Positions 1 to 64,000 of a DNA stretch of 64,000 nt are shown here, piece after piece. This stretch comes from an uncultured Alphaproteobacteria bacterium (GTDB lineage: Bacteria; Pseudomonadota; Alphaproteobacteria; HIMB59; GCA-002718135), in assembly GCA_902572735.1 (NCBI GenBank), contig CACGGX010000001.1, positions 62,001-126,000 of the forward strand, given 5' to 3'. Positions within the stretch are counted from its first letter, which is position 1. Every line of letters starts with the position of its first letter. A program made the position numbers and the translations under genes. Under the pieces are notes generated by a model. That model was not told the origin of the DNA. It did no database searches and saw only the letters and a program-made list of their open reading frames with translations.

Positions 1-1
1 T

Positions 2-118
2 TTTTGTGGTAAAGATAGATTTGAAGATAAGCCTTATTGCTTAGATCATTGTGCTGTTGCATATGTTGTTCCTGAAAAAGAAGATAACGAAAAGTCAGAA
101 TTAAATAATACGATCTAA
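2..118 (+). CDS. gcrA: GcrA-like cell cycle regulator, C-terminal fragment (5' truncated by window edge)
   Basis: Frame 2 reads FCGKDRFEDKPYCLDHCAVAYVVPEKEDNEKSELNNTI*, resembling the conserved C-terminal Cys/His block of GcrA. Confidence 0.65.
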   Translation, partial: FCGKDRFEDKPYCLDHCAVAYVVPEKEDNEKSELNNTI

Positions 119-168
119 AAATAATTAAAATTCTAGAAATAAAAATTCTTCCTGCTATCAATTAAAAT

Positions 169-1419
169 ATGAAAGATGAGAGAATTAATTCTGTATTAAC
201 TCCTATTCTAATTGGAGGAAGTTTAATTCTTTTAATAAGTTTTGCAATTCGTTCAACATTTGGACTATTTCAAATTCCTATTGCGTCTGATTTTTTATGG
301 AACCGTTCGGAATTTTCTCTTGCTATTGCTATTCAAAATTTAGCCTGGGGTGTAGGCACTCCACTATTTAGTGCTTTTGCCGAAAAATATGGCGATAGAA
401 AAGCAATAGCGATAGGCTTAATTCTTTATGCAATTGGAATTTTTATAAGTAGTACTGCTACAACTCCAGAGGCGCATCAAACTTTAAACTTTTTAATTGG
501 TTTTGGGATAGCTGGTAGTGGTTTTGGTCCAATTTTAGCAGTAGTTGGAAGAGCCACGTCTCCAGAAAAAAGATCTTTAGCACTAGGTATTACAACTGCT
601 TCAGGATCAGCTGGACAAGTGGTTGGGCCACCACTTGCTTCTATTCTATTATCATTTTTACCTTGGTCTTCAGTGTTTGAAATCTTTTCAATTATATTAT
701 TAATAACACTGATCCTTGTTCCAATTTTAAAAACAGAATCAAATACAAATATTAATAATGAAAATGAAAAAATTTCTAATGTTGTATTTGTTGCATTAAA
801 AGATCCAACATATTCAATGTTGTTCTTTGGTTTTTTTTCTTGCGGTTTTCAGTTAGCATTTATCACTGCACATTTTCCAGCATTTATTGTTGAATCTAGT
901 AGTCCAATTATAGAAGGAAGTTTAATAAGTTTGGTTTGTAGTTCTGTTGAAGGTTTAGGGGCATTATCTATGGCTCTTATAGGTTTGTTTAATATAATTG
1001 GTTGTTTGATTGCTGGAGCCTTAGGAAAGGGACATTATAAGAAATATCTTTTATCTTTAATTTATACCGGAAGGACTGTTGCGGCAATTTTATTTATCTT
1101 ACTACCTATTACACCAACATCTATTGCAATATTTTCAATAGTTATGGGTGCTTTATGGTTAGCAACAGTTCCTTTAACTTCAGGAATTATAGGTCATATT
1201 TATGGATTAAAATTTATGGGTACATTATATGGAATTGTATTTTTTTCTCATCAACTAGGATCTTTTGTAGGTGTTTGGTTAGGCGGTCTATTTTATGATA
1301 TGTATGGAAGTTATGATATTGTATGGTGGGTTGGTATAGGGGTAGGTGCCTTTTCTGCAATAATCCATTTACCAATTAGAGAAAAACCATTATCTAATAC
1401 AAATATACAAACAGCATAA
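169..1419 (+). CDS. MFS transporter
   Basis: 416 aa with about 12 hydrophobic segments and MFS-like motifs (FAEKYGDRKAIAIG). Confidence 0.85.
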   Translation: MKDERINSVLTPILIGGSLILLISFAIRSTFGLFQIPIASDFLWNRSEFSLAIAIQNLAWGVGTPLFSAFAEKYGDRKAIAIGLILYAIGIFISSTATTPEAHQTLNFLIGFGIAGSGFGPILAVVGRATSPEKRSLALGITTASGSAGQVVGPPLASILLSFLPWSSVFEIFSIILLITLILVPILKTESNTNINNENEKISNVVFVALKDPTYSMLFFGFFSCGFQLAFITAHFPAFIVESSSPIIEGSLISLVCSSVEGLGALSMALIGLFNIIGCLIAGALGKGHYKKYLLSLIYTGRTVAAILFILLPITPTSIAIFSIVMGALWLATVPLTSGIIGHIYGLKFMGTLYGIVFFSHQLGSFVGVWLGGLFYDMYGSYDIVWWVGIGVGAFSAIIHLPIREKPLSNTNIQTA

Positions 1420-1423
1420 TTAT

Positions 1424-1546
1424 ATGGATGAAAAAAAAATTATACGAAACTTAATTATAGTAATTTTTTTCTTAGTGATTATTTATTCATTAGCTAGAGT
1501 TGGTGTAGGTTTAGATCTTAGCTTTGGACCTTATTTAAAAGAATAG
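1424..1546 (+). CDS. Small single-TM membrane protein
   Basis: 40 codons MDEKKIIRNLIIVIFFLVIIYSLARVGVGLDLSFGPYLKE*; directly downstream of the MFS gene; not in the ORF track. Confidence 0.4.
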   Translation: MDEKKIIRNLIIVIFFLVIIYSLARVGVGLDLSFGPYLKE

Positions 1547-1551
1547 TAGAT

Positions 1552-2799
1552 TTAGTTACACCATTCTCCTTGTTTAAATATTGGCGTTACAGCTCCATCC
1601 TTATCAACACCGTCAACATCAATTTTACCTGAGCCAATCATCCAATCAATGTGTATCATACTTGAATTGCCACCTCTTTGAGTGATTTCATCTTTCGATA
1701 AATCTTTTTTCGATTTGAAACATTTTGAGTAACATTGACCCAAAGCTATATGAGAAGCAGCATTCTCGTCAAATAAAGTGTTATAGAAAGTTATTCCTAA
1801 TTGCGAGATAGGTGAACTATTTGGAACTAAAGCTACTTCACCAAGTCTTCTTGAGCCCTCATCTGAATCGAGAACTTTTAATAAAACATCTTGTCCTTTA
1901 GAAGATTTTGCTTCAACAATTTTGCCTTCTTCAAAGCGAACATTAATATCTTCAATTAGTGTTCCTTGATACGATAGAGGTTTGGTTGAGCAAACTTCCC
2001 CACTAACGCGACTAGCATGAGGAGTAGTGAATACTTCTTCAGATGGGATATTTGGATTACAAATAATACCATTTTGGGCTTCTGACGCGCCTCCCATCCA
2101 CTCATGGTCATCAGCAAGACCTACAGTTAAAGATGTTCCAGGACCAGAGTATTTTAAAGAATGAAAATTTTTAGCATTTAACCAATCTGTTTTATCTCTT
2201 AAATTTTTATTATGTTGGTCCCATTCAGCTACAGGATCATCATTGCTAACTCTTGAAGCATGAAATATTGCATCTCCTAATTTTTTAATTGCTTCACTAT
2301 CATCAAGATCTGGGAAGACTCTTTTTGCCCATGCTTTTCCTGGCCACGAAATTATATTCCAGTTAATTTTAAATTCAGTAATTCTTTCTCTAGCTGGTTT
2401 GTATGCAACAGCATTAGCTTTATTTGCGCGCGAAACTTTATTAGGATCAATTTCAGATAGTAGCATAGGATCATCACCAGCAATAGCCATTCTAGCTGTA
2501 TTATTATCAAAAGCTTCACCCATCCCATTATAGAGCCAATTTGCTGCAATATTGAAAGATTCATCATTTCCAAACTTAAATCGAGATAATGTAATATCAG
2601 AATCATTGAAAAGTGGGGTCACAAGTCCAGCTCCTTCTTTATAAGCATATTCAGCTATTTTTCTAACTAGAGGTAAAGATTCTAACGGTGCTGTTATTAA
2701 AAGGTTTTGACCTTTTTGAAGTGCAACTCCTCTTTTAATAGAGAGATGAGCAAGTTTATCAATATTTTTTGTATCTACATCGTAAAACATTAATATCAT
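1552..2799 (-). CDS. Aminopeptidase, M29 family (thermophilic-type metallopeptidase)
   Basis: N-terminus DKLAHLSIKRGVALQKGQNLLITAP and C-terminal HIDWMIGSGKIDVDGV typical of M29 aminopeptidases. Confidence 0.9.
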   Translation of the reverse strand: MILMFYDVDTKNIDKLAHLSIKRGVALQKGQNLLITAPLESLPLVRKIAEYAYKEGAGLVTPLFNDSDITLSRFKFGNDESFNIAANWLYNGMGEAFDNNTARMAIAGDDPMLLSEIDPNKVSRANKANAVAYKPARERITEFKINWNIISWPGKAWAKRVFPDLDDSEAIKKLGDAIFHASRVSNDDPVAEWDQHNKNLRDKTDWLNAKNFHSLKYSGPGTSLTVGLADDHEWMGGASEAQNGIICNPNIPSEEVFTTPHASRVSGEVCSTKPLSYQGTLIEDINVRFEEGKIVEAKSSKGQDVLLKVLDSDEGSRRLGEVALVPNSSPISQLGITFYNTLFDENAASHIALGQCYSKCFKSKKDLSKDEITQRGGNSSMIHIDWMIGSGKIDVDGVDKDGAVTPIFKQGEWCN

Positions 2800-2929
2800 A
2801 ATTAGTTTTTAAATTCTAAAAAGTCTAGAGATTTTAACTTTAAAATTTATTTTTAAAATCTTTCCACAAACACTTGTTTTTTTTCAGATATAAAAATATC
2901 AAATCTAAGCAAAAATAGTAAAATAAATT

Positions 2930-4846
2930 ATGGATTATGATCTTTTAGATAAAATTAATTTTCCATCAGACTTAAGAGAATTTAACAAGAAAGATCTAAA
3001 GCAAATCTCAGAGGAATTAAGAGCTAAAACAATTGAAACTGTTTCAAAAACTGGCGGTCATCTTGGTGCAGGACTTGGTGTTGTTGAATTAACTGTTGCA
3101 ATTCATTATGTTTTTAATACCCCTCATGATAAATTAATTTGGGATGTTGGGCACCAAGCGTATCCTCACAAAATTATAACAGGTAGAAAAAAAAATATCG
3201 AGACACTGAGAAAAAAAGACGGTGTGTATGGTTTTGTTAGAAGATCAGAAAGTGAATATGATCCATTTGGTACTGCCCATAGTTCAACAGCAGTTTCAGC
3301 AGGATTGGGAATTAAAGCTGCAAAAGATATAAATAAAGATAACTCAAAAGTTATATGTGTTGTTGGAGATGGTGCATTAAGTGCAGGTTTAGCTTTTGAA
3401 GGATTAAATAATGCGGGTGCACAAAAAAAAGGTTTAATTGTCATTTTAAATGATAACAAAATGTCAATAGACAAACCAGTTGGTGCTATGAGTACTTATC
3501 TAACTAGGTTACTATCATCTAAATCTTACTCAAGTTTAAGAAATATTATTAAAAAAATATCTAAAACCTTACCATCAAATCTATCAAAGACTCTCTATAG
3601 AACAGAAGAATATTCTAAAGGACTTATCACTGGTGGAACTCTATTTGAAGAATTAGGTTTTTATTATCTTGGTCCTATAGATGGGCATAATATAGATGAT
3701 ATGGTTTCAGTTTTAGAAAATATAAGAGATAACAAATTTGATAAACCAGTTTTTCTCCATTGTATAACCAAAAAAGGTAAAGGATATAGTCCTGCAGAAA
3801 AATCAGAAGATAAATTTCACGGAGTTGAAAAGTTTGATATTAACACTGGCAACTCAGTTAAAAAAACAAATTTAAAATCCTATTCAAATGTTTTTGGTGA
3901 AACACTATCAAAACTTGCCGAAAATGATGAAAAAATTGTAGCAATAACAGCCGCTATGATGTCTGGAACAGGATTAAAATTATTCCAAAAAAATTTTGAA
4001 AAAAGATTTTTTGATGTTGGTATTGCTGAACAACATGCTGTTACAATGGCAGCTGGATTGGCGACAGAGGGTTTCAAACCATTTGTTGCAATTTATTCAA
4101 CATTTTTGCAAAGAGCTTATGATCAAATCGTACATGATGTGGCTATTCAAAAATTACCAGTTAGATTTGCAATTGATAGAGCGGGGCTAGTAGGATCAGA
4201 TGGTCCTACTCATGCCGGTTCTTTTGATATTACTTATTTAGCCACATTACCAAATTTTATAGTTATGGCGCCTAGCAACCAAAGAGAGTTGTCTAATATG
4301 ATAGAGTTGTCTTGTGAGATTAATGAAACACCATCTGCATTTAGATTTCCAAGAGGAACGGGATCAGATGAACTATTCAATAATCAACCTGCTAAAATAA
4401 ATATAGGCAAAGGCTATATTCTAATTGAAGGAAACGATGTTGCTATCTTAAATTTAGGCACAAGACTTGAAAAATGTATTGAGGCAAGTAAGTTTCTTAA
4501 TCAAAATAATATTTATCCTACTATTGCCGATGCAAGATTTGCAAAACCATTAGACACAAATTTAATAGATAACTTATTAAACAATCATAAGTATATTCTA
4601 ACAATTGAAGAAGGTTCTATAGGTGGATTTTCATCACATGTTTTACATTATATTCATAATATAAGATCAAAAAAGGACAATGTGGTTATAAAAAATTTAA
4701 TCTTTCCAGATCGGTTTGTTGAACATATGACGCCAGATGAACAATATAAAGATATTAAAATGGATACAGAATCAATAATAAAAAAAATTAATAATTTTTA
4801 TGAAAATAAAATTGTTGATATAAAGAATTTTAAATTAAAAATTTAA
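2930..4846 (+). CDS. dxs: 1-deoxy-D-xylulose-5-phosphate synthase
   Basis: 638 aa; TGGHLGAGLGVVELTVAIHYVFNTPHDKLIWDVGHQAYPHKIITGR and DVGIAEQHAVTMAAGLA motifs. Confidence 0.97.
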   Translation: MDYDLLDKINFPSDLREFNKKDLKQISEELRAKTIETVSKTGGHLGAGLGVVELTVAIHYVFNTPHDKLIWDVGHQAYPHKIITGRKKNIETLRKKDGVYGFVRRSESEYDPFGTAHSSTAVSAGLGIKAAKDINKDNSKVICVVGDGALSAGLAFEGLNNAGAQKKGLIVILNDNKMSIDKPVGAMSTYLTRLLSSKSYSSLRNIIKKISKTLPSNLSKTLYRTEEYSKGLITGGTLFEELGFYYLGPIDGHNIDDMVSVLENIRDNKFDKPVFLHCITKKGKGYSPAEKSEDKFHGVEKFDINTGNSVKKTNLKSYSNVFGETLSKLAENDEKIVAITAAMMSGTGLKLFQKNFEKRFFDVGIAEQHAVTMAAGLATEGFKPFVAIYSTFLQRAYDQIVHDVAIQKLPVRFAIDRAGLVGSDGPTHAGSFDITYLATLPNFIVMAPSNQRELSNMIELSCEINETPSAFRFPRGTGSDELFNNQPAKINIGKGYILIEGNDVAILNLGTRLEKCIEASKFLNQNNIYPTIADARFAKPLDTNLIDNLLNNHKYILTIEEGSIGGFSSHVLHYIHNIRSKKDNVVIKNLIFPDRFVEHMTPDEQYKDIKMDTESIIKKINNFYENKIVDIKNFKLKI

Positions 4847-4876
4847 TTCTTAATAAAAATTAATTGAAATTTAGAA

Positions 4877-5662
4877 ATGAAGAAAATTAAAATTTTAAAT
4901 AAAAGTTTTTGTAGACCTATAAGCTGTTTGACTGCATATTCTCCATCAATTGCAAAGATTTTAGATGGAAAAATTGATTTAATACTAGTTGGAGACTCTT
5001 TAGGCTCAACACTCTATGGTATGAAGAATACTCAAGGAGTTACTATGGATATGATGAAAAATCATGGGGCGGTTGTAAATAAAGAAGTTAAGAGAAGTTT
5101 AAAAGTTTTAGATATGCCATATAAAACATATGATAATAAAATTGATGCATACAAAAATGCTAAATTACTTTTAAATCACTGCAAACCTGATTTATTAAAG
5201 ATTGAAATTAATAAAAAAAAATTAGTTGTTTTAAAACACTTAGTAGATAAAAAAATAAATGTCATTTCTCATATAGGAGTAACACCACAGAGTTATAGGA
5301 ATTTTAATAAAATTAAAGTTTTAGGAAGAACAAACATAGAAAAACAAAATTTATTAAAATTAGCAAAAGAGTCTGAAAAGCTTGGAGCTAAAGCTGTATT
5401 GTTAGAATGTATAACAGCCGATACAGCTAAACTAATTACAGAAAATATTTCGATACCTACAATAGGTATAGGTGCTTCAAGATATTGTGATGGTCAAGTT
5501 TTAGTATTTGATGATTTAATAAATCTAAGCACAAATGATAAAAAACCGAAATTTGTAAAAAATTATTTTAATTTTAATAGGATTGCTAGCAATATAGTTA
5601 AAAAATATAATAGAGAAGTTAAGCTTAAAAAATTTCCTAATTCTAAATTTACTTATATTTAA
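4877..5662 (+). CDS. panB: 3-methyl-2-oxobutanoate hydroxymethyltransferase
   Basis: CLTAYSPSIAKI, LVGDSLG, IPTIGIGAS..CDGQVLV motifs. Confidence 0.93.
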   Translation: MKKIKILNKSFCRPISCLTAYSPSIAKILDGKIDLILVGDSLGSTLYGMKNTQGVTMDMMKNHGAVVNKEVKRSLKVLDMPYKTYDNKIDAYKNAKLLLNHCKPDLLKIEINKKKLVVLKHLVDKKINVISHIGVTPQSYRNFNKIKVLGRTNIEKQNLLKLAKESEKLGAKAVLLECITADTAKLITENISIPTIGIGASRYCDGQVLVFDDLINLSTNDKKPKFVKNYFNFNRIASNIVKKYNREVKLKKFPNSKFTYI

Positions 5663-6291
5663 TCTAAATCTATAAAACTGTTGTTATTATCTAAAAACTT
5701 TATTAAACCAGAATCTATTTGGTACCACAAACCAATTACATTAAGTTTATTTGCATTTATTAATTTATCTATAAAATCATATTCATTTAAATTTTTAATT
5801 GATTGTTTTATATTTTCCTGCTCAAAAAAAGTTATTTTTTCAGTTTCTGAAAAATCATTAGGGATATTGTTGTAAGAATTTTGTAAACAACCTACCCATT
5901 TATTTATGTATTCAAAATCATTAATATTTTCTTTATCTGATAATGTTTTGTAAGAATACTCAACCCCACCACAATTAGAATGGCCTAAAATAATTAAGTT
6001 TGGAATTTTTAGAACTTTTAATGCGTATTCTATAGCAGATAATGTTTGTATATTTTGATCGTTATTATTTTTGGAAGGTACTATATTTGCAATATTTCTA
6101 TGTACAAAATAATCACCAACATCTCCACCAAATATAGTATTTTCAAGAATTCTTGAATCACAACAAGTAATAATCATAGCAATAGGTTTTTGTGGAGTTT
6201 TAGAAGCTTGCTGGTAAATGTCTTTGTAATCTTCAAAGGTATTCTTTTTCCAGAATTGATATCTTTCAATTAAAAATTTTGGTATTTCCAT
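5659..6291 (-). CDS. Beta-class carbonic anhydrase
   Basis: CCDSRI, HRNIANIVP, ILGHSNCGGVE motifs. Confidence 0.93.
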   Translation of the reverse strand: MEIPKFLIERYQFWKKNTFEDYKDIYQQASKTPQKPIAMIITCCDSRILENTIFGGDVGDYFVHRNIANIVPSKNNNDQNIQTLSAIEYALKVLKIPNLIILGHSNCGGVEYSYKTLSDKENINDFEYINKWVGCLQNSYNNIPNDFSETEKITFFEQENIKQSIKNLNEYDFIDKLINANKLNVIGLWYQIDSGLIKFLDNNNSFIDLD

Positions 6292-6331
6292 AATGTTATT
6301 ATTTTAGTATTTATTTATATATCAAAATTAA

Positions 6332-7306
6332 ATGAAAAAGGAAATTAGTAGAAAATTCTGCGTAGCTCCAATGATGGGTTATACAACTCCGTATGCTAGA
6401 AAACTTTACAGAATTTTATCTAGTAATAGTTTTTTATTTAGTGAAATGATAGCAACAAAATCACTGATTTATTCAAAGAGTAGAGAAAATATTATTGATA
6501 ATGACTTTAATAACCCTGTTGCTCTTCAGGTAGGTGGTTCTGAAATAGACGAATTAACAAAAGCTTCAAAAATAGCAATAGATTACAATTATGATGAAAT
6601 TAATTTAAATGTTGGTTGTCCAAGCAAAGCAGTACAAAAAGGAAGTTTTGGTGCATGTCTTATGAGAGATAAAATTCTTGTTAGAAATTGTATGGAAGCT
6701 TTACAAAATAATAAGATTGAAGCTACATTAAAATGCAGATTGGGATTAGGTAAAGAGTTAAACTATGAATTTTTTGAAGAGTTTATTGATGAGATATCAA
6801 AAACTGGAATTAAATTTATTTATGTGCATGCTAGAAATGCAATTCTAAATGGTATTAGCCCACAGGGTAATAGAACGATACCCCCGCTTAGTTATGACTT
6901 TGTAAAAAAGATTAAAAAAAAGTATCCCAGTATAACATTTATCCTAAATGGAGGTATTAATAACCTTGATCAAGCAGAGAGTCTATTAAATGAATTCGAT
7001 GGAGTAATGATTGGAAGATTAATTAAGAATAATCCTTTTGTATTAAAAGAGGTTGATAAAAAAATTTTTAAAGAAAAAGAAAAATTAATTGATGAATCAA
7101 TAATTAATAATTATTTTGAATACATAAAACCAAAATTAGGTTTTGAGTCAATATTTAGATTATTAAGTCCTCTGCTTAATATCTTTTTTTCAGTTCCTCA
7201 TAGTAAAAATTATAAATCTAAAATTAACGATTATATGAAAGATAAAAAGATAAATTTAATTGAAGATTTATTAATAAAATTTGTTAGTGAGAAAAATCTA
7301 AGTTAA
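6332..7306 (+). CDS. dusA: tRNA-dihydrouridine synthase (DusA-like)
   Basis: CVAPMMGYTTPYARKLYR, NLNVGCPSKAVQKGSFGACLM, VHARNAILNGISP motifs. Confidence 0.88.
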   Translation: MKKEISRKFCVAPMMGYTTPYARKLYRILSSNSFLFSEMIATKSLIYSKSRENIIDNDFNNPVALQVGGSEIDELTKASKIAIDYNYDEINLNVGCPSKAVQKGSFGACLMRDKILVRNCMEALQNNKIEATLKCRLGLGKELNYEFFEEFIDEISKTGIKFIYVHARNAILNGISPQGNRTIPPLSYDFVKKIKKKYPSITFILNGGINNLDQAESLLNEFDGVMIGRLIKNNPFVLKEVDKKIFKEKEKLIDESIINNYFEYIKPKLGFESIFRLLSPLLNIFFSVPHSKNYKSKINDYMKDKKINLIEDLLIKFVSEKNLS

Positions 7307-7311
7307 ATTTT

Positions 7312-7842
7312 TTAGTAAGGTATATGATAAGAAAAAGTTAAAATTTCAGCTCCAGGATTTTTATCACCTAAATTTGCGTTTGAAATGTGACTGAATGAAA
7401 TACCAATTCTATTTTTATTCTTTAATTCATAACTCACTTCAAATGAAGTTCTAAACTGCAGATCATTCCCTAATTTTTTTCCAGAACCATCATCGTAAAT
7501 ACCAGCTCCAAAACTTGGTGTAAAAAAAAATTTACTTTTATCTCCCTCAAATAATTCGCCTAGATTATCCTCAAAATAGATACCAGTTAAAAAATAAGAA
7601 GCAGAGTCGTTAGTATATTCAACACCAAAAAAAGGTTTCAAGAAAAAAAAATTGTCTTCTTCTGGCCCGATATCTAGAAACGATTTATCACTTCTATATT
7701 CATACCTAAAATCTAGAGCTTGATTTTTTTCTGAACCATCAAATTTTACATCATATAAACCTAGCCCAAATACGTTTGAACCTTTACTAGCTAAAGAGTT
7801 TGAAAAAAAAATGATTATTATTGAGATAAAAATTCTCATCAT
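7312..7842 (-). CDS. Lipid A 3-O-deacylase (PagL)-like / acyloxyacyl hydrolase family outer membrane protein
   Basis: Signal peptide, beta-barrel-like strands, C-terminal FSHISNANLGDKNPGAE motif. Confidence 0.7.
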   Translation of the reverse strand: MMRIFISIIIIFFSNSLASKGSNVFGLGLYDVKFDGSEKNQALDFRYEYRSDKSFLDIGPEEDNFFFLKPFFGVEYTNDSASYFLTGIYFEDNLGELFEGDKSKFFFTPSFGAGIYDDGSGKKLGNDLQFRTSFEVSYELKNKNRIGISFSHISNANLGDKNPGAEILTFSYHIPY

Positions 7843-7873
7843 ATAATTATATTATAATTATTTTATTAAGCTA

Positions 7874-8740
7874 TCAAATGAAAAATTCTCTATTTTGTTG
7901 AGATATGTCTAATAAAGCTTTTTTTAATTTTTCTAGTGCTTTAGTCTCAATTTGTCTTACTCTTTCTTTACTTATTTTTAATTTTTGCCCAAGTTCGTCT
8001 AAGGTAATGCTTTTCTCTCGGAACTTTCTAAGACGAATAATTATTTTCTCTCTATCATTTAAAGTATTAATTGCTTGGTTGATAAAATCTTTTTTTATAT
8101 TTTTATCATTGAAATCTTCATATGTTTCTTCAGGATTTTGGCGTTCATCTGCTAACAAACTCATTAAATCATTTTCTGTTTCGTTGTCAACTTTTTGATT
8201 TAGATGTAAATCTCCACCTGTAAGTCTTGATTCCATATTTTGTACTTCTAAAGATTTTACATTAAGGATATTAGAAACTTTATTTATTTCTTCTTGACCC
8301 ATAAACTCCCTAGAAACATCATTAATTTGTTGTTTAATTTTTTTAAGATTAAAAAACAGAGCTTTTTGAGATGCAGTTGAACCAGTTCTAACTACAGACC
8401 AGTTTTTTAAAATGTAATCTTGTATAGATGCTCTTATCCACCAAGATGCATAGGTGGAAAGTCTAAAATCTTTGGAGGTATCAAATTTTTCGAGAGCATG
8501 CATTATGCCTAGAACGCCCTCGTGAATAAGATCGTCTATTGGTAAACCATAGCTAGAGTATTTTCTAGCGTAAGAAACTGCAAGCCGTAGATACGAATTA
8601 AGAATTTTTTGAAGTGATTTTGGAGTTTTATTATCTCTCCAATCATTAATAAGAAAAAATTCTTCATCTTTTTCAAGGATTGCGGCTTTTTTTGATAATT
8701 CTATAAGATTATTAGAGAAAAAATGATTTTTTGATAACAT
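7874..8740 (-). CDS. rpoH: RNA polymerase sigma-32 factor
   Basis: DLIHEGVLGIMHALEKFDTSKDFRLSTYASWWIRASIQDYILKNWSVVR and region 4 HTH LGQKLKISKERVRQIETKALEKLKKAL. Confidence 0.96.
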   Translation of the reverse strand: MLSKNHFFSNNLIELSKKAAILEKDEEFFLINDWRDNKTPKSLQKILNSYLRLAVSYARKYSSYGLPIDDLIHEGVLGIMHALEKFDTSKDFRLSTYASWWIRASIQDYILKNWSVVRTGSTASQKALFFNLKKIKQQINDVSREFMGQEEINKVSNILNVKSLEVQNMESRLTGGDLHLNQKVDNETENDLMSLLADERQNPEETYEDFNDKNIKKDFINQAINTLNDREKIIIRLRKFREKSITLDELGQKLKISKERVRQIETKALEKLKKALLDISQQNREFFI

Positions 8741-8771
8741 ATATTATTATACGTAAAATTATTAGATTGGA

Positions 8772-9584
8772 TCAGTTATTTTCAAATAAATCTAAAATTT
8801 CACCATTTTCTGCGAAAATTCCACATAGAATACTTTTATTTGATAATGGCTGTTTAAATAAAGTACAGACTACATTATTTTTTGATATTTCTAATTGATT
8901 TGAATGTTCTGATTGATATCCTCTCACAATTCTTAAAAAAGTTTTATAAGGTTTTTCTATTTTAGAAAAATTTTGAAAACCCCACCAAAAGCAATCATTT
9001 TGAGCTGATAGAGGTCTAGTTATATCAACACCTCTGTTAACAAATAATATTTTTTTTGTATGAGAATACGCAGCATGCTTTAAATTTAGAAAATATTCAG
9101 TATGACCTGGATTTTTTTGTAAAACTTTATTCAAATTAGAAGTCCATTTTGAAATATTAATTGTTCCGGATGAGGCTATATGTTTTACCTCTTGTTCTGA
9201 AAAACCATATGATTCAATTGTTTTATTTACTCCATGATCAAACATCCAGTCTATGATTTCAGTAGGATTTGGGGCAAGTTGTAATTGTAACAATTTACTA
9301 AACATTTCTTCCTGAGCTCCTCTTAGAAAAATAATTGAATCAGGTTTAAGTTTAAATTTTGACATTAAATTAAATCTTAAATCAATAACACTAGTTAATG
9401 TTTCCTTTGAATTATCGCCAAGTCCTATTATGTTTCCAAGAAAAATAAGTTTGTCACCTAATTCAAAATTATTTAAAATAAATTTTTTTATTGAAGTAAA
9501 GGATTTTAAGTTTGAATGAATTGAGCCTATAGCCCATATTTTGTTAAATTTTTTTAATTCTATAAAATTACTACTGGTTTCCAA
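8772..9584 (-). CDS. Metallophosphoesterase/Ser-Thr phosphatase-fold protein with degenerate catalytic motifs
   Basis: Layout IWAIGSIHSNLKSF...LGDKLIFLGNIIGLGDNSKETL...FLRGAQEEMF parallels GDIHG / GDYVDRGPDS / GNHE motifs. Confidence 0.65.
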   Translation of the reverse strand: METSSNFIELKKFNKIWAIGSIHSNLKSFTSIKKFILNNFELGDKLIFLGNIIGLGDNSKETLTSVIDLRFNLMSKFKLKPDSIIFLRGAQEEMFSKLLQLQLAPNPTEIIDWMFDHGVNKTIESYGFSEQEVKHIASSGTINISKWTSNLNKVLQKNPGHTEYFLNLKHAAYSHTKKILFVNRGVDITRPLSAQNDCFWWGFQNFSKIEKPYKTFLRIVRGYQSEHSNQLEISKNNVVCTLFKQPLSNKSILCGIFAENGEILDLFENN

Positions 9585-9588
9585 AATA

Positions 9589-10092
9589 TTATTTATTACT
9601 CAATATTTGTTCTATTTTTTCTGTTGATTGAAAATAATCAGTTTTTTCAACAGCAGCTATTTCGCGAGCTAGACGCTCAATTGCAATTTGAAACATTTGT
9701 CTTTCACTATAAGATTGTTCCGCTTGACTACTTTTTCTAAACAAATCTCTTACAACTTCAGAAATTTTTATAGGGTCGCCAGAAAAGATCTTTGTTTCAT
9801 ATTCTTGCGCTCTTCTACTCCACATAATTCTTCTTATCTTTGGTTTAAGTTTTAAAGTAGAATAAACTTGTTCTATAATTTTTTTTGAGGAAATTTTTCT
9901 TAACCCAACCTCATCTTTTTTATCGAGAGGTACTCTAATTATTAGTTTAGATTGCTCCATTTTAACAACATAAAAGGTCGTCTTAATATTTGATATTTCC
10001 ATATTTTCAATTTTTGCAATCTCTCCAACACCATGCTTGGGATAAACTACAGTTTCACCTATTTTAAAATCAGAATTTTTTTTTGTTTTCAT
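9589..10092 (-). CDS. carD: CarD family transcriptional regulator
   Basis: FKIGETVVYPKHGVGEIAKIE and C-terminal alpha-helical domain (WSRRAQEYETKI..GD). Confidence 0.93.
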   Translation of the reverse strand: MKTKKNSDFKIGETVVYPKHGVGEIAKIENMEISNIKTTFYVVKMEQSKLIIRVPLDKKDEVGLRKISSKKIIEQVYSTLKLKPKIRRIMWSRRAQEYETKIFSGDPIKISEVVRDLFRKSSQAEQSYSERQMFQIAIERLAREIAAVEKTDYFQSTEKIEQILSNK

Positions 10093-10425
10093 TTATCTTC
10101 CTGGTTTTTCACTAAAATGTTTATTAAATTTATCTTCAACATTTTGCCATTTTTCTGCATCAGAAGGTGGGTCCTTTTTTTCACTTATATTTGGCCATAT
10201 TTCTGAATATTTTCTATTAATTTCAGCCCACTTTTCTATTCCATCTTCTGTATCTGAGAAAATAGCATCTACTGGGCACTCTGGCTCACAAACTCCACAA
10301 TCGATACACTCGTCTGGGTGGATTACAAGCATATTTTCACCTTCGTAAAAACAATCTACTGGGCAGACTTCTACGCAGTCCATATGTTTACATTTTATAC
10401 ATTTTTCATCGACTATGTAGGTCAT
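10093..10425 (-). CDS. fdxA: Seven-iron ferredoxin (FdxA-like)
   Basis: [54 protein letters not shown]. Confidence 0.95.
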
Positions 10426-10426
10426 A

Positions 10427-10876
10427 TTATTTAAATATTTTATTTAGAGCCCTTTTCTTAGCATTTCCAGAACTCACATCATTTATATACAGTAATCCAG
10501 CAAGTCTTCTAATCAAATTTGACTCAAAATCATGTATTTCTCCATCAGATAATACAATTTCCCATAAAGCTTCAATAAGAAGCAATTTTTTATCATCAGT
10601 GAAATTTTTATTAATAAATGAGGTATAGTGGTGAAGAGATCTAGAATTATTTTTATTCTTTATAGCTTCATCCAAAACAAAATTTACTTCATTTGGATCT
10701 TCTTCAAAAATATTTATTAAACTTAATTTAATTTTATTTAATTCATTTTCATCAATTTTTCCGTCAGTATATGCTGCCTCAATCATCAATCCGCATAATA
10801 ATTCAAGATTTTTATTATCTCCTTTTTCTTCTATAGAATTTTGATTATTTAAAATATTTTTTAATAAATTTATCAA
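10427..10876 (-). CDS. TerB-like tellurite-resistance-family protein
   Basis: [23 protein letters not shown]...[26 protein letters not shown]. Confidence 0.8.
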
Positions 10877-10894
10877 TTTTTACCTATTATTCAT

Positions 10895-13447
10895 TTAAAG
10901 AAGTTTTTCTAAGACTGCAAACGGAGAATTAGGATCTCTTTTAGTTTCATTTATTTTAGTTTCTTTATTATTAATTTTTACTTTATTTTTTTTTGTAATT
11001 TTTTTAATTTCTTTTTTATTATTTTTTAAAAAATATAATTTTTTTTCATCATATGTAGTTAAATAATCGTAACCGCAAAAAACCATGATATCTTTAAGTT
11101 GATCACTATTACATCCAATTGGGTTCATCAAATCGGAAGACTCCAAAAAAGGACCTTTTTTTATTTTTTGCCTTGCTAAGAAAAAAATTTTTTCAAATAC
11201 ATCGATTCTAAAAACGAAATCTTTAATATTGATATAACCAATAGATTGCCAATAATTCTCTGGCATTTTAAACTCTGATTTAAAAGATACTCTTCCATTT
11301 TGTGGTAATGGTAAAAAATTATCTAATGCATTTTTGTAAAAAGTTTTCCATAAAATGGCACAAAACTCCAAAGGTTTTTTTTTCAATAAATTTGGTATAA
11401 AAAAATATTTTGCTCCAATCCTAATACCAAGTTTCGAAAGTTGAAGTTTACTCTCTTGTGAAATTGTTTTTAAGTTGTGTTTAAATGTTTCAACTGGATA
11501 GTTTCCAAAATTCTCTAAACAATTAAAAACAATTGCTCTTATTTCTGAATTAATTTCTTCATCTAAGTTTTTTGTAAGAGGATGAATTGTATCATTTATT
11601 TCATTTTCTAACCATTTTTGAAGTTTTGCAGATATCAATAATTTATTTTCTGAAGATAAATATTCAGAATTTAAGGCTTCGGCAATTGGTTTATAAATTG
11701 ATCTACCTTTTTTTATTTTTCCAATTGCTTCTTCTCCCCAACAAATTAAAGTTTCATTTTTAATTTTTGATTTACTAATATCCTCAAATCTAATCGATTC
11801 TAATGGTGCATCCAAAAAATTATTTACTTTTTCATCAATCATTTTTCTTACAGATTTTTTTATATTACTAATCGAAAAAAGAGATTGTGAAAATATTTTT
11901 TTATCCTCAATAAGATCAAAACCCACAATAATTCCATATTTTGTATTATCGAGATAAATTTTATTGTCATTTTTAATGAGAATATCTTCAGTATCTTGAA
12001 AAATAGGTTTGCTAATGAAATATTTAGATGAGTAGTCTATAAATTTTTTTGTAAGACTTTCATGCAATTGGTCTGATAGTTTATTTTCTATTTGATGTGT
12101 TTTTTCTTTCCAAAAATATTTCTTTTTGAGCCAATTATGATTATTAGAAATATAAGTCCATGTTCTTATTTGTGAAATTTTTATTGATAACTCTGGTATA
12201 CCTCCGCCAAAGTTATCAAGTCTACTTACTTTTTTATCTATCCATTCTTCAGGTAGTTTGTAATTATTTTCTATTAATGTAAGAAATATATCTTTTAACA
12301 ATAATAAGTAATTATCATTAAATAATTTTTCAAAATCTGGTATTTGGCAAATATCCCAAAGTAATTTTAAATTTAATTTTGATTCTAAATTATTTCTTAT
12401 TTCTTTATCATCAATTAAATTACGAAAATTAATTTCATCCAAAGCATTTTTTTTATGAATAAAATGACTCTGTATTGGGTATTTTTTTAATGATAATAAT
12501 AATAAATCAATAGATTCAAAATTAAGATCGCTATTTCTCCAATAAATCTTTTGAATACTATCAAAGTTATGATTTTCTATTTGCTGTATTATCAATGGAT
12601 CTAAATTACCTGCTTCTTTTGTGTAACTAAAAGTTCCATTTTTTTTATACCTACCTGCTCTACCTGCTATTTGACCAATTTCGTTAGGAGCAAGATTTCG
12701 ATTATATCTGCCATCAAATTTTTCTAATGATGAAAAACTTACATGATTTATATTTAGATTCAAACCCATACCAATAGCATCCGTAGCTACCAAGTAATCA
12801 ACATTATTATTTTCATATACCTCTACTTGAGCATTTCTGGTTCTTGGGCTAAGTGAGCCTAAAACAACTGCGGCTCCACCTTTGTGGGTTCTAATATTTT
12901 CAGCAATTTCATAAACTTTGTTTATATTGAATGCAATTATTGCAGATCTAGGTTCAAGTTTAGAAAAATTTTGCTTCCTTAAAAATGTAAGTTGTGAAAA
13001 TCTACTTTTTTTTTCAATAATAATATTAGGGTAGATTTTTTTTAATATATTTTCTATGTTTAAAGATCCTAAAAATATAGTTTGAAAATTACCTTTTTGA
13101 TTTAAAATTCTATCTGTAAAAATATGCCCTCTTTCATAATCAGCTGCTAGCTGAACTTCATCAATTATTAAACAATCTACAGAAATATTGTCAGGCATTG
13201 ACTCCACGGTGCAAAAAAAATATTTGGCTTCTTTAGGAATAATTTTCTCTTCTCCAGTTATTAATGCTACCTTGCTGATCCCAATTCTTTGTACCGCTTT
13301 GTCATAATTTTCTCTAGCAAGTAATCTTAATGGAAAGCCAAAAACTCCTGAAGAATATGTGAACAGTTTTTCAAACGCTGTATAAGTTTTTCCAGTATTG
13401 GTAGGCCCAAGTATTGCTAATAAATTTTCGTCTGCATTAGACATCAA
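10895..13447 (-). CDS. SUV3-like ATP-dependent RNA/DNA helicase
   Basis: Walker A GPTNTGKTYTA, DEVQL (DExx box), IGMGLNLNI, GQIAGRAGRYKKNGTF. Confidence 0.9.
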   Translation of the reverse strand: MMSNADENLLAILGPTNTGKTYTAFEKLFTYSSGVFGFPLRLLARENYDKAVQRIGISKVALITGEEKIIPKEAKYFFCTVESMPDNISVDCLIIDEVQLAADYERGHIFTDRILNQKGNFQTIFLGSLNIENILKKIYPNIIIEKKSRFSQLTFLRKQNFSKLEPRSAIIAFNINKVYEIAENIRTHKGGAAVVLGSLSPRTRNAQVEVYENNNVDYLVATDAIGMGLNLNINHVSFSSLEKFDGRYNRNLAPNEIGQIAGRAGRYKKNGTFSYTKEAGNLDPLIIQQIENHNFDSIQKIYWRNSDLNFESIDLLLLSLKKYPIQSHFIHKKNALDEINFRNLIDDKEIRNNLESKLNLKLLWDICQIPDFEKLFNDNYLLLLKDIFLTLIENNYKLPEEWIDKKVSRLDNFGGGIPELSIKISQIRTWTYISNNHNWLKKKYFWKEKTHQIENKLSDQLHESLTKKFIDYSSKYFISKPIFQDTEDILIKNDNKIYLDNTKYGIIVGFDLIEDKKIFSQSLFSISNIKKSVRKMIDEKVNNFLDAPLESIRFEDISKSKIKNETLICWGEEAIGKIKKGRSIYKPIAEALNSEYLSSENKLLISAKLQKWLENEINDTIHPLTKNLDEEINSEIRAIVFNCLENFGNYPVETFKHNLKTISQESKLQLSKLGIRIGAKYFFIPNLLKKKPLEFCAILWKTFYKNALDNFLPLPQNGRVSFKSEFKMPENYWQSIGYINIKDFVFRIDVFEKIFFLARQKIKKGPFLESSDLMNPIGCNSDQLKDIMVFCGYDYLTTYDEKKLYFLKNNKKEIKKITKKNKVKINNKETKINETKRDPNSPFAVLEKLL

Positions 13448-13448
13448 A

Positions 13449-16091
13449 TTATGCAGCTTCTGATATTATTTCATTTAAAACGTAATTTAAAATTCCTCCT
13501 GCTTTATAATATTCAAGTTCTTTATTAGTATCTATTCTACACTTTAAATGTATTTTTTTAGTCTCTTTAGAATAAATTTCACAATTAAGAATAGCTCCTG
13601 GTTTTATTTTAGACAAACCAAGAATAGAAATGATTTCGTCACCTAAAATATTAAGATTTTTTTTGTTTTCATTATTAATAAATTCAAGAGGTAAAACTCC
13701 CATTCCTATTAAATTTGATCTATGAATTCTCTCAAAACTTTCAGCAATTACTGCCTTAACACCTAAAAGTCTTGTTCCTTTAGCTGCCCAGTCCCTAGAA
13801 GAACCTGTGCCATATTCTTTACCTGCTACTATAACTGTATCAATATTATTCTTAATATATTCTTGAGCCGCATCATATATTGACATTTGTCTATTTGAAA
13901 CAAAGGATTTTGTGTAGCCTCCTTCCACATTATTTAGAATCTGGTTTTTAATTCTTATGTTCGCAAATGTACCACGCATCATAATTTCGTGATTACCGCG
14001 TCTTGATCCATACGAATTAAAATTTCTAGAATTAATTTGTCTATCTGTTAAATAAAGACCAGCTGGACTATCTTCCTTAATATTTCCGGCAGGTGAAATA
14101 TGGTCTGTTGTTACACTATCTCCTAGTAAAGCTAATATTCTCGCTTTTTTTATATCTTTTAACTCAAATTTATTTTGTGTGTCAAAAAAAGGAGGGTGTT
14201 TTATATAAGTACTAGTATCATTCCAATCATATGTAGTATCTTTGGAATTGTTAATTGATTTCCAATTATGATCACCTTTGTAAATTTCTTTATATCTTTC
14301 TTTAAACATTTCTGGTGTCAAACATAAACTTAGTGTTTGATTAATTTCTTTATTTGTTGGCCATAAGTCTTTTAAAAATATCTCTTTTCCAAATTTAGAT
14401 TTACCTAAAGAGTCAGTAGTAAGATTAATATTAATATTACCTGCAATTGCATAAGCAACGACAAGGGGTGGTGAAGCTAGAAAATTAGCTTTCACTTCTT
14501 GGTGAACTCTTCCCTCAAAGTTTCTGTTTCCAGATAAAACGGAACAAACAGTCAAATTATTTTTTTTAATTTCATTAGATACCCATTCATCTAAAGGGCC
14601 AGAATTGCCAATACAAGTTGTACATCCGTAACCAACAGTATTGAAACCAAGCATATCTAAAAAAGTAGTTAAATCAGCTTTATCTAGATAATCACTAACA
14701 ACTTTACTACCTGGTGCTAAACTTGTTTTAACCCAAGGCTTAACTTCTAAGCCCAAATTAATCGCCTTTTTAGCAACCAAGCCAGCAGCAATCATTACAT
14801 TTGGATTTGAAGTATTTGTACAACTAGTAATTGCAGCTATTACAATATCACCTGTATTTAAATTATTTTTAGTTTTATTTGAGCTATTATCTATCTTACT
14901 AAATTCAATCGGAACCTCTTTCAAAAGTATTTTATCTTGTGGCCTTTTTGGTCCAGCTAAACTTGGTTCAATTAAATTTAATTCTAATAATATTTTATCT
15001 GAATATTCAGGCGCATAATTTGCATCTACCCATAGAGTTTGTTTTTTTGAATATTGTTCAACAATATTTAGATGATCATTATCTTTGCCAGTTAACTTAA
15101 GATAATCAATAGTTTCTTCATCAGTCGGGAAAAAACCACAAGTTGCCCCATACTCTGGAGCCATGTTTGAAATTGTAGCTCTGTCAGCTAATGATAAACT
15201 TTTTAGACCTGTTCCATAAAATTCTACAAACTTTCCAACCACTCCTTTATCTCTAAGAATTTTAGTTATAGATAAAACTAGATCAGTTGCAGTAATTCCC
15301 TCATTCAATGACCCTTTTAATTCAAAACCAATAACGTCTGGAATATTCATAGAGATTGCTTGACCTAGCATTGCAGCCTCTGCCTCTATGCCTCCAACAC
15401 CCCATCCTAAAACAGAGAGTGAATTAACCATAGTTGTGTGACTATCTGTTCCTACAACTGAATCTGGAAATAAATAATTTTGATTTTCAATTTGTTTAAT
15501 CCATATTGTTTTAGCGATATTTTCTAGATTAACTTGATGACAAATTCCAGCTCCTGGAGGCACAAGATAGAAGTTATCAAAAGAACTTTGTCCCCATTTT
15601 AGAAATTCGTATCTTTCTTTATTTCTATCAAATTCTTTTTTTACATTTTCTTTTAAGGCATTTTTATCTTTATAATTATCAACCATAACTGAATGGTCTA
15701 TAACTAGGTCTACTCTAGAAAGTGGATTTATTTTTTTTGGATCAATTCCTTTTAATTTTAATGCATTTCGCATTGCTGCAAGATCAGCAACGGCTGGGAC
15801 ACCTGTAAAGTCCTGCATTAAAACTCGTGTTGGGAAAAAAGCTATTTCAATTTTTTCATCTTTTTTATTCTTTTCTTTTAAGTAAGAGATCAAATTAGAA
15901 ATCATCTCTTTACTAATGTTCTCTCCATCTTCATTCCTTAAAAGATTTTCAATTATTATTTTAATTGATATTGGAATTTTATTAAGATCTATATCAAAGT
16001 ATTCCGCTAATTTATTCAAATCAAAATATTTAAAAGTTTGATTATTTATCTCAATTATATTTTCAGAATTAAAAGAATTTATATTTTTCAT
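13449..16091 (-). CDS. acnA: Aconitate hydratase A
   Basis: VLMQDFTGVPAVADLAAMR, VGTDSHTTMVNSLSVLGWGVGGIEAEAAMLGQ, TSCTNTSNPNVMIAAGL, GSSRDWAAKGTRLLGVKAVIAESFERIHRSNL; 16091 start (MKNINSF) preferred over 16151. Confidence 0.95.
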   Translation of the reverse strand: MKNINSFNSENIIEINNQTFKYFDLNKLAEYFDIDLNKIPISIKIIIENLLRNEDGENISKEMISNLISYLKEKNKKDEKIEIAFFPTRVLMQDFTGVPAVADLAAMRNALKLKGIDPKKINPLSRVDLVIDHSVMVDNYKDKNALKENVKKEFDRNKERYEFLKWGQSSFDNFYLVPPGAGICHQVNLENIAKTIWIKQIENQNYLFPDSVVGTDSHTTMVNSLSVLGWGVGGIEAEAAMLGQAISMNIPDVIGFELKGSLNEGITATDLVLSITKILRDKGVVGKFVEFYGTGLKSLSLADRATISNMAPEYGATCGFFPTDEETIDYLKLTGKDNDHLNIVEQYSKKQTLWVDANYAPEYSDKILLELNLIEPSLAGPKRPQDKILLKEVPIEFSKIDNSSNKTKNNLNTGDIVIAAITSCTNTSNPNVMIAAGLVAKKAINLGLEVKPWVKTSLAPGSKVVSDYLDKADLTTFLDMLGFNTVGYGCTTCIGNSGPLDEWVSNEIKKNNLTVCSVLSGNRNFEGRVHQEVKANFLASPPLVVAYAIAGNININLTTDSLGKSKFGKEIFLKDLWPTNKEINQTLSLCLTPEMFKERYKEIYKGDHNWKSINNSKDTTYDWNDTSTYIKHPPFFDTQNKFELKDIKKARILALLGDSVTTDHISPAGNIKEDSPAGLYLTDRQINSRNFNSYGSRRGNHEIMMRGTFANIRIKNQILNNVEGGYTKSFVSNRQMSIYDAAQEYIKNNIDTVIVAGKEYGTGSSRDWAAKGTRLLGVKAVIAESFERIHRSNLIGMGVLPLEFINNENKKNLNILGDEIISILGLSKIKPGAILNCEIYSKETKKIHLKCRIDTNKELEYYKAGGILNYVLNEIISEAA

Positions 16092-16276
16092 GTTAAATTG
16101 ATTAATAATTATAATATTTAAATAGTATGAAGATAAATTTTTGTATAGCAAAATGTTTATTTATTATTAGTTTTCTGCCAAAAATATAAAATTTAGTTCG
16201 TAATTTTTTTTCTTAATTTTTAAAAAGATGTTTTACCAAACTTAAATTAAATTAATTTTAAAATATTGGTATATTG

Positions 16277-16307
16277 TTGACTTTAACCGTAAGTTTTGGG
16301 AATAAAT
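16277..16307 (+). promoter_or_regulatory. Candidate sigma70-type promoter of the lysine-rich protein gene
   Basis: TTGACT (16277-16282) followed about 18 nt later by AATAAA(T). Confidence 0.35.
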
Positions 16308-16322
16308 ACACAGCCTTTTATA

Positions 16323-16379
16323 ATTATCGCTTAGGCGATAATGGAGGGAGGTTCCTCCGGGGTAACAAAATACAAGGAG
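16323..16379 (+). ncRNA. Structured 5' leader with two consecutive hairpins and Shine-Dalgarno
   Basis: Hairpin 1 ATTATCGC-TTAG-GCGATAAT (8 bp perfect, 16323-16342); hairpin 2 GGAGG-GAGGTT-CCTCC (16343-16358); AAGGAG at 16374-16379. Confidence 0.5.
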
Positions 16380-16385
16380 TATTTT

Positions 16386-16562
16386 ATGGCTAAGAAGAAA
16401 AAGAAAGCTGCTCCAAAGAAGAAGAAGAAAGCAGCTCCTAAGAAAAAGAAAAAAGCAGCTCCTAAAAAGAAAAAGAAAAAAGCTGCGCCTAAGAAAAAGA
16501 AAAAAGCAGCTCCTAAAAAGAAAAAGAAAAAAGCTGCTAAAAAGAAGAAAAAGAGAAGATAG
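16386..16562 (+). CDS. Lysine/alanine-rich histone H1-like (AAPKKKKK)n repeat protein
   Basis: 58 aa MAKKKKKAAPKKKKKAAPKKKKK...AAKKKKKRR; AAGGAG SD 6 nt upstream of ATG. Confidence 0.8.
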   Translation: MAKKKKKAAPKKKKKAAPKKKKKAAPKKKKKKAAPKKKKKAAPKKKKKKAAKKKKKRR

Positions 16563-16580
16563 TAATATCTCAATTTTTCA

Positions 16581-16620
16581 AGAAAACTTTAATTTAAAGT
16601 TTTCTTTTTCTTATCTTTTT
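16581..16620 (+). terminator. Candidate intrinsic terminator 1 downstream of the lysine-rich gene
   Basis: AGAAAACTTT-AATTT-AAAGTTTTCT perfect 10-bp stem followed by a pyrimidine-rich tract. Confidence 0.5.
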
Positions 16621-16630
16621 CAAAAAGATA

Positions 16631-16657
16631 AAACGGGGTTCTGCCCCGTTTTTTTAT
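16631..16657 (+). terminator. Strong Rho-independent terminator 2
   Basis: AAACGGGG-TTCTG-CCCCGTTT followed by a T-run. Confidence 0.85.
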
Positions 16658-16690
16658 TGTTTTAAATTAAAAAGTAATTAGATTTTAATA

Positions 16691-17296
16691 ATGATAATTG
16701 TTAAGGATTTATCAGTGGAAAGATTAGATAAAAGAATATTTGAAAATATTAATTTATCTCTAGCATCTAGCGATATTACTATCTTAAAAGGCAATAATGG
16801 TTCTGGCAAAACTACCTTACTAAAAACAATATTAAATATAATTGAACCATCTGTTGGGTCAATATATTGGAAAGGAAAATTATTAAAAAAAAACTTATAT
16901 GATTTCTATAGTAATGTTACATATATTGCTGATAGGACTTCAAGCTTAACTAGATTAACAGTCAAAGATAATATCAATATTTGGAAAAAAATATTTCTAT
17001 CAAATATTAATGATTCTCAAATTGAAACTGCATTAAAGACTCTAAGATTAGAAAACTATTTGAATCAAAAAGTTGGAAGATTATCTTTAGGAGAAACTAA
17101 AAAATTGGAATTATTAAGATTAATAATAGAAAATAAAAAATTATGGATTTTAGATGAGCCTCTTTCAAATTTAGATGAACATTCAATAGAGTTAATAAAA
17201 CAAACTTTTGAAGATCATTGTTCGAAGGATGGGTCTATAATTTTTAGCTCACATCAAAATCCAGGAATTTATGTGACTGAAGAAATTAACTTATAA
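16691..17296 (+). CDS. ccmA: Heme exporter ATP-binding protein CcmA
   Basis: ABC ATPase: GNNGSGKTTLLKTI, LSLGETKKLELLRLI, LWILDEPLSNLD; followed by ccmB/C. Confidence 0.93.
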   Translation: MIIVKDLSVERLDKRIFENINLSLASSDITILKGNNGSGKTTLLKTILNIIEPSVGSIYWKGKLLKKNLYDFYSNVTYIADRTSSLTRLTVKDNINIWKKIFLSNINDSQIETALKTLRLENYLNQKVGRLSLGETKKLELLRLIIENKKLWILDEPLSNLDEHSIELIKQTFEDHCSKDGSIIFSSHQNPGIYVTEEINL

Positions 17297-17301
17297 AAAT
17301 T

Positions 17302-17973
17302 ATGAAATTTTTAAATAAAATAATTTTCTTTTTTTACAGAGAGTACAAATTAAATCTAAGTGGCTTTCAAGATATTTTAACAAATATAATTTTCTTTTTC
17401 GTTTCAATATTAATATTCATATTCTCTATTGGACCAGATGAGGAGGTAATTTCTCTTATTGGAGTGGGTATAGTATGGGCATTATTATTACTAAGCTCCA
17501 CATTGTCTTTAAAGAAATTTTATCAGGATGACTTTGAGAATGGTAATCTATTGATTATACATTTAAATGGGTTTAGTTTTGGATTTATTGCTATTCTAAA
17601 AACTATTTCGCATTTTTTGTTTGTACAAATACCTTTTCTATTATCAATACCAATTGCTTGTATCATACTAAATATTTCTGATGATAAATTCTTCTACTTA
17701 CTTACAAGTTTTAGCATGGGATCACTTACTCTATCTTGTTTAGGTTCAATTTCATCATCAATGAATCTAATGAATCATCGAAATTATTTACTGGGTAGCG
17801 TCATAGTTATGATATTTAGTGTTCCAATAATTATTTTTTCAATAGGTATAATTAATATAGAACAGAACTTTAATTCTCTTATAAATATATTATTTGGAAT
17901 ACTATTAATTGTTTTTGCCATAAATCCCTGGGCAAGCGGATTGTGTCTTAAACTTTCATTAGAAAATAATTAA
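17302..17973 (+). CDS. ccmB: Heme exporter permease CcmB
   Basis: 6-TM protein between ccmA and ccmC; FYREYKLNL... GVGIVWALLLLSSTLSL. Confidence 0.9.
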   Translation: MKFLNKIIFFFYREYKLNLSGFQDILTNIIFFFVSILIFIFSIGPDEEVISLIGVGIVWALLLLSSTLSLKKFYQDDFENGNLLIIHLNGFSFGFIAILKTISHFLFVQIPFLLSIPIACIILNISDDKFFYLLTSFSMGSLTLSCLGSISSSMNLMNHRNYLLGSVIVMIFSVPIIIFSIGIINIEQNFNSLINILFGILLIVFAINPWASGLCLKLSLENN

Positions 17974-17974
17974 T

Positions 17975-18673
17975 ATGAAGTTCTTAGTTAATCCCAGTAA
18001 ATTTAATGAGATAGCTGATTATATATTTAAGCCAGTACTGATCTTATCAGTCATATTATTCGCTTTAGGATTATTATTTTCCTTCTATCTTTCACCAGAT
18101 GATTATCAGCAAGGATCAACTGTCAGAATAATGTATGTACATGTTCCAAGTGCATGGTTAGCTCTACTAACTTATGCAGTAATGACTCTTTATAGCATTG
18201 CAGCGCTTGCTTTTCGAATACCTTTTGGTTTTATTTTTAATACAGCAGTAGCTCCAATAGGAGCAGTTTTTACTTTAATATGTATAATCAGTGGATCTTT
18301 GTGGGGAAAACCAATGTGGGGAACTTGGTGGGTGTGGGATGCACGTTTAACTTCTGTTGCAATTCTTTTTATTATCTATCTAATTATTATTTTTATGAAT
18401 TTATCATTTGAAAATAGGATTGTAAGAGAAAAAGTCGTTGCAATATTTATTCTTGTTGGATCAGTAAACCTACCAATAGTTAAATTTTCTGTAGATTGGT
18501 GGAATACACTACATCAACCAGCAACAATAAGTAAATTATCAAAACCCAGTATTGATCCTTCTATGTTGACACCTTTAATTATTATGACATTTGCATTTAT
18601 GATGATTGGAATAGCAATAGCTATTTTAAGAATAAAAACAGAGATAATTTCAAGAAAATCTAATTTAAGTTAA
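17975..18673 (+). CDS. ccmC: Heme exporter permease CcmC
   Basis: VHVPSAWLAL, GSLWGKPMWGTWWVWDARLTS (WWD motif). Confidence 0.96.
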   Translation: MKFLVNPSKFNEIADYIFKPVLILSVILFALGLLFSFYLSPDDYQQGSTVRIMYVHVPSAWLALLTYAVMTLYSIAALAFRIPFGFIFNTAVAPIGAVFTLICIISGSLWGKPMWGTWWVWDARLTSVAILFIIYLIIIFMNLSFENRIVREKVVAIFILVGSVNLPIVKFSVDWWNTLHQPATISKLSKPSIDPSMLTPLIIMTFAFMMIGIAIAILRIKTEIISRKSNLS

Positions 18674-18734
18674 TTTGTGACTTTTAGTCCATTGGATTAA
18701 GTATCATTCCTAAGTATTTTTGTTATTAGACAGT

Positions 18735-18839
18735 ATGTATTTTTGGTATATTTTAGGATCTTATATTGCAGCCTTTCTTTTAATTTTTTTGTTATTATTT
18801 TTTAGTTACTTAAAACTTAAAAGAATAAAAAATAAATGA
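18735..18839 (+). CDS. ccmD: Heme exporter protein CcmD
   Basis: 34 aa MYFWYILGSYIAAFLLIFLLLFFSYLKLKRIKNK*, ATGA overlap with ccmE; not in the ORF track but correct size, position and pattern. Confidence 0.8.
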   Translation: MYFWYILGSYIAAFLLIFLLLFFSYLKLKRIKNK

Positions 18840-19276
18840 GCTTACGCTTTCAAAGATTACTACTTATATTTCTTACTTTGGTAATTATACTAAGTGCAGT
18901 CCTACTTATTTTATATAATACAAGAGAAAATGTGTCGTATTTCTATACACCATCTGAAATTGATAAATCAGATATCATAATAAATAAAATAATAAGAATA
19001 GGAGGTTTTGTTGAAAATAATAGTTTTAATAAAATTTCTTCAAGTTCATTTAAATTTAAAATTACTGATGAAAAAGCATCTATACTTGTTACTTTCAAAG
19101 GCATTCTTCCTGATTTATTTAGAGAAGGGCAAGGTGCAGTGATAGAGGGTGCTTTTGTTGATAAAAATATTTTTAATGCAACTAACGTTTTTGCAAAACA
19201 TGATGAAAATTATATGCCAGCATCAATAAAAGAAGATCTGAAAGATACAGGTTATTGGAATAAAGAATATAAATGA
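18836..19276 (+). CDS. ccmE: Cytochrome c maturation heme chaperone CcmE
   Basis: FYTPSEI, IRIGGFVENNS, VTFKGILPDLFREGQGAVIEG, VFAKHDENYMP. Confidence 0.95.
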   Translation: MSLRFQRLLLIFLTLVIILSAVLLILYNTRENVSYFYTPSEIDKSDIIINKIIRIGGFVENNSFNKISSSSFKFKITDEKASILVTFKGILPDLFREGQGAVIEGAFVDKNIFNATNVFAKHDENYMPASIKEDLKDTGYWNKEYK

Positions 19277-21135
19277 GTTCATTAGTTGGTTTTTTTAGCT
19301 TAGTTTTTGCCATAGGTATTAATTTTTACTTATTTTTATCTAGATACATATTTAAATTTCAAAAACAGAAATTTAATTTATTCATCCGCTTTTCATCCTT
19401 ATTAACTTTGTTGTCTTTTTTTTCATTAATGTATGCCTATGTGGTATCTGATTTCTCAAATTATAATGTCTTTCAAAACTCTCACTCAAATAAACCGCTA
19501 ATATATAAAATTTCAGGTACTTGGGGGAATCATGAAGGTTCGATGCTTCTGTGGCTTTGTATATTATCTATCTTTAGCTTATTTTTTTCTTTTACTAGAA
19601 ATATAGAGGATAATTTTCAAAAATTAACTTTGATTATTCAGGCTTTTCTTCATACTTTGTTTGGTCTATTTATAGTTTTTACCTCTAATCCTTTTCTCGT
19701 TAATTCAATATTAGTAAACGAGGGTTTAGGTTTAAATCCTATTTTACAAGATCCTGGGTTGGCTGTTCATCCTCCAATTTTATATGCTGGTTATGTTGGT
19801 TATTCTATAGTTTTCAGTATTGCAATAGCTGGTTTATTTCAAAATACAGATGATGAATGGATATATGTTGCTAAAAAATGGTCATTAATTAGTTGGACTT
19901 TTTTAACTGGAGGAATAGCTCTTGGTTCTTATTGGGCATATTATGAATTAGGATGGGGTGGTTGGTGGTTTTGGGATCCAGTTGAAAATATTTCACTAAT
20001 GCCTTGGATTGCTGGACTTGCATTAGTTCATTCACTCATGATGGTAAGAGGTGAGCAAGCTATTAAAAAATGGATAGTTTTTTTATCAATTCTTTGCTTT
20101 TCATTAAGTGTTTTTGGAACATTTTTGGTAAGATCTGGAATCTTAACAAGCGTACATTCATTTGCAGCAGACGCATCCAGAGGCATATTTATATTACTAA
20201 TTTTTTTTATTGTAACTGGATTTGGTTTTTTAGTTTTTTTGTTAAAAGAACCAAAAAAATCAAATGCTTTAAACTTATTATTTATCAATAAGGTTTCAGC
20301 GCTTGTAATAAATAATATTTTAATGATTATAGCTACCTTAACTATTCTTTTAGGAACTATATACCCAATTATAATTGAAGTTTTGTATAATAAGAGAATA
20401 TCAGTTGGAGGCCCTTATTTTAATGCAACAGTAATTCCTATAATGGTCCCTGGTTTTTTATTAATGAGTATTGCACCAATTTTATCCTGGCAAACAAATA
20501 AGATACGAAATTCAAAAAAATATGTACTAGGTTTTATTACCTTAAGTATTTTAGTTTTAATTCAATCATATTTTTTGGATTTTAATACATGGGGTTTTGT
20601 AGGGCTACTTTTAGGTTTTTGGATAGTATTGGCTTCAATTATTGCTATATTTTCTTCGTATAAAATTAAAATTAACATTAAGTTTTTTAAAATAATTAAT
20701 CCTCATGTAGCGCATATTGGTGTTGGTATTGCTATAATTGGTATCACTTGTTCTAGTGTTTTTCAAAATGAGTTAGATTTTAACCTTAATGAGGGAGATA
20801 AGTTTAATGTAAATGGAAAAACAGTTTTGTTTGAAAAAATAGAAATAATTAATGAGACTAATTTTCAATCTTTAAGAGGAAAATTTTTGTTTGATATTGA
20901 AAAAAATCAATCAAAAGAAATAGAGGCTGGAAAAAATTATTATCCAGTGTCAAAGATGATTACATCTGAAGCTGGTATTTTACATCAGTGGAATAAGGAC
21001 ATATATTTTATCCTTGGTGATCAAAAAAATAATGAGTGGTTTGTAAAAGTTTTAATTAATCCATTTGTTAGCTTTATATGGCTTGGAGTGATAATAATGA
21101 TGTATTCAGGTTTAATAGCAGTTTCTAGAAGATGA
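19273..21135 (+). CDS. ccmF: Cytochrome c heme lyase CcmF
   Basis: TWGNHEGSMLLW, DPGLAVHPPILYAGYVGYS, ELGWGGWWFWDPVENISLMPW. Confidence 0.97.
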   Translation: MSSLVGFFSLVFAIGINFYLFLSRYIFKFQKQKFNLFIRFSSLLTLLSFFSLMYAYVVSDFSNYNVFQNSHSNKPLIYKISGTWGNHEGSMLLWLCILSIFSLFFSFTRNIEDNFQKLTLIIQAFLHTLFGLFIVFTSNPFLVNSILVNEGLGLNPILQDPGLAVHPPILYAGYVGYSIVFSIAIAGLFQNTDDEWIYVAKKWSLISWTFLTGGIALGSYWAYYELGWGGWWFWDPVENISLMPWIAGLALVHSLMMVRGEQAIKKWIVFLSILCFSLSVFGTFLVRSGILTSVHSFAADASRGIFILLIFFIVTGFGFLVFLLKEPKKSNALNLLFINKVSALVINNILMIIATLTILLGTIYPIIIEVLYNKRISVGGPYFNATVIPIMVPGFLLMSIAPILSWQTNKIRNSKKYVLGFITLSILVLIQSYFLDFNTWGFVGLLLGFWIVLASIIAIFSSYKIKINIKFFKIINPHVAHIGVGIAIIGITCSSVFQNELDFNLNEGDKFNVNGKTVLFEKIEIINETNFQSLRGKFLFDIEKNQSKEIEAGKNYYPVSKMITSEAGILHQWNKDIYFILGDQKNNEWFVKVLINPFVSFIWLGVIIMMYSGLIAVSRR

Positions 21136-21656
21136 ACAGGATATTTATTTTAACACCATTAATAGTACTTTTAATCATATGTATTTTTTCACTAGTTTAT
21201 TTATTAAGTGGTAAAGATCCTAATAAACCACCGAGTGCACTCTTAAATAAAGATGTTCCTATTTTTGAAAGTAGTTCTTTGTATAATGCAAAGGATATAA
21301 TCAAAACAAAAGATATAAAAAATAAGAAGACCTTAATTAATTTTTTTGCTTCTTGGTGTAGTCCTTGTAAAATAGAGCATCCACTTTTTTTTGAAATACG
21401 TAAAAAATATCCTGAACTATATTTGTTGGGATTTAACCACAAAGATCCAACTTCTGATGCAAAAAAATATTTAAAGGATGATGGAAACCCATACGATTTT
21501 GTTGGTGTAGACTCTGATGGTTTAATTGCATTAGAATTTGGTGTTTTTGGTCTACCAGAAACGTATTTAATTAATGAGGATGGGAAGATTATCTATAAAT
21601 TTATGGGTCCGATAACAATGGATATTTTAAAAAATGAAATTGAGCCGCTTCTATAA
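21132..21656 (+). CDS. ccmG: Thiol:disulfide interchange protein CcmG/DsbE
   Basis: INFFASWCSPCKIEHPLF; FGVFGLPETYLI. Confidence 0.93.
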   Translation: MNRIFILTPLIVLLIICIFSLVYLLSGKDPNKPPSALLNKDVPIFESSSLYNAKDIIKTKDIKNKKTLINFFASWCSPCKIEHPLFFEIRKKYPELYLLGFNHKDPTSDAKKYLKDDGNPYDFVGVDSDGLIALEFGVFGLPETYLINEDGKIIYKFMGPITMDILKNEIEPLL

Positions 21657-22020
21657 TTTTTTATATATAATAATCTTAAGTTTTGTGTTTTTTACTTTAA
21701 AAATATTTGCAGTTGAAAATATTGATGAGAGAGTAAAAAAAATAACTTTAGAGTTGCGATGCATGACGTGTCAAAATCAAAGCATTTATGACTCAGATGC
21801 AGAATTCTCAAATGATATTAAAAAAATAGTTAAAAATAAGTTGAAAGCTGGAGAAAGTGAACGAGATATTAAGAAATTTTTAGTTGAAAGATATGGTGAA
21901 TACATTCTTTTTAGACCATTAATGAATTATAATAATATTTTTCTTTGGAGTTTTCCTTTTATATTACTAATAATTGGCTTGTTTTTTGTATTAATTAAGA
22001 GCAAACGAAACAAGGTCTGA
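21634..22020 (+). CDS. ccmH: Cytochrome c-type biogenesis protein CcmH (CycL-like)
   Basis: ELRCMTCQNQSIYDSDAEFSNDIKKIV..ERYGEYILFRP. Confidence 0.93.
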   Translation: MKLSRFYNFLYIIILSFVFFTLKIFAVENIDERVKKITLELRCMTCQNQSIYDSDAEFSNDIKKIVKNKLKAGESERDIKKFLVERYGEYILFRPLMNYNNIFLWSFPFILLIIGLFFVLIKSKRNKV

Positions 22021-22097
22021 AACAATTTATTTTGTTTTTTTTTATTTAGCTTATATGGTTTCCCTATAATTTAGAAATACTTCTTCAAGGAGGAAAC

Positions 22098-22931
22098 GTG
22101 AAAAAAATTTTAATATACTTATTATCAATTGGTATTTTTGGAGTTGCTTCAATTGCAAATTCACAAACAATAAGAATTGGTACAGAAGGTGCTTACCCAC
22201 CATGGAATAATCTTAATTCTGCAGGTGAACTAGAAGGTGCTGAAATAGACTTTGGTAATGAAGCTTGCAAGCGCATGGGTGTTACTTGTGAATGGGTAAC
22301 TCAGGATTGGGATGGTATAATACCTGCCCTTCTTCAAGGTAAATATGACATAATTATTGCTGGAATGTCGATCACCGAAGAGAGAAAAGAAAAAGTTAAT
22401 TTTACTACTGGATATATGACAGATGGCGCAAGATTTGCTGTTTTAAAAAATAGTGGTTTAGCAAATTTAAATATTTCAGGAATGGCTAAAGTTAATCTTA
22501 ATAATGCAGGTGGAAAAGAACAAGCTGCAATAGGTCAATTAATTGCTGCAATGGATGGTAAAACTGTCTGTGTTCAATCTTCAACAATTCATCAAAATTT
22601 CTTAGAAAAACACATGTCTGGTGCAGTCGATGTTAAACTGTATCAAGCAGTTGATGATCACAATTTAGATTTAGCTGCCGGAAGATGTGATGCGATTCTA
22701 GCTGACGTTGGATCAATTATTGACTTTATGGAATCTGATGGTGGTGTTGATGTTGCATTTACTGGCCCAACTTTTTCTGGTGGTGTTTTCGGTGATGGTG
22801 TTGGCGGAGCTGTTAGAAAAGAAGATACAGAAATCTTAGAGATGTGGAATGCTGCAATTGCTGAAATGTCAAAAGATGGAACTACTGCAGAAATTACAAA
22901 AGAGTGGTTTGGTAGAGATATTTCTATGTAA
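22098..22931 (+). CDS. Amino-acid ABC transporter periplasmic binding protein (Lys/Arg/Orn/His type)
   Basis: Signal peptide; IRIGTEGAYPPWNN...EIDFGNEACKRMGVTCEWV.QDWDGIIPALLQGKYDIIIAGMSITEERK; strong SD AAGGAGG. Confidence 0.92.
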   Translation: MKKILIYLLSIGIFGVASIANSQTIRIGTEGAYPPWNNLNSAGELEGAEIDFGNEACKRMGVTCEWVTQDWDGIIPALLQGKYDIIIAGMSITEERKEKVNFTTGYMTDGARFAVLKNSGLANLNISGMAKVNLNNAGGKEQAAIGQLIAAMDGKTVCVQSSTIHQNFLEKHMSGAVDVKLYQAVDDHNLDLAAGRCDAILADVGSIIDFMESDGGVDVAFTGPTFSGGVFGDGVGGAVRKEDTEILEMWNAAIAEMSKDGTTAEITKEWFGRDISM

Positions 22932-22950
22932 TTTAAATAACATTTAATTT

Positions 22951-22980
22951 AAAAAGCGGTCTAACAAGACCGCTTTTTTT
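22951..22980 (+). terminator. Rho-independent terminator
   Basis: AAAAAGCGGTC-TAACAA-GACCGCTTTTT with T-run ending at 22980. Confidence 0.93.
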
Positions 22981-23640
22981 ATGACTAAAAATTATCCCTC
23001 AGAAAATTATTACAAAAATTTAAATTATTACAAAGATATGCATATAAATGGCTATCATTTAATTGATGGAAGAAAAAGAGATGCAAAAAATGCATATGAT
23101 GGAAAAAGTACTTTAGCTTTTGCACCAATTATTAAGAAAATTATTACTTATGAAAATATTAACAACATGATTGATTACGGCTGCGGAAAAGGAAATTTTT
23201 ATAGAAATGATTTTAATCTTGGAAATAAAAAAATACCAGCTCTAAGTAAATTTTGGAATATTGATATAAAATTATATGATCCGTGTTATGAAAAATATTC
23301 AAAATTTTCAAAAGATGAAACTTTTGATTTAACAATTTGCATAGATGTCCTCGAGCATATTCCTGAAACTGATATAGAATGGATACTTGAAAGATTTTTA
23401 AAAATATCAAAAAAATTTATTTTTATTAATGTAGCATGTTATGAAGCGATTGCTTTGTTACCTGATGGTAAAAATGCTCACATAAATATTCAAAAACCAA
23501 ACTGGTGGTCAAATAAAATTGAAAATTTACTAGAAAATCAAAAAGAAGTAAAAGTAATTTGTATTTGTACTATTAAAGATGATGGTAAAGTAAAACATAT
23601 TCCTTTAGAATATGGATGCAAAATCAAAGACTATTTATAA
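22981..23640 (+). CDS. SAM-dependent methyltransferase-like protein
   Basis: MIDYGCGKGNFYR...LTICIDVLEHIPETD; paralog of 52941..53516; internal ATG at 23038 is an alternative start. Confidence 0.75.
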   Translation: MTKNYPSENYYKNLNYYKDMHINGYHLIDGRKRDAKNAYDGKSTLAFAPIIKKIITYENINNMIDYGCGKGNFYRNDFNLGNKKIPALSKFWNIDIKLYDPCYEKYSKFSKDETFDLTICIDVLEHIPETDIEWILERFLKISKKFIFINVACYEAIALLPDGKNAHINIQKPNWWSNKIENLLENQKEVKVICICTIKDDGKVKHIPLEYGCKIKDYL

Positions 23641-23922
23641 ATGAATTCACTATTATATTTAATTATTCAAATTATTAACTTATTTCAGTTTATTTTGATT
23701 GTTTACGTTATTTTAACTTGGTTAGTAAACTTTAATGTAATTAATACTGGTAATCGATTTGTTTATAGCATCCTTGACACTTTATATAGATTGTGTGAAC
23801 CAAGTTTAAATTTAGTTAGAAGATACTTACCTAATTTTGGAGCATTAGATTTATCTCCTATTGTTGTTTATCTAGGTTTGTGGTTTATTAAAAGTTTGCT
23901 AATTGAGTATTGGCCAAGATAA
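23641..23922 (+). CDS. YggT family membrane protein
   Basis: ILTWLVNFNVINTGNRFVYSILDTLYRLCEPSLNLVRRYLPNFGALDLSPIVV. Confidence 0.9.
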   Translation: MNSLLYLIIQIINLFQFILIVYVILTWLVNFNVINTGNRFVYSILDTLYRLCEPSLNLVRRYLPNFGALDLSPIVVYLGLWFIKSLLIEYWPR

Positions 23923-23924
23923 TT

Positions 23925-24803
23925 ATGTCACATATTTTAGATGGAAAAAAAGTAGCACAAAAATTAAAAGATAGGCTTAAAATAGAAATTGAAAATATAA
24001 AATCTAAATTTGATTGTGTTCCCGGATTGGCTGTAGTTCAAGTAGGAAATGTTGCTGCAAGTAGTGTGTATGTTAAAGCTAAAACAAAAGCTGCGAAGGA
24101 AGTAGGAATTAACGTCTTTGATCATCATTTAGAGGCGACAACTAATCAAGATGAATTAATCAATTTAATTAATCAATTAAATAATAGTGAAGATGTTGAT
24201 GGTATCCTTGTTCAGCTACCTCTACCCAAAACAATAAATGAAGAAGTTGTATTAAATAGTATATTACCAGAAAAAGATGCTGATGGTTTTCATCCTCTAA
24301 ATGTAGGAAAGCTCTCAATTAGCCCGAAGAATGATGAAAATTTAATGATACCTTGTACCCCTTATGGCTGTCTACTACTTCTGAGAGAGCTTGATATAGA
24401 GTTCGCTGGTAAAAATGCCGTTGTAATAGGAAGATCAAATATAGTTGGAAAACCTATGGCTCAATTATTATTAAAAGAATCTTGTACTGTTACAACAGTA
24501 CATTCTAAAACTCAGAATATTGAAGACATTTGCAAAAAAGCAGACATTCTAATTGCCGCTGTAGGAAAACCTGAATTTGTAAACAAAGATTGGGTAAAGG
24601 AAGGGGCAATTATTATTGATGTTGGTATAAATAGAGTCAAAATAAATGAAGAAAAATCAAAGCTAGTTGGAGATGTTTTATTTAGCGACGTAGAAAATAG
24701 GGTAAGTGCAATATCTCCGGTACCTGGAGGTGTAGGACCGATGACAATTGCATGCCTTTTAAGAAACACAACTATTTCATGCAAAAATCGATTAATTAAT
24801 TAA
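23925..24803 (+). CDS. folD: Methylenetetrahydrofolate dehydrogenase/cyclohydrolase
   Basis: VDGILVQLPLPK, PEKDADGFHPLNVGKL, VIGRSNIVGKPMAQLL, PVPGGVGPMTIA; 23925 start preferred over 23910. Confidence 0.96.
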   Translation: MSHILDGKKVAQKLKDRLKIEIENIKSKFDCVPGLAVVQVGNVAASSVYVKAKTKAAKEVGINVFDHHLEATTNQDELINLINQLNNSEDVDGILVQLPLPKTINEEVVLNSILPEKDADGFHPLNVGKLSISPKNDENLMIPCTPYGCLLLLRELDIEFAGKNAVVIGRSNIVGKPMAQLLLKESCTVTTVHSKTQNIEDICKKADILIAAVGKPEFVNKDWVKEGAIIIDVGINRVKINEEKSKLVGDVLFSDVENRVSAISPVPGGVGPMTIACLLRNTTISCKNRLIN

Positions 24804-25645
24804 CTAATCTTATTAATATATTTCAAAAATACATCTACTGAGATTGCTTTTCTAGCTTCCTCACAATGACTACACAATTTTTTATACTCTCCACACGGAG
24901 ATAAATTATGATCATAATATATATTCTCATGGAAATCATAACCAATTGCTTCAGGGGTTATCCAACCTCCAAAATATAAAACTGCTTTTTTATTTAAAGC
25001 TGCGGCTACGTGCCCAAATCCTCCTTCAGGACCAACGTAAAAATCTGCTTCATTTAAAACAGCACATGCTAGACGAAAATCCATATCATTAGGAGAAAAA
25101 ACTGATAAGTTTTTTTTACTTTCCTTGTGAACCGATTGAATTACTAAAAAATCTTTTGTTAGTACATCAATTAGTTTTTGCCAATTTTTTGCTCCCCAAT
25201 CTTTATTTTGATGCTTGATACTAAATTGCCGATTATGAATTTTTGTAGATGAAGTTTCTAAAAAAATAATTTTTTTATAATTCTTTTTATTTGTTCTTCT
25301 CCAAAATTTTATTGCTTCTAGAATTATTTTCTTTGCTTCTACTTTTTCTTTCTTAGTAAAATAAATTTCTCCAGGATTAGGTTTAAATTTTTTCCAAACA
25401 TAATTTGTATTAGTGCTTTTTTCATAATCAATATAGGGTCTATTGTATGGATGATAATCAATAATATGTGTGGGTTTACTTTTCTCTAGATTTCTACAAT
25501 CAGATATATTTGGATTATTATCGTATACTATAGAATGATAGGCGCTTTGCTTTTTTGCTTCACCGATTACAATTTGTCTATCTGGAAATTGTTTTTTAAG
25601 TTTTGACGCTAATTTTGTTATTAGTAAATCGTCACCGTAACCCAT
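24800..25645 (-). CDS. Glycosyltransferase family 9-like (heptosyltransferase-like) protein
   Basis: DDLLITKLASKLKKQFPDRQIVI...VGPEGGFGHVAAALNKKAVLYFGG. Confidence 0.65.
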   Translation of the reverse strand: MGYGDDLLITKLASKLKKQFPDRQIVIGEAKKQSAYHSIVYDNNPNISDCRNLEKSKPTHIIDYHPYNRPYIDYEKSTNTNYVWKKFKPNPGEIYFTKKEKVEAKKIILEAIKFWRRTNKKNYKKIIFLETSSTKIHNRQFSIKHQNKDWGAKNWQKLIDVLTKDFLVIQSVHKESKKNLSVFSPNDMDFRLACAVLNEADFYVGPEGGFGHVAAALNKKAVLYFGGWITPEAIGYDFHENIYYDHNLSPCGEYKKLCSHCEEARKAISVDVFLKYINKIS

Positions 25646-25648
25646 TTA

Positions 25649-26839
25649 CTAACGATTGTTTTTTTTAAGTCTAACTGAATTTACTTTTATAAATCCTTCT
25701 GCATCTTTCTGATTGTAATCTCCAACCTCATCAAATGAAACAAGGGAATTATCATACAAACTATTATTAGATTTTCTTCCTAAAATAATTACGTTACCCT
25801 TAAATACCTTAAGTTTAACTTCCCCATTTACTTTTTTTTGAGTTGAATCAATAAGGCTTTGCATTGCTATTCTTTCTGATGAAAACCAAAATCCATTATA
25901 AATTGTTTCTGCATATTTAGGCATTATCTCATCTTTAAGATGAGCCTCTCCTTTATCTAATGTTATGCTCTCAATTGCTTTTCTTGCATTAATTAATATT
26001 GTTCCTCCAGGAGTTTCATAGATTCCCCTTGATTTCATTCCAACAAATCTATTTTCCACAAGGTCCACTCTTCCGACACCATGCTTGCCGGCTATAAAAT
26101 TTAATTTTGCTAAAATCTCATGTGGCTTTAAATTATCATTATTTATTAAGACAGGATCGCCATTTTTAAATTCAATTATTAGTTCTTCTGCTTTATCTGG
26201 AGAATCTTCGATACTACTAGTTCTTGAAAAAATATACTCGGGTGGCTCAATCCAAGGATCCTCAAGAAGCTTACCTTCTGAGGAAGTATGTAAAAGATTT
26301 GCATCTGTACTGAATGGAGGTTCGCCCATCTTATCTTTTGGAACTGTGATCTGATTTTTTTCTGCATATTCAATTAGATCTTTTCTGCTTTGGAATTCCC
26401 AATCCCTCCAAGGTGCTATAACTTCGATTTTAGGATTATTTGCATAATAACCTAATTCAAATCTAACTTGATCATTACCTTTGCCAGTAGCGCCATGAGC
26501 TACGGCATCAGCTCCAACGATTTTTGCAATTTCAATTTGTCTTTTTGCTATCAAGGGTCTTGCTATAGCTGTACCCAATAAATATGTTCCTTCGTAAAGA
26601 GTATTTGCTCTGAACATTGGAAAAACGTAATCCCTAACGAACTCTTCTTGTAAATCTTCAATGAATATTTCTTCTACACCTAAATTTTTTGCTTTAGCCT
26701 CAATTGGAGAAAGTTCATCTCCTTGACCTATGTCAGCTGTGAATGTAACTACTGGGCATTCATATTTATTTTGAAGCCACTTAAGAATTACACTAGTATC
26801 TAATCCGCCAGAATATGCTAAAACAATTTTTTTAGGCAT
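25649..26839 (-). CDS. argG: Argininosuccinate synthase
   Basis: [58 protein letters not shown]. Confidence 0.98.
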
Positions 26840-27313
26840 TTAGCAATCTTTAGTTAATTTATTATAAGCTGAAGTAAATCCATTAAGTGTGTATGTGTCA
26901 TTTGTTATTGTGCCTCTAGAAGATTCACCACTAACTATAAGCTCAAGTCCTTTTTTCATTGCAAAAATAACTTTATTATCTTCTTCTGTCCAAGCGGCAG
27001 TAGGCACATCTTCAGTTGTATAAAATATGTATTCCCCATTATCAATATTTACAATTATATCAGATGGAACTTTATAATTATAACCTGCTTCTATCTGTAC
27101 TACGGTTTCTGGGTTGCCAATATTTTTATAAACCAGAACGTAGAAGTTTCCTCTCTTCTTATCACTGGGTAAATCTGTCTCTGTAGCTAAGCTGCCAATA
27201 TAACAGTACTCATCAGCTTTCTCAAAAGACCATTTACCAACTTCTAGAGCCATTAAAGAACTTGGAAGTGCTACATATAGCGCTATTAAAAACTTAAGAA
27301 TAATTTTCATCAA
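26840..27313 (-). CDS. Invasion-associated locus B (IalB) family secreted protein
   Basis: Signal peptide; Cys pair; AMKKGLELIVSGESSRGTITNDTYTLNGFTSAYNKL typical of IalB family. Confidence 0.8.
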   Translation of the reverse strand: MMKIILKFLIALYVALPSSLMALEVGKWSFEKADEYCYIGSLATETDLPSDKKRGNFYVLVYKNIGNPETVVQIEAGYNYKVPSDIIVNIDNGEYIFYTTEDVPTAAWTEEDNKVIFAMKKGLELIVSGESSRGTITNDTYTLNGFTSAYNKLTKDC

Positions 27314-27382
27314 TTTCTTCTTTTAGTATATCTTATGCAATTAGTTAAGAGCGTTTAATCAATGTTAGAGTCTTTTTAAATT

Positions 27383-27919
27383 ATGGAAAAATCAAAATTA
27401 AATAACTTGATGAAACGAATTCAGAAAGACCGCGACGAAATGGCTTTTTCACAAATTTTTGATTTTTTTGCCCCTAAAGTTAATGCCTATTTTATTCAAA
27501 ATAGGATCAAATTTGAAAGCTCTGAAGAGCTCACGCAAGAGGTCTTAAGTACTGTTTGGGTAAAATCAAACCTATATGATTCAACAAAATCAGCAGTTTC
27601 AACATGGATATTTACTATTGCGAGAAACAAAAAAATAGACTTTTTAAGGAAAAATTCAAAAATTAACTTTAAAGAAGAAGATATAAGAGAATTTTTGTAC
27701 CAAGATAGAGAAAGTGACATCAATGAAGAAAATGAGGCAAAAAAACAAATAGAAAGAATAAATAATGAGCTCGATGAACAGCAAAAAATAATGATAAAAA
27801 TGAACTTTTTTGAAAACAAAAGTCATAAAAAAATTGCAGATGAGCTTGAAATTCCATTAGGGACAGTTAAATCAAGAATAAGGCATATTTTAACGAAAAT
27901 GCAGGAATTTTTAAGATGA
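27383..27919 (+). CDS. ECF RNA polymerase sigma factor (ECF11/RpoE-ChrR type)
   Basis: Region 2 EELTQEVLSTVWVKSNLYDSTKSAVSTWIFTIARNKKIDFLRK; region 4 HKKIADELEIPLGTVKSRIRHILTKM; overlaps ChrR-like gene. Confidence 0.92.
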   Translation: MEKSKLNNLMKRIQKDRDEMAFSQIFDFFAPKVNAYFIQNRIKFESSEELTQEVLSTVWVKSNLYDSTKSAVSTWIFTIARNKKIDFLRKNSKINFKEEDIREFLYQDRESDINEENEAKKQIERINNELDEQQKIMIKMNFFENKSHKKIADELEIPLGTVKSRIRHILTKMQEFLR

Positions 27920-28545
27920 ACGGTACAGTAATAAGAAACCAGCTAATATTTGATTTTGCTTCTGGAATATTGGGTCCAGCAAAGTCGCTATTTGCATCAG
28001 CATATTTAGAATTAAATTCAGATGCCTCTAAAATCGGAAGTACATTTGAAAATATGTTGGGTGAAAACTTAAAGGATAACGAAAACATTCATCCTAAAAA
28101 TTTGAAATACACAGATTGTATGAATAATGAAAATACTAAATCTGCTTCAAATCTTAAAGATCCGGTAACTAGTTTTTTTGGAAACTTAAATAATTTAAAA
28201 TGGAAACAAGTTTATAAGGGTTTCAAAGAGTATACTGCATCTATCAATGATAAAGACGAATTGAAGTTAATAAAAATGGACCCTGGAGTATCCGTACCGT
28301 TGCACTCACATGGTGGAAAAGAGTACATATTAGTCTTAGAAGGTAGTTTCTGCGATGAATATGGTAAGTATTTAAGAGGTGATATTCAGATAAATGACCA
28401 AAAAATAAAACATACACCAATAGCATCAAAAGACACAGGCTGTGTATGCTTAAGTATTACAGAAAAAGACGTAATATTCTTTGGTAAGTACGGATCTTTC
28501 TTAAACTTATTTACATTTATTAAATCTTTTTTTAAGCAAAAATAA
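27916..28545 (+). CDS. ChrR-like cupin anti-sigma factor
   Basis: C-terminal cupin MDPGVSVPLHSHGGKEYILVLEGSFCDEYGKYLRGDIQINDQKIKHTPIAS..GCVCL; 4-nt overlap with ECF sigma. Confidence 0.85.
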   Translation: MNGTVIRNQLIFDFASGILGPAKSLFASAYLELNSDASKIGSTFENMLGENLKDNENIHPKNLKYTDCMNNENTKSASNLKDPVTSFFGNLNNLKWKQVYKGFKEYTASINDKDELKLIKMDPGVSVPLHSHGGKEYILVLEGSFCDEYGKYLRGDIQINDQKIKHTPIASKDTGCVCLSITEKDVIFFGKYGSFLNLFTFIKSFFKQK

Positions 28546-28569
28546 ACTCATTATTGTATAACCTCATAC

Positions 28570-29565
28570 GTGTCTAAGATTCACGTAAATTTTGTTAGGG
28601 GTAAAAGAGTTGAAAGCACCCATCAAGTTAAGGCGTTGGTAACAAATGTCGATGGTAAAATTTTATTATCTACAAACAATGATAATGAATATTTTTTTCC
28701 CAGATCATCAATTAAAATATTTCAAGCAATTCCTTTTGCAATGTCAAATGCAATCAAAAATTATAAATTAAATAATAAACATATAGCTTTAGCTTGTGCT
28801 TCACACAAAGGAGAAAAATTTCATATAAAAGAGTTAAAAAAATGGATTTCAAAAATAAACATAAAAACAAAAAATTTACAATGTGGTATTCATGCTCCGT
28901 TAGATAAAAATGCCTCTGAAAAAATAATATATTCTAGAAAAAAATTTAACGAACTACATAACAATTGTGCAGGCAAACACTTAGGTATGTTAACAAGCTG
29001 TTTGATCAATAATCAAAGCATTACAAACTATCTTGATTACAATCACGCGCATCAAAAATACATTAGAAAAATTTTTAATAAATTTACAGAAAGCAAATTA
29101 TCAAAGAAAAATTTCTCTCTAGATGGTTGTAGTGCGCCACAATACTCATTTAAAATTAAATCTATATCAAAAGCATTAAATAATTTGATTAAGACTTATA
29201 AAAATAATTATGAGTATACTGATCAAGTAAGAACTTTGGTTAATTCAATTTTAGAAAATCCTGAATTTATTGGAGGGAGTGTAAGTTTTGATACAAAAGT
29301 AATAAAAGCTTCAAAAGGAAAAATATTTTGTAAAAGTGGGGCTGAAGGTGTTTTTTTATTTGTTGATTTCCAAAAGGAAATTAGCGGGGTAATTAAAATT
29401 ACAGACGGAAATGAAAGAGCTATTCCAATTGCTATACTAAATATATTTAAAAAATTTAAAGTTATGAGTAAAGTAGAATTAAAAAATCTAGAAAAAAAAG
29501 AAAAGTTTGAATTAAAAAATCATGCAGGTAGAAATATTGGTCGTATCAGCCTCACAATGAAATAA
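28570..29565 (+). CDS. Asparaginase II family protein (GTG start)
   Basis: HQVKALVTNVDGKI, FPRSSIKIFQAIPF, HNNCAGKHLGML, DGCSAPQYSFKI. Confidence 0.85.
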   Translation: MSKIHVNFVRGKRVESTHQVKALVTNVDGKILLSTNNDNEYFFPRSSIKIFQAIPFAMSNAIKNYKLNNKHIALACASHKGEKFHIKELKKWISKINIKTKNLQCGIHAPLDKNASEKIIYSRKKFNELHNNCAGKHLGMLTSCLINNQSITNYLDYNHAHQKYIRKIFNKFTESKLSKKNFSLDGCSAPQYSFKIKSISKALNNLIKTYKNNYEYTDQVRTLVNSILENPEFIGGSVSFDTKVIKASKGKIFCKSGAEGVFLFVDFQKEISGVIKITDGNERAIPIAILNIFKKFKVMSKVELKNLEKKEKFELKNHAGRNIGRISLTMK

Positions 29566-29983
29566 AAAATAAAAATAGGATAATCAAAATCGTTAAAGGA
29601 AGCCTGAGATAGTAAAATACCTTTTTATTTGTTTCGTTTGCAAATAATATAATATAGTCAAAAAATAACTGAGTTAACAAAAGTAAAATTATTAAGATAA
29701 AAATTATTAAATTATTAATGTTAAGAAGGCTTAAAATAATAATTATAACAGCAAATAAGCTAGGCAAAAAACCGTATATTACTATATGAGTGGGCGGATT
29801 ATTTTTTAAATTCCAGTTTATTGATCCAATAAAAACAATTATAATTAGACTATAATAAGTAACAAAATTAAGTAGATCTTCTTCCTCAACTACTAAAAAA
29901 TAGTATTTATCTAAAAAAGTTAAAACATATGGTATTAATCCGAAATATGAAATTAGAAACTGAAAATTAATTTTTTTGGACAT
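29552..29983 (-). CDS. DUF3429 family membrane protein
   Basis: FLISYFGLIPYVLTF...FIGSINWNLKNN...YGFLPSLFAVI. Confidence 0.65.
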   Translation of the reverse strand: MSKKINFQFLISYFGLIPYVLTFLDKYYFLVVEEEDLLNFVTYYSLIIIVFIGSINWNLKNNPPTHIVIYGFLPSLFAVIIIILSLLNINNLIIFILIILLLLTQLFFDYIILFANETNKKVFYYLRLPLTILIILFLFFISL

Positions 29984-29988
29984 TTTGT

Positions 29989-30864
29989 ATGATTGATAAA
30001 AGTATCATTATAGAAATTGAAAAACTTTTAGATAATAAAAAAATTATAGATAGCAAGTTATTATCAGACTCTTTTGGTATTAATTGTTTAAAAATTATTA
30101 CAAATGACAGTAAGGAGTTTATTGTTAAATATTATTACAAAAATAATGATAAATTTAATGCTATAAAATCTGAAAAGGATAATCTTGTATTTTTTAATAA
30201 ACAAAAGTTTAATTATTTTCCAAATATTATTAACTATAATGATAGATTTCTAATCATGTCATTCATAAGTAATAATGATGATCAACCAGAAAAAACAAAT
30301 GTTGATTTGTTAAATTCCATAATTTCTATTCATTCAATAAAGAATCAATATTATGGTTTTGATTTTGATACACAGATTGGTGGTTTAAAGCAGATTAATT
30401 CTAAATCTAAAAATTGGAAAGAGTTCTATGCAGATAAAAGACTATCTTACATTTTTGATTTAGTTAACAAAAATAAGCCTATGGATAAATCAATTAATAC
30501 TAAAATTGATTTATTGATTAAAAAAATGGATAATTTTATTCCAACCAATCCAAGACCATCTTTATTACACGGTGATTTATGGGAAGGAAATATACTTTTT
30601 AAAAATAAAAAATTCGTAGGTTTTATTGACCCGGGATCATTTTATGGTCACAATGAATTAGAAGTTTCTTATTTGAGGTGGTTTAACCCAAAATTTATTG
30701 ATAATAATTTTTTAAATAAATACAACGATCATATCAAGGTTGATAAATATTATTTAGAATATGAACCAGTTTATCAATTGTATTATTCATTATTAAATGT
30801 TTATTTATGGGATAGAAGATATGTTGAGGATGTTCGTAGGTTATTAGATAAAATTAAAATATAA
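29989..30864 (+). CDS. Fructosamine kinase family / phosphotransferase-fold protein
   Basis: RPSLLHGDLWEGNILFKNKKFVGFIDPGSFYGHNELEVSYLRWF. Confidence 0.88.
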   Translation: MIDKSIIIEIEKLLDNKKIIDSKLLSDSFGINCLKIITNDSKEFIVKYYYKNNDKFNAIKSEKDNLVFFNKQKFNYFPNIINYNDRFLIMSFISNNDDQPEKTNVDLLNSIISIHSIKNQYYGFDFDTQIGGLKQINSKSKNWKEFYADKRLSYIFDLVNKNKPMDKSINTKIDLLIKKMDNFIPTNPRPSLLHGDLWEGNILFKNKKFVGFIDPGSFYGHNELEVSYLRWFNPKFIDNNFLNKYNDHIKVDKYYLEYEPVYQLYYSLLNVYLWDRRYVEDVRRLLDKIKI

Positions 30865-30867
30865 AGA

Positions 30868-31920
30868 TTAAACACAAGGATTAGGATCAGATAAGTGTAT
30901 GTCCTCAATTTCTTTTAATATTTCTTTTGAAAGAGTTATATCAATGCTATCTATATTTTCTTTAAGTTGGTCCATAGTTGTAGCACCAATTATATTACTT
31001 GTAACAAATGGACGATCATTCACAAAAGCGTTAGCAAATGTAGATGGTGAAATTTCATATTTTTGAGCAAGTTTAAAATATTTTTCTATTGCACTTTCGC
31101 CTCTTTCAGTATGGTGTCTGGAAAAACGTCTTGGCCAAAGAGTATACCTTGCTTTTTCTGGATTTTTACCACCAATATATTTACCACTTAATCTTCCTCC
31201 GGCTAAAGGGGAGTAAGCGAGTAAACCACAATTCTCTCTTATTGATACTTCAGAGTTATGAATATCAAATACGCGGTTAACTAAACTATAAACATTCTGT
31301 ATTGACATCATCCGTGGAAGATTTTTTTCTTTTGAAATTTGAAGGTATTTCATGACACCCCAAGGCGTTTCGTTAGATAAACCAGCGTATCTAATTTTAC
31401 CTGCTTTAACAAGTTGATGTAGATTATATAAAACTTCCTCTACTGTAGTCCAATCATTATCACTTGCATCATATTCAAAGTCTAAAATTCCAAATTTTGG
31501 TACTTTTCTCTCTGGCCAGTGTAATTGATATAAATCAATATAATCAGTTTTTAATCTTTTAAGACTCTCATCTATTGCAGCGTTCATATTTTTTTTATCA
31601 AAACCTAGACTTTTTGAACCTTCTCTTATCCACTCAAGGCCATCTGATTTTGAAGCTATTTTCGAAGCTAAAATGATTTTGTCTCTACTTTTCCTTTCTT
31701 GGAACCAATTGCCAACTATTTCTTCTGTTTTTCCATAAGTTTCTTTTCTAGGCATGACAGCATATAACTCAGCAGTGTCAAAAAAATTGATACCTCTTTC
31801 AACTGCATAATCCATTTGATCAAAACCTTCTTGTTGACTATTTTGCTCACCAAAAGTCATTGTGCCTAAACAAATGACACTTACATCAATATCTGTATTA
31901 CCTAGTTTTCTATATTTCAT
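30868..31920 (-). CDS. Aldo/keto reductase (Tas-like), copy 1
   Basis: MKYRKLGNTDIDVSVICLGTMTFGEQN...FFDTAELY; tandem paralog of next gene. Confidence 0.92.
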   Translation of the reverse strand: MKYRKLGNTDIDVSVICLGTMTFGEQNSQQEGFDQMDYAVERGINFFDTAELYAVMPRKETYGKTEEIVGNWFQERKSRDKIILASKIASKSDGLEWIREGSKSLGFDKKNMNAAIDESLKRLKTDYIDLYQLHWPERKVPKFGILDFEYDASDNDWTTVEEVLYNLHQLVKAGKIRYAGLSNETPWGVMKYLQISKEKNLPRMMSIQNVYSLVNRVFDIHNSEVSIRENCGLLAYSPLAGGRLSGKYIGGKNPEKARYTLWPRRFSRHHTERGESAIEKYFKLAQKYEISPSTFANAFVNDRPFVTSNIIGATTMDQLKENIDSIDITLSKEILKEIEDIHLSDPNPCV

Positions 31921-31933
31921 TTTTTTTTAATTA

Positions 31934-32983
31934 TTACACGCAAGGGTTTGGATCATAAAGATGAATATCTTCAATCTCTTGTAAAATATCATCAGTTAAA
32001 GTTATATCAATGCTATCTACATTTTCTTTAAGTTGCTCCATTGTTGTTGCTCCAATAATGTTACTGGTAACAAAAGGACGATCGTTTACAAATGCATTAG
32101 CAAAAGTTGAGGGTGCTATGCCATGCTTGTTAGCAAGATTGACATACTTCTCAATAGCATTTTCTCCTCTCATAGTGTTGTGTCTATCAAAGCGATTAGC
32201 CCATAATGTAAACCTTGTATTAGGTGGATTTTTACCACCAATATATTTACCACTTAATCTTCCTCCGGCTAAAGGGGAGTAAGCGAGTAAACCACAATTC
32301 TCTCTTATTGATACTTCAGAGTTATGAATATCAAAAATTCTATTTACTAAACTATAAACATTCTGAATGGACATCATACGAGGAAGATTTTTTTCTTCTG
32401 ATAATTTCATATATTTCATAACTCCCCAAGGAGTTTCATTTGAGACACCAATATGTCTTACTTTTCCTTGCTTAATCAAATCTTGAAGACAAGATAACAC
32501 CTCTTCTAACTCAACCCATGAGTCTTCAGGATCATATTCAAAATCCAGTTTTCCAAACTTTGGTACTTTTCTCTCTGGTGCATGAAGTTGATATAAATCA
32601 ATATAATCAGTTTTTAATCTTTTAAGACTTCCATCTATTGCAGCATTAATATTTTTTTTATCAAAAATGAGATTTGGCCCCCCTTCTCTAATCCAACTAT
32701 TTCCTTCACTTTTTGCACAAATTTTAGTTGCTAAAATTACATCTTTTCGTTTATTGTTTTGAGCAAACCAATTACCAATTATTTCCTCTGTTTTTCCATA
32801 TGTTTCCGCTCTAGTTGGTATAGAGTAAACCTCAGCTGTATCAAAAAAATTTACACCTCTTTCAAAAGCATAGTCCATCTGTTTAAAGCCATCGTCTTGG
32901 TTGTTCTGTTCTCCCCAAGTCATTGTCCCTAAACAAATAACACTTACTTCTAAATCTGTAGTCCCTAGTTTTCTATACTTCAT
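31934..32983 (-). CDS. Aldo/keto reductase (Tas-like), copy 2
   Basis: MKYRKLGTTDLEVSVICLGTMTWGEQN...FFDTAEVYSIPTRAETYGKTEEIIGNW. Confidence 0.92.
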   Translation of the reverse strand: MKYRKLGTTDLEVSVICLGTMTWGEQNNQDDGFKQMDYAFERGVNFFDTAEVYSIPTRAETYGKTEEIIGNWFAQNNKRKDVILATKICAKSEGNSWIREGGPNLIFDKKNINAAIDGSLKRLKTDYIDLYQLHAPERKVPKFGKLDFEYDPEDSWVELEEVLSCLQDLIKQGKVRHIGVSNETPWGVMKYMKLSEEKNLPRMMSIQNVYSLVNRIFDIHNSEVSIRENCGLLAYSPLAGGRLSGKYIGGKNPPNTRFTLWANRFDRHNTMRGENAIEKYVNLANKHGIAPSTFANAFVNDRPFVTSNIIGATTMEQLKENVDSIDITLTDDILQEIEDIHLYDPNPCV

Positions 32984-33053
32984 ACTATTTTTACAAAATG
33001 CCTTGAAATTGTCGGATTTATAGCGATATTATTAATAATTAAAAGGAGAAATT

Positions 33054-33806
33054 ATGGCTTTAGACTTTAATCAACGATCTTATACTAAATCAGTAGATCA
33101 GACGGCAATTGATGAAGGCTTGAGAGCGTATATGCTTAAAGTCTACAATTATATGACTACAGGGTTGGTGTTAACTGGATTTATTGCTTATTTTTTTGGT
33201 AAAGCATCAATCGTAACTGGAGATAACGGACAAATCCTCGGATATACTGATCTTGGGATGCTACTTTTTGGATCACCTCTTGCTTGGGTAATAATGTTAG
33301 CCCCTTTAGGATTTGTATTTTATCTGAGCGCAAGAATTAATAAAATTTCAACAAGCGCAGCTCAAATCACATTCTGGTTGTTTGCCTCAATAATGGGTCT
33401 ATCAATGGCATCAATATTTATTCAATTTACTGGAACCTCCATAGCAAGAGTATTTTTTATTACTGCGGGTACATTTGGAGCAATGAGTTTATATGGATAT
33501 ACCACTAAAAGAGATCTTACTAAACTTGGTGGTTTCTTATTTATGGGTTTAATTGGAATTATAATTGCAAGTATTGCAAATTTTTGGTTTCAAAGTGGTC
33601 CATTAGCTTTTGCTATATCAGTTATTGGGGTCTTAGTTTTTGTAGGACTAACAGCATATGATACTCAAAACATCAAAAATATGTATTATGGTGGTGACAG
33701 TGAAGAAATAGGATCAAAAAAAGCATTGATGGGTGCATTAAAACTGTATTTAGACTTCATCAATCTATTCATTTTATTACTACAATTATTTGGTCAAAGA
33801 AGATAA
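33054..33806 (+). CDS. Bax inhibitor-1 (TEGT/YccA-YbhL) family membrane protein
   Basis: VYNYMTTGLVLTGFIAY...VGLTAYDTQNIKNMYYGG...ALKLYLDFINLFILLLQLFG. Confidence 0.93.
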   Translation: MALDFNQRSYTKSVDQTAIDEGLRAYMLKVYNYMTTGLVLTGFIAYFFGKASIVTGDNGQILGYTDLGMLLFGSPLAWVIMLAPLGFVFYLSARINKISTSAAQITFWLFASIMGLSMASIFIQFTGTSIARVFFITAGTFGAMSLYGYTTKRDLTKLGGFLFMGLIGIIIASIANFWFQSGPLAFAISVIGVLVFVGLTAYDTQNIKNMYYGGDSEEIGSKKALMGALKLYLDFINLFILLLQLFGQRR

Positions 33807-33837
33807 TTCTTTTAAAAACTAAATATCTTTTTATTAT

Positions 33838-33866
33838 ACCCAGTCTTTTAAAGGCTGGGTTTTTTT
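33838..33866 (+). terminator. Rho-independent terminator
   Basis: ACCCAG-...-CTGGGT stem with internal CTT/AAG pairing, then T7. Confidence 0.85.
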
Positions 33867-35672
33867 ATGTCTAAGTTAGAAAATAAACTTAAAAAAATAA
33901 TTAATTCTTTTAACAACATAGATAGAAATATTGCCTACGAAGATATTAAAAAATTATCAATAAAATATCATAAAAATATTAAAGTTCTAAGTGTACTATC
34001 ACAGATAGCACAAAAAATGGGTGACGTAGATACAACAATAAATACTTTAAAAAGAATTTTGTTAATAGATAATAATAATATCGAATGTCTTTCTAAAATT
34101 TATAAATTATTCTTAACCAAATCCTTATTAGATGAATCATTAGCAAATATTAATTTAATTCTCAGATTAGATAAAGATCATTATGAGGCAAAACGTGATA
34201 AGGCTTATATTTATTTTTTAAAAAATAGTTTTGACAGTGCAAAAAAATATATTGATGATATTTCAAAATTAAAAGAAGATGATTTCTTTGGCTATAATAT
34301 TAAAGGCTTAATATATTTAAAAAATAATAACTTGCATGAAGCAAAAAATTATTTTGAACAAGCAATTAAGATAAATAATAAATATATTGATAGTTATAAT
34401 AATTTAGGTGTTTGTTTACTTGAATTAGAAAAATTAAATGAAGCATACACAGTATTTAAAAATGCTCACAAAATTCACCCTGATAATCCTAAAACTCTAA
34501 TAAATTTGGGTAATATATTAAGTCTCCAAGATAATATTTTAGAAGCTATAAAAATTTACAATAAAGCATTGTTACTAGATCCAAAAAATCAAGAAATTTT
34601 ATCTAATATAGCAATATGTTATTGTAGAGAAAATAGAGAAAAAGAAGCTAAAGTTTACTATGATAAAGCAATTAAAATTAATCCATTCGATTATAAATTA
34701 AAATATGCGTATTGTACTTTACAGTTAAAATTAAATAATTTTTCCAATTCGTGGGACTTGTTTGACTCAAGATTATTGATTGAAAAAAATAGAGTAAAAT
34801 TAAATAATCTTGAATTTGTTAAGGATAACCTTTTTGAAAATTTGAAGGTAAATCCAAAAAATAAATTGCTTATATTAAGAGAACAAGGAATTGGTGAAGA
34901 GATTTTGTTTAGCACTGTATATAAAGATATCATTGACAATTTTAAAAAAGTTAAAATTGAAGCTGATAAAAGACTACTATCAGTTTTTAGTCGATCTTTT
35001 CAAAATGATATTTTTGTTGAAGATGGATATTATTCAAAAGACTCAAAAATATCTGAATTTGACAATGTCATATACGCTGGAAGTATGCTCCAATTTTTTA
35101 GAAAAAGAAAAACTGACTTTAATAATAGTAATTATTTATTAGCCAGAAAAGATATTGTTGATAAATACAAAGAAAAGTTATCTAATTCTAAAAATAGACT
35201 AAAAGTAGGCATTTCATGGAAAAGTATTATAAATATTTATGGAAACTTAAAGTCATTATCTATTAAAGATTTTGAGCCATTATTTACTAATGATAGACTT
35301 ATTATAAACTTACAATATGGAAACATTGAAAATGATAAGAGATATTTATCAAGTCAAAAAAAATACCTAAAAATATTTAATGATTTAGATTTATTCAATG
35401 ATATTGAATCTTGTATGGGTTTGCTAAAAAACTTAGATTTGTTCATAACAGTTAGTAATTCAACAGCTCATTTTGCAGGAGCTCTTGGTATTCCTACAAT
35501 ATTAATATGTCCCAAAAAATCATCAACGTATTACTATTGGGATACTAGTAGTGGATCATCAATATGGTATAAAAATATAAAAGTTTTAGGAATAGAAGAT
35601 TCAATAAGTAATACTATAAAGAAAATAAATAGCATCGTAGAAAAAAATAATGAATTTAATTTCTCAAATTAA
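33867..35672 (+). CDS. TPR-repeat protein with C-terminal glycosyltransferase-like domain, copy 1
   Basis: Multiple TPR units (YNNLGVCLLELEKLNEAYTVFKNAHKIHPDN), C-terminal VSNSTAHFAGALGIPTILI. Confidence 0.8.
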   Translation: MSKLENKLKKIINSFNNIDRNIAYEDIKKLSIKYHKNIKVLSVLSQIAQKMGDVDTTINTLKRILLIDNNNIECLSKIYKLFLTKSLLDESLANINLILRLDKDHYEAKRDKAYIYFLKNSFDSAKKYIDDISKLKEDDFFGYNIKGLIYLKNNNLHEAKNYFEQAIKINNKYIDSYNNLGVCLLELEKLNEAYTVFKNAHKIHPDNPKTLINLGNILSLQDNILEAIKIYNKALLLDPKNQEILSNIAICYCRENREKEAKVYYDKAIKINPFDYKLKYAYCTLQLKLNNFSNSWDLFDSRLLIEKNRVKLNNLEFVKDNLFENLKVNPKNKLLILREQGIGEEILFSTVYKDIIDNFKKVKIEADKRLLSVFSRSFQNDIFVEDGYYSKDSKISEFDNVIYAGSMLQFFRKRKTDFNNSNYLLARKDIVDKYKEKLSNSKNRLKVGISWKSIINIYGNLKSLSIKDFEPLFTNDRLIINLQYGNIENDKRYLSSQKKYLKIFNDLDLFNDIESCMGLLKNLDLFITVSNSTAHFAGALGIPTILICPKKSSTYYYWDTSSGSSIWYKNIKVLGIEDSISNTIKKINSIVEKNNEFNFSN

Positions 35673-37437
35673 TAATATTCTTAAAAGATTTGAAACAGGT
35701 GATAAATTAAAAAGTTACAATGACCTTCAAAGAATTTTTAAAAAAAATAAAGGTAATAATTTATTACGTTATAACTTAGCAGTTATTCAGCAAAATTTAA
35801 ATCTAAATGAAGAGGCTAGGACAAATTATATTTATTTAATAAAAGTTGAAAAAAATTTGAAGGCAATGATTAATCTTTACAATATGGATATTGTAGAATC
35901 AAATTATTATGAAGCACTTAATACAATAGAAAATATTTTAAAAATACAGAGAATTGAAAATGTAGATAAAGATAAAGCTTTCGTTTTATATAAATTAAAT
36001 AGAATTGAAGAGGCTAAAAAAATTTGCATGTTTTATCTTAAAGAAAATAATGCAGACTTAAGTTGCCTGAGCGTAATAGGACAATGCTTGGCACATGAAG
36101 GCAATTACGATGAAGCAATTAAAATATTTAAAAATATATTACAAATAGACTCAAAAAATCTCTCTGCATTAAATTCTTTAGCAAAAACTTATCATGAAAA
36201 AGGTGAAAAGATAAAAGCAGAAGAATATTATTTAAGAGCTTTAAAGATTAATAAATTATCTTTCTATTTATTAAATAATATTGCTGGTTTTTATAGGGAA
36301 GAATCATCTTATAATAAAGCTATCAATTATTACAAACTGGCACTTTCTGTAAATCCAAATAATGCTTATATCTATAACAATTTAGCTAAAATTTATTTTG
36401 ATTTAAACAATCATAAGGAAGCTTTAGAAAGTAGCTTTAAAGCTTTAGAAATGAAAAAAAATGATGGTGATATTAAAAAAACAATTTCTTTTATATATTT
36501 AAAGGATCATGATTTTAAAAATGGTTGGAATTATTTTGATGGCAGATTGGATTTAGAAGATTTTAAAGAAAAAAATAATTACGTAAAAAAATTAAACAGC
36601 AAATTATATAGGTCAAGCAATCTGAAGAATAAAAAAGGTAAATTTATAATTGTGCGGGAACAAGGTATTGGAGATGAAATACTTTATAGTTCTATGTATG
36701 GAGATCTTTTAAGTGATATCGATAATACGATTATTGAGTGTGATCCTCGTTTATTAAATCTCTACAAAAGATCATTTCCTGAATATAGAGAAAAATTTGT
36801 TGGTCATGGCACTATTACAAATCATGAAGAGAAATTTAAAGAAATTGATAATGTAATTTATGCGGGAAGTTTAGGAAGATATTATCGTAAGAATTTTAAA
36901 GATTTTAAAAAAAATTCTTATTTAAAAGTAGACAAAAAGAAATTTGAGGAAATACAAAAAAAATTGTCAATTTATAAAAAAGAATACAAAATCGGATTAT
37001 CATGGAAAAGTTTTAATAACCAATTTGCTAAAGACAAATCACTAAATCTTAAAGATCTCAATAATATTTTTAATCTTACTAACTGTGATATCTTTAACCT
37101 ACAATATGGCGATGTTAAAAATGAAATTAATAGTTTTAATAGTATAAATAAGAATAAACTTCTAAGTATAGAAGGATTAGATTTATTTAATGATTTTGAG
37201 GGTATTGCTTCATTATTAAAGTCACTTGATGTTTTTGTTAGTATTAGTAACAGCACTGCTCATCTTGCTGGAGCATTAGGTGTAAAAACAATTTTAATTA
37301 AGCCAGAAAATTTTGCTGTTTTTCATTACTGGAATCAAAAGACAGATGTTACTCCTTGGTATGATTCTGTTAAACTAATTGATAAGAAAGATTTCTTACA
37401 AAATTCTAAATTTTTAAAAAACTTTTTAAGAATTTGA
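35650..37437 (+). CDS. TPR-repeat protein with C-terminal glycosyltransferase-like domain, copy 2
   Basis: TPR units plus REQGIGDEILYSSMYGDLL..ISNSTAHLAGALGVKTILI; 23-bp overlap with copy 1. Confidence 0.8.
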   Translation: MNLISQINNILKRFETGDKLKSYNDLQRIFKKNKGNNLLRYNLAVIQQNLNLNEEARTNYIYLIKVEKNLKAMINLYNMDIVESNYYEALNTIENILKIQRIENVDKDKAFVLYKLNRIEEAKKICMFYLKENNADLSCLSVIGQCLAHEGNYDEAIKIFKNILQIDSKNLSALNSLAKTYHEKGEKIKAEEYYLRALKINKLSFYLLNNIAGFYREESSYNKAINYYKLALSVNPNNAYIYNNLAKIYFDLNNHKEALESSFKALEMKKNDGDIKKTISFIYLKDHDFKNGWNYFDGRLDLEDFKEKNNYVKKLNSKLYRSSNLKNKKGKFIIVREQGIGDEILYSSMYGDLLSDIDNTIIECDPRLLNLYKRSFPEYREKFVGHGTITNHEEKFKEIDNVIYAGSLGRYYRKNFKDFKKNSYLKVDKKKFEEIQKKLSIYKKEYKIGLSWKSFNNQFAKDKSLNLKDLNNIFNLTNCDIFNLQYGDVKNEINSFNSINKNKLLSIEGLDLFNDFEGIASLLKSLDVFVSISNSTAHLAGALGVKTILIKPENFAVFHYWNQKTDVTPWYDSVKLIDKKDFLQNSKFLKNFLRI

Positions 37438-38127
37438 TTTAAATTTTTTAGAGAGATATTCGTCTCTTTCCAATAGCCATTCTTTCGCAAATTCAACATC
37501 TTGCCATTCAGAAAACCAAGGCCCACCCCGTGTATAATGAACTGCATAAGGTTTTAGATTATTGTGACCTGAGGTCCAACCCTCTAGCCAGTTCCATCTT
37601 TCATCTAGTGAGCCAATTTCATCATCTTTGCACCATTTAAATTGATGGAGATATGCTCCTGATTCATTATTGACTTTTTCTACAGTTAGATTCTTTGAAC
37701 TTGGATGAGAACAATTATATAGAATAAAACTAGACCAATTTTTTCTTGGATATATAGTCTGCTTTTGCCCATCCATCTTATGTTTTTCTTTAGGGGTATA
37801 ATCATGCTGTACACAATATACTGCTTTAGATTCATCAAGATTATTTAATAATTTTGAAACATCTCCTAAAAAAATAAAATCGCAGTCACAAAAGACTGCC
37901 CACCCTTGATAATTCATAAGTTTAGGCACTAAAAATCGTGAATAAGTAAATTGTGTAGAAGCAAGTGGATCAACATTTCTAGTATATAGATTTTTGGCTA
38001 TAAGTTCGTCTAATTTTAAAGACACAACATCAACATCAATAGTTGAATGTTTTAAAAGTGAATGTTTACAAACTCTATAAGCAATGTCCTCTTTTGAGTC
38101 ATAGCCAATAAAGAAATGAAGTTTCAT
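37426..38127 (-). CDS. Putative glycosyltransferase (GT8-like fold, DxD motif)
   Basis: MKLHFFIGYDSKEDIAYRVCKHSLLKH...TYSRFLVPKLMNYQGWAVFCDCDFIFLGDVSKLL. Confidence 0.65.
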   Translation of the reverse strand: MKLHFFIGYDSKEDIAYRVCKHSLLKHSTIDVDVVSLKLDELIAKNLYTRNVDPLASTQFTYSRFLVPKLMNYQGWAVFCDCDFIFLGDVSKLLNNLDESKAVYCVQHDYTPKEKHKMDGQKQTIYPRKNWSSFILYNCSHPSSKNLTVEKVNNESGAYLHQFKWCKDDEIGSLDERWNWLEGWTSGHNNLKPYAVHYTRGGPWFSEWQDVEFAKEWLLERDEYLSKKFKSNS

Positions 38128-38128
38128 A

Positions 38129-39430
38129 TTATATTTTATTTTGTCTTAGCATTTTATAGGATGTCCAAACAAGTGAATTATAATATCCTGAATTAGATAA
38201 TGTGCTCCATTCCTCTTGTGACTGATTTGTAATTCCACAAATCCAAGTATATTCTGTGCTAGCATTTTCAGCCCTCAAAATCCAAGCATCACTTTTTTGC
38301 TTATCATTATTTTCTCCAAGTTCAATATCAGACATAAAATAACAGATTTCTTTTGAAGGATTAGGACCGATCATACCAGCTATATTTTTTCTTGCTATAT
38401 CCCAATCTAAGTTTTTTATAGCAAAATAAATTAAAAGTTTTTTTGATTCTTCTAAATTTAGATTATTTTTAACTAATTCATTTATAAACTTAATATCACT
38501 TAAATTATTTTGAATTATTATTTTAGTTATAATGGATCGAAGTAAATAATCTGGAGCTAGATTCCAATATTTCTTGATTAATTTAAATAAACTTCTTTGA
38601 TCTTTGAAATTAGCAACTATTTCTAAATGAAGTTTTATATATGGAGGAAAGTTTTTCTTCAAATCAATTGCTTTATGAATATTGTTTAGAGCATCTTTTA
38701 TATCGCTATCAAATTTTATTTTAGCAATTTCATAAAATCCTATAGATTTATTTTCATTAAGATCGTTTTTGCTTATAAGTTTATTTGAGAAAGCTTTTTT
38801 TGATAATGATATTAGTTGGTTCCAATTTTTAGTTTTAGCAGCTATGAATATTAGTGTTTGATAAAGTTTTTCAATATTTGGGTTAATGGAAAACAATTTT
38901 TCTCCATATAAAAAAGCATGATGATAATCTTGATTTTTCAAATTCTGTTCCATTAAGCCCCTATAGCCAAGACTTTCTGTCTTTTTTGATTTAATCATAT
39001 CTTCATAAACATTGTTTAGTTCTGGAAATTTTTTTTCTATCTTTAAAACTTCAGACTTTAGTAGAAGAGATAATGATGGATCATCATTTAGGTATTGTGA
39101 CATTTTTTTGTGAGATTTTATGGCAGTTTTATTATCCTTATTAGCAATCGCTATCATTGCATTAACAAAGTGCAAATACCCTTTTTCAATTTTTTTATAT
39201 TTATTTTTTAACAAGTATTGTCCAAAGTATAATCTTGAGCGGAAAAATAAATAAAACACTAAGTATAGAAGAAAAATAAATGATATCAGAATAACTGCAA
39301 ATAAATTTGATGAAAAAGAATATTTAATGCTTCTAATATCTAAAGAAATGATAAATGGATTGGTAAAAATAAATGTTAACACTACAATTAATAGTAATAA
39401 CTGCACTACAAAAACTAAAAATCTATACAT
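38129..39430 (-). CDS. HemY-like (HemY_N domain, TPR) membrane protein
   Basis: N-terminal 2 TM with LYFGQYLLKNKYKKIEKGYLHFVNAMIAIANKDNKTAIK; adjacent to mitofilin-like gene and divergent tsaD, as in alphaproteobacteria. Confidence 0.75.
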   Translation of the reverse strand: MYRFLVFVVQLLLLIVVLTFIFTNPFIISLDIRSIKYSFSSNLFAVILISFIFLLYLVFYLFFRSRLYFGQYLLKNKYKKIEKGYLHFVNAMIAIANKDNKTAIKSHKKMSQYLNDDPSLSLLLKSEVLKIEKKFPELNNVYEDMIKSKKTESLGYRGLMEQNLKNQDYHHAFLYGEKLFSINPNIEKLYQTLIFIAAKTKNWNQLISLSKKAFSNKLISKNDLNENKSIGFYEIAKIKFDSDIKDALNNIHKAIDLKKNFPPYIKLHLEIVANFKDQRSLFKLIKKYWNLAPDYLLRSIITKIIIQNNLSDIKFINELVKNNLNLEESKKLLIYFAIKNLDWDIARKNIAGMIGPNPSKEICYFMSDIELGENNDKQKSDAWILRAENASTEYTWICGITNQSQEEWSTLSNSGYYNSLVWTSYKMLRQNKI

Positions 39431-40308
39431 TACCTAATCCTTGATATTTCCTTTATAAAGGTATCATAATTTTTCATTTCATTTGAAGAAATTTTAAAAA
39501 ACTCTTCATACTTTTTGATTCTGCTTAAATTGTTATAAGCTTTAATTATATTTCTATTTTTTATATGAGATTTAATTTGTTCTAATATTAAAATTTTTTC
39601 ATTATCAATAATATTTTCAGAAGAAGGAGAAAGGTTTATATAAGGTAAAATAATTTTGTTAAGAAAACTATTATTTTGTTTTATCATACTCTTTAGATAT
39701 GAATTAACCTCATTATTAAATTGATTTTCTAAAAATATGTGACCTTTATATGGATTAATTTTCAAGATTGATAATTTTTCTAAAACAGGAATATTCTCTT
39801 TATCTAAGATAGTTTGGAGATACTTAAGTTCTTTATCAAAATTCATATTATTTTCATATTTAATTTTTATTAACTCAACTATCTCATCTATAGATTGATT
39901 TATTAATTTAGGATTTTTATTTTTTTGATTTTCAATATTTTTATTTTTTATTAAAGATATTTCAGAATTTAAATTATTAAAATTTTTATTTAATAAAGTA
40001 ATACTTTTATTGATTTCTGCTAGATCAACTTTTGTTTCTTTGTTAGCATTCTCTTTGATAATTTTTTCTATATTTATTAAAGATTTTTTTGTTTCTAATA
40101 TTTCATTAGATATATCTTTTATATATTCAGAATTTTCATTAATATTTGCCCTAAGTTCATTTTCTAATTCAAACTGATTTTTAGTAATCTTATCTTCATT
40201 TTGATAATTTATATAAAGTAGATATGTTAAAAAAAGGACACAAGACAAAAGAAAAAAGCTTAAGAAAAATTTAGAGAAAATATAAAAACTATCAAATATC
40301 TTTTTCAT
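39430..40308 (-). CDS. Mitofilin/Mic60-like single-TM coiled-coil membrane protein
   Basis: N-terminal TM, long coiled coil, C-terminal mitofilin-like signature; hemY-like gene overlap. Confidence 0.6.
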   Translation of the reverse strand: MKKIFDSFYIFSKFFLSFFLLSCVLFLTYLLYINYQNEDKITKNQFELENELRANINENSEYIKDISNEILETKKSLINIEKIIKENANKETKVDLAEINKSITLLNKNFNNLNSEISLIKNKNIENQKNKNPKLINQSIDEIVELIKIKYENNMNFDKELKYLQTILDKENIPVLEKLSILKINPYKGHIFLENQFNNEVNSYLKSMIKQNNSFLNKIILPYINLSPSSENIIDNEKILILEQIKSHIKNRNIIKAYNNLSRIKKYEEFFKISSNEMKNYDTFIKEISRIR

Positions 40309-40369
40309 TACCTTTTTTTAGCATTATTAGATTGTTGTTTAACAGTGTAAAATATTGTACCAAAACATT

Positions 40370-41380
40370 ATGCTTGTATTTGCTGCCGAAACCTCATGCG
40401 ACGAAACATCAATATGTCTCATGCAAAATAAAACTATTTTAGAGCATGTTACTTTTTCCCAAGAAATTCATAAAAAACATGGGGGGGTTGTACCTGAATT
40501 AGCTTCTAGATCACACTTGGAAAAAATTCAAAATATTACAAGTGATTTGTTTTTAAAGACAAATATCGAACCTAGTAAAATAGATGTATTTGCAGCTACT
40601 TGTGGACCAGGACTCATAGGGAGTTTATTAGTTGGTTCAACATTCACTAAATCTTTAGCAATTTCTTTTCAAAAACCATTTATTCCAATTAATCATTTAG
40701 AAGGTCATATTCTGTCTACAAGTTTTAATAACAATATCAAATTTCCAAATCTTATTTTGTTATTAACAGGTGGTCATACTCAAGTTTATCTTATGAAAAA
40801 TGAAAAGGATATAGAGCTTTTAGGACAAAGTGTAGATGATGCAATTGGAGAAGCATTTGATAAAACTGCAAAATTAATTGGGTTACCTTATCCTGGAGGT
40901 GCACAAATAGAAATAGAGGCTGTTGATGGTAACGAGGATAAATTTATTTTACCAAAACCACTAATTAAAGAAGATAACTTTAATTTTTCATTTTCTGGCA
41001 TTAAAACACATATAAATATATTAACAAAAAAAAATAAAATTGATAAAAAATTTGTTAAAGATTTATCAGCATCATTTCAAAGGAATATAAGTGAAATATT
41101 AATTGAAAAGCTGGAAATAGGGCTAAAGAGATTAAGTCATGACAGAATAAATATAAATTCGATATCTATAGTAGGCGGTGTGTCAAATAATAAATATATT
41201 CAAAAAAAAATAGAAAGTTTTTTTACAAAGAAAAATGTTGAGATATATTATCCCTTGAAAGAGATGATGGGAGATAATGCAGCTATGATAGCTTGGGCAT
41301 GTTTAAAGTTTTATGATAAAAGTAGGTCTGACTTATTTTTTAAACCTAAACCTAGATTAAGCGTTAGAAGTATATTATAG
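40370..41380 (+). CDS. tsaD: tRNA N6-adenosine threonylcarbamoyltransferase
   Basis: AAETSCDETSICL, GGVVPELASRSHLEKI, GPGLIGSLLVG, NHLEGHI, LLTGGHTQVY; MLVFAAETS start preferred over 40355. Confidence 0.97.
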   Translation: MLVFAAETSCDETSICLMQNKTILEHVTFSQEIHKKHGGVVPELASRSHLEKIQNITSDLFLKTNIEPSKIDVFAATCGPGLIGSLLVGSTFTKSLAISFQKPFIPINHLEGHILSTSFNNNIKFPNLILLLTGGHTQVYLMKNEKDIELLGQSVDDAIGEAFDKTAKLIGLPYPGGAQIEIEAVDGNEDKFILPKPLIKEDNFNFSFSGIKTHINILTKKNKIDKKFVKDLSASFQRNISEILIEKLEIGLKRLSHDRININSISIVGGVSNNKYIQKKIESFFTKKNVEIYYPLKEMMGDNAAMIAWACLKFYDKSRSDLFFKPKPRLSVRSIL

Positions 41381-41421
41381 TTTTGTCATATAGTAATTTA
41401 TTAAATTAAAAATATAATATA

Positions 41422-41829
41422 ATGCAATATTGGTTATTAAAGTCCGAACCTGAAACTTGGTCATGGAGCAATCAGGTTAAAGAAGGTCCTTCAATGTGGG
41501 ATGGTGTAAGAAATTATCAAGCCAGAAATAATTTAATGAAAATGAAGAGAAAAGATCTTTGTTTTTTTTATCATTCAGTATCTGAAAAAAAAATTATTGG
41601 TATTGTAGAAGTAGTTAAAGAATTTTATCCAGACCCGACAGATACAAGTGGTAAATTCGTAGTTGTAGATGTTAAAGCAAAAAATAAACTTAAAAAACCG
41701 GTTTCTCTTGAAGAAATAAAATCTAAAAAAACATTATCTAAGATTTCGCTTGTTAAACAAAGCCGACTGTCTGTTATGCCTATATTAAAATCAGAATGGC
41801 TTGAAATATTAAAAATATCAAATAGCTAA
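41422..41829 (+). CDS. EVE domain-containing protein
   Basis: QYWLLKSEPETWSWSNQVKEGPSMWDGVRNYQARNNLMKMKRKDLCFFYHS. Confidence 0.95.
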   Translation: MQYWLLKSEPETWSWSNQVKEGPSMWDGVRNYQARNNLMKMKRKDLCFFYHSVSEKKIIGIVEVVKEFYPDPTDTSGKFVVVDVKAKNKLKKPVSLEEIKSKKTLSKISLVKQSRLSVMPILKSEWLEILKISNS

Positions 41830-42713
41830 TGGATAAGCATATTTTTTGGTTAGCATCTTATCCAAAAAGTGGGAACACGCTTATAAGAGCAATATTATCA
41901 GCACTTTTTTTTACTCCTGATGGAATATTCAACTTAAAGTTCTTAGAGTATATTAGACAATTTGAAAGCACTTATAATGTTTACAAAGCCAAAAAGCTTA
42001 TAGGAAATGATTTATATAATTTAAATGAGGTATCGATTTTCTATAAGTACTTATTAAAGATTCAACAAAAAAAAATTTTAGATTTTAAAGAAGATTTTAA
42101 ATTTTTTAAAACTCATTCAGGTAATTTTAAAATTAACAATAATGCGTTTACTGCAGAAGAAAATATTAGGGGTGTAATATATATAATTAGGGACCCTAGG
42201 GATGTTTGTATTTCATGGTCAAATCACACTGGCTGCTCATATGATGAGAGTGTAGATTTTATGACTAATGAATTACAATCATTATTATGGGTGAAAGGGA
42301 AGAATAATCTTTTTGAAAAAAATAATACACCTGTCTCATTTATATCAAGTTGGGATAAGCATGTAATTTCATGGACCTCTAATAATTGGAAATTTCCATT
42401 ATTAATACTTAAGTTTGAAGATTTAGTTTACAAAAAAGAAGATATTGTAAGAACAATAGCTAATTTCTTTACCAATAATTATGGTTTTAAATTTCATAAC
42501 TTGGATCAAAAAATTATTAATATTTTAAAAACTACAAGTTTTAGTAATTTGAAAAAAAAAGAAACAAACGAAGGTTTTATTGAAGCACAAGAGGGTAGGA
42601 AATTTTTTAAAAAGGGCACAAAAGATCAATGGAAAAACCAATTAAATAAAGACCAGATATTAAAGATAGAAGAAAAATTTAAAGTGGTTATGAACAAATT
42701 TAATTATAAATAA
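41829..42713 (+). CDS. Sulfotransferase family protein
   Basis: ASYPKSGNTLIRAILSALFF (PAPS-binding 5' loop), YIIRDPRDVCISWSNH. Confidence 0.88.
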   Translation: MDKHIFWLASYPKSGNTLIRAILSALFFTPDGIFNLKFLEYIRQFESTYNVYKAKKLIGNDLYNLNEVSIFYKYLLKIQQKKILDFKEDFKFFKTHSGNFKINNNAFTAEENIRGVIYIIRDPRDVCISWSNHTGCSYDESVDFMTNELQSLLWVKGKNNLFEKNNTPVSFISSWDKHVISWTSNNWKFPLLILKFEDLVYKKEDIVRTIANFFTNNYGFKFHNLDQKIINILKTTSFSNLKKKETNEGFIEAQEGRKFFKKGTKDQWKNQLNKDQILKIEEKFKVVMNKFNYK

Positions 42714-42750
42714 GTTGAATTTTTATATTTTTAGAAATAATCTCAATTGA

Positions 42751-44676
42751 ATGATGGAAATTAAAAAAAATTGGATTGAAGAAGGGAAAATTGACTCAGA
42801 GACATATTCTTCACTCTATAACTACTCGATAGAAAACAATGAGAATTTTTGGAAAACACAAGGGGAGAGAATAGACTGGTACAAGAAATATACAAAGACA
42901 AAAAATGTAAAATATTCAGCTAAGGATGTCAGTATAAAATGGTTTGAAGATGGTGAACTTAACGTATCATATAATTGTATCGATAGGCACGCAAAAAAAA
43001 ATCCTGATAGAATTGCAATAATTTGGGAAGGCGATGATCCAAAAGAAACAAAAAAAATAACTTATAATGAATTATTATTAAATGTATCTAAGGCAGCTAA
43101 TGTTCTAAAAAAGATTGGGGTTCAAAAGGGTGATAGAGTAACAATTTATCTTACGATGATACCTGAACTTGCATATATAATGTTAGCGTGTTCAAGAATT
43201 GGTGCTGTTCACTCCATTATTTTTGGAGGTTTTTCCGCAGATTCAATTGCGGGAAGAATCCAAGATTGTGGATCAGAATTTGTTGTTACTGCTAATGAAG
43301 GTATTAGAGGAGGGAAAAAAATTCCTTTAAAATTAATCACTGACCAAGCATTAGAGACATGTCCAGAAGTTAAAAAATGTTTAATTATAAAAAGAACAAA
43401 TGAAAATTTAAAACTTAAAAATGGTAGAGATGTTTTTTACGATGACCTTGTTAAAGATGTTGAGGATTATTGCGAACCAGAGGTTCTAAATGCAGAGGAT
43501 CCTTTATTTATCTTATATACATCTGGTTCTACAGGTAAGCCTAAAGGGGTAATGCATACAACTGGTGGATACATAGTCTACGCTTCAATGACTCATGAGT
43601 ATATATTTAATTATAAACCAAAAGATATTTATTGGTGTACTGCTGACATTGGTTGGATTACCGGACATAGTTATATTATTTATGGACCTCTTGCTAATGG
43701 AGCGACAACTCTTATGTTCGAAGGTGTTCCAAATTATCCTGATTTTTCCAGATTTTGGGAGATAGTTGATAAACATCAGGTTAATATATTCTATACTGCT
43801 CCTACTGCTATAAGAGCGTTAATGCGAGAGGGTGATGAATATGTTGAGAAAACTAAAAGAACATCATTAAAGCTTTTAGGTAGTGTTGGTGAACCTATTA
43901 ATCCAGAAGCATGGAAGTGGTACTTTGAGGTGCCTGGTAAATCAAAATGTCCTATTGTTGACACATGGTGGCAAACTGAAACTGGGGGAATTATGATTTC
44001 TCCGCAAACAGGAGCAATGCAATTGAAACCTGGTTCAGCTTCAAAACCTTTTTTTGGTATAGAACCGTGTGTAGTAAACAAAGAAGGTAGAGAATTGGAA
44101 GGTGAATGCGAAGGGATGCTATGTTTAAAAAGCTCATGGCCTGGTCAGATGCGAACTGTTTATGGTGATCATGACAGATTTATTAAAACTTATTTTTCAC
44201 AATTTGATGGTAAATATTTCACTGGAGATGGGTGCAGAAGAGATAAAGATGGTTATTACTGGATAACAGGGAGAGTTGATGATGTTATCATTGTCTCAGG
44301 TCACAATTTAGGTACCGCTGAAATAGAAAGTGCCTTTGTATCACATAAAGATGTATCAGAAGCAGCTGTTGTTGGCTATCCTCACGAAATAAAAGGTAAT
44401 GGTTTATATTGCTATGTATCTCTTAAGGCTGGCATCGAAGAATCAGATGGTTTAGTCAATGACTTAAAAAAAACAATAAGAGAAAAAATTGGACCAATTG
44501 CTACTCCTGATTTCATACATATAACTTCTGGATTGCCTAAAACTCGATCAGGTAAGATTATGAGAAGGATTTTAAGAAAAATTGCTTGCAACGATTTTGA
44601 AAACTTGGGTGATACATCAACTTTGGCAGACCCATCAGTTGTAAATAATTTAATAGAAAATAGAAAAAATAAATAG
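42751..44676 (+). CDS. acs: Acetyl-CoA synthetase
   Basis: [78 protein letters not shown]. Confidence 0.97.
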
Positions 44677-44679
44677 AGA

Positions 44680-45231
44680 TTATCTGGGCTCCCAATGCTT
44701 AAGACATCGGGGTTCATAAATATTTGCTGCGCCCACTTGAGTCCTTTCTCCGCCTACAGTTTTTCTATAAGTTTTGGTTGCCTCAACTCCACAAACATTA
44801 CAAAAACCATATATTTTAACAATCTTATCTGATAAACCCAGAAGCATTGAAGATGTTTCCCAAGGTTTTCCTCTTGAATCTTGATCAAGACCAGCACAAA
44901 CAACGTCTATTCCTTTATTCAATAAACTCTCAACATTTTTTAGGGTTTCGTGTGTATCCATAAATTGGATTTCATCCAGAAAAACCATATCGACATATTT
45001 TTTATTAAAATTAAATTTAGTTAATGTCGTTTCCCAATTATTCATTGCATAACATTCGTGACTAAGATCATTGTGAGTTATAATTTTCTCATTAGAGTAT
45101 CTATTATCAATACTAGGTTTAATAACTATAATTTTTTTATTTTGGTGCTTTGCCCAAAGAATTCTTTTTAATAATTCACTTGTTTTGCCTGCAAACATTG
45201 CACCAACGATAGTTTCAAGATTACCTCGCAT
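44680..45231 (-). CDS. tdk: Thymidine kinase
   Basis: ETIVGAMFAGKTSELLKRI, VFLDEIQFMD, CAGLDQDSRGKPWE, CNVCG. Confidence 0.96.
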   Translation of the reverse strand: MRGNLETIVGAMFAGKTSELLKRILWAKHQNKKIIVIKPSIDNRYSNEKIITHNDLSHECYAMNNWETTLTKFNFNKKYVDMVFLDEIQFMDTHETLKNVESLLNKGIDVVCAGLDQDSRGKPWETSSMLLGLSDKIVKIYGFCNVCGVEATKTYRKTVGGERTQVGAANIYEPRCLKHWEPR

Positions 45232-45274
45232 AACTCAATATATTTTATTTTTATTTTTTATTATATAACTAATT

Positions 45275-46582
45275 TTGATAAATTATGAATTATTTATAAT
45301 AATGATAAAGGGTGAAAAAGTAAGATTTGATATTCATAATATACTATTTTCAATTTATAAATTAAATCTAACTTTAAATAATAACTTTATAAAAAAAATT
45401 ATTAATAGGCAAAAAAGAGAAGATATTGCTTTATTGCATAGTGTAACGTTAAACTCTATGAGATATCATTTACACTGTCTTAAGATAATAGATAAATATA
45501 TCAAAAAAAAAATTAGAGATCATGAAAAAATATTATTAATAAGCGCCATTACTCAAATTGTTTTTTTAGAATTTAAAGAATATGCCGTTATAAATTGCTC
45601 TGTAGAAATAGCTAAAAAATTAAAATTATATTCTGGACTTATTAATGCTTGTTTGAAAAATATAGCTAAAGATAAAATTGAGTTAAAAAAAATAAATATA
45701 AATTTTGATAATTTTCCATCATGGTTTCAAAAAGAAACTAATTATTTTTCTGATAATGAAAAAAGTCAATTTTTAAAATATTTTCACAATGAACCAAATA
45801 TTCATATAGTATTTAAAGATGAAAATAAATTGGAGAATTTCGAAGAAAAATTAATTAAAACATCAAAAGTATCAGGGTTTTTGTTGAATAAAAAAGATAT
45901 TACAAAAAAAAAATCTTTTGCTAGAGGTGATTGGTGGGTTCAAGATTTTAGCTCTTTTTTTCCATTACATAATTTTCTAGAAAAAAATAAAAATAAAAAA
46001 TTTCTTGATGCTTGTGCTGCTCCTGGTGGAAAAGCATTTCAGCTTCTTTCTAAAAATCTTAGTGTTACTCTAAATGATAAAAGTAGAGCGAGAATTGAAA
46101 TCCTTAAATCTAATTTAAAACGTTTAAAATATAATCCTCAAATATTAAACAAGGACTTTACAAAATTTAGTGAAGTAGAAAAATACGATTGTATTATAAT
46201 TGATGCTCCTTGCTCATCTGTAGGAACAATAAGGAAAAATCCAGAAATACTATTTAAAAAAAAAGGACCAAATTTTAAGGAGCTAAATTTTTTACAGAAA
46301 AATATGCTAGATAAAGCATCAGTTTTAGTAAATCAGAATGGATGCATAATATATATGGCTTGTTCTTTTTTTAAAAATGAAACTATCGATCAAATAAACA
46401 CTTTTCTCAAAAAAAATAGTAATTTCTTACTTTTAAATTTTAAATTAATTAAAGAAAACATTAACTACTCTAAACTTATAAAAGAAAACTTCATGATAAC
46501 CTTACCTGACAATATATTGAATAACAGTACAGATGGATATTTTGCAGCATACTTAAAGAAAAAAGACAATGATAGTATTTAG
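45275..46582 (+). CDS. rsmB: 16S rRNA (cytosine-967-C5)-methyltransferase-like
   Basis: NusB-like N-terminus and FLDACAAPGGKAFQLL...IDAPCSSVGTIRKNPEILF; start may be 45302. Confidence 0.88.
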   Translation: MINYELFIIMIKGEKVRFDIHNILFSIYKLNLTLNNNFIKKIINRQKREDIALLHSVTLNSMRYHLHCLKIIDKYIKKKIRDHEKILLISAITQIVFLEFKEYAVINCSVEIAKKLKLYSGLINACLKNIAKDKIELKKININFDNFPSWFQKETNYFSDNEKSQFLKYFHNEPNIHIVFKDENKLENFEEKLIKTSKVSGFLLNKKDITKKKSFARGDWWVQDFSSFFPLHNFLEKNKNKKFLDACAAPGGKAFQLLSKNLSVTLNDKSRARIEILKSNLKRLKYNPQILNKDFTKFSEVEKYDCIIIDAPCSSVGTIRKNPEILFKKKGPNFKELNFLQKNMLDKASVLVNQNGCIIYMACSFFKNETIDQINTFLKKNSNFLLLNFKLIKENINYSKLIKENFMITLPDNILNNSTDGYFAAYLKKKDNDSI

Positions 46583-48098
46583 AAAGATAATATTAATATT
46601 TATAGTTTTAAAATTTAGATCAATAAAAAACTTATCCTATCTTGATCTTAATTTTAGAAAAATAGATTTTACTAATTACAAGCTGATAAAATCATTTATC
46701 TTTAAAAACAATTTTTATTTGAATAAAAATAAAAATATTCATAGTTTTGATTTTTTAAATTTCTCTAATAAACTTGGAGGAAAAATAGGAATAAATTTAT
46801 CTAAAAATTCAATTTTTGGGTGGTTTAAATTTTATAGAAATAAATTAGGCTTCCCTTGGTCTGAAGATTTATCATCTAAAAGATTAGTTAATCTTTTGTA
46901 TAATTATGAATACATAAATTCTTCAGCATCTTTAAGTGATAAGAAAAAACTAGATTTAATTATTTATTTTCATATCCAAAGAATATTATTTGATTTTAAT
47001 TACAAAAAAATAACAGAAATTACATCATTTGATTTAATTGCATATTTATTATCATGCTCAATTATAAAGAAAATTAATAGAAAAAATATTGCGTATGTTA
47101 AATTTATTGTAGAAAATCAGATTGACAAACTAGGAATGCATAAAAGTTATAATATACTAGAGCATTCTAAATTTATAAATAATCTTAATGAAATAAAAAA
47201 TATTTTACTTTTTTTTAAGTTTAGGGAATCAAAAATATTTGATGAAGTAATTTTAAAAATGACATCAATCTTAAACGAGTACTTTCACACAGATGGCACA
47301 ATACCATTATTTAATGGATCAAATAATATTTATACAAAAAGTGTATATGAGTCTTTAAATAAAGATCATTATTTAAAAAAAAGAAAATTTTTAAATGTAG
47401 AAAATGGAATTGCTTTTTATTCAGATAAAAATAAGAGGATTTTTTTTGATGTAGTTCAGCCAAATAAAGATATGACAAGTACTAACTTAAGCGCTGGAAC
47501 TTTATCAATTGAAGTAAGTGGTTTTGGGGAAAAAATACTTTCTAATTGTGGCAGTACAGAAAGTTTTGGTAAAAATCCAGAATATTTAAGATATAGCGCT
47601 GCACACTCAACAATAATTTTACAGAATACTAATATAAGTGAGATAAAAGAAGGTAATCCACATATAAAATTTCCACAATCTGTAGTCTTTAGAAAAGAAA
47701 CAAATAATAAACAAGAGATATTTGAAGGATCGCATAATGGATACTTAAAAAAATTTAATAAAATAATTAAAAGAAAACTAATTATAAATAAAAATATAGA
47801 TAAAATAGAAGGTGAGGACAGTTTAATATCTTACAAAGAAAGCAATAATAAATTAATTTATCACATTAGATTCCACTTAGTGGACGAGATGACACTTAAT
47901 TTTACAAATAATAAGAAAAATATAATTTTGAAAACAAAAAAAAATAATATTTGGTTGTTTAAAAGTAATACAGAATTAATAATCGAGGACAGCATATTGG
48001 TTGATAATAATCTTACAAAACCTACTAAACAAATTGTTATTAAAGGTATATTGTCAGACAAGAAAATTTTAGAAAAATGGTCGTTAGAAAAAATTTAA
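46569..48098 (+). CDS. Heparinase II/III family protein
   Basis: GTLSIEVSGFGEKILSNCGSTESFGKNPEYLRYSAAHSTIIL; located between rsmB and purH. Confidence 0.82.
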   Translation: MIVFRKIILIFIVLKFRSIKNLSYLDLNFRKIDFTNYKLIKSFIFKNNFYLNKNKNIHSFDFLNFSNKLGGKIGINLSKNSIFGWFKFYRNKLGFPWSEDLSSKRLVNLLYNYEYINSSASLSDKKKLDLIIYFHIQRILFDFNYKKITEITSFDLIAYLLSCSIIKKINRKNIAYVKFIVENQIDKLGMHKSYNILEHSKFINNLNEIKNILLFFKFRESKIFDEVILKMTSILNEYFHTDGTIPLFNGSNNIYTKSVYESLNKDHYLKKRKFLNVENGIAFYSDKNKRIFFDVVQPNKDMTSTNLSAGTLSIEVSGFGEKILSNCGSTESFGKNPEYLRYSAAHSTIILQNTNISEIKEGNPHIKFPQSVVFRKETNNKQEIFEGSHNGYLKKFNKIIKRKLIINKNIDKIEGEDSLISYKESNNKLIYHIRFHLVDEMTLNFTNNKKNIILKTKKNNIWLFKSNTELIIEDSILVDNNLTKPTKQIVIKGILSDKKILEKWSLEKI

Positions 48099-48676
48099 AA
48101 AATAAATTTGCATTAATATCAGTGTTTAATAAGAACAATTTAAATTATCTTTGTACTAATTTAAATAAACAAGGATATAGGTTTATATCTAGTGGTGCTA
48201 CAGGTAATAAAATACGAGATATGGGATTTAAATGCCAAGATATTTCAAAAATAACTAAATTTAAAGAAATGTTTGAGGGAAGAGTTAAGACGCTAAACCC
48301 ATTAATATATAGCTCTATACTTTATAAAAGAGAAAATAAATTTCATATAAAAGATTTTCTATCATTAAAAATACCTGAAATAGATATAGTTGTTGTCAAC
48401 TTGTATCCTTTCAAAAAATATTCAAAAGAAAAAAATTATGATCAAATAATTGAGATGATAGATATAGGGGGGCCAAGTCTATTAAGAGCTGCAGGAAAAA
48501 ATTATAAATATATCACTGCAATATTGAATACAAAAGACTATAAAAAATTGATTCAAAATTTAAAAAAAAATAATGGAGTGACTGATCTAAATTTTAGAAA
48601 AAAAATGGCAATTAAGGTTTTTAAAGAAACTTCTAATTATGATAAAGTTATTTCTAATTGGTTGGATGAAAACTAA
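48077..48676 (+). CDS. purH: PurH N-terminal part (IMP cyclohydrolase/MGS domain), split gene
   Basis: FALISVFNKNNLNYL...RFISSGATGNKIRD..FKEMFEGRVKTLNPLI...VVNLYPFKKY...IDIGGPSLLRAAGKNYKYI. Confidence 0.9.
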   Translation: MVVRKNLKNKFALISVFNKNNLNYLCTNLNKQGYRFISSGATGNKIRDMGFKCQDISKITKFKEMFEGRVKTLNPLIYSSILYKRENKFHIKDFLSLKIPEIDIVVVNLYPFKKYSKEKNYDQIIEMIDIGGPSLLRAAGKNYKYITAILNTKDYKKLIQNLKKNNGVTDLNFRKKMAIKVFKETSNYDKVISNWLDEN

Positions 48677-49583
48677 GATTAATAAAATTAAATTAAGATA
48701 TGGAGAAAACCCAAATCAAAGTGCGTATCTAATTAATAATGTAAAAAAATCTATTTTTAGTTATCAAATTAGTGGAAAAAAAATAAGTTATAATAATTTA
48801 ATTGATGTTGATAGTGGTTTGAGGTGTTTGGAAGAGTTCAAGGAACCTACTTCGATAATTATAAAACACACAAATCCTTGTGGTGTAGCTTCTTCAAAAA
48901 ATATTGAAAGTGCTTTTGTTAAGTCTTTTCAAAGTGATCCTAAGAGCGCTTTTGGAGGGATAATTTTTTTAAATAGAAAAGTGAGCTATAGTCTAGCGAA
49001 AATAATAATTAAAAGTTTTTTTGAGATGGTTGTTGCAAGTAGTTTTGAAGAAGATGCTATAAAAATATTAAAAAAGAAAAGAAATTTAATTTTATTAAAA
49101 ATACCAAGTTCAAAAAAGAAGATTATAGAATATAAATCAACCCTTTTTGGTGATCTTTATCAGACTAAAGATGTTACACCAATTAACAAAAAATTCTTGA
49201 AGTTAGTCTCAAAAAAAGCTGGTTCAACTAAATCAATATCTGACTTAATTTTTTCTTTAAAAGTTGCAAAACATTTAAAATCAAATGCTGTTGTGTTATC
49301 TAGAAATAAACAAACTTTAGGTTTAGGTCATGGTCAAACAAATAGAGTTGATGCATTAAATTTTGCGATAAAAAATATGAATAAGCACTTTAAAAAAAAA
49401 TTCTTCGTTTGTGCATCAGATGGTTTTTTTCCATTTACTGATAGTATAAAATTATTAGAGAAAAATGGATGTAATGTTGTTGCTCAACCAAGTGGATCAA
49501 TTAATGATAAAAAAATAATATCCTTTTCTATTAAAAAAAATATATCTCTATATTTTATTAAAAATAGACTTTTTAAACATTGA
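48666..49583 (+). CDS. purH: PurH C-terminal part (AICAR transformylase domain), split gene
   Basis: LRYGENPNQSAYL, IIKHTNPCGVAS, SDPKSAFGGII, ASDGFFPFTDSI, C-terminal RLFKH; ATG at 48666 overlaps upstream stop (track start 48639). Confidence 0.9.
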   Translation: MKTKINKIKLRYGENPNQSAYLINNVKKSIFSYQISGKKISYNNLIDVDSGLRCLEEFKEPTSIIIKHTNPCGVASSKNIESAFVKSFQSDPKSAFGGIIFLNRKVSYSLAKIIIKSFFEMVVASSFEEDAIKILKKKRNLILLKIPSSKKKIIEYKSTLFGDLYQTKDVTPINKKFLKLVSKKAGSTKSISDLIFSLKVAKHLKSNAVVLSRNKQTLGLGHGQTNRVDALNFAIKNMNKHFKKKFFVCASDGFFPFTDSIKLLEKNGCNVVAQPSGSINDKKIISFSIKKNISLYFIKNRLFKH

Positions 49584-49806
49584 ATAAAAAAACTAAGATA
49601 CCAAAATATATTAAAATTCTAATAGAAAAATATCCTAAAATTTTTTCAGGTAGAAAAAATTTTCAATATCATAATGATAGAATTCTCAAATCAATTAAAA
49701 TAATAAAAAAATATTTTAATAAAAATAATTCATTAAAAAATGATTAATTGTTTAAGTTATTTCTTGTTTTGTTTACTGAAAGTATATTTTGATATAGATA
49801 CAAAAT

Positions 49807-50400
49807 ATGAGCAAACCTAATCTTCTTTTTCCAACCCCTGTTTGGACTTTACAATTAGATAATTACAAAACTATAAATGAAAAAATGTATACTTATATTA
49901 AAGGAAATCAGATTAAAGATCAAAAAGGAATAACTAAGAGTAATGTGAAGGGATGGCATTCTCAAAACTTTGATTTAAAAGAAAATGAACCTAAAGACTT
50001 TATAAATTTCATTTCTCCATCTATAGAAAAAGTAATGACAGACATGAATTGGGAAAAAGAAAAACAATCTGTTAAAATAACTAATATGTGGTCTATTATA
50101 AACACAGGGGGTTCGACAAATTCAAGACATCAGCACGGTAACAGCAGTATTAGTGGAGCATACTATGTGAGAGCACCAAAAAACTGCGGTGATATTGTAT
50201 TTTACGATCCAAGACCTGCTGCTGTTTTTAGTTATCCAACGGCAATAAGTTCTAATTTTCTTAATGCACAAGTTAATGGAATAAGTCCTAAAGAAGGTGG
50301 ATTAATATTATTTCCAAGTTATGTTGATCACTCAGTAAATGAAAATTTATCTAAAAATGAAAGAATAGTTATAAGTTTCAATATTACAATACAAGCATAA
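49807..50400 (+). CDS. Putative 2OG-Fe(II) oxygenase (TIGR02466-like)
   Basis: LFPTPVWTLQLDN...MWSIINTGGSTNSRHQHGNSSISGAYYV..GDIVFYDPR...GGLILFPSYVDHSVNEN. Confidence 0.85.
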   Translation: MSKPNLLFPTPVWTLQLDNYKTINEKMYTYIKGNQIKDQKGITKSNVKGWHSQNFDLKENEPKDFINFISPSIEKVMTDMNWEKEKQSVKITNMWSIINTGGSTNSRHQHGNSSISGAYYVRAPKNCGDIVFYDPRPAAVFSYPTAISSNFLNAQVNGISPKEGGLILFPSYVDHSVNENLSKNERIVISFNITIQA

Positions 50401-50408
50401 ACATATAG

Positions 50409-51173
50409 TTATTTAGAGTTATTTTTTGAAATACTTTCCCAAGCTTCTCCTGATTCAATTTCTTTGAGTGTCCATTGACTGTAAGCTAGATTATTAAAAA
50501 TATTATAATTTATTTTAGGATTTTCAATATTTTGAATTTTACCAATATGATTCAAACTTATTTCTGTAAAATATGCTGGGACTCCTTTTGACATTGCTAT
50601 AAAACCAGCAGTAGATTGTAAACTTACAAAAGCCCAGGCATCTCTAAGTAAATTTTCTAAAGGTTCTTTAGAAAACTTATTATGAATAATAATTTTTCTG
50701 TCAGTATATTTTTTTACTTTATTAATAGTGTCTTCAGTCCAATTAGGTGAATTGTATAATTTTTTCATTGTTTCTGATGGCTCAGAAAGAATTATATTTT
50801 TTCCAGATTTATTTTGATCTAAAATTTCAATATTAAGTTTTTTCAATCTATCGTTTGGAAAGTTGCCTCTACCATCATGTATAAAATTATTAAAAACTAT
50901 TCTAAAATAGCCATCTAAATTTATTACATTCGTTCTATTATTATTAAACAATCTTTTTGATTGATTAAAATATCCATGATCCATATAAAAAAAATTTTTT
51001 ACTTTTTTAATAATTTCTAAAGTTCCCCTTAAGACCCCATAAGTTGCAATTGTTTTGTCATACTCTCTAAAATTTTTTACGTGACATAGAAGTGAATCTG
51101 AGCCTCTTGCAAAATTATAGCACAGTGTTCTATTAATTATATGATCAGTATAAATAACGATAGGTTTTTCCAT
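50409..51173 (-). CDS. Putative capsule/surface polysaccharide biosynthesis-type protein
   Basis: DHGYFNQSKR...AWAFVSLQSTAGFIAMSKGVPAYF, resembling capsule-biosynthesis-type retaining glycosyltransferases. Confidence 0.45.
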   Translation of the reverse strand: MEKPIVIYTDHIINRTLCYNFARGSDSLLCHVKNFREYDKTIATYGVLRGTLEIIKKVKNFFYMDHGYFNQSKRLFNNNRTNVINLDGYFRIVFNNFIHDGRGNFPNDRLKKLNIEILDQNKSGKNIILSEPSETMKKLYNSPNWTEDTINKVKKYTDRKIIIHNKFSKEPLENLLRDAWAFVSLQSTAGFIAMSKGVPAYFTEISLNHIGKIQNIENPKINYNIFNNLAYSQWTLKEIESGEAWESISKNNSK

Positions 51174-51252
51174 TAGTCAATATTATAAACTAATAAGTTA
51201 CTTTATAAATATAATCATTTCTGTTATTTAGTCATAATAATATATAAGTTAT

Positions 51253-52014
51253 ATGTACAGTGTTTTACAAAATAAAAAAAATATCAAATTTAAGTTTGAA
51301 AAATTCCCTTATTTAATTATTGATGATGCTTTACCTGCTGACCTTTATAAGAAATTAAGTAATAGTTTTCCTAAATATGAAAAAATAATTGCGGGAAATG
51401 AATATAAAGAAAACTTTGCTTACAGATATAATGCTTTTAATTCACTTAGAGATAACGAAATAAGTTCGGACTGGAAAGAGTTTATAAAATTCCATACAAG
51501 TTATGAATTTTTGGAAGAATTTTATAGTATTTTTGGAGACTCAATTAAAAAAATTTATAATGTTGAAAAAGAGAGATTATTTAAAAAAGATAATATTGGT
51601 GTGAGATTTGACGGCAAAAATCACTTCAATCTAGACTGCCAATTTGTCATAAATACTCCTACAAGTGGTGAAACAAAAGTGATTGAGCCACATTTAGATA
51701 ATCCTGTAGAATTTTATGCAGCACTTTTATATATGAAAGATCATAATGATAACTCAGAGGGTGGAAATTTAACTACATATGACTTTAAAGGTAATCCAAG
51801 TTTTTATGGAAAGTCTAGAGTTAGAGAAGAAAAAGTGAATTTAATAGAAGAGATTGAATATAAACAAAATAGATTGGTGATGTTTTTAAACTCACCATAT
51901 TCAATTCACGGGGTAACAAAAAGAACAAAAACAAATTTCTATAGAAAATATATCAACATAATAGGTGAGTTTAATTTTGAATTATTCAACTATAGAAATT
52001 TTCTAGAGAAGTAA
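51253..52014 (+). CDS. 2OG-Fe(II) oxygenase superfamily protein (prolyl-4-hydroxylase-like)
   Basis: EPHLDNPVEFYAALLYMKDHNDNSEGGNLTTYDF (HxD) and FLNSPYSIHGVT..R.KYINIIG (distal His). Confidence 0.75.
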   Translation: MYSVLQNKKNIKFKFEKFPYLIIDDALPADLYKKLSNSFPKYEKIIAGNEYKENFAYRYNAFNSLRDNEISSDWKEFIKFHTSYEFLEEFYSIFGDSIKKIYNVEKERLFKKDNIGVRFDGKNHFNLDCQFVINTPTSGETKVIEPHLDNPVEFYAALLYMKDHNDNSEGGNLTTYDFKGNPSFYGKSRVREEKVNLIEEIEYKQNRLVMFLNSPYSIHGVTKRTKTNFYRKYINIIGEFNFELFNYRNFLEK

Positions 52015-52018
52015 AAAT

Positions 52019-52867
52019 TTATTTTTTTCTTTTATTATTATCTGAAACTTGGTTTTCCGCATTTGCACTTCCCAGATTTTGTGAATTATAATCAGTTTTA
52101 AAGTTTGAAATATCATTCAGATATTTTCCTTGAAGAGGAATTTTGAAAATTTCATCAGAAAGTTTTTGAGTTATAACAACTAATAGAATATTTTTACCTA
52201 TTTTATCTTTTGCAATTTCAATCATTTTTTGAAATTTGGAATTATTTTTGTAAGGCTTTATTTGCTCAAATAATACAGAAAAGTTATTTCCATCTAATTT
52301 TAGTTCTGCTCCATCTCTATTTGCAAGCGATATCTTGATAATTTTATAATTATTAGATGCCGCTAAGTCAGCAAAAAAAATTGGATTAAAATTATAAAAA
52401 CCGTGATTAATCCAATCAATAAATGGAAGGATATTAAGCATTATGCCATTAACCTTAGTTAGATTATGAAAATTTAGAAACAAGCTATATTGGTTAAATA
52501 CATGCTCACCCGTGCCATTGTTTATGACTAAATCATATTTCTTATCAAAATTATATGCTTCATAAATATTTTTATTTAAATCAAATTGAAAGCTTTCATA
52601 TGCACCATTTATATCAATTGATTTATAGTCTTCAAATCCAATAGAAGTAAAATAATCTTTTGTAGTAAATATTTCTTTATCTAATAAATTTTTTAAAAAT
52701 TTTTTTTGGTAAACATTTAACAGTTTATTTTGATTTAATAGATTTAATATAAATTTACTGTTAATAGAAGCTGTTTGTGAACCTAAATCAATTGCTTTGG
52801 GATTGTCATTCAAAATTATGTTTTTACATTCAAGTACATTAAAAGCAGCTACAGGATTAAAGGTCAT
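52019..52867 (-). CDS. Putative SAM-dependent methyltransferase-like protein
   Basis: KAIDLGSQT...YDLVINNGTGEHVFNQYSLFLNFHNLTKVNGIMLNILPF. Confidence 0.6.
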   Translation of the reverse strand: MTFNPVAAFNVLECKNIILNDNPKAIDLGSQTASINSKFILNLLNQNKLLNVYQKKFLKNLLDKEIFTTKDYFTSIGFEDYKSIDINGAYESFQFDLNKNIYEAYNFDKKYDLVINNGTGEHVFNQYSLFLNFHNLTKVNGIMLNILPFIDWINHGFYNFNPIFFADLAASNNYKIIKISLANRDGAELKLDGNNFSVLFEQIKPYKNNSKFQKMIEIAKDKIGKNILLVVITQKLSDEIFKIPLQGKYLNDISNFKTDYNSQNLGSANAENQVSDNNKRKK

Positions 52868-52940
52868 TATATTTTATTTATTTAATATTTATTAATTACA
52901 TTTATATCTATAGTTAAATTGATATAATAAAGTAAGGAAG

Positions 52941-53516
52941 ATGGATAATTATTCTAAATATTATTATGAAGTCATTGAGAAGTATAAGTCGTTTCATAAA
53001 AATGGAGTCAAAAACCAACCTGGGTTTAGCACTTTTTTGGGCTATTCTTTATCCAAGTGGGTAATTAAAATTAAGGATATAATAAAAATTAATAACTGTA
53101 ATTCAATCATCGATTTTGGTTGTGGTAAGGGATTTTTATACAAAAATAAATTCCAAATAGAAGGAGTTGAATACAAAAATTTATCTGAATTTTGGCAAAT
53201 TCGAAATATACACTTATATGATCCAGGTGTTGAAGAATATTCAATATATCCAAATAAGAAGTATGATGGTGTAATCTGTACTGATGTTATAGAACATATT
53301 CCTGAAGTTGATGTAATAGAATTTATTGATGAATTATTTAATCTTTCAAATAAATTTATTTTTTTTGTAATTGCTACGATTCCAGCTTCAAAATACTTTG
53401 AAGATGGTAGAAATATTCATTTATGTCTGAAATCACAAAAAGAATGGTCAGAAATATTTTTGACTTTTAAAAAAAAGTACCCCAAAATTAACCAGTACGT
53501 TTACTTTAACGATTAA
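52941..53516 (+). CDS. SAM-dependent methyltransferase-like protein (paralog of 22981..23640)
   Basis: SIIDFGCGKGFLYKNKF...YDGVICTDVIEHIPEVDVIEFIDELFNLSNKFIFF. Confidence 0.78.
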   Translation: MDNYSKYYYEVIEKYKSFHKNGVKNQPGFSTFLGYSLSKWVIKIKDIIKINNCNSIIDFGCGKGFLYKNKFQIEGVEYKNLSEFWQIRNIHLYDPGVEEYSIYPNKKYDGVICTDVIEHIPEVDVIEFIDELFNLSNKFIFFVIATIPASKYFEDGRNIHLCLKSQKEWSEIFLTFKKKYPKINQYVYFND

Positions 53517-53546
53517 TGTTAAAAGTTTTTTTAAATTTAATATAAA

Positions 53547-55304
53547 ATGTGTGGAATATTTGGAATAACAGAAAAGAACCCAAAACTAATAAAAAGTATA
53601 ATTGATAAGTGTTCACACAGAGGACCTGATGGGAATTCTATTTGGTCAAATGAAAGTGTTACTCTTGGCCACAACCTATTATCCATTACTTCTACTCCAA
53701 AAGATGGTGTCCAACCATTTACAACTCAAAAAGGAAATATTTTAACATACAATGGTGAAATTTTTAATTACAACAATTTATTAAAAAAATTTAAAGATAA
53801 ATTTTTACCAAAAACCTCATGTGATACTGAATTACTTGGTTGGTTATTAGATAATTTTAGTTATGAAGAAGTTATATGTAATTTATTAGATTCAATGCAT
53901 GCATTTGTTTTTTATAATAAAAAAAATAATGAAATAATATTATCGAGAGATCATGCAGGCATAAAACCTTTATATTTTTCTGAAGTAAAAAATGGAATTA
54001 TTTTTTCTTCAGAAATTAAAGGTTTAATTGAAATTTTACCTAATGCAAATAAAATTGATAGAATTGGATTAGCTTGTACAAGCTTAATTGGAGCAAATGT
54101 TCTAAGACAAACAATATTTACTGGTGTCTATAAAGTTCTTCCAGGAGAATCAATAATCTACAATATTGATACCAAAAGAGTTAAATACAAATTTAGAAAT
54201 CTTGTTAAACCAACTTCAAGTAAAGCCTATGATGTTGATGAATTTTATGAACAATCAATGATTGCAATTAATAATTCGACGCTAGGTATGAGAAGTTTTG
54301 GTATGTTTTTGTCTGGAGGCCTAGATTCATCTTTAGTTGCACATGGTTTAAAAAATAAACTAGGATCACTAAATTCATTTACAACATTAATGAAGCCAAA
54401 TGTAATTGATAAAGAAGATTATAATAGTGATGCAAATGTGGCCAAGAAATTTGCTGAGGAAATTCAATTGAATCATAATGAAATAACAATAACACCTGAA
54501 ACATTTGTTGAAAATTGGAACGATTCAATAAGATTTATTGAAGAGCCTAGATATAATTGGTGCTTACCTATGTATTTTTTTACTAATAAAGTTCTTTCTA
54601 CAAATAATACTATTGTTACTATGGCAGGAGATATAGGAGATGAAATTTTTGGAGGTTATAATAAATACTTAAAAATGTATCACTTAGAAAAAAAACCAAA
54701 AAATTGGAATGATTTTATTAAAATGTGGATGGTAAAATTCAGAGCTCCCATATTACTCAATATGAAATTTAGTTTTGATGATTTACACTCGCTATTGATT
54801 CAAACCTTACCTGAAGACATATGGAACCCAGAAGATATTCCTAACTCAGCAATGGCTCTGGATTGCATAACCACTGTCTCAGAAGATTTTTTTTCAAGAA
54901 ATGATAGGTTTGGTATGGCATTTTCAATGGAAGGAAGGTTCCCACTTTCATCAAAAAATTTTATGCAATATTGTTTAGATGTCAATTCTGCATATAAATT
55001 TGGTTCAAAGTTAAATGAAACAAAATATATTGTTAAAGAAGCTTATAAAAATAAACTTCCTAAATACATTCTAGAAAAGAGTAAAACAGGATGGTCCGCC
55101 CCAATAATGAACTGGTTAGATAGTTATGAACCCCTAAGAAAAAAATTTTTGAATGATTTAAGCAAAGATGATGGGATAAAAGAAATCATATCAGAAGATA
55201 ATTATTTAGATAATTTAAAAATTGGAAAAGAATTTTCAGGGAAGAGGAAAATTATCTCTTGGATGTTAAGATCCTGGGCTCAAGAATTTAATATGTTTCT
55301 ATGA
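53547..55304 (+). CDS. asnB: Glutamine-dependent asparagine synthase-like amidotransferase
   Basis: MCGIFGI, SHRGPDG, LTYNGEIFNY, LSRDHAGIKPLYF, MFLSGGLDSSLVAHGL, EGRFPLSSKNFMQY. Confidence 0.9.
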   Translation: MCGIFGITEKNPKLIKSIIDKCSHRGPDGNSIWSNESVTLGHNLLSITSTPKDGVQPFTTQKGNILTYNGEIFNYNNLLKKFKDKFLPKTSCDTELLGWLLDNFSYEEVICNLLDSMHAFVFYNKKNNEIILSRDHAGIKPLYFSEVKNGIIFSSEIKGLIEILPNANKIDRIGLACTSLIGANVLRQTIFTGVYKVLPGESIIYNIDTKRVKYKFRNLVKPTSSKAYDVDEFYEQSMIAINNSTLGMRSFGMFLSGGLDSSLVAHGLKNKLGSLNSFTTLMKPNVIDKEDYNSDANVAKKFAEEIQLNHNEITITPETFVENWNDSIRFIEEPRYNWCLPMYFFTNKVLSTNNTIVTMAGDIGDEIFGGYNKYLKMYHLEKKPKNWNDFIKMWMVKFRAPILLNMKFSFDDLHSLLIQTLPEDIWNPEDIPNSAMALDCITTVSEDFFSRNDRFGMAFSMEGRFPLSSKNFMQYCLDVNSAYKFGSKLNETKYIVKEAYKNKLPKYILEKSKTGWSAPIMNWLDSYEPLRKKFLNDLSKDDGIKEIISEDNYLDNLKIGKEFSGKRKIISWMLRSWAQEFNMFL

Positions 55305-55370
55305 AAATAAAAGGTTGATTATTTAAAAATTTTAAAACAAAACTATTACTTTAAATATGTTAGTATTTTA

Positions 55371-55841
55371 TTAATTACTCACATTTATTAAGACTTCATA
55401 ATTGATAATTATATTGCTAATTTTCCAGTTAATCCCATTAAATTTGAAAATTACAACAAATGGAATATCTTGATGCCTTACAGATAATTTAAAGTGAATA
55501 GGGCTTATAAAAAAAAAGTAGTCTATTAATTTAAATTTATCTCTTAATCTTTTTATTTTTATAAGAAAATTTTCCTTTTCTTCTTCATTTACAGTTACAT
55601 TTTTGATTTCTTGAGTTATTTCCAAATTACTTTCTTCATATTTAGTTGAAATTTCAGATTGATATATTTGAAAACTATAATCTCCAAAGTTTTTTAAATA
55701 TTTTTCAAAATAAATATTTATTTCATTACTATTTTCATAAAAGTAAAGCATTATATTTGGGGTACTAAAATCTGATGAAACAGAATCAATTGTCTTTAAA
55801 AAAATTTTTAAAAGAAAAGTATCACTAAAAGTTCCTGACAT
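55371..55841 (-). pseudogene. DUF2939-like protein; ORF appears 5'-truncated by a homopolymer frameshift
   Basis: Frame stays open upstream of 55841 to about 56065; in-frame extension FTFLIIFSYLTTTFFISFKNISNYVAGGKEEQLKKYIL...; ATG at 56073 is one nt out of frame across an A9 run. Confidence 0.5.
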
Positions 55842-56178
55842 TTGAAAATTATCATCATCAAATTTAAACTCTTTAGAAAAAGCATTTAAATTTTTTATAA
55901 AATATTCTTCTAATTCAAGGTAAAGGTTTTTCTTTAAATTTTTTTCTAAAATATATTTTTTTAATTGTTCTTCTTTTCCACCGGCTACATAATTTGAGAT
56001 ATTTTTAAAACTAATAAAAAAGGTGGTAGTTAGATAAGAGAAAATAATTAAAAAGGTGAAAAAAAAATCTCATTTTTTTTTATAACATTATTTATAAATA
56101 AAAAAAAACTAAAATAGTGAAGCAAATCTAAATAACAACATCGAGATTTTTATTGAAAAACAAAAGATACATTTAAGT

Positions 56179-56210
56179 TTTGGAGCGGGCGAAGGGATTC
56201 GAATTCTCGA
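56179..56210. repeat. Distal partial copy of tRNA-Gly 3' end (att-like direct repeat)
   Basis: TTTGGAGCGGGCGAAGGGATTCGAA TTCTCGA: 25 bp identical plus 2 mismatches plus 5 bp identical to 56973-57004. Confidence 0.88.
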
Positions 56211-56252
56211 CCCGCTTAAAGCATGCCTTATGGGGTCCCAAAAATTGAAAAA

Positions 56253-56274
56253 CTATATTGCAACTATATTGCAA
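56253..56274. repeat. 11-bp direct repeats CTATATTGCAA x2 (left inner arm)
   Basis: CTATATTGCAA CTATATTGCAA, 11-bp period. Confidence 0.85.
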
Positions 56275-56291
56275 ATTAAAATTTTATTATT

Positions 56292-56600
56292 CTAAAAACA
56301 GGTAAGAAATTTTCCTAACTGCTGACAAGTAACTGTCCTTTTTCTACTTGATGAAGTATCCCAATCTGATTGTTGTTTTTTTTCTAGTTCAAATCTTGCT
56401 AGATCAACATATTTTGTACAATCTATTTCTCTTGTTATTATTGCTTGTGCCATTGGATCTTTGTTTACATTTAATTTACCGGCAGTGAGATAGTTGACAC
56501 ATAAGTCCTTTTCATTAATGTTCATATATGCAGAGTAATGATTTGGTGTACATGAGATTATAAAAATTAATGCAAAAAAAATTGAAAATAAAATTTTCAT
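56292..56600 (-). CDS. Small predicted lipoprotein
   Basis: MKILFSIFFALIFIISCTPNHYS lipobox-like signal; five further Cys in the mature part. Confidence 0.65.
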   Translation of the reverse strand: MKILFSIFFALIFIISCTPNHYSAYMNINEKDLCVNYLTAGKLNVNKDPMAQAIITREIDCTKYVDLARFELEKKQQSDWDTSSSRKRTVTCQQLGKFLTCF

Positions 56601-56603
56601 AAA

Positions 56604-56888
56604 TTATTTTTTAACCCACTCAACGACTTTAAAAAGAGCATAACATAAAATAAATGAAATTATGTGTGAAAAAATAATAAATATAATTTCAAATAAACTT
56701 GATTTATTAAGTTCATCGAAAATCCAACTGTAACAAGTATAACTTTCGATTATAGAACATCCAAAGAAATATGTATTTTGGTTTAAAACAACAGATAGTG
56801 CTTTAACGAATTGTACAAAAAAAATTGGTAAGAAAATTATTCCACAAACTATTGCTAGTTTGTGAAGTTTATCATTTTGTATTCTCAT
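56604..56888 (-). CDS. Small membrane protein (2-3 TM)
   Basis: 94 aa with hydrophobic segments; directly upstream of the lipoprotein gene. Confidence 0.6.
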   Translation of the reverse strand: MRIQNDKLHKLAIVCGIIFLPIFFVQFVKALSVVLNQNTYFFGCSIIESYTCYSWIFDELNKSSLFEIIFIIFSHIISFILCYALFKVVEWVKK

Positions 56889-56907
56889 TAAACATTAATA
56901 CCAAAAA

Positions 56908-56940
56908 CTATATTGAAAGTATATTGCAACTATATTGCAA
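56908..56940. repeat. 11-bp direct repeats x3 (right inner arm): CTATATTGAAA, GTATATTGCAA, CTATATTGCAA
   Basis: Exact 11-bp phasing; 23-nt perfect match (56920-56942) with 56254-56276. Confidence 0.85.
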
Positions 56941-56974
56941 ATAGATTTTAAAATTTAAAGGTGGGATTGGGATT

Positions 56975-57049
56975 TGGAGCGGGCGAAGGGATTCGAACCC
57001 TCGACTTCAACCTTGGCAAGGTTGCGCTCTACCCCTGAGCTACGCCCGC
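56975..57049 (-). tRNA. tRNA-Gly(GCC), CCA encoded
   Basis: Reverse complement GCGGGCGTAGCTCAGGGGTAGAGCGCAACCTTGCCAAGGTTGAAGTCGAGGGTTCGAATCCCTTCGCCCGCTCCA: 7-bp acceptor, D-arm, anticodon loop TTGCCAA, T-arm. Confidence 0.97.
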
Positions 57050-57103
57050 ATAATTTACACAATTACCACTTTGAATTTATAAGTCAATATTTGAGAAAAC
57101 GAT

Positions 57104-57922
57104 TTATTTAAATCTTCTTCTGTAGACAATATCAACAAGTAACATATGAGGAAGTGTTAAAGCAGCGAGTCCAATGAAAATTACTTTTAATATCGACTCA
57201 TATAATGATAAATTTTGAACTAAATAGTAAACAATTCCTAAGCCTCCAATCCAAGAAATTACTGTAAAAATTATTGTGGAGTAAATAACAAAGTATTTGT
57301 TTTTTAAATTTAAGTAAATATTTTTAATAAGATGTTTCAAATGTTTGTAAGTGTGAAAAAAACAGAAATATATTGCAAAGCTTAGTAATGGATCAAAAAA
57401 ATAAAAAATTAATAAAAGAAATAGAATCTCAATAATTCCTTTTCGTAATTTCTTTTCGAAAAAGGAGAGATAAATAAAATATATTATAGATAATAATGTT
57501 AAAAAATATGGGATGTAAAAATATTTTTGGATTGAATAAATATTATTATTTGTCAAATATTCAAATATCAAAAAAGATTGATCTTCGTTGAAAAATATTA
57601 TTCCAAAAATAATAGTCATTCCATAAGTAAAGCTTATTGAATACTTATATTTGTTTATTTTAAAATTTGTCCAATCACATAATCCAAAATGGGCAATAGT
57701 CATTATAATAAAAATTGTTAGCGCAATAATAGGAAAATATAACCAAAATAAAATGACTAGAAAAAATAAAAATAGGTAGTAAAATATAAATTTTAGAAAT
57801 TGAATTCTGTTACTAAAACCTACTAAGGAAGCAACTGCACCATCAAATGAGCCATGTGGAAGACCAATGAAAAAAATTAGTAAAAAAGAAATAATATTTA
57901 AAATTGTAAGGTCAGCTAACAT
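57104..57922 (-). CDS. blh: Brp/Blh-like beta-carotene 15,15'-dioxygenase
   Basis: Polytopic protein with FIGLPHGSFDGAVA, MTIAHFGLCDWTNF, CFFHTYKHLKHL His motifs; downstream of crtY. Confidence 0.88.
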   Translation of the reverse strand: MLADLTILNIISFLLIFFIGLPHGSFDGAVASLVGFSNRIQFLKFIFYYLFLFFLVILFWLYFPIIALTIFIIMTIAHFGLCDWTNFKINKYKYSISFTYGMTIIFGIIFFNEDQSFLIFEYLTNNNIYSIQKYFYIPYFLTLLSIIYFIYLSFFEKKLRKGIIEILFLLLIFYFFDPLLSFAIYFCFFHTYKHLKHLIKNIYLNLKNKYFVIYSTIIFTVISWIGGLGIVYYLVQNLSLYESILKVIFIGLAALTLPHMLLVDIVYRRRFK

Positions 57923-57923
57923 A

Positions 57924-59006
57924 TTATTTAAATAATTCTTTTATAAAAGGAAGCTTGGGCATACTTTTTATAATTTTTAACTTAGTTAGTAAATTTGACT
58001 CACCCATCATAAAACTTTGGAATTCATTTCCATTAAGATTAGATGCGAGCTTTATAAATGACCTTCCATCTTCTCTGTTATTTTTTAAAAAATTAATAAA
58101 AACTTTATCCATTTTTCTTTCTAAAAAATTATGAATATTTACATAATTTTTCTTTGAACTTTTTAACAATTGGATTTGTTTTATTAGAAATGAAAAGGCA
58201 TATCCAGTAGAGGGCTTGCAGGCACCTCCTCTAATACCAATATTGAAGATATTAGAATTAACTGATCTTTTCTCCTCTGCAAAAAACATTGGGATTACTC
58301 CTTTTTCTGAACTCTGTTCTTTAAATGTATTAATATTATTTCTCTTCAAGTAATCATTTATTTTTTGTCTATACCAAGAGCTGTGAAAAACATCTTTTGA
58401 AAAGACCGTCGATTCAACAAGTGCTTTATTATGACTAAATGGTAGGATGTAAATAAAATGTAAAACATTTTTTTCTTCTGTAAAGTGCATCAAGGTTAAT
58501 TTATTTTCATTAAAAGTATTATCTGCTACCGTAATATTGATTCCAAAAAAATGTTGTAACAATTCACCTTTTTTTACTTTTGTTGATCGTGAATCATATA
58601 TGTTTTGAGCGTAATATATTTTGTTATCAGTAGTAATTATTTTAAAATAATTTTGTTCAGGAAAATATTGAACAACTTGTTTATTTACTATTTCTAAGTT
58701 ATTTTTTGTTTCTAAACAGAATTTTTTCCAAGTTTTAAAACTTATGACACAATAAGGTTTGTCTAAACTTGTATGTGTTATATCAAGATTTTTGTTTCCA
58801 ATAGTCCACTTGTACCATTTTTTTTCAATAATATTTTCAAAAGGCCTCATCCAATCTGTTAACCAAAAACCAAAAAAATTATCTCTTTTATTTATGTCTT
58901 CACTTTCAAATGCAATAATTTCATTAAAGCCATTTCCGTAAAGAATTTTATTTACTGCTAAACCACTAGGGCCTAAGCCGATTATAGCAGCTTTATAAAT
59001 TTTCAT
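57924..59006 (-). CDS. crtY: Lycopene beta-cyclase (CrtY)
   Basis: AAIIGLGPSGLAVNKIL dinucleotide motif; FNIGIRGGACKPSTGYAFSFLIKQ; in crtI-crtB-blh cluster. Confidence 0.88.
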   Translation of the reverse strand: MKIYKAAIIGLGPSGLAVNKILYGNGFNEIIAFESEDINKRDNFFGFWLTDWMRPFENIIEKKWYKWTIGNKNLDITHTSLDKPYCVISFKTWKKFCLETKNNLEIVNKQVVQYFPEQNYFKIITTDNKIYYAQNIYDSRSTKVKKGELLQHFFGINITVADNTFNENKLTLMHFTEEKNVLHFIYILPFSHNKALVESTVFSKDVFHSSWYRQKINDYLKRNNINTFKEQSSEKGVIPMFFAEEKRSVNSNIFNIGIRGGACKPSTGYAFSFLIKQIQLLKSSKKNYVNIHNFLERKMDKVFINFLKNNREDGRSFIKLASNLNGNEFQSFMMGESNLLTKLKIIKSMPKLPFIKELFK

Positions 59007-59874
59007 TTGGAAGAATATCTCTTATTTTTTGATATTTATAATTCATCAATGGGATAAAAATGAAAAGGAAAAGTGATTTAATTGTAATAAAAGATTTTTC
59101 TAATGAGTTTAAATATATTCTTTCTCTCAAATATTTATTTTTATTAGATTTTATTTTTATACCAATACCTCTATAAACATTAGCCGCAATGAATATTCCC
59201 AGTCTAGTAGAGAGGGGTATATATTTCAAACCAGCAAAACCATTTTTATAAAACTTTTCTGATAAAGTTATTACTTTATGAATTGCATTTGATATTTTTT
59301 CATCATTTTCTGAAGTAAATTTATTTAGATTGTTTAAGTCTTTTAAAGAAATATTAGGTATCCAACTAGCTGGTAAATATATTCTTTTAATTTTTGAGTC
59401 TTCATAAACATCGCGTGCTATATTTGTTAATTGCATACCAATTCCTAAATCAATTGCAGATTTTGATGCTTTTTTATGTTTTACTCCTATAATTTTAGAC
59501 ATCATTAAACCAACAGTCCCGGCAACATGGTAAGAGTATTTTATAAGCTCCTCCTTATTTTGAATTCTAATATTCTTCTGATCCAAAATTAATCCGTCAA
59601 TTAAATCTATAAGAATAGCATTATTAATGTTATTTTTTTTTAAAAAAACATTTACCTTATTGTTTTTATTATTTTTAATTTCCTCAATTGAGTTTTTAAG
59701 ATAGTTAGATTGGTCTTGGCTATGCTTATCAGCAATATCATCGAAATATCTACAAATTGAATATAGAATACCAGCATTTTTTTTTGAACTTTTTGGTAAA
59801 AAAAAACTTGCCCAATAAAAACTTTTACCTTCTCTTTTAAGGTCGGTCGACGAATTTAGTTCTAAATCAATCAT
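58993..59874 (-). CDS. crtB: Phytoene synthase
   Basis: SFYWASFFLPKSSKKNAGILYSICRYFDDIAD, QLTNIARDVYEDSKIKRIYLPASW. Confidence 0.95.
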   Translation of the reverse strand: MIDLELNSSTDLKREGKSFYWASFFLPKSSKKNAGILYSICRYFDDIADKHSQDQSNYLKNSIEEIKNNKNNKVNVFLKKNNINNAILIDLIDGLILDQKNIRIQNKEELIKYSYHVAGTVGLMMSKIIGVKHKKASKSAIDLGIGMQLTNIARDVYEDSKIKRIYLPASWIPNISLKDLNNLNKFTSENDEKISNAIHKVITLSEKFYKNGFAGLKYIPLSTRLGIFIAANVYRGIGIKIKSNKNKYLRERIYLNSLEKSFITIKSLFLFIFIPLMNYKYQKIRDILPNENL

Positions 59875-59876
59875 TG

Positions 59877-61352
59877 TTATTTTAATTGAGATTTGATGAT
59901 ATTTTCAACAACTTTAGCTGAGGAAAGAACACCTGGTATTCCAGCCCCTGGATGAGAGCCTGCTGCAGAAAAATATAAATTTTTAATTTTTTTGTCTTTG
60001 TTGTGATATCTAAACCAAGCTGACTGTGTAAAAATTGGGGCTATAGAAAATCCTGCTCCGTGCATAGAATTGTAATCGTTTTTAAAATCTTTAGGGTTCA
60101 TCCAAAAAACATCTGTAATACTCTTTTCTAAATCTGGCATAATTGTTTGTGATAATTCTTTAACTATCTTATTTTTAAGGTTTTCTGATTCAACATCCCA
60201 ATCAATTTTGCCTTGTAAATTGGGTACTGGGCATAGAACATAAAAACTATCACATCCTTCTGGAGCAAACGATTTATCAGTTGCAGTAGGTCTATGAATA
60301 TATAAAGAAAAATCTTCAGATAATATTTTATTTTTAAATATATCATGAAGTAAAGATTTAAATCTTTCAGTCATCCAAATAGTATGATGAGCAACTTTAT
60401 GGTATTGTTTTTTCGTACCAAAGAAAAGAACAAAAAGCCCCATTGAATACAATAAGTTTTTTTCTTTTAATACAGGTCTTGTTAAATTTTGTTTTTTTAA
60501 TAGTTTGGAGTAAACCATGGGTGGATCAGCATTACAAACAACCAGATCTATATTGGAAATCTCTTCATTGTTTGTTAATATTTTTGTTATCCTATTATTT
60601 TCAACAATAAATTCTTTTGCCTCTGTATTTGTTTTTATTTTAATACCACAATCAATCATTAATTTTTTTAGTTCAGATACGATTTTACCAGTTCCACCCA
60701 TACAAAAAAATACACCCCATTTTCTCTCTAAATAATGAATCAAAGCGTATATAGATGTTGTTGTATGTGGGTCACCTCCAACTAAAAGTGGGTGAATTGA
60801 AAATGCTTTTCTAAGATATGGATTTTTTAGATAACTATTTACAAGTTGAGATACTGTGAAATAACTTTTTAAAATAATTAAATTAGGAATAACGCCTAAC
60901 ATTTTAAAAAAAGAAATAAATGGTTTGTCAGCTAATTGTGTGAACCCTACATCAAAAATTTTTTTTGATTGATTTAAGAGTTTAGAATATCCTTTGATGT
61001 CTCTATTATCATATTTGCTTATTTCGTTATTTGTCTTTTCGATAGTAGAACAATAATCAAAAGTTTTACCATCATGAAAATAATACCTATACCATGGTTC
61101 AAGAGGAACAAAATTCAAATAATCTTCTCTTTTTTTTCCAAATAAACTAAATAATTCATCAAAAAGAAATGGTGCTGTTATTACCGTTGGTCCAGCATCA
61201 TGTTTAAAGCCATTTACTTCAAAAACCCTTGCTCTTCCTCCAAGCTCATCTAGTTTTTCAATAATTGTTGTGTCATAGCCTAATTTTTTTAGTCTTAAAC
61301 TAATCGCAATGCCTCCAAAACCACTTCCTATAACTACTGCTTTTTTTCCCAT
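59877..61352 (-). CDS. crtI: Phytoene desaturase
   Basis: KAVVIGSGFGGIAISLRLKKLGYDTTIIEKLDELGGRARVFEVNGFKHDAGPTVITAPFLFDELF; C-terminal AAGSHPGAGIPGVLSSAKVV. Confidence 0.96.
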   Translation of the reverse strand: MGKKAVVIGSGFGGIAISLRLKKLGYDTTIIEKLDELGGRARVFEVNGFKHDAGPTVITAPFLFDELFSLFGKKREDYLNFVPLEPWYRYYFHDGKTFDYCSTIEKTNNEISKYDNRDIKGYSKLLNQSKKIFDVGFTQLADKPFISFFKMLGVIPNLIILKSYFTVSQLVNSYLKNPYLRKAFSIHPLLVGGDPHTTTSIYALIHYLERKWGVFFCMGGTGKIVSELKKLMIDCGIKIKTNTEAKEFIVENNRITKILTNNEEISNIDLVVCNADPPMVYSKLLKKQNLTRPVLKEKNLLYSMGLFVLFFGTKKQYHKVAHHTIWMTERFKSLLHDIFKNKILSEDFSLYIHRPTATDKSFAPEGCDSFYVLCPVPNLQGKIDWDVESENLKNKIVKELSQTIMPDLEKSITDVFWMNPKDFKNDYNSMHGAGFSIAPIFTQSAWFRYHNKDKKIKNLYFSAAGSHPGAGIPGVLSSAKVVENIIKSQLK

Positions 61353-61409
61353 TGTTAATTTTGTAATTATATTTAAATACCTTATTTCTTAATAAATATA
61401 ATATTATTT

Positions 61410-61922
61410 ATGCTTACAAAGACAGATTTATTTGAATTACTTAGTGTAAAAAATAAAGATTTTCAAATTCATGATCATGATCCTTTATTTACAGTTGAAG
61501 ATTCTGAAAATCTAAGAGGTGAAATTAAAGGATCGCATACAAAAAATTTATTTTTAAAAAATAAAAAAAATAATTTTTTTCTTTTTAGTTGTGATGAAAA
61601 TGCAAAGGTTGATTTAAAGCAATTTTCTAAATCGATCGATGCTAAAAATTTATCATTTGCTAATGCTGAATATTTAGAACAATTTTTGGGCATAAAGCCA
61701 GGATCAGTCTCACCATTTGCCCTTCTTAATGACAAAGATAATGTTGTTAAGTTTTACTTAGATGAAAAACTTTTTAACAGTGAAATAATTAACTTCCACC
61801 CCCTAATTAATACCACAACTATAAGTATAAAGACTTCAGAGTTTATAAACTTCCTGCTTGAAAATAATAAAAAAATTCATATTTTTTCTTTAGATAGTTA
61901 TAGTATAGTCAAATCTTTATGA
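61410..61922 (+). CDS. YbaK/ProX-like prolyl-tRNA deacylase
   Basis: HDHDPLFTVEDSENLRGEIKGSHTKNLFLKNKK...FLGIKPGSVSPFALLND. Confidence 0.9.
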   Translation: MLTKTDLFELLSVKNKDFQIHDHDPLFTVEDSENLRGEIKGSHTKNLFLKNKKNNFFLFSCDENAKVDLKQFSKSIDAKNLSFANAEYLEQFLGIKPGSVSPFALLNDKDNVVKFYLDEKLFNSEIINFHPLINTTTISIKTSEFINFLLENNKKIHIFSLDSYSIVKSL

Positions 61923-62785
61923 GTGAAAATTCGAATATTATCGATGTTACAGAAACAGAGTTTAATGATCAGGTTATTGAGGCAAGTGAAAGTAAACTAA
62001 TTGTTGTTGATTTTTGGGCTCCTTGGTGTGGACCTTGTAAGCAATTAACACCAATTTTAGAAAAAATAATATCAAAATCAGGAGATAAAATCACCTTAGT
62101 AAAAATTAATATTGATGAAAATCAACAAATTGCTGCGCAATTAAGAATTCAATCAATTCCTACAGTTTATGCATTTAAAGATAAGCAAATTGTTAATGCA
62201 TTTCAGGGAGTTATTCCTGAAGGTCAGATTATCGAATTTATTGAAAAATGCTTAGGATCTAAAATTAATGAAGACTTCACTGAATTTTATAATGAAATAG
62301 AAAGTGCCATGGCTGAAAATAAGTATGAAGAAACTAAAGACACTCTTCTAGAATTTATTTCTAAAAACTCTGATGAAATTAAAGGTATTTGTTTTTATTT
62401 AGAGTGTTTGATAGAGCTTAAACAATTTGAAGAGGTTGAAGTGTTCATAAGCTCATTAGAAAAAGATGTGCAAGAAAAGGATGAACTTAAACAGGTTTTA
62501 AAAAAAATGGAAATTGTGAAAAATAACTCATCCGGACCAAATATAAATGAGCTACTTGATAAGCTTGAGAATGAACCGAATAATATCGATTTAATTTTAG
62601 AAATATCTGATAAATATTTTTCAATGAAAGAATATGAAAATGGAATGGATTTGCTTCTAAAAAATTATCCAAAAAATAAAGATAGTATAAAAAATAAGAT
62701 GGTAGAATTTTTTGGTGTACTTGGAAATACTGATCAAGTTACTATTCAATATAGAAAAAAACTTTCACAGTTAATGTTTTCCTAA
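61919..62785 (+). CDS. Thioredoxin-TPR fusion (CnoX/YbbN-like)
   Basis: LIVVDFWAPWCGPCKQLTPILE with C-terminal TPR-like region. Confidence 0.92.
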   Translation: MSENSNIIDVTETEFNDQVIEASESKLIVVDFWAPWCGPCKQLTPILEKIISKSGDKITLVKINIDENQQIAAQLRIQSIPTVYAFKDKQIVNAFQGVIPEGQIIEFIEKCLGSKINEDFTEFYNEIESAMAENKYEETKDTLLEFISKNSDEIKGICFYLECLIELKQFEEVEVFISSLEKDVQEKDELKQVLKKMEIVKNNSSGPNINELLDKLENEPNNIDLILEISDKYFSMKEYENGMDLLLKNYPKNKDSIKNKMVEFFGVLGNTDQVTIQYRKKLSQLMFS

Positions 62786-62786
62786 C

Positions 62787-63380
62787 ATGGAAATTCCTAT
62801 TTTTCCTTTGAACGGCGCCGTGCTTTTTCCAGGAACAAGCTTGCCTCTGAATATATTTGAAAAGAGATATATTCAGATGGTGGACTACGCTCTTTCAAAA
62901 GAAAGGTGTATAGGCATGATACAATCTGATGAAAAAAATAAACTCTATAATATCGGTTGTATTGGAAAAATTCATAGTTTTAGTGAAACTACAGACGGAC
63001 GATATTTAATTAGTCTGCAAGGTACTAATTGTTTTAAAGTTAAGAAAGAGTTAGAAAAGAATTATAAGTTTAGGTTGGTTGAAGCTGAAACGTTGGATTT
63101 TGAGGAAGATAAAAACATTATAAATGAAAAACAAAAAAATAATCTTTTAGATAAATATAGCCAATATATTAAAGTCAAAAAAATTAACTTAAACATAGAA
63201 GAGATTCAAAATATAGACTTTAATCAAATTATTAAGTTTATAGCAATGATATCACCTTTTAGTGATATTGAAAAACAGGTTCTTTTGGAAACAAAAAATT
63301 TAAGCGATTTTTATAAAAAACTTCATTCAATTTTAGAGCTTGAGATCGTTGAAGATAATAATAGCAAAACTATTAATTAA
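62787..63380 (+). CDS. Lon N-terminal (LON substrate-binding) domain protein
   Basis: IPIFPLNGAVLFPGTSLPLNIFEKRYIQMVDYALSKERCIGMIQ. Confidence 0.92.
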   Translation: MEIPIFPLNGAVLFPGTSLPLNIFEKRYIQMVDYALSKERCIGMIQSDEKNKLYNIGCIGKIHSFSETTDGRYLISLQGTNCFKVKKELEKNYKFRLVEAETLDFEEDKNIINEKQKNNLLDKYSQYIKVKKINLNIEEIQNIDFNQIIKFIAMISPFSDIEKQVLLETKNLSDFYKKLHSILELEIVEDNNSKTIN

Positions 63381-64000
63381 TACCCATAGCAAAATCACTT
63401 ATCTGATTTTTTAATTTTTTACTTTTCTCTATTAAATTGATAGCTGAAAATCTTGCATGATTAAAAATTGTATTGTCTAATTTAAAGACACTGTCAACTT
63501 TATCAGTGATTTGAAACAGCCTATAAGCTTTGAAGAAATTATCTTTCTGAAATTCTTTACAAAATACTTCATCTCCTAATTCCAAACCTAGAGAGTTATA
63601 TTTTTTAACAAGATTATATATACTTTCTACATCTTGCATACCCAGATTCCATCCTTGTCCTGCAATTGGATGAAATGAGTGGGCTGAGTCACCTAAATAA
63701 ACAATTCTATTCTCAAAAAATTTAGAGTTTAAATGAGCGTTTAAAGGAAAAGTTTGTTTGGTGATTATTTTTTTTATCTCACCCACACTGCCCTGTATCT
63801 TTTCGTTTAGAATGGAAATAATCTTATTGTCATCTAAAGAAATTAAAGAGTTTATAAATTTATTAGTGTTTGTCCAAACTATAGAACTTTGAAACTGATT
63901 TTTATTTTTTTGCATTGGTAAGATTGCAAGAGGTCCATTTTTAAAAAAGAACTCGTAAGCAGTGTTATTGTGATTCTTTGAGTGATAAAAATTAACTACA
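63373..64000 (-). CDS. UbiH/UbiF/COQ6-family FAD-dependent hydroxylase (N-terminus outside window)
   Basis: IVYLGDSAHSFHPIAGQGWNLGMQDVESI; frame remains open to the window end (VVNFYHSKNHNNTAYEFFFKNGPLAILPM...). Confidence 0.92.
   Translation of the reverse strand, partial: VVNFYHSKNHNNTAYEFFFKNGPLAILPMQKNKNQFQSSIVWTNTNKFINSLISLDDNKIISILNEKIQGSVGEIKKIITKQTFPLNAHLNSKFFENRIVYLGDSAHSFHPIAGQGWNLGMQDVESIYNLVKKYNSLGLELGDEVFCKEFQKDNFFKAYRLFQITDKVDSVFKLDNTIFNHARFSAINLIEKSKKLKNQISDFAMGIN

Follow-up and report, generated by a model that had tools for sequence, protein, structure and literature searches.

The 0.8-kb element behind the tRNA-Gly(GCC) gene in the window, that is, the whole analysed stretch of 64,000 nucleotides from a 1.3-Mb draft genome, is probably an integrative cassette that is non-autonomous and depends for its mobilisation on a tyrosine integrase acting in trans. 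The initial annotation had described a 32-bp copy of the tRNA 3' end, located 794 bp from the original in direct orientation and differing from it by two mismatches within the T-stem. It had also described an interval that holds one small lipoprotein gene and one small membrane protein gene and is devoid of a recombinase. All of these features were confirmed, the mismatches being TT versus CC (GG to AA on the tRNA strand). Additional to them are tandem 11-bp direct repeats just inside both ends of the element (Table 1). Core and tandem repeats are intact at either end, and the two ends may be regarded as putative attL and attR sites as far as the sequence goes. The notion of a single captured island had to be abandoned, as the element is one member of a 34-strong family within a general cassette array. 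Among the origins considered initially, a minimal tRNA-targeted cassette and a satellite mobilised in trans agree best with the data, whereas plain decay fits less well.

Table 1. Features of the cassette and its surroundings, with positions in the window.
Feature	Position	Strand	Remarks
tRNA-Gly(GCC) gene	56975-57049	minus	ARAGORN; 3' end = proximal core site
Proximal copy of tRNA 3' end (attachment core, intact tRNA side)	56973-57004	minus	
Three tandem 11-bp direct repeats, proximal arm-like sites	56907-56939	plus	ACTATATTGCA type; TGCAATATAGT on tRNA strand
Cargo ORF 1, 94 aa, small membrane protein	56604-56888	minus	First gene behind the repeats
Cargo ORF 2, 102 aa, small lipoprotein	56292-56600	minus	Lipobox-like IISC by eye
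Two tandem 11-bp direct repeats, distal arm-like sites	56252-56273	plus	
Conserved distal tail of the family, W1 type (TTTTTCAATTTTTGGGACCCCATAAGGCATGCTTTAAGCGGG..)	56211-56251	minus	Identical tail type in other genomes
Distal copy of tRNA 3' end (attachment core, element side)	56179-56210	minus	GAA replaces GGG
Possible older decayed cassette, ORF 55371-55841	55334-56178	minus	Decay judged by eye

Both cargo genes read away from the tRNA. Besides these two, the interval contains no sizeable ORF, and no recombinase or transfer genes were found inside the cassette. Searches of NCBIfam, PHROGs, and PADLOC gave no match for either predicted protein, and Pfam gave none above its cut-off. The core, the repeats, the repeat spacing, and both ORFs are all intact, and a search of the genome at up to three mismatches revealed no tandem pair of the 11-bp repeat elsewhere. 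The possible older cassette lies between the distal core and an asparagine-synthase-like gene, and the signal-peptide start of its ORF is probably frameshifted, judging by eye. This segment is absent from G090, a genome that is 97% identical to the window over positions 45002-55333 and carries different cassettes from there to the tRNA.

The family that shares the proximal end of the window element was found in 17 genomes. According to the family alignment, the proximal core is followed by a leader of ~35 bp, the tandem 11-bp repeats, and then usually a start codon, and the distal ends consist of tandem repeats, one of three conserved tails, and the core. The 25 closed members have lengths of 559-1616 bp and usually contain one to three genes; their coding sequence amounts to 16.3 kb on the strand of the tRNA and 2.7 kb on the opposite strand. 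The distance between core and repeats is nearly constant, with 31 of the 34 proximal ends showing 36-37 nt and 13 of 14 distal ends 68-69 nt. Moreover, the variants of the repeat present at opposite ends of a cassette agree with each other better than repeats of different cassettes do (p = 0.004, n = 15). A pattern search across 163 genomes of the order yielded 42 matches, nearly all of them within these arrays, and the same pattern read backwards had no match in the same genomes. In G140, which belongs to the other family of the order, a window-type cassette has collapsed and lost its cargo (L191 / L168). In this cassette the distal tail has become joined to the proximal repeats, an arrangement that would be consistent with a deletion between the repeats.

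The tRNA-Gly locus lies next to the gene blh, for which a search gave matches in 107 of 151 relatives. In the genus, represented by 102 genomes, 83 tRNA-Gly loci were read outward from the tRNA. With up to two mismatches allowed, a 23-bp core recurs at these loci 102 times on the strand of the tRNA but not once on the opposite strand, and the core repeats are thus not a product of chance. At least one extra copy is present in 58 of the 83 genomes. The copies delimit rows of cassettes, whose lengths and start sequences recur. All genomes are drafts, and repeat arrays are easily misassembled, although the same cassettes were encountered in independent genomes; with this in mind, 96 of the 110 closed units are shorter than 3.3 kb, only nine encode a full-length integrase, and integrase-less units of constant length recur across many genomes. 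Variable cargo between the same repeats, which the initial annotation had anticipated for a mobile element, was indeed found in most relatives. The two ORFs of the window match nothing in the other arrays at the DNA level and are therefore not vertically conserved there. The locus shares with additive flexible islands a fixed chromosomal position at which gene content varies between relatives, as well as cassettes that are bounded by direct repeats of a tRNA 3' end. It behaves like a natural gene-swapping dock with interchangeable cassettes.

Other cassettes in the same arrays have moved laterally. In G011 and G067, the tRNA-Gly gene directly adjoins a flank whose counterpart in G052 is separated from the tRNA by a row of cassettes, four of them members of the window family; the flanks are 89-90% identical over ~580-590 bp. 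Empty sites for other cassettes became apparent when G046 was compared with G044, G074 with G047, and G056 and G082 with G055. The expectation of cassette-free tRNA-Gly loci was thus borne out for other arrays but not for exactly the cassette of the window, and no excised circle of the latter was found among the genomes examined. In addition, some cassettes are 97-99.6% identical, partly at different ranks in the arrays, in genomes whose blh genes are only ~87-93% identical. Cassette identity exceeds that of blh in 18 of 27 comparable pairs; no such excess exists in the other nine, several of which compare families A and B. The cores are also better preserved close to the tRNA, where 56 of 58 copies are perfect versus 30 of 44 further out (p = 1e-4 with shuffling within arrays; 5e-5 with a looser mismatch limit). 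Taken together, the empty sites, the near-identical cassettes in diverged backgrounds, and the outward decay of the cores support insertion at the tRNA end.

The end structure is a property of many cassette families. Across all families, 46 of 68 dereplicated units have matching tandem repeat pairs near both ends at period 11 versus none of 68 at periods 8-10 and 12-15, and 20 of 204 mispaired ends match in a control; the score threshold behind these counts was chosen after viewing examples, but the contrast between the periods is independent of it. Integrase genes of the clade begin directly behind such tandem repeats at several tRNAs. Elements of this kind at tRNA-Arg and, by eye, at tRNA-Leu, tRNA-Ser, and tRNA-Gln (loci L138, L144, L146, L147, L150, L151, and others) display the order tRNA, tandem 11-bp repeat, and integrase start. 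Within the TGTGACA family, elements with an integrase (5-14 kb) and elements lacking one (2-3 kb) occupy the same tRNA and have the same repeats, and the CTCCGACA family at the tRNA studied here comprises one integrase-bearing and three integrase-less units with shared repeats. It is mainly because these two families mix both kinds of members that the window element is read as the non-autonomous partner of an integrase. Neither the fetched integrase loci nor the 163 genomes of the order contained an integrase with the repeats of the window family. Two candidate helpers were rejected: in G081 a W2 end is located behind an integrase, but the integrase's own repeats differ, and a 7.6-kb unit of G003 has a W3 end, but its integrase-side repeats differ. 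The two PF00589 recombinases of the window's genome lie on other contigs. Units of the F type (G043, G076, G087, G066, G031, and G078) encode an N-terminal integrase fragment of 82-130 aa that lacks the catalytic domain, and the retained part is presumed to be the one that binds arm sites.

The element consists of two tRNA-derived cores, tandem 11-bp repeats resembling arm sites within either end, and a short cargo. According to the mechanism proposed here, the tyrosine integrase of another element would bind the TKCAATRTAST repeats and excise the cassette as a small circle. Such circles would integrate at the 3' end of tRNA-Gly and restore the tRNA, and new cassettes would enter beside the tRNA and push older ones outward, giving rise to an array. 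Judging from the anatomy of the element, the 11-bp repeats would serve as arm sites of the integrase. Mobilisation would probably take place in trans, and the cassette of the window may still be mobile.

Alternatively, an integrase-bearing element could have lost its interior by deletion and left an immobile remnant of 0.8 kb. The window cassette indeed has no recombinase, outer cores and some cassettes of the arrays are visibly decayed, and the integrase fragments of the F-type units demonstrate that truncation does happen. However, the core, the repeats, their spacing, and both ORFs of the window cassette are all intact, and the scarcity of full integrases in the arrays contrasts with the recurrence of integrase-less units at constant length. 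This scenario thus appears unlikely. An origin by chance, or an artefact of assembling repeated arrays in draft genomes, where such arrays are difficult to reconstruct, is a negligible concern in view of the strand control and of the same cassettes and junctions in independent genomes.

Two further scenarios dispense with a visiting integrase. Cassettes might be exchanged by homologous recombination between the tRNA ends and the conserved leaders, and the 11-bp repeats would then be promoter or regulatory elements. However, the borders of the cassettes fall at the core, the identical core is short (~25 bp), and matching repeats occur also at the non-coding distal end and at period 11 only. This explanation is quite improbable, even though it could accommodate a leader conservation that extends into the signal-peptide codons, the related cargo with different ends in families A/B and C/D, and the fused proximal and distal repeats in G140, where the cargo is gone. 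The other candidate is a conserved resident tyrosine recombinase of ~352-365 aa (G000:C4; L156:3667-4725), which would shuffle the cassettes in the fashion of an integron integrase. It occurs approximately once per genome in most genomes of the genus and is weakly related to Xer/integron-type models. Since many genomes have no other PF00589 match, an enzyme of this type may be their only Xer-like recombinase. Its gene is unlinked to the array and not preceded by an 11-bp tandem repeat, and the repeats differ between cassette families, which suggests several enzymes; a role of the resident recombinase in cassette movement is therefore highly improbable. Mobilisation of the window cassette in trans by the integrase of another element remains the preferred explanation.

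The first gene of a cassette usually starts 23 nt past the repeats and codes for a signal peptide, to which mature parts unrelated between cassettes are attached. In contrast, the first ORF of the window cassette codes for a membrane protein. Mean pairwise DNA identity of the first genes is 0.45-0.68 from -45 nt to +60 nt around the start codon and ~0.33 beyond 60 nt after it. For control signal-peptide genes of the same genomes, the corresponding values are 0.32-0.34 upstream and 0.64, 0.46, 0.43, and 0.33 over the first 60 nt. Thus, the leader is clearly conserved, whereas the signal peptide is only modestly more conserved than expected, and signal-peptide swapping was dismissed as a special feature of the system. 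A Pfam scan of ten cargo proteins identified a MORN-repeat protein and an alpha/beta hydrolase above the cut-offs, a SHOCT domain just at the cut-off, and a methyltransferase match just below it; the other six proteins had no Pfam match. An anti-phage function was considered and discarded, as four proteins had no match in PADLOC. Families C and D (G062, G079) carry homologous cargo that is sulfotransferase-like by eye, and families A and B (G042, G069) share a homologous protein of 86-97 aa, in both cases with different end repeats, as if cassette ends had been exchanged between homologous cargo.

Genomes of the HIMB59/AEGEAN-169 order, which comprises two families and to which the genus studied here probably belongs, are streamlined, and the borders of the phosphate island of HIMB59 are free of tRNAs (PMC10734472). 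Additive flexible genomic islands in which the 3' end of a tRNA gene is repeated have been described in Ca. Actinomarinales (PMC7771536) and, as fGI-2, in Methylophilaceae (PMC10872708). They resemble the arrays in their variable content, their largely unknown functions, and their occurrence in streamlined aquatic bacteria. As far as the available portions of these two accounts go, the islands have neither tandem 11-bp repeats at both cassette ends nor a defined integrase-less family or integrase-bearing partners with the same ends. The genomic islands at ssrA of Dehalococcoides are likewise arranged in tandem and bounded by repeats of the 3' end of an RNA gene; 15 of them lack an integration module, and these were proposed to be cis-mobilizable elements moved by accretion (PMC3146451). 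They differ in their serine recombinase DsiB, their larger size, and their tmRNA target, and the available part of their description mentions no 11-bp arm repeats. Tycheposons are also tRNA-associated integrative elements of marine bacteria with a tyrosine recombinase, but they measure 4-200 kb and carry their own recombinase according to PMC10872708, which does not fit an element of 0.8 kb without one.

A prophage or phage satellite was rejected too, as the window ORFs have no PHROG match and no relatives in viral contigs. Neither cargo protein has a relative in these contigs, and the W1 end is absent from them; four contigs contain the repeat sequence in one common context without core or tail, and these occurrences were judged to be chance. 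Integrons are defined by folded attC sites and IntI. The ends of the window cassette, composed of a tRNA core and tandem direct repeats, set it apart by description, and no IntI-type integrase was found beside the array. The resemblance to integron cassette arrays and CALINs consists in rows of small integrase-less cassettes that are mobilisable in trans and added at one end (PMC11389934). Additive islands anchored at tRNAs and integrase-less islands flanked by att sites are already known. Novel aspects are the minimal dimensions of the element, the presence of matching 11-bp repeats at either end in many families, and the occurrence of integrase-bearing and integrase-less partners at a single tRNA; the literature searched, mostly outside subscription journals, contained no description of such a cassette system.

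In a broader and more tentative reading, which may or may not hold, the tRNA could be the entry port of an integron-like distributed system. Many recombinase-less cassettes below 2 kb, distinguished by family-specific pairs of 11-bp arm sites at either end, might be shuffled in trans by changing integrases across the marine lineage, and their leaders might often supply new secreted proteins with a start codon and a signal peptide. For the small additive islands found in streamlined bacteria of the ocean, the cassettes described here offer a concrete mechanism, in which the ends look complete and a passing integrase would suffice. The combination of a tRNA core with matching period-11 tandem repeats at both ends provides a signature for finding such cassettes elsewhere. 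Their mobilisation would help explain how surface and secreted proteins are continually exchanged in bacteria whose genomes are very small.
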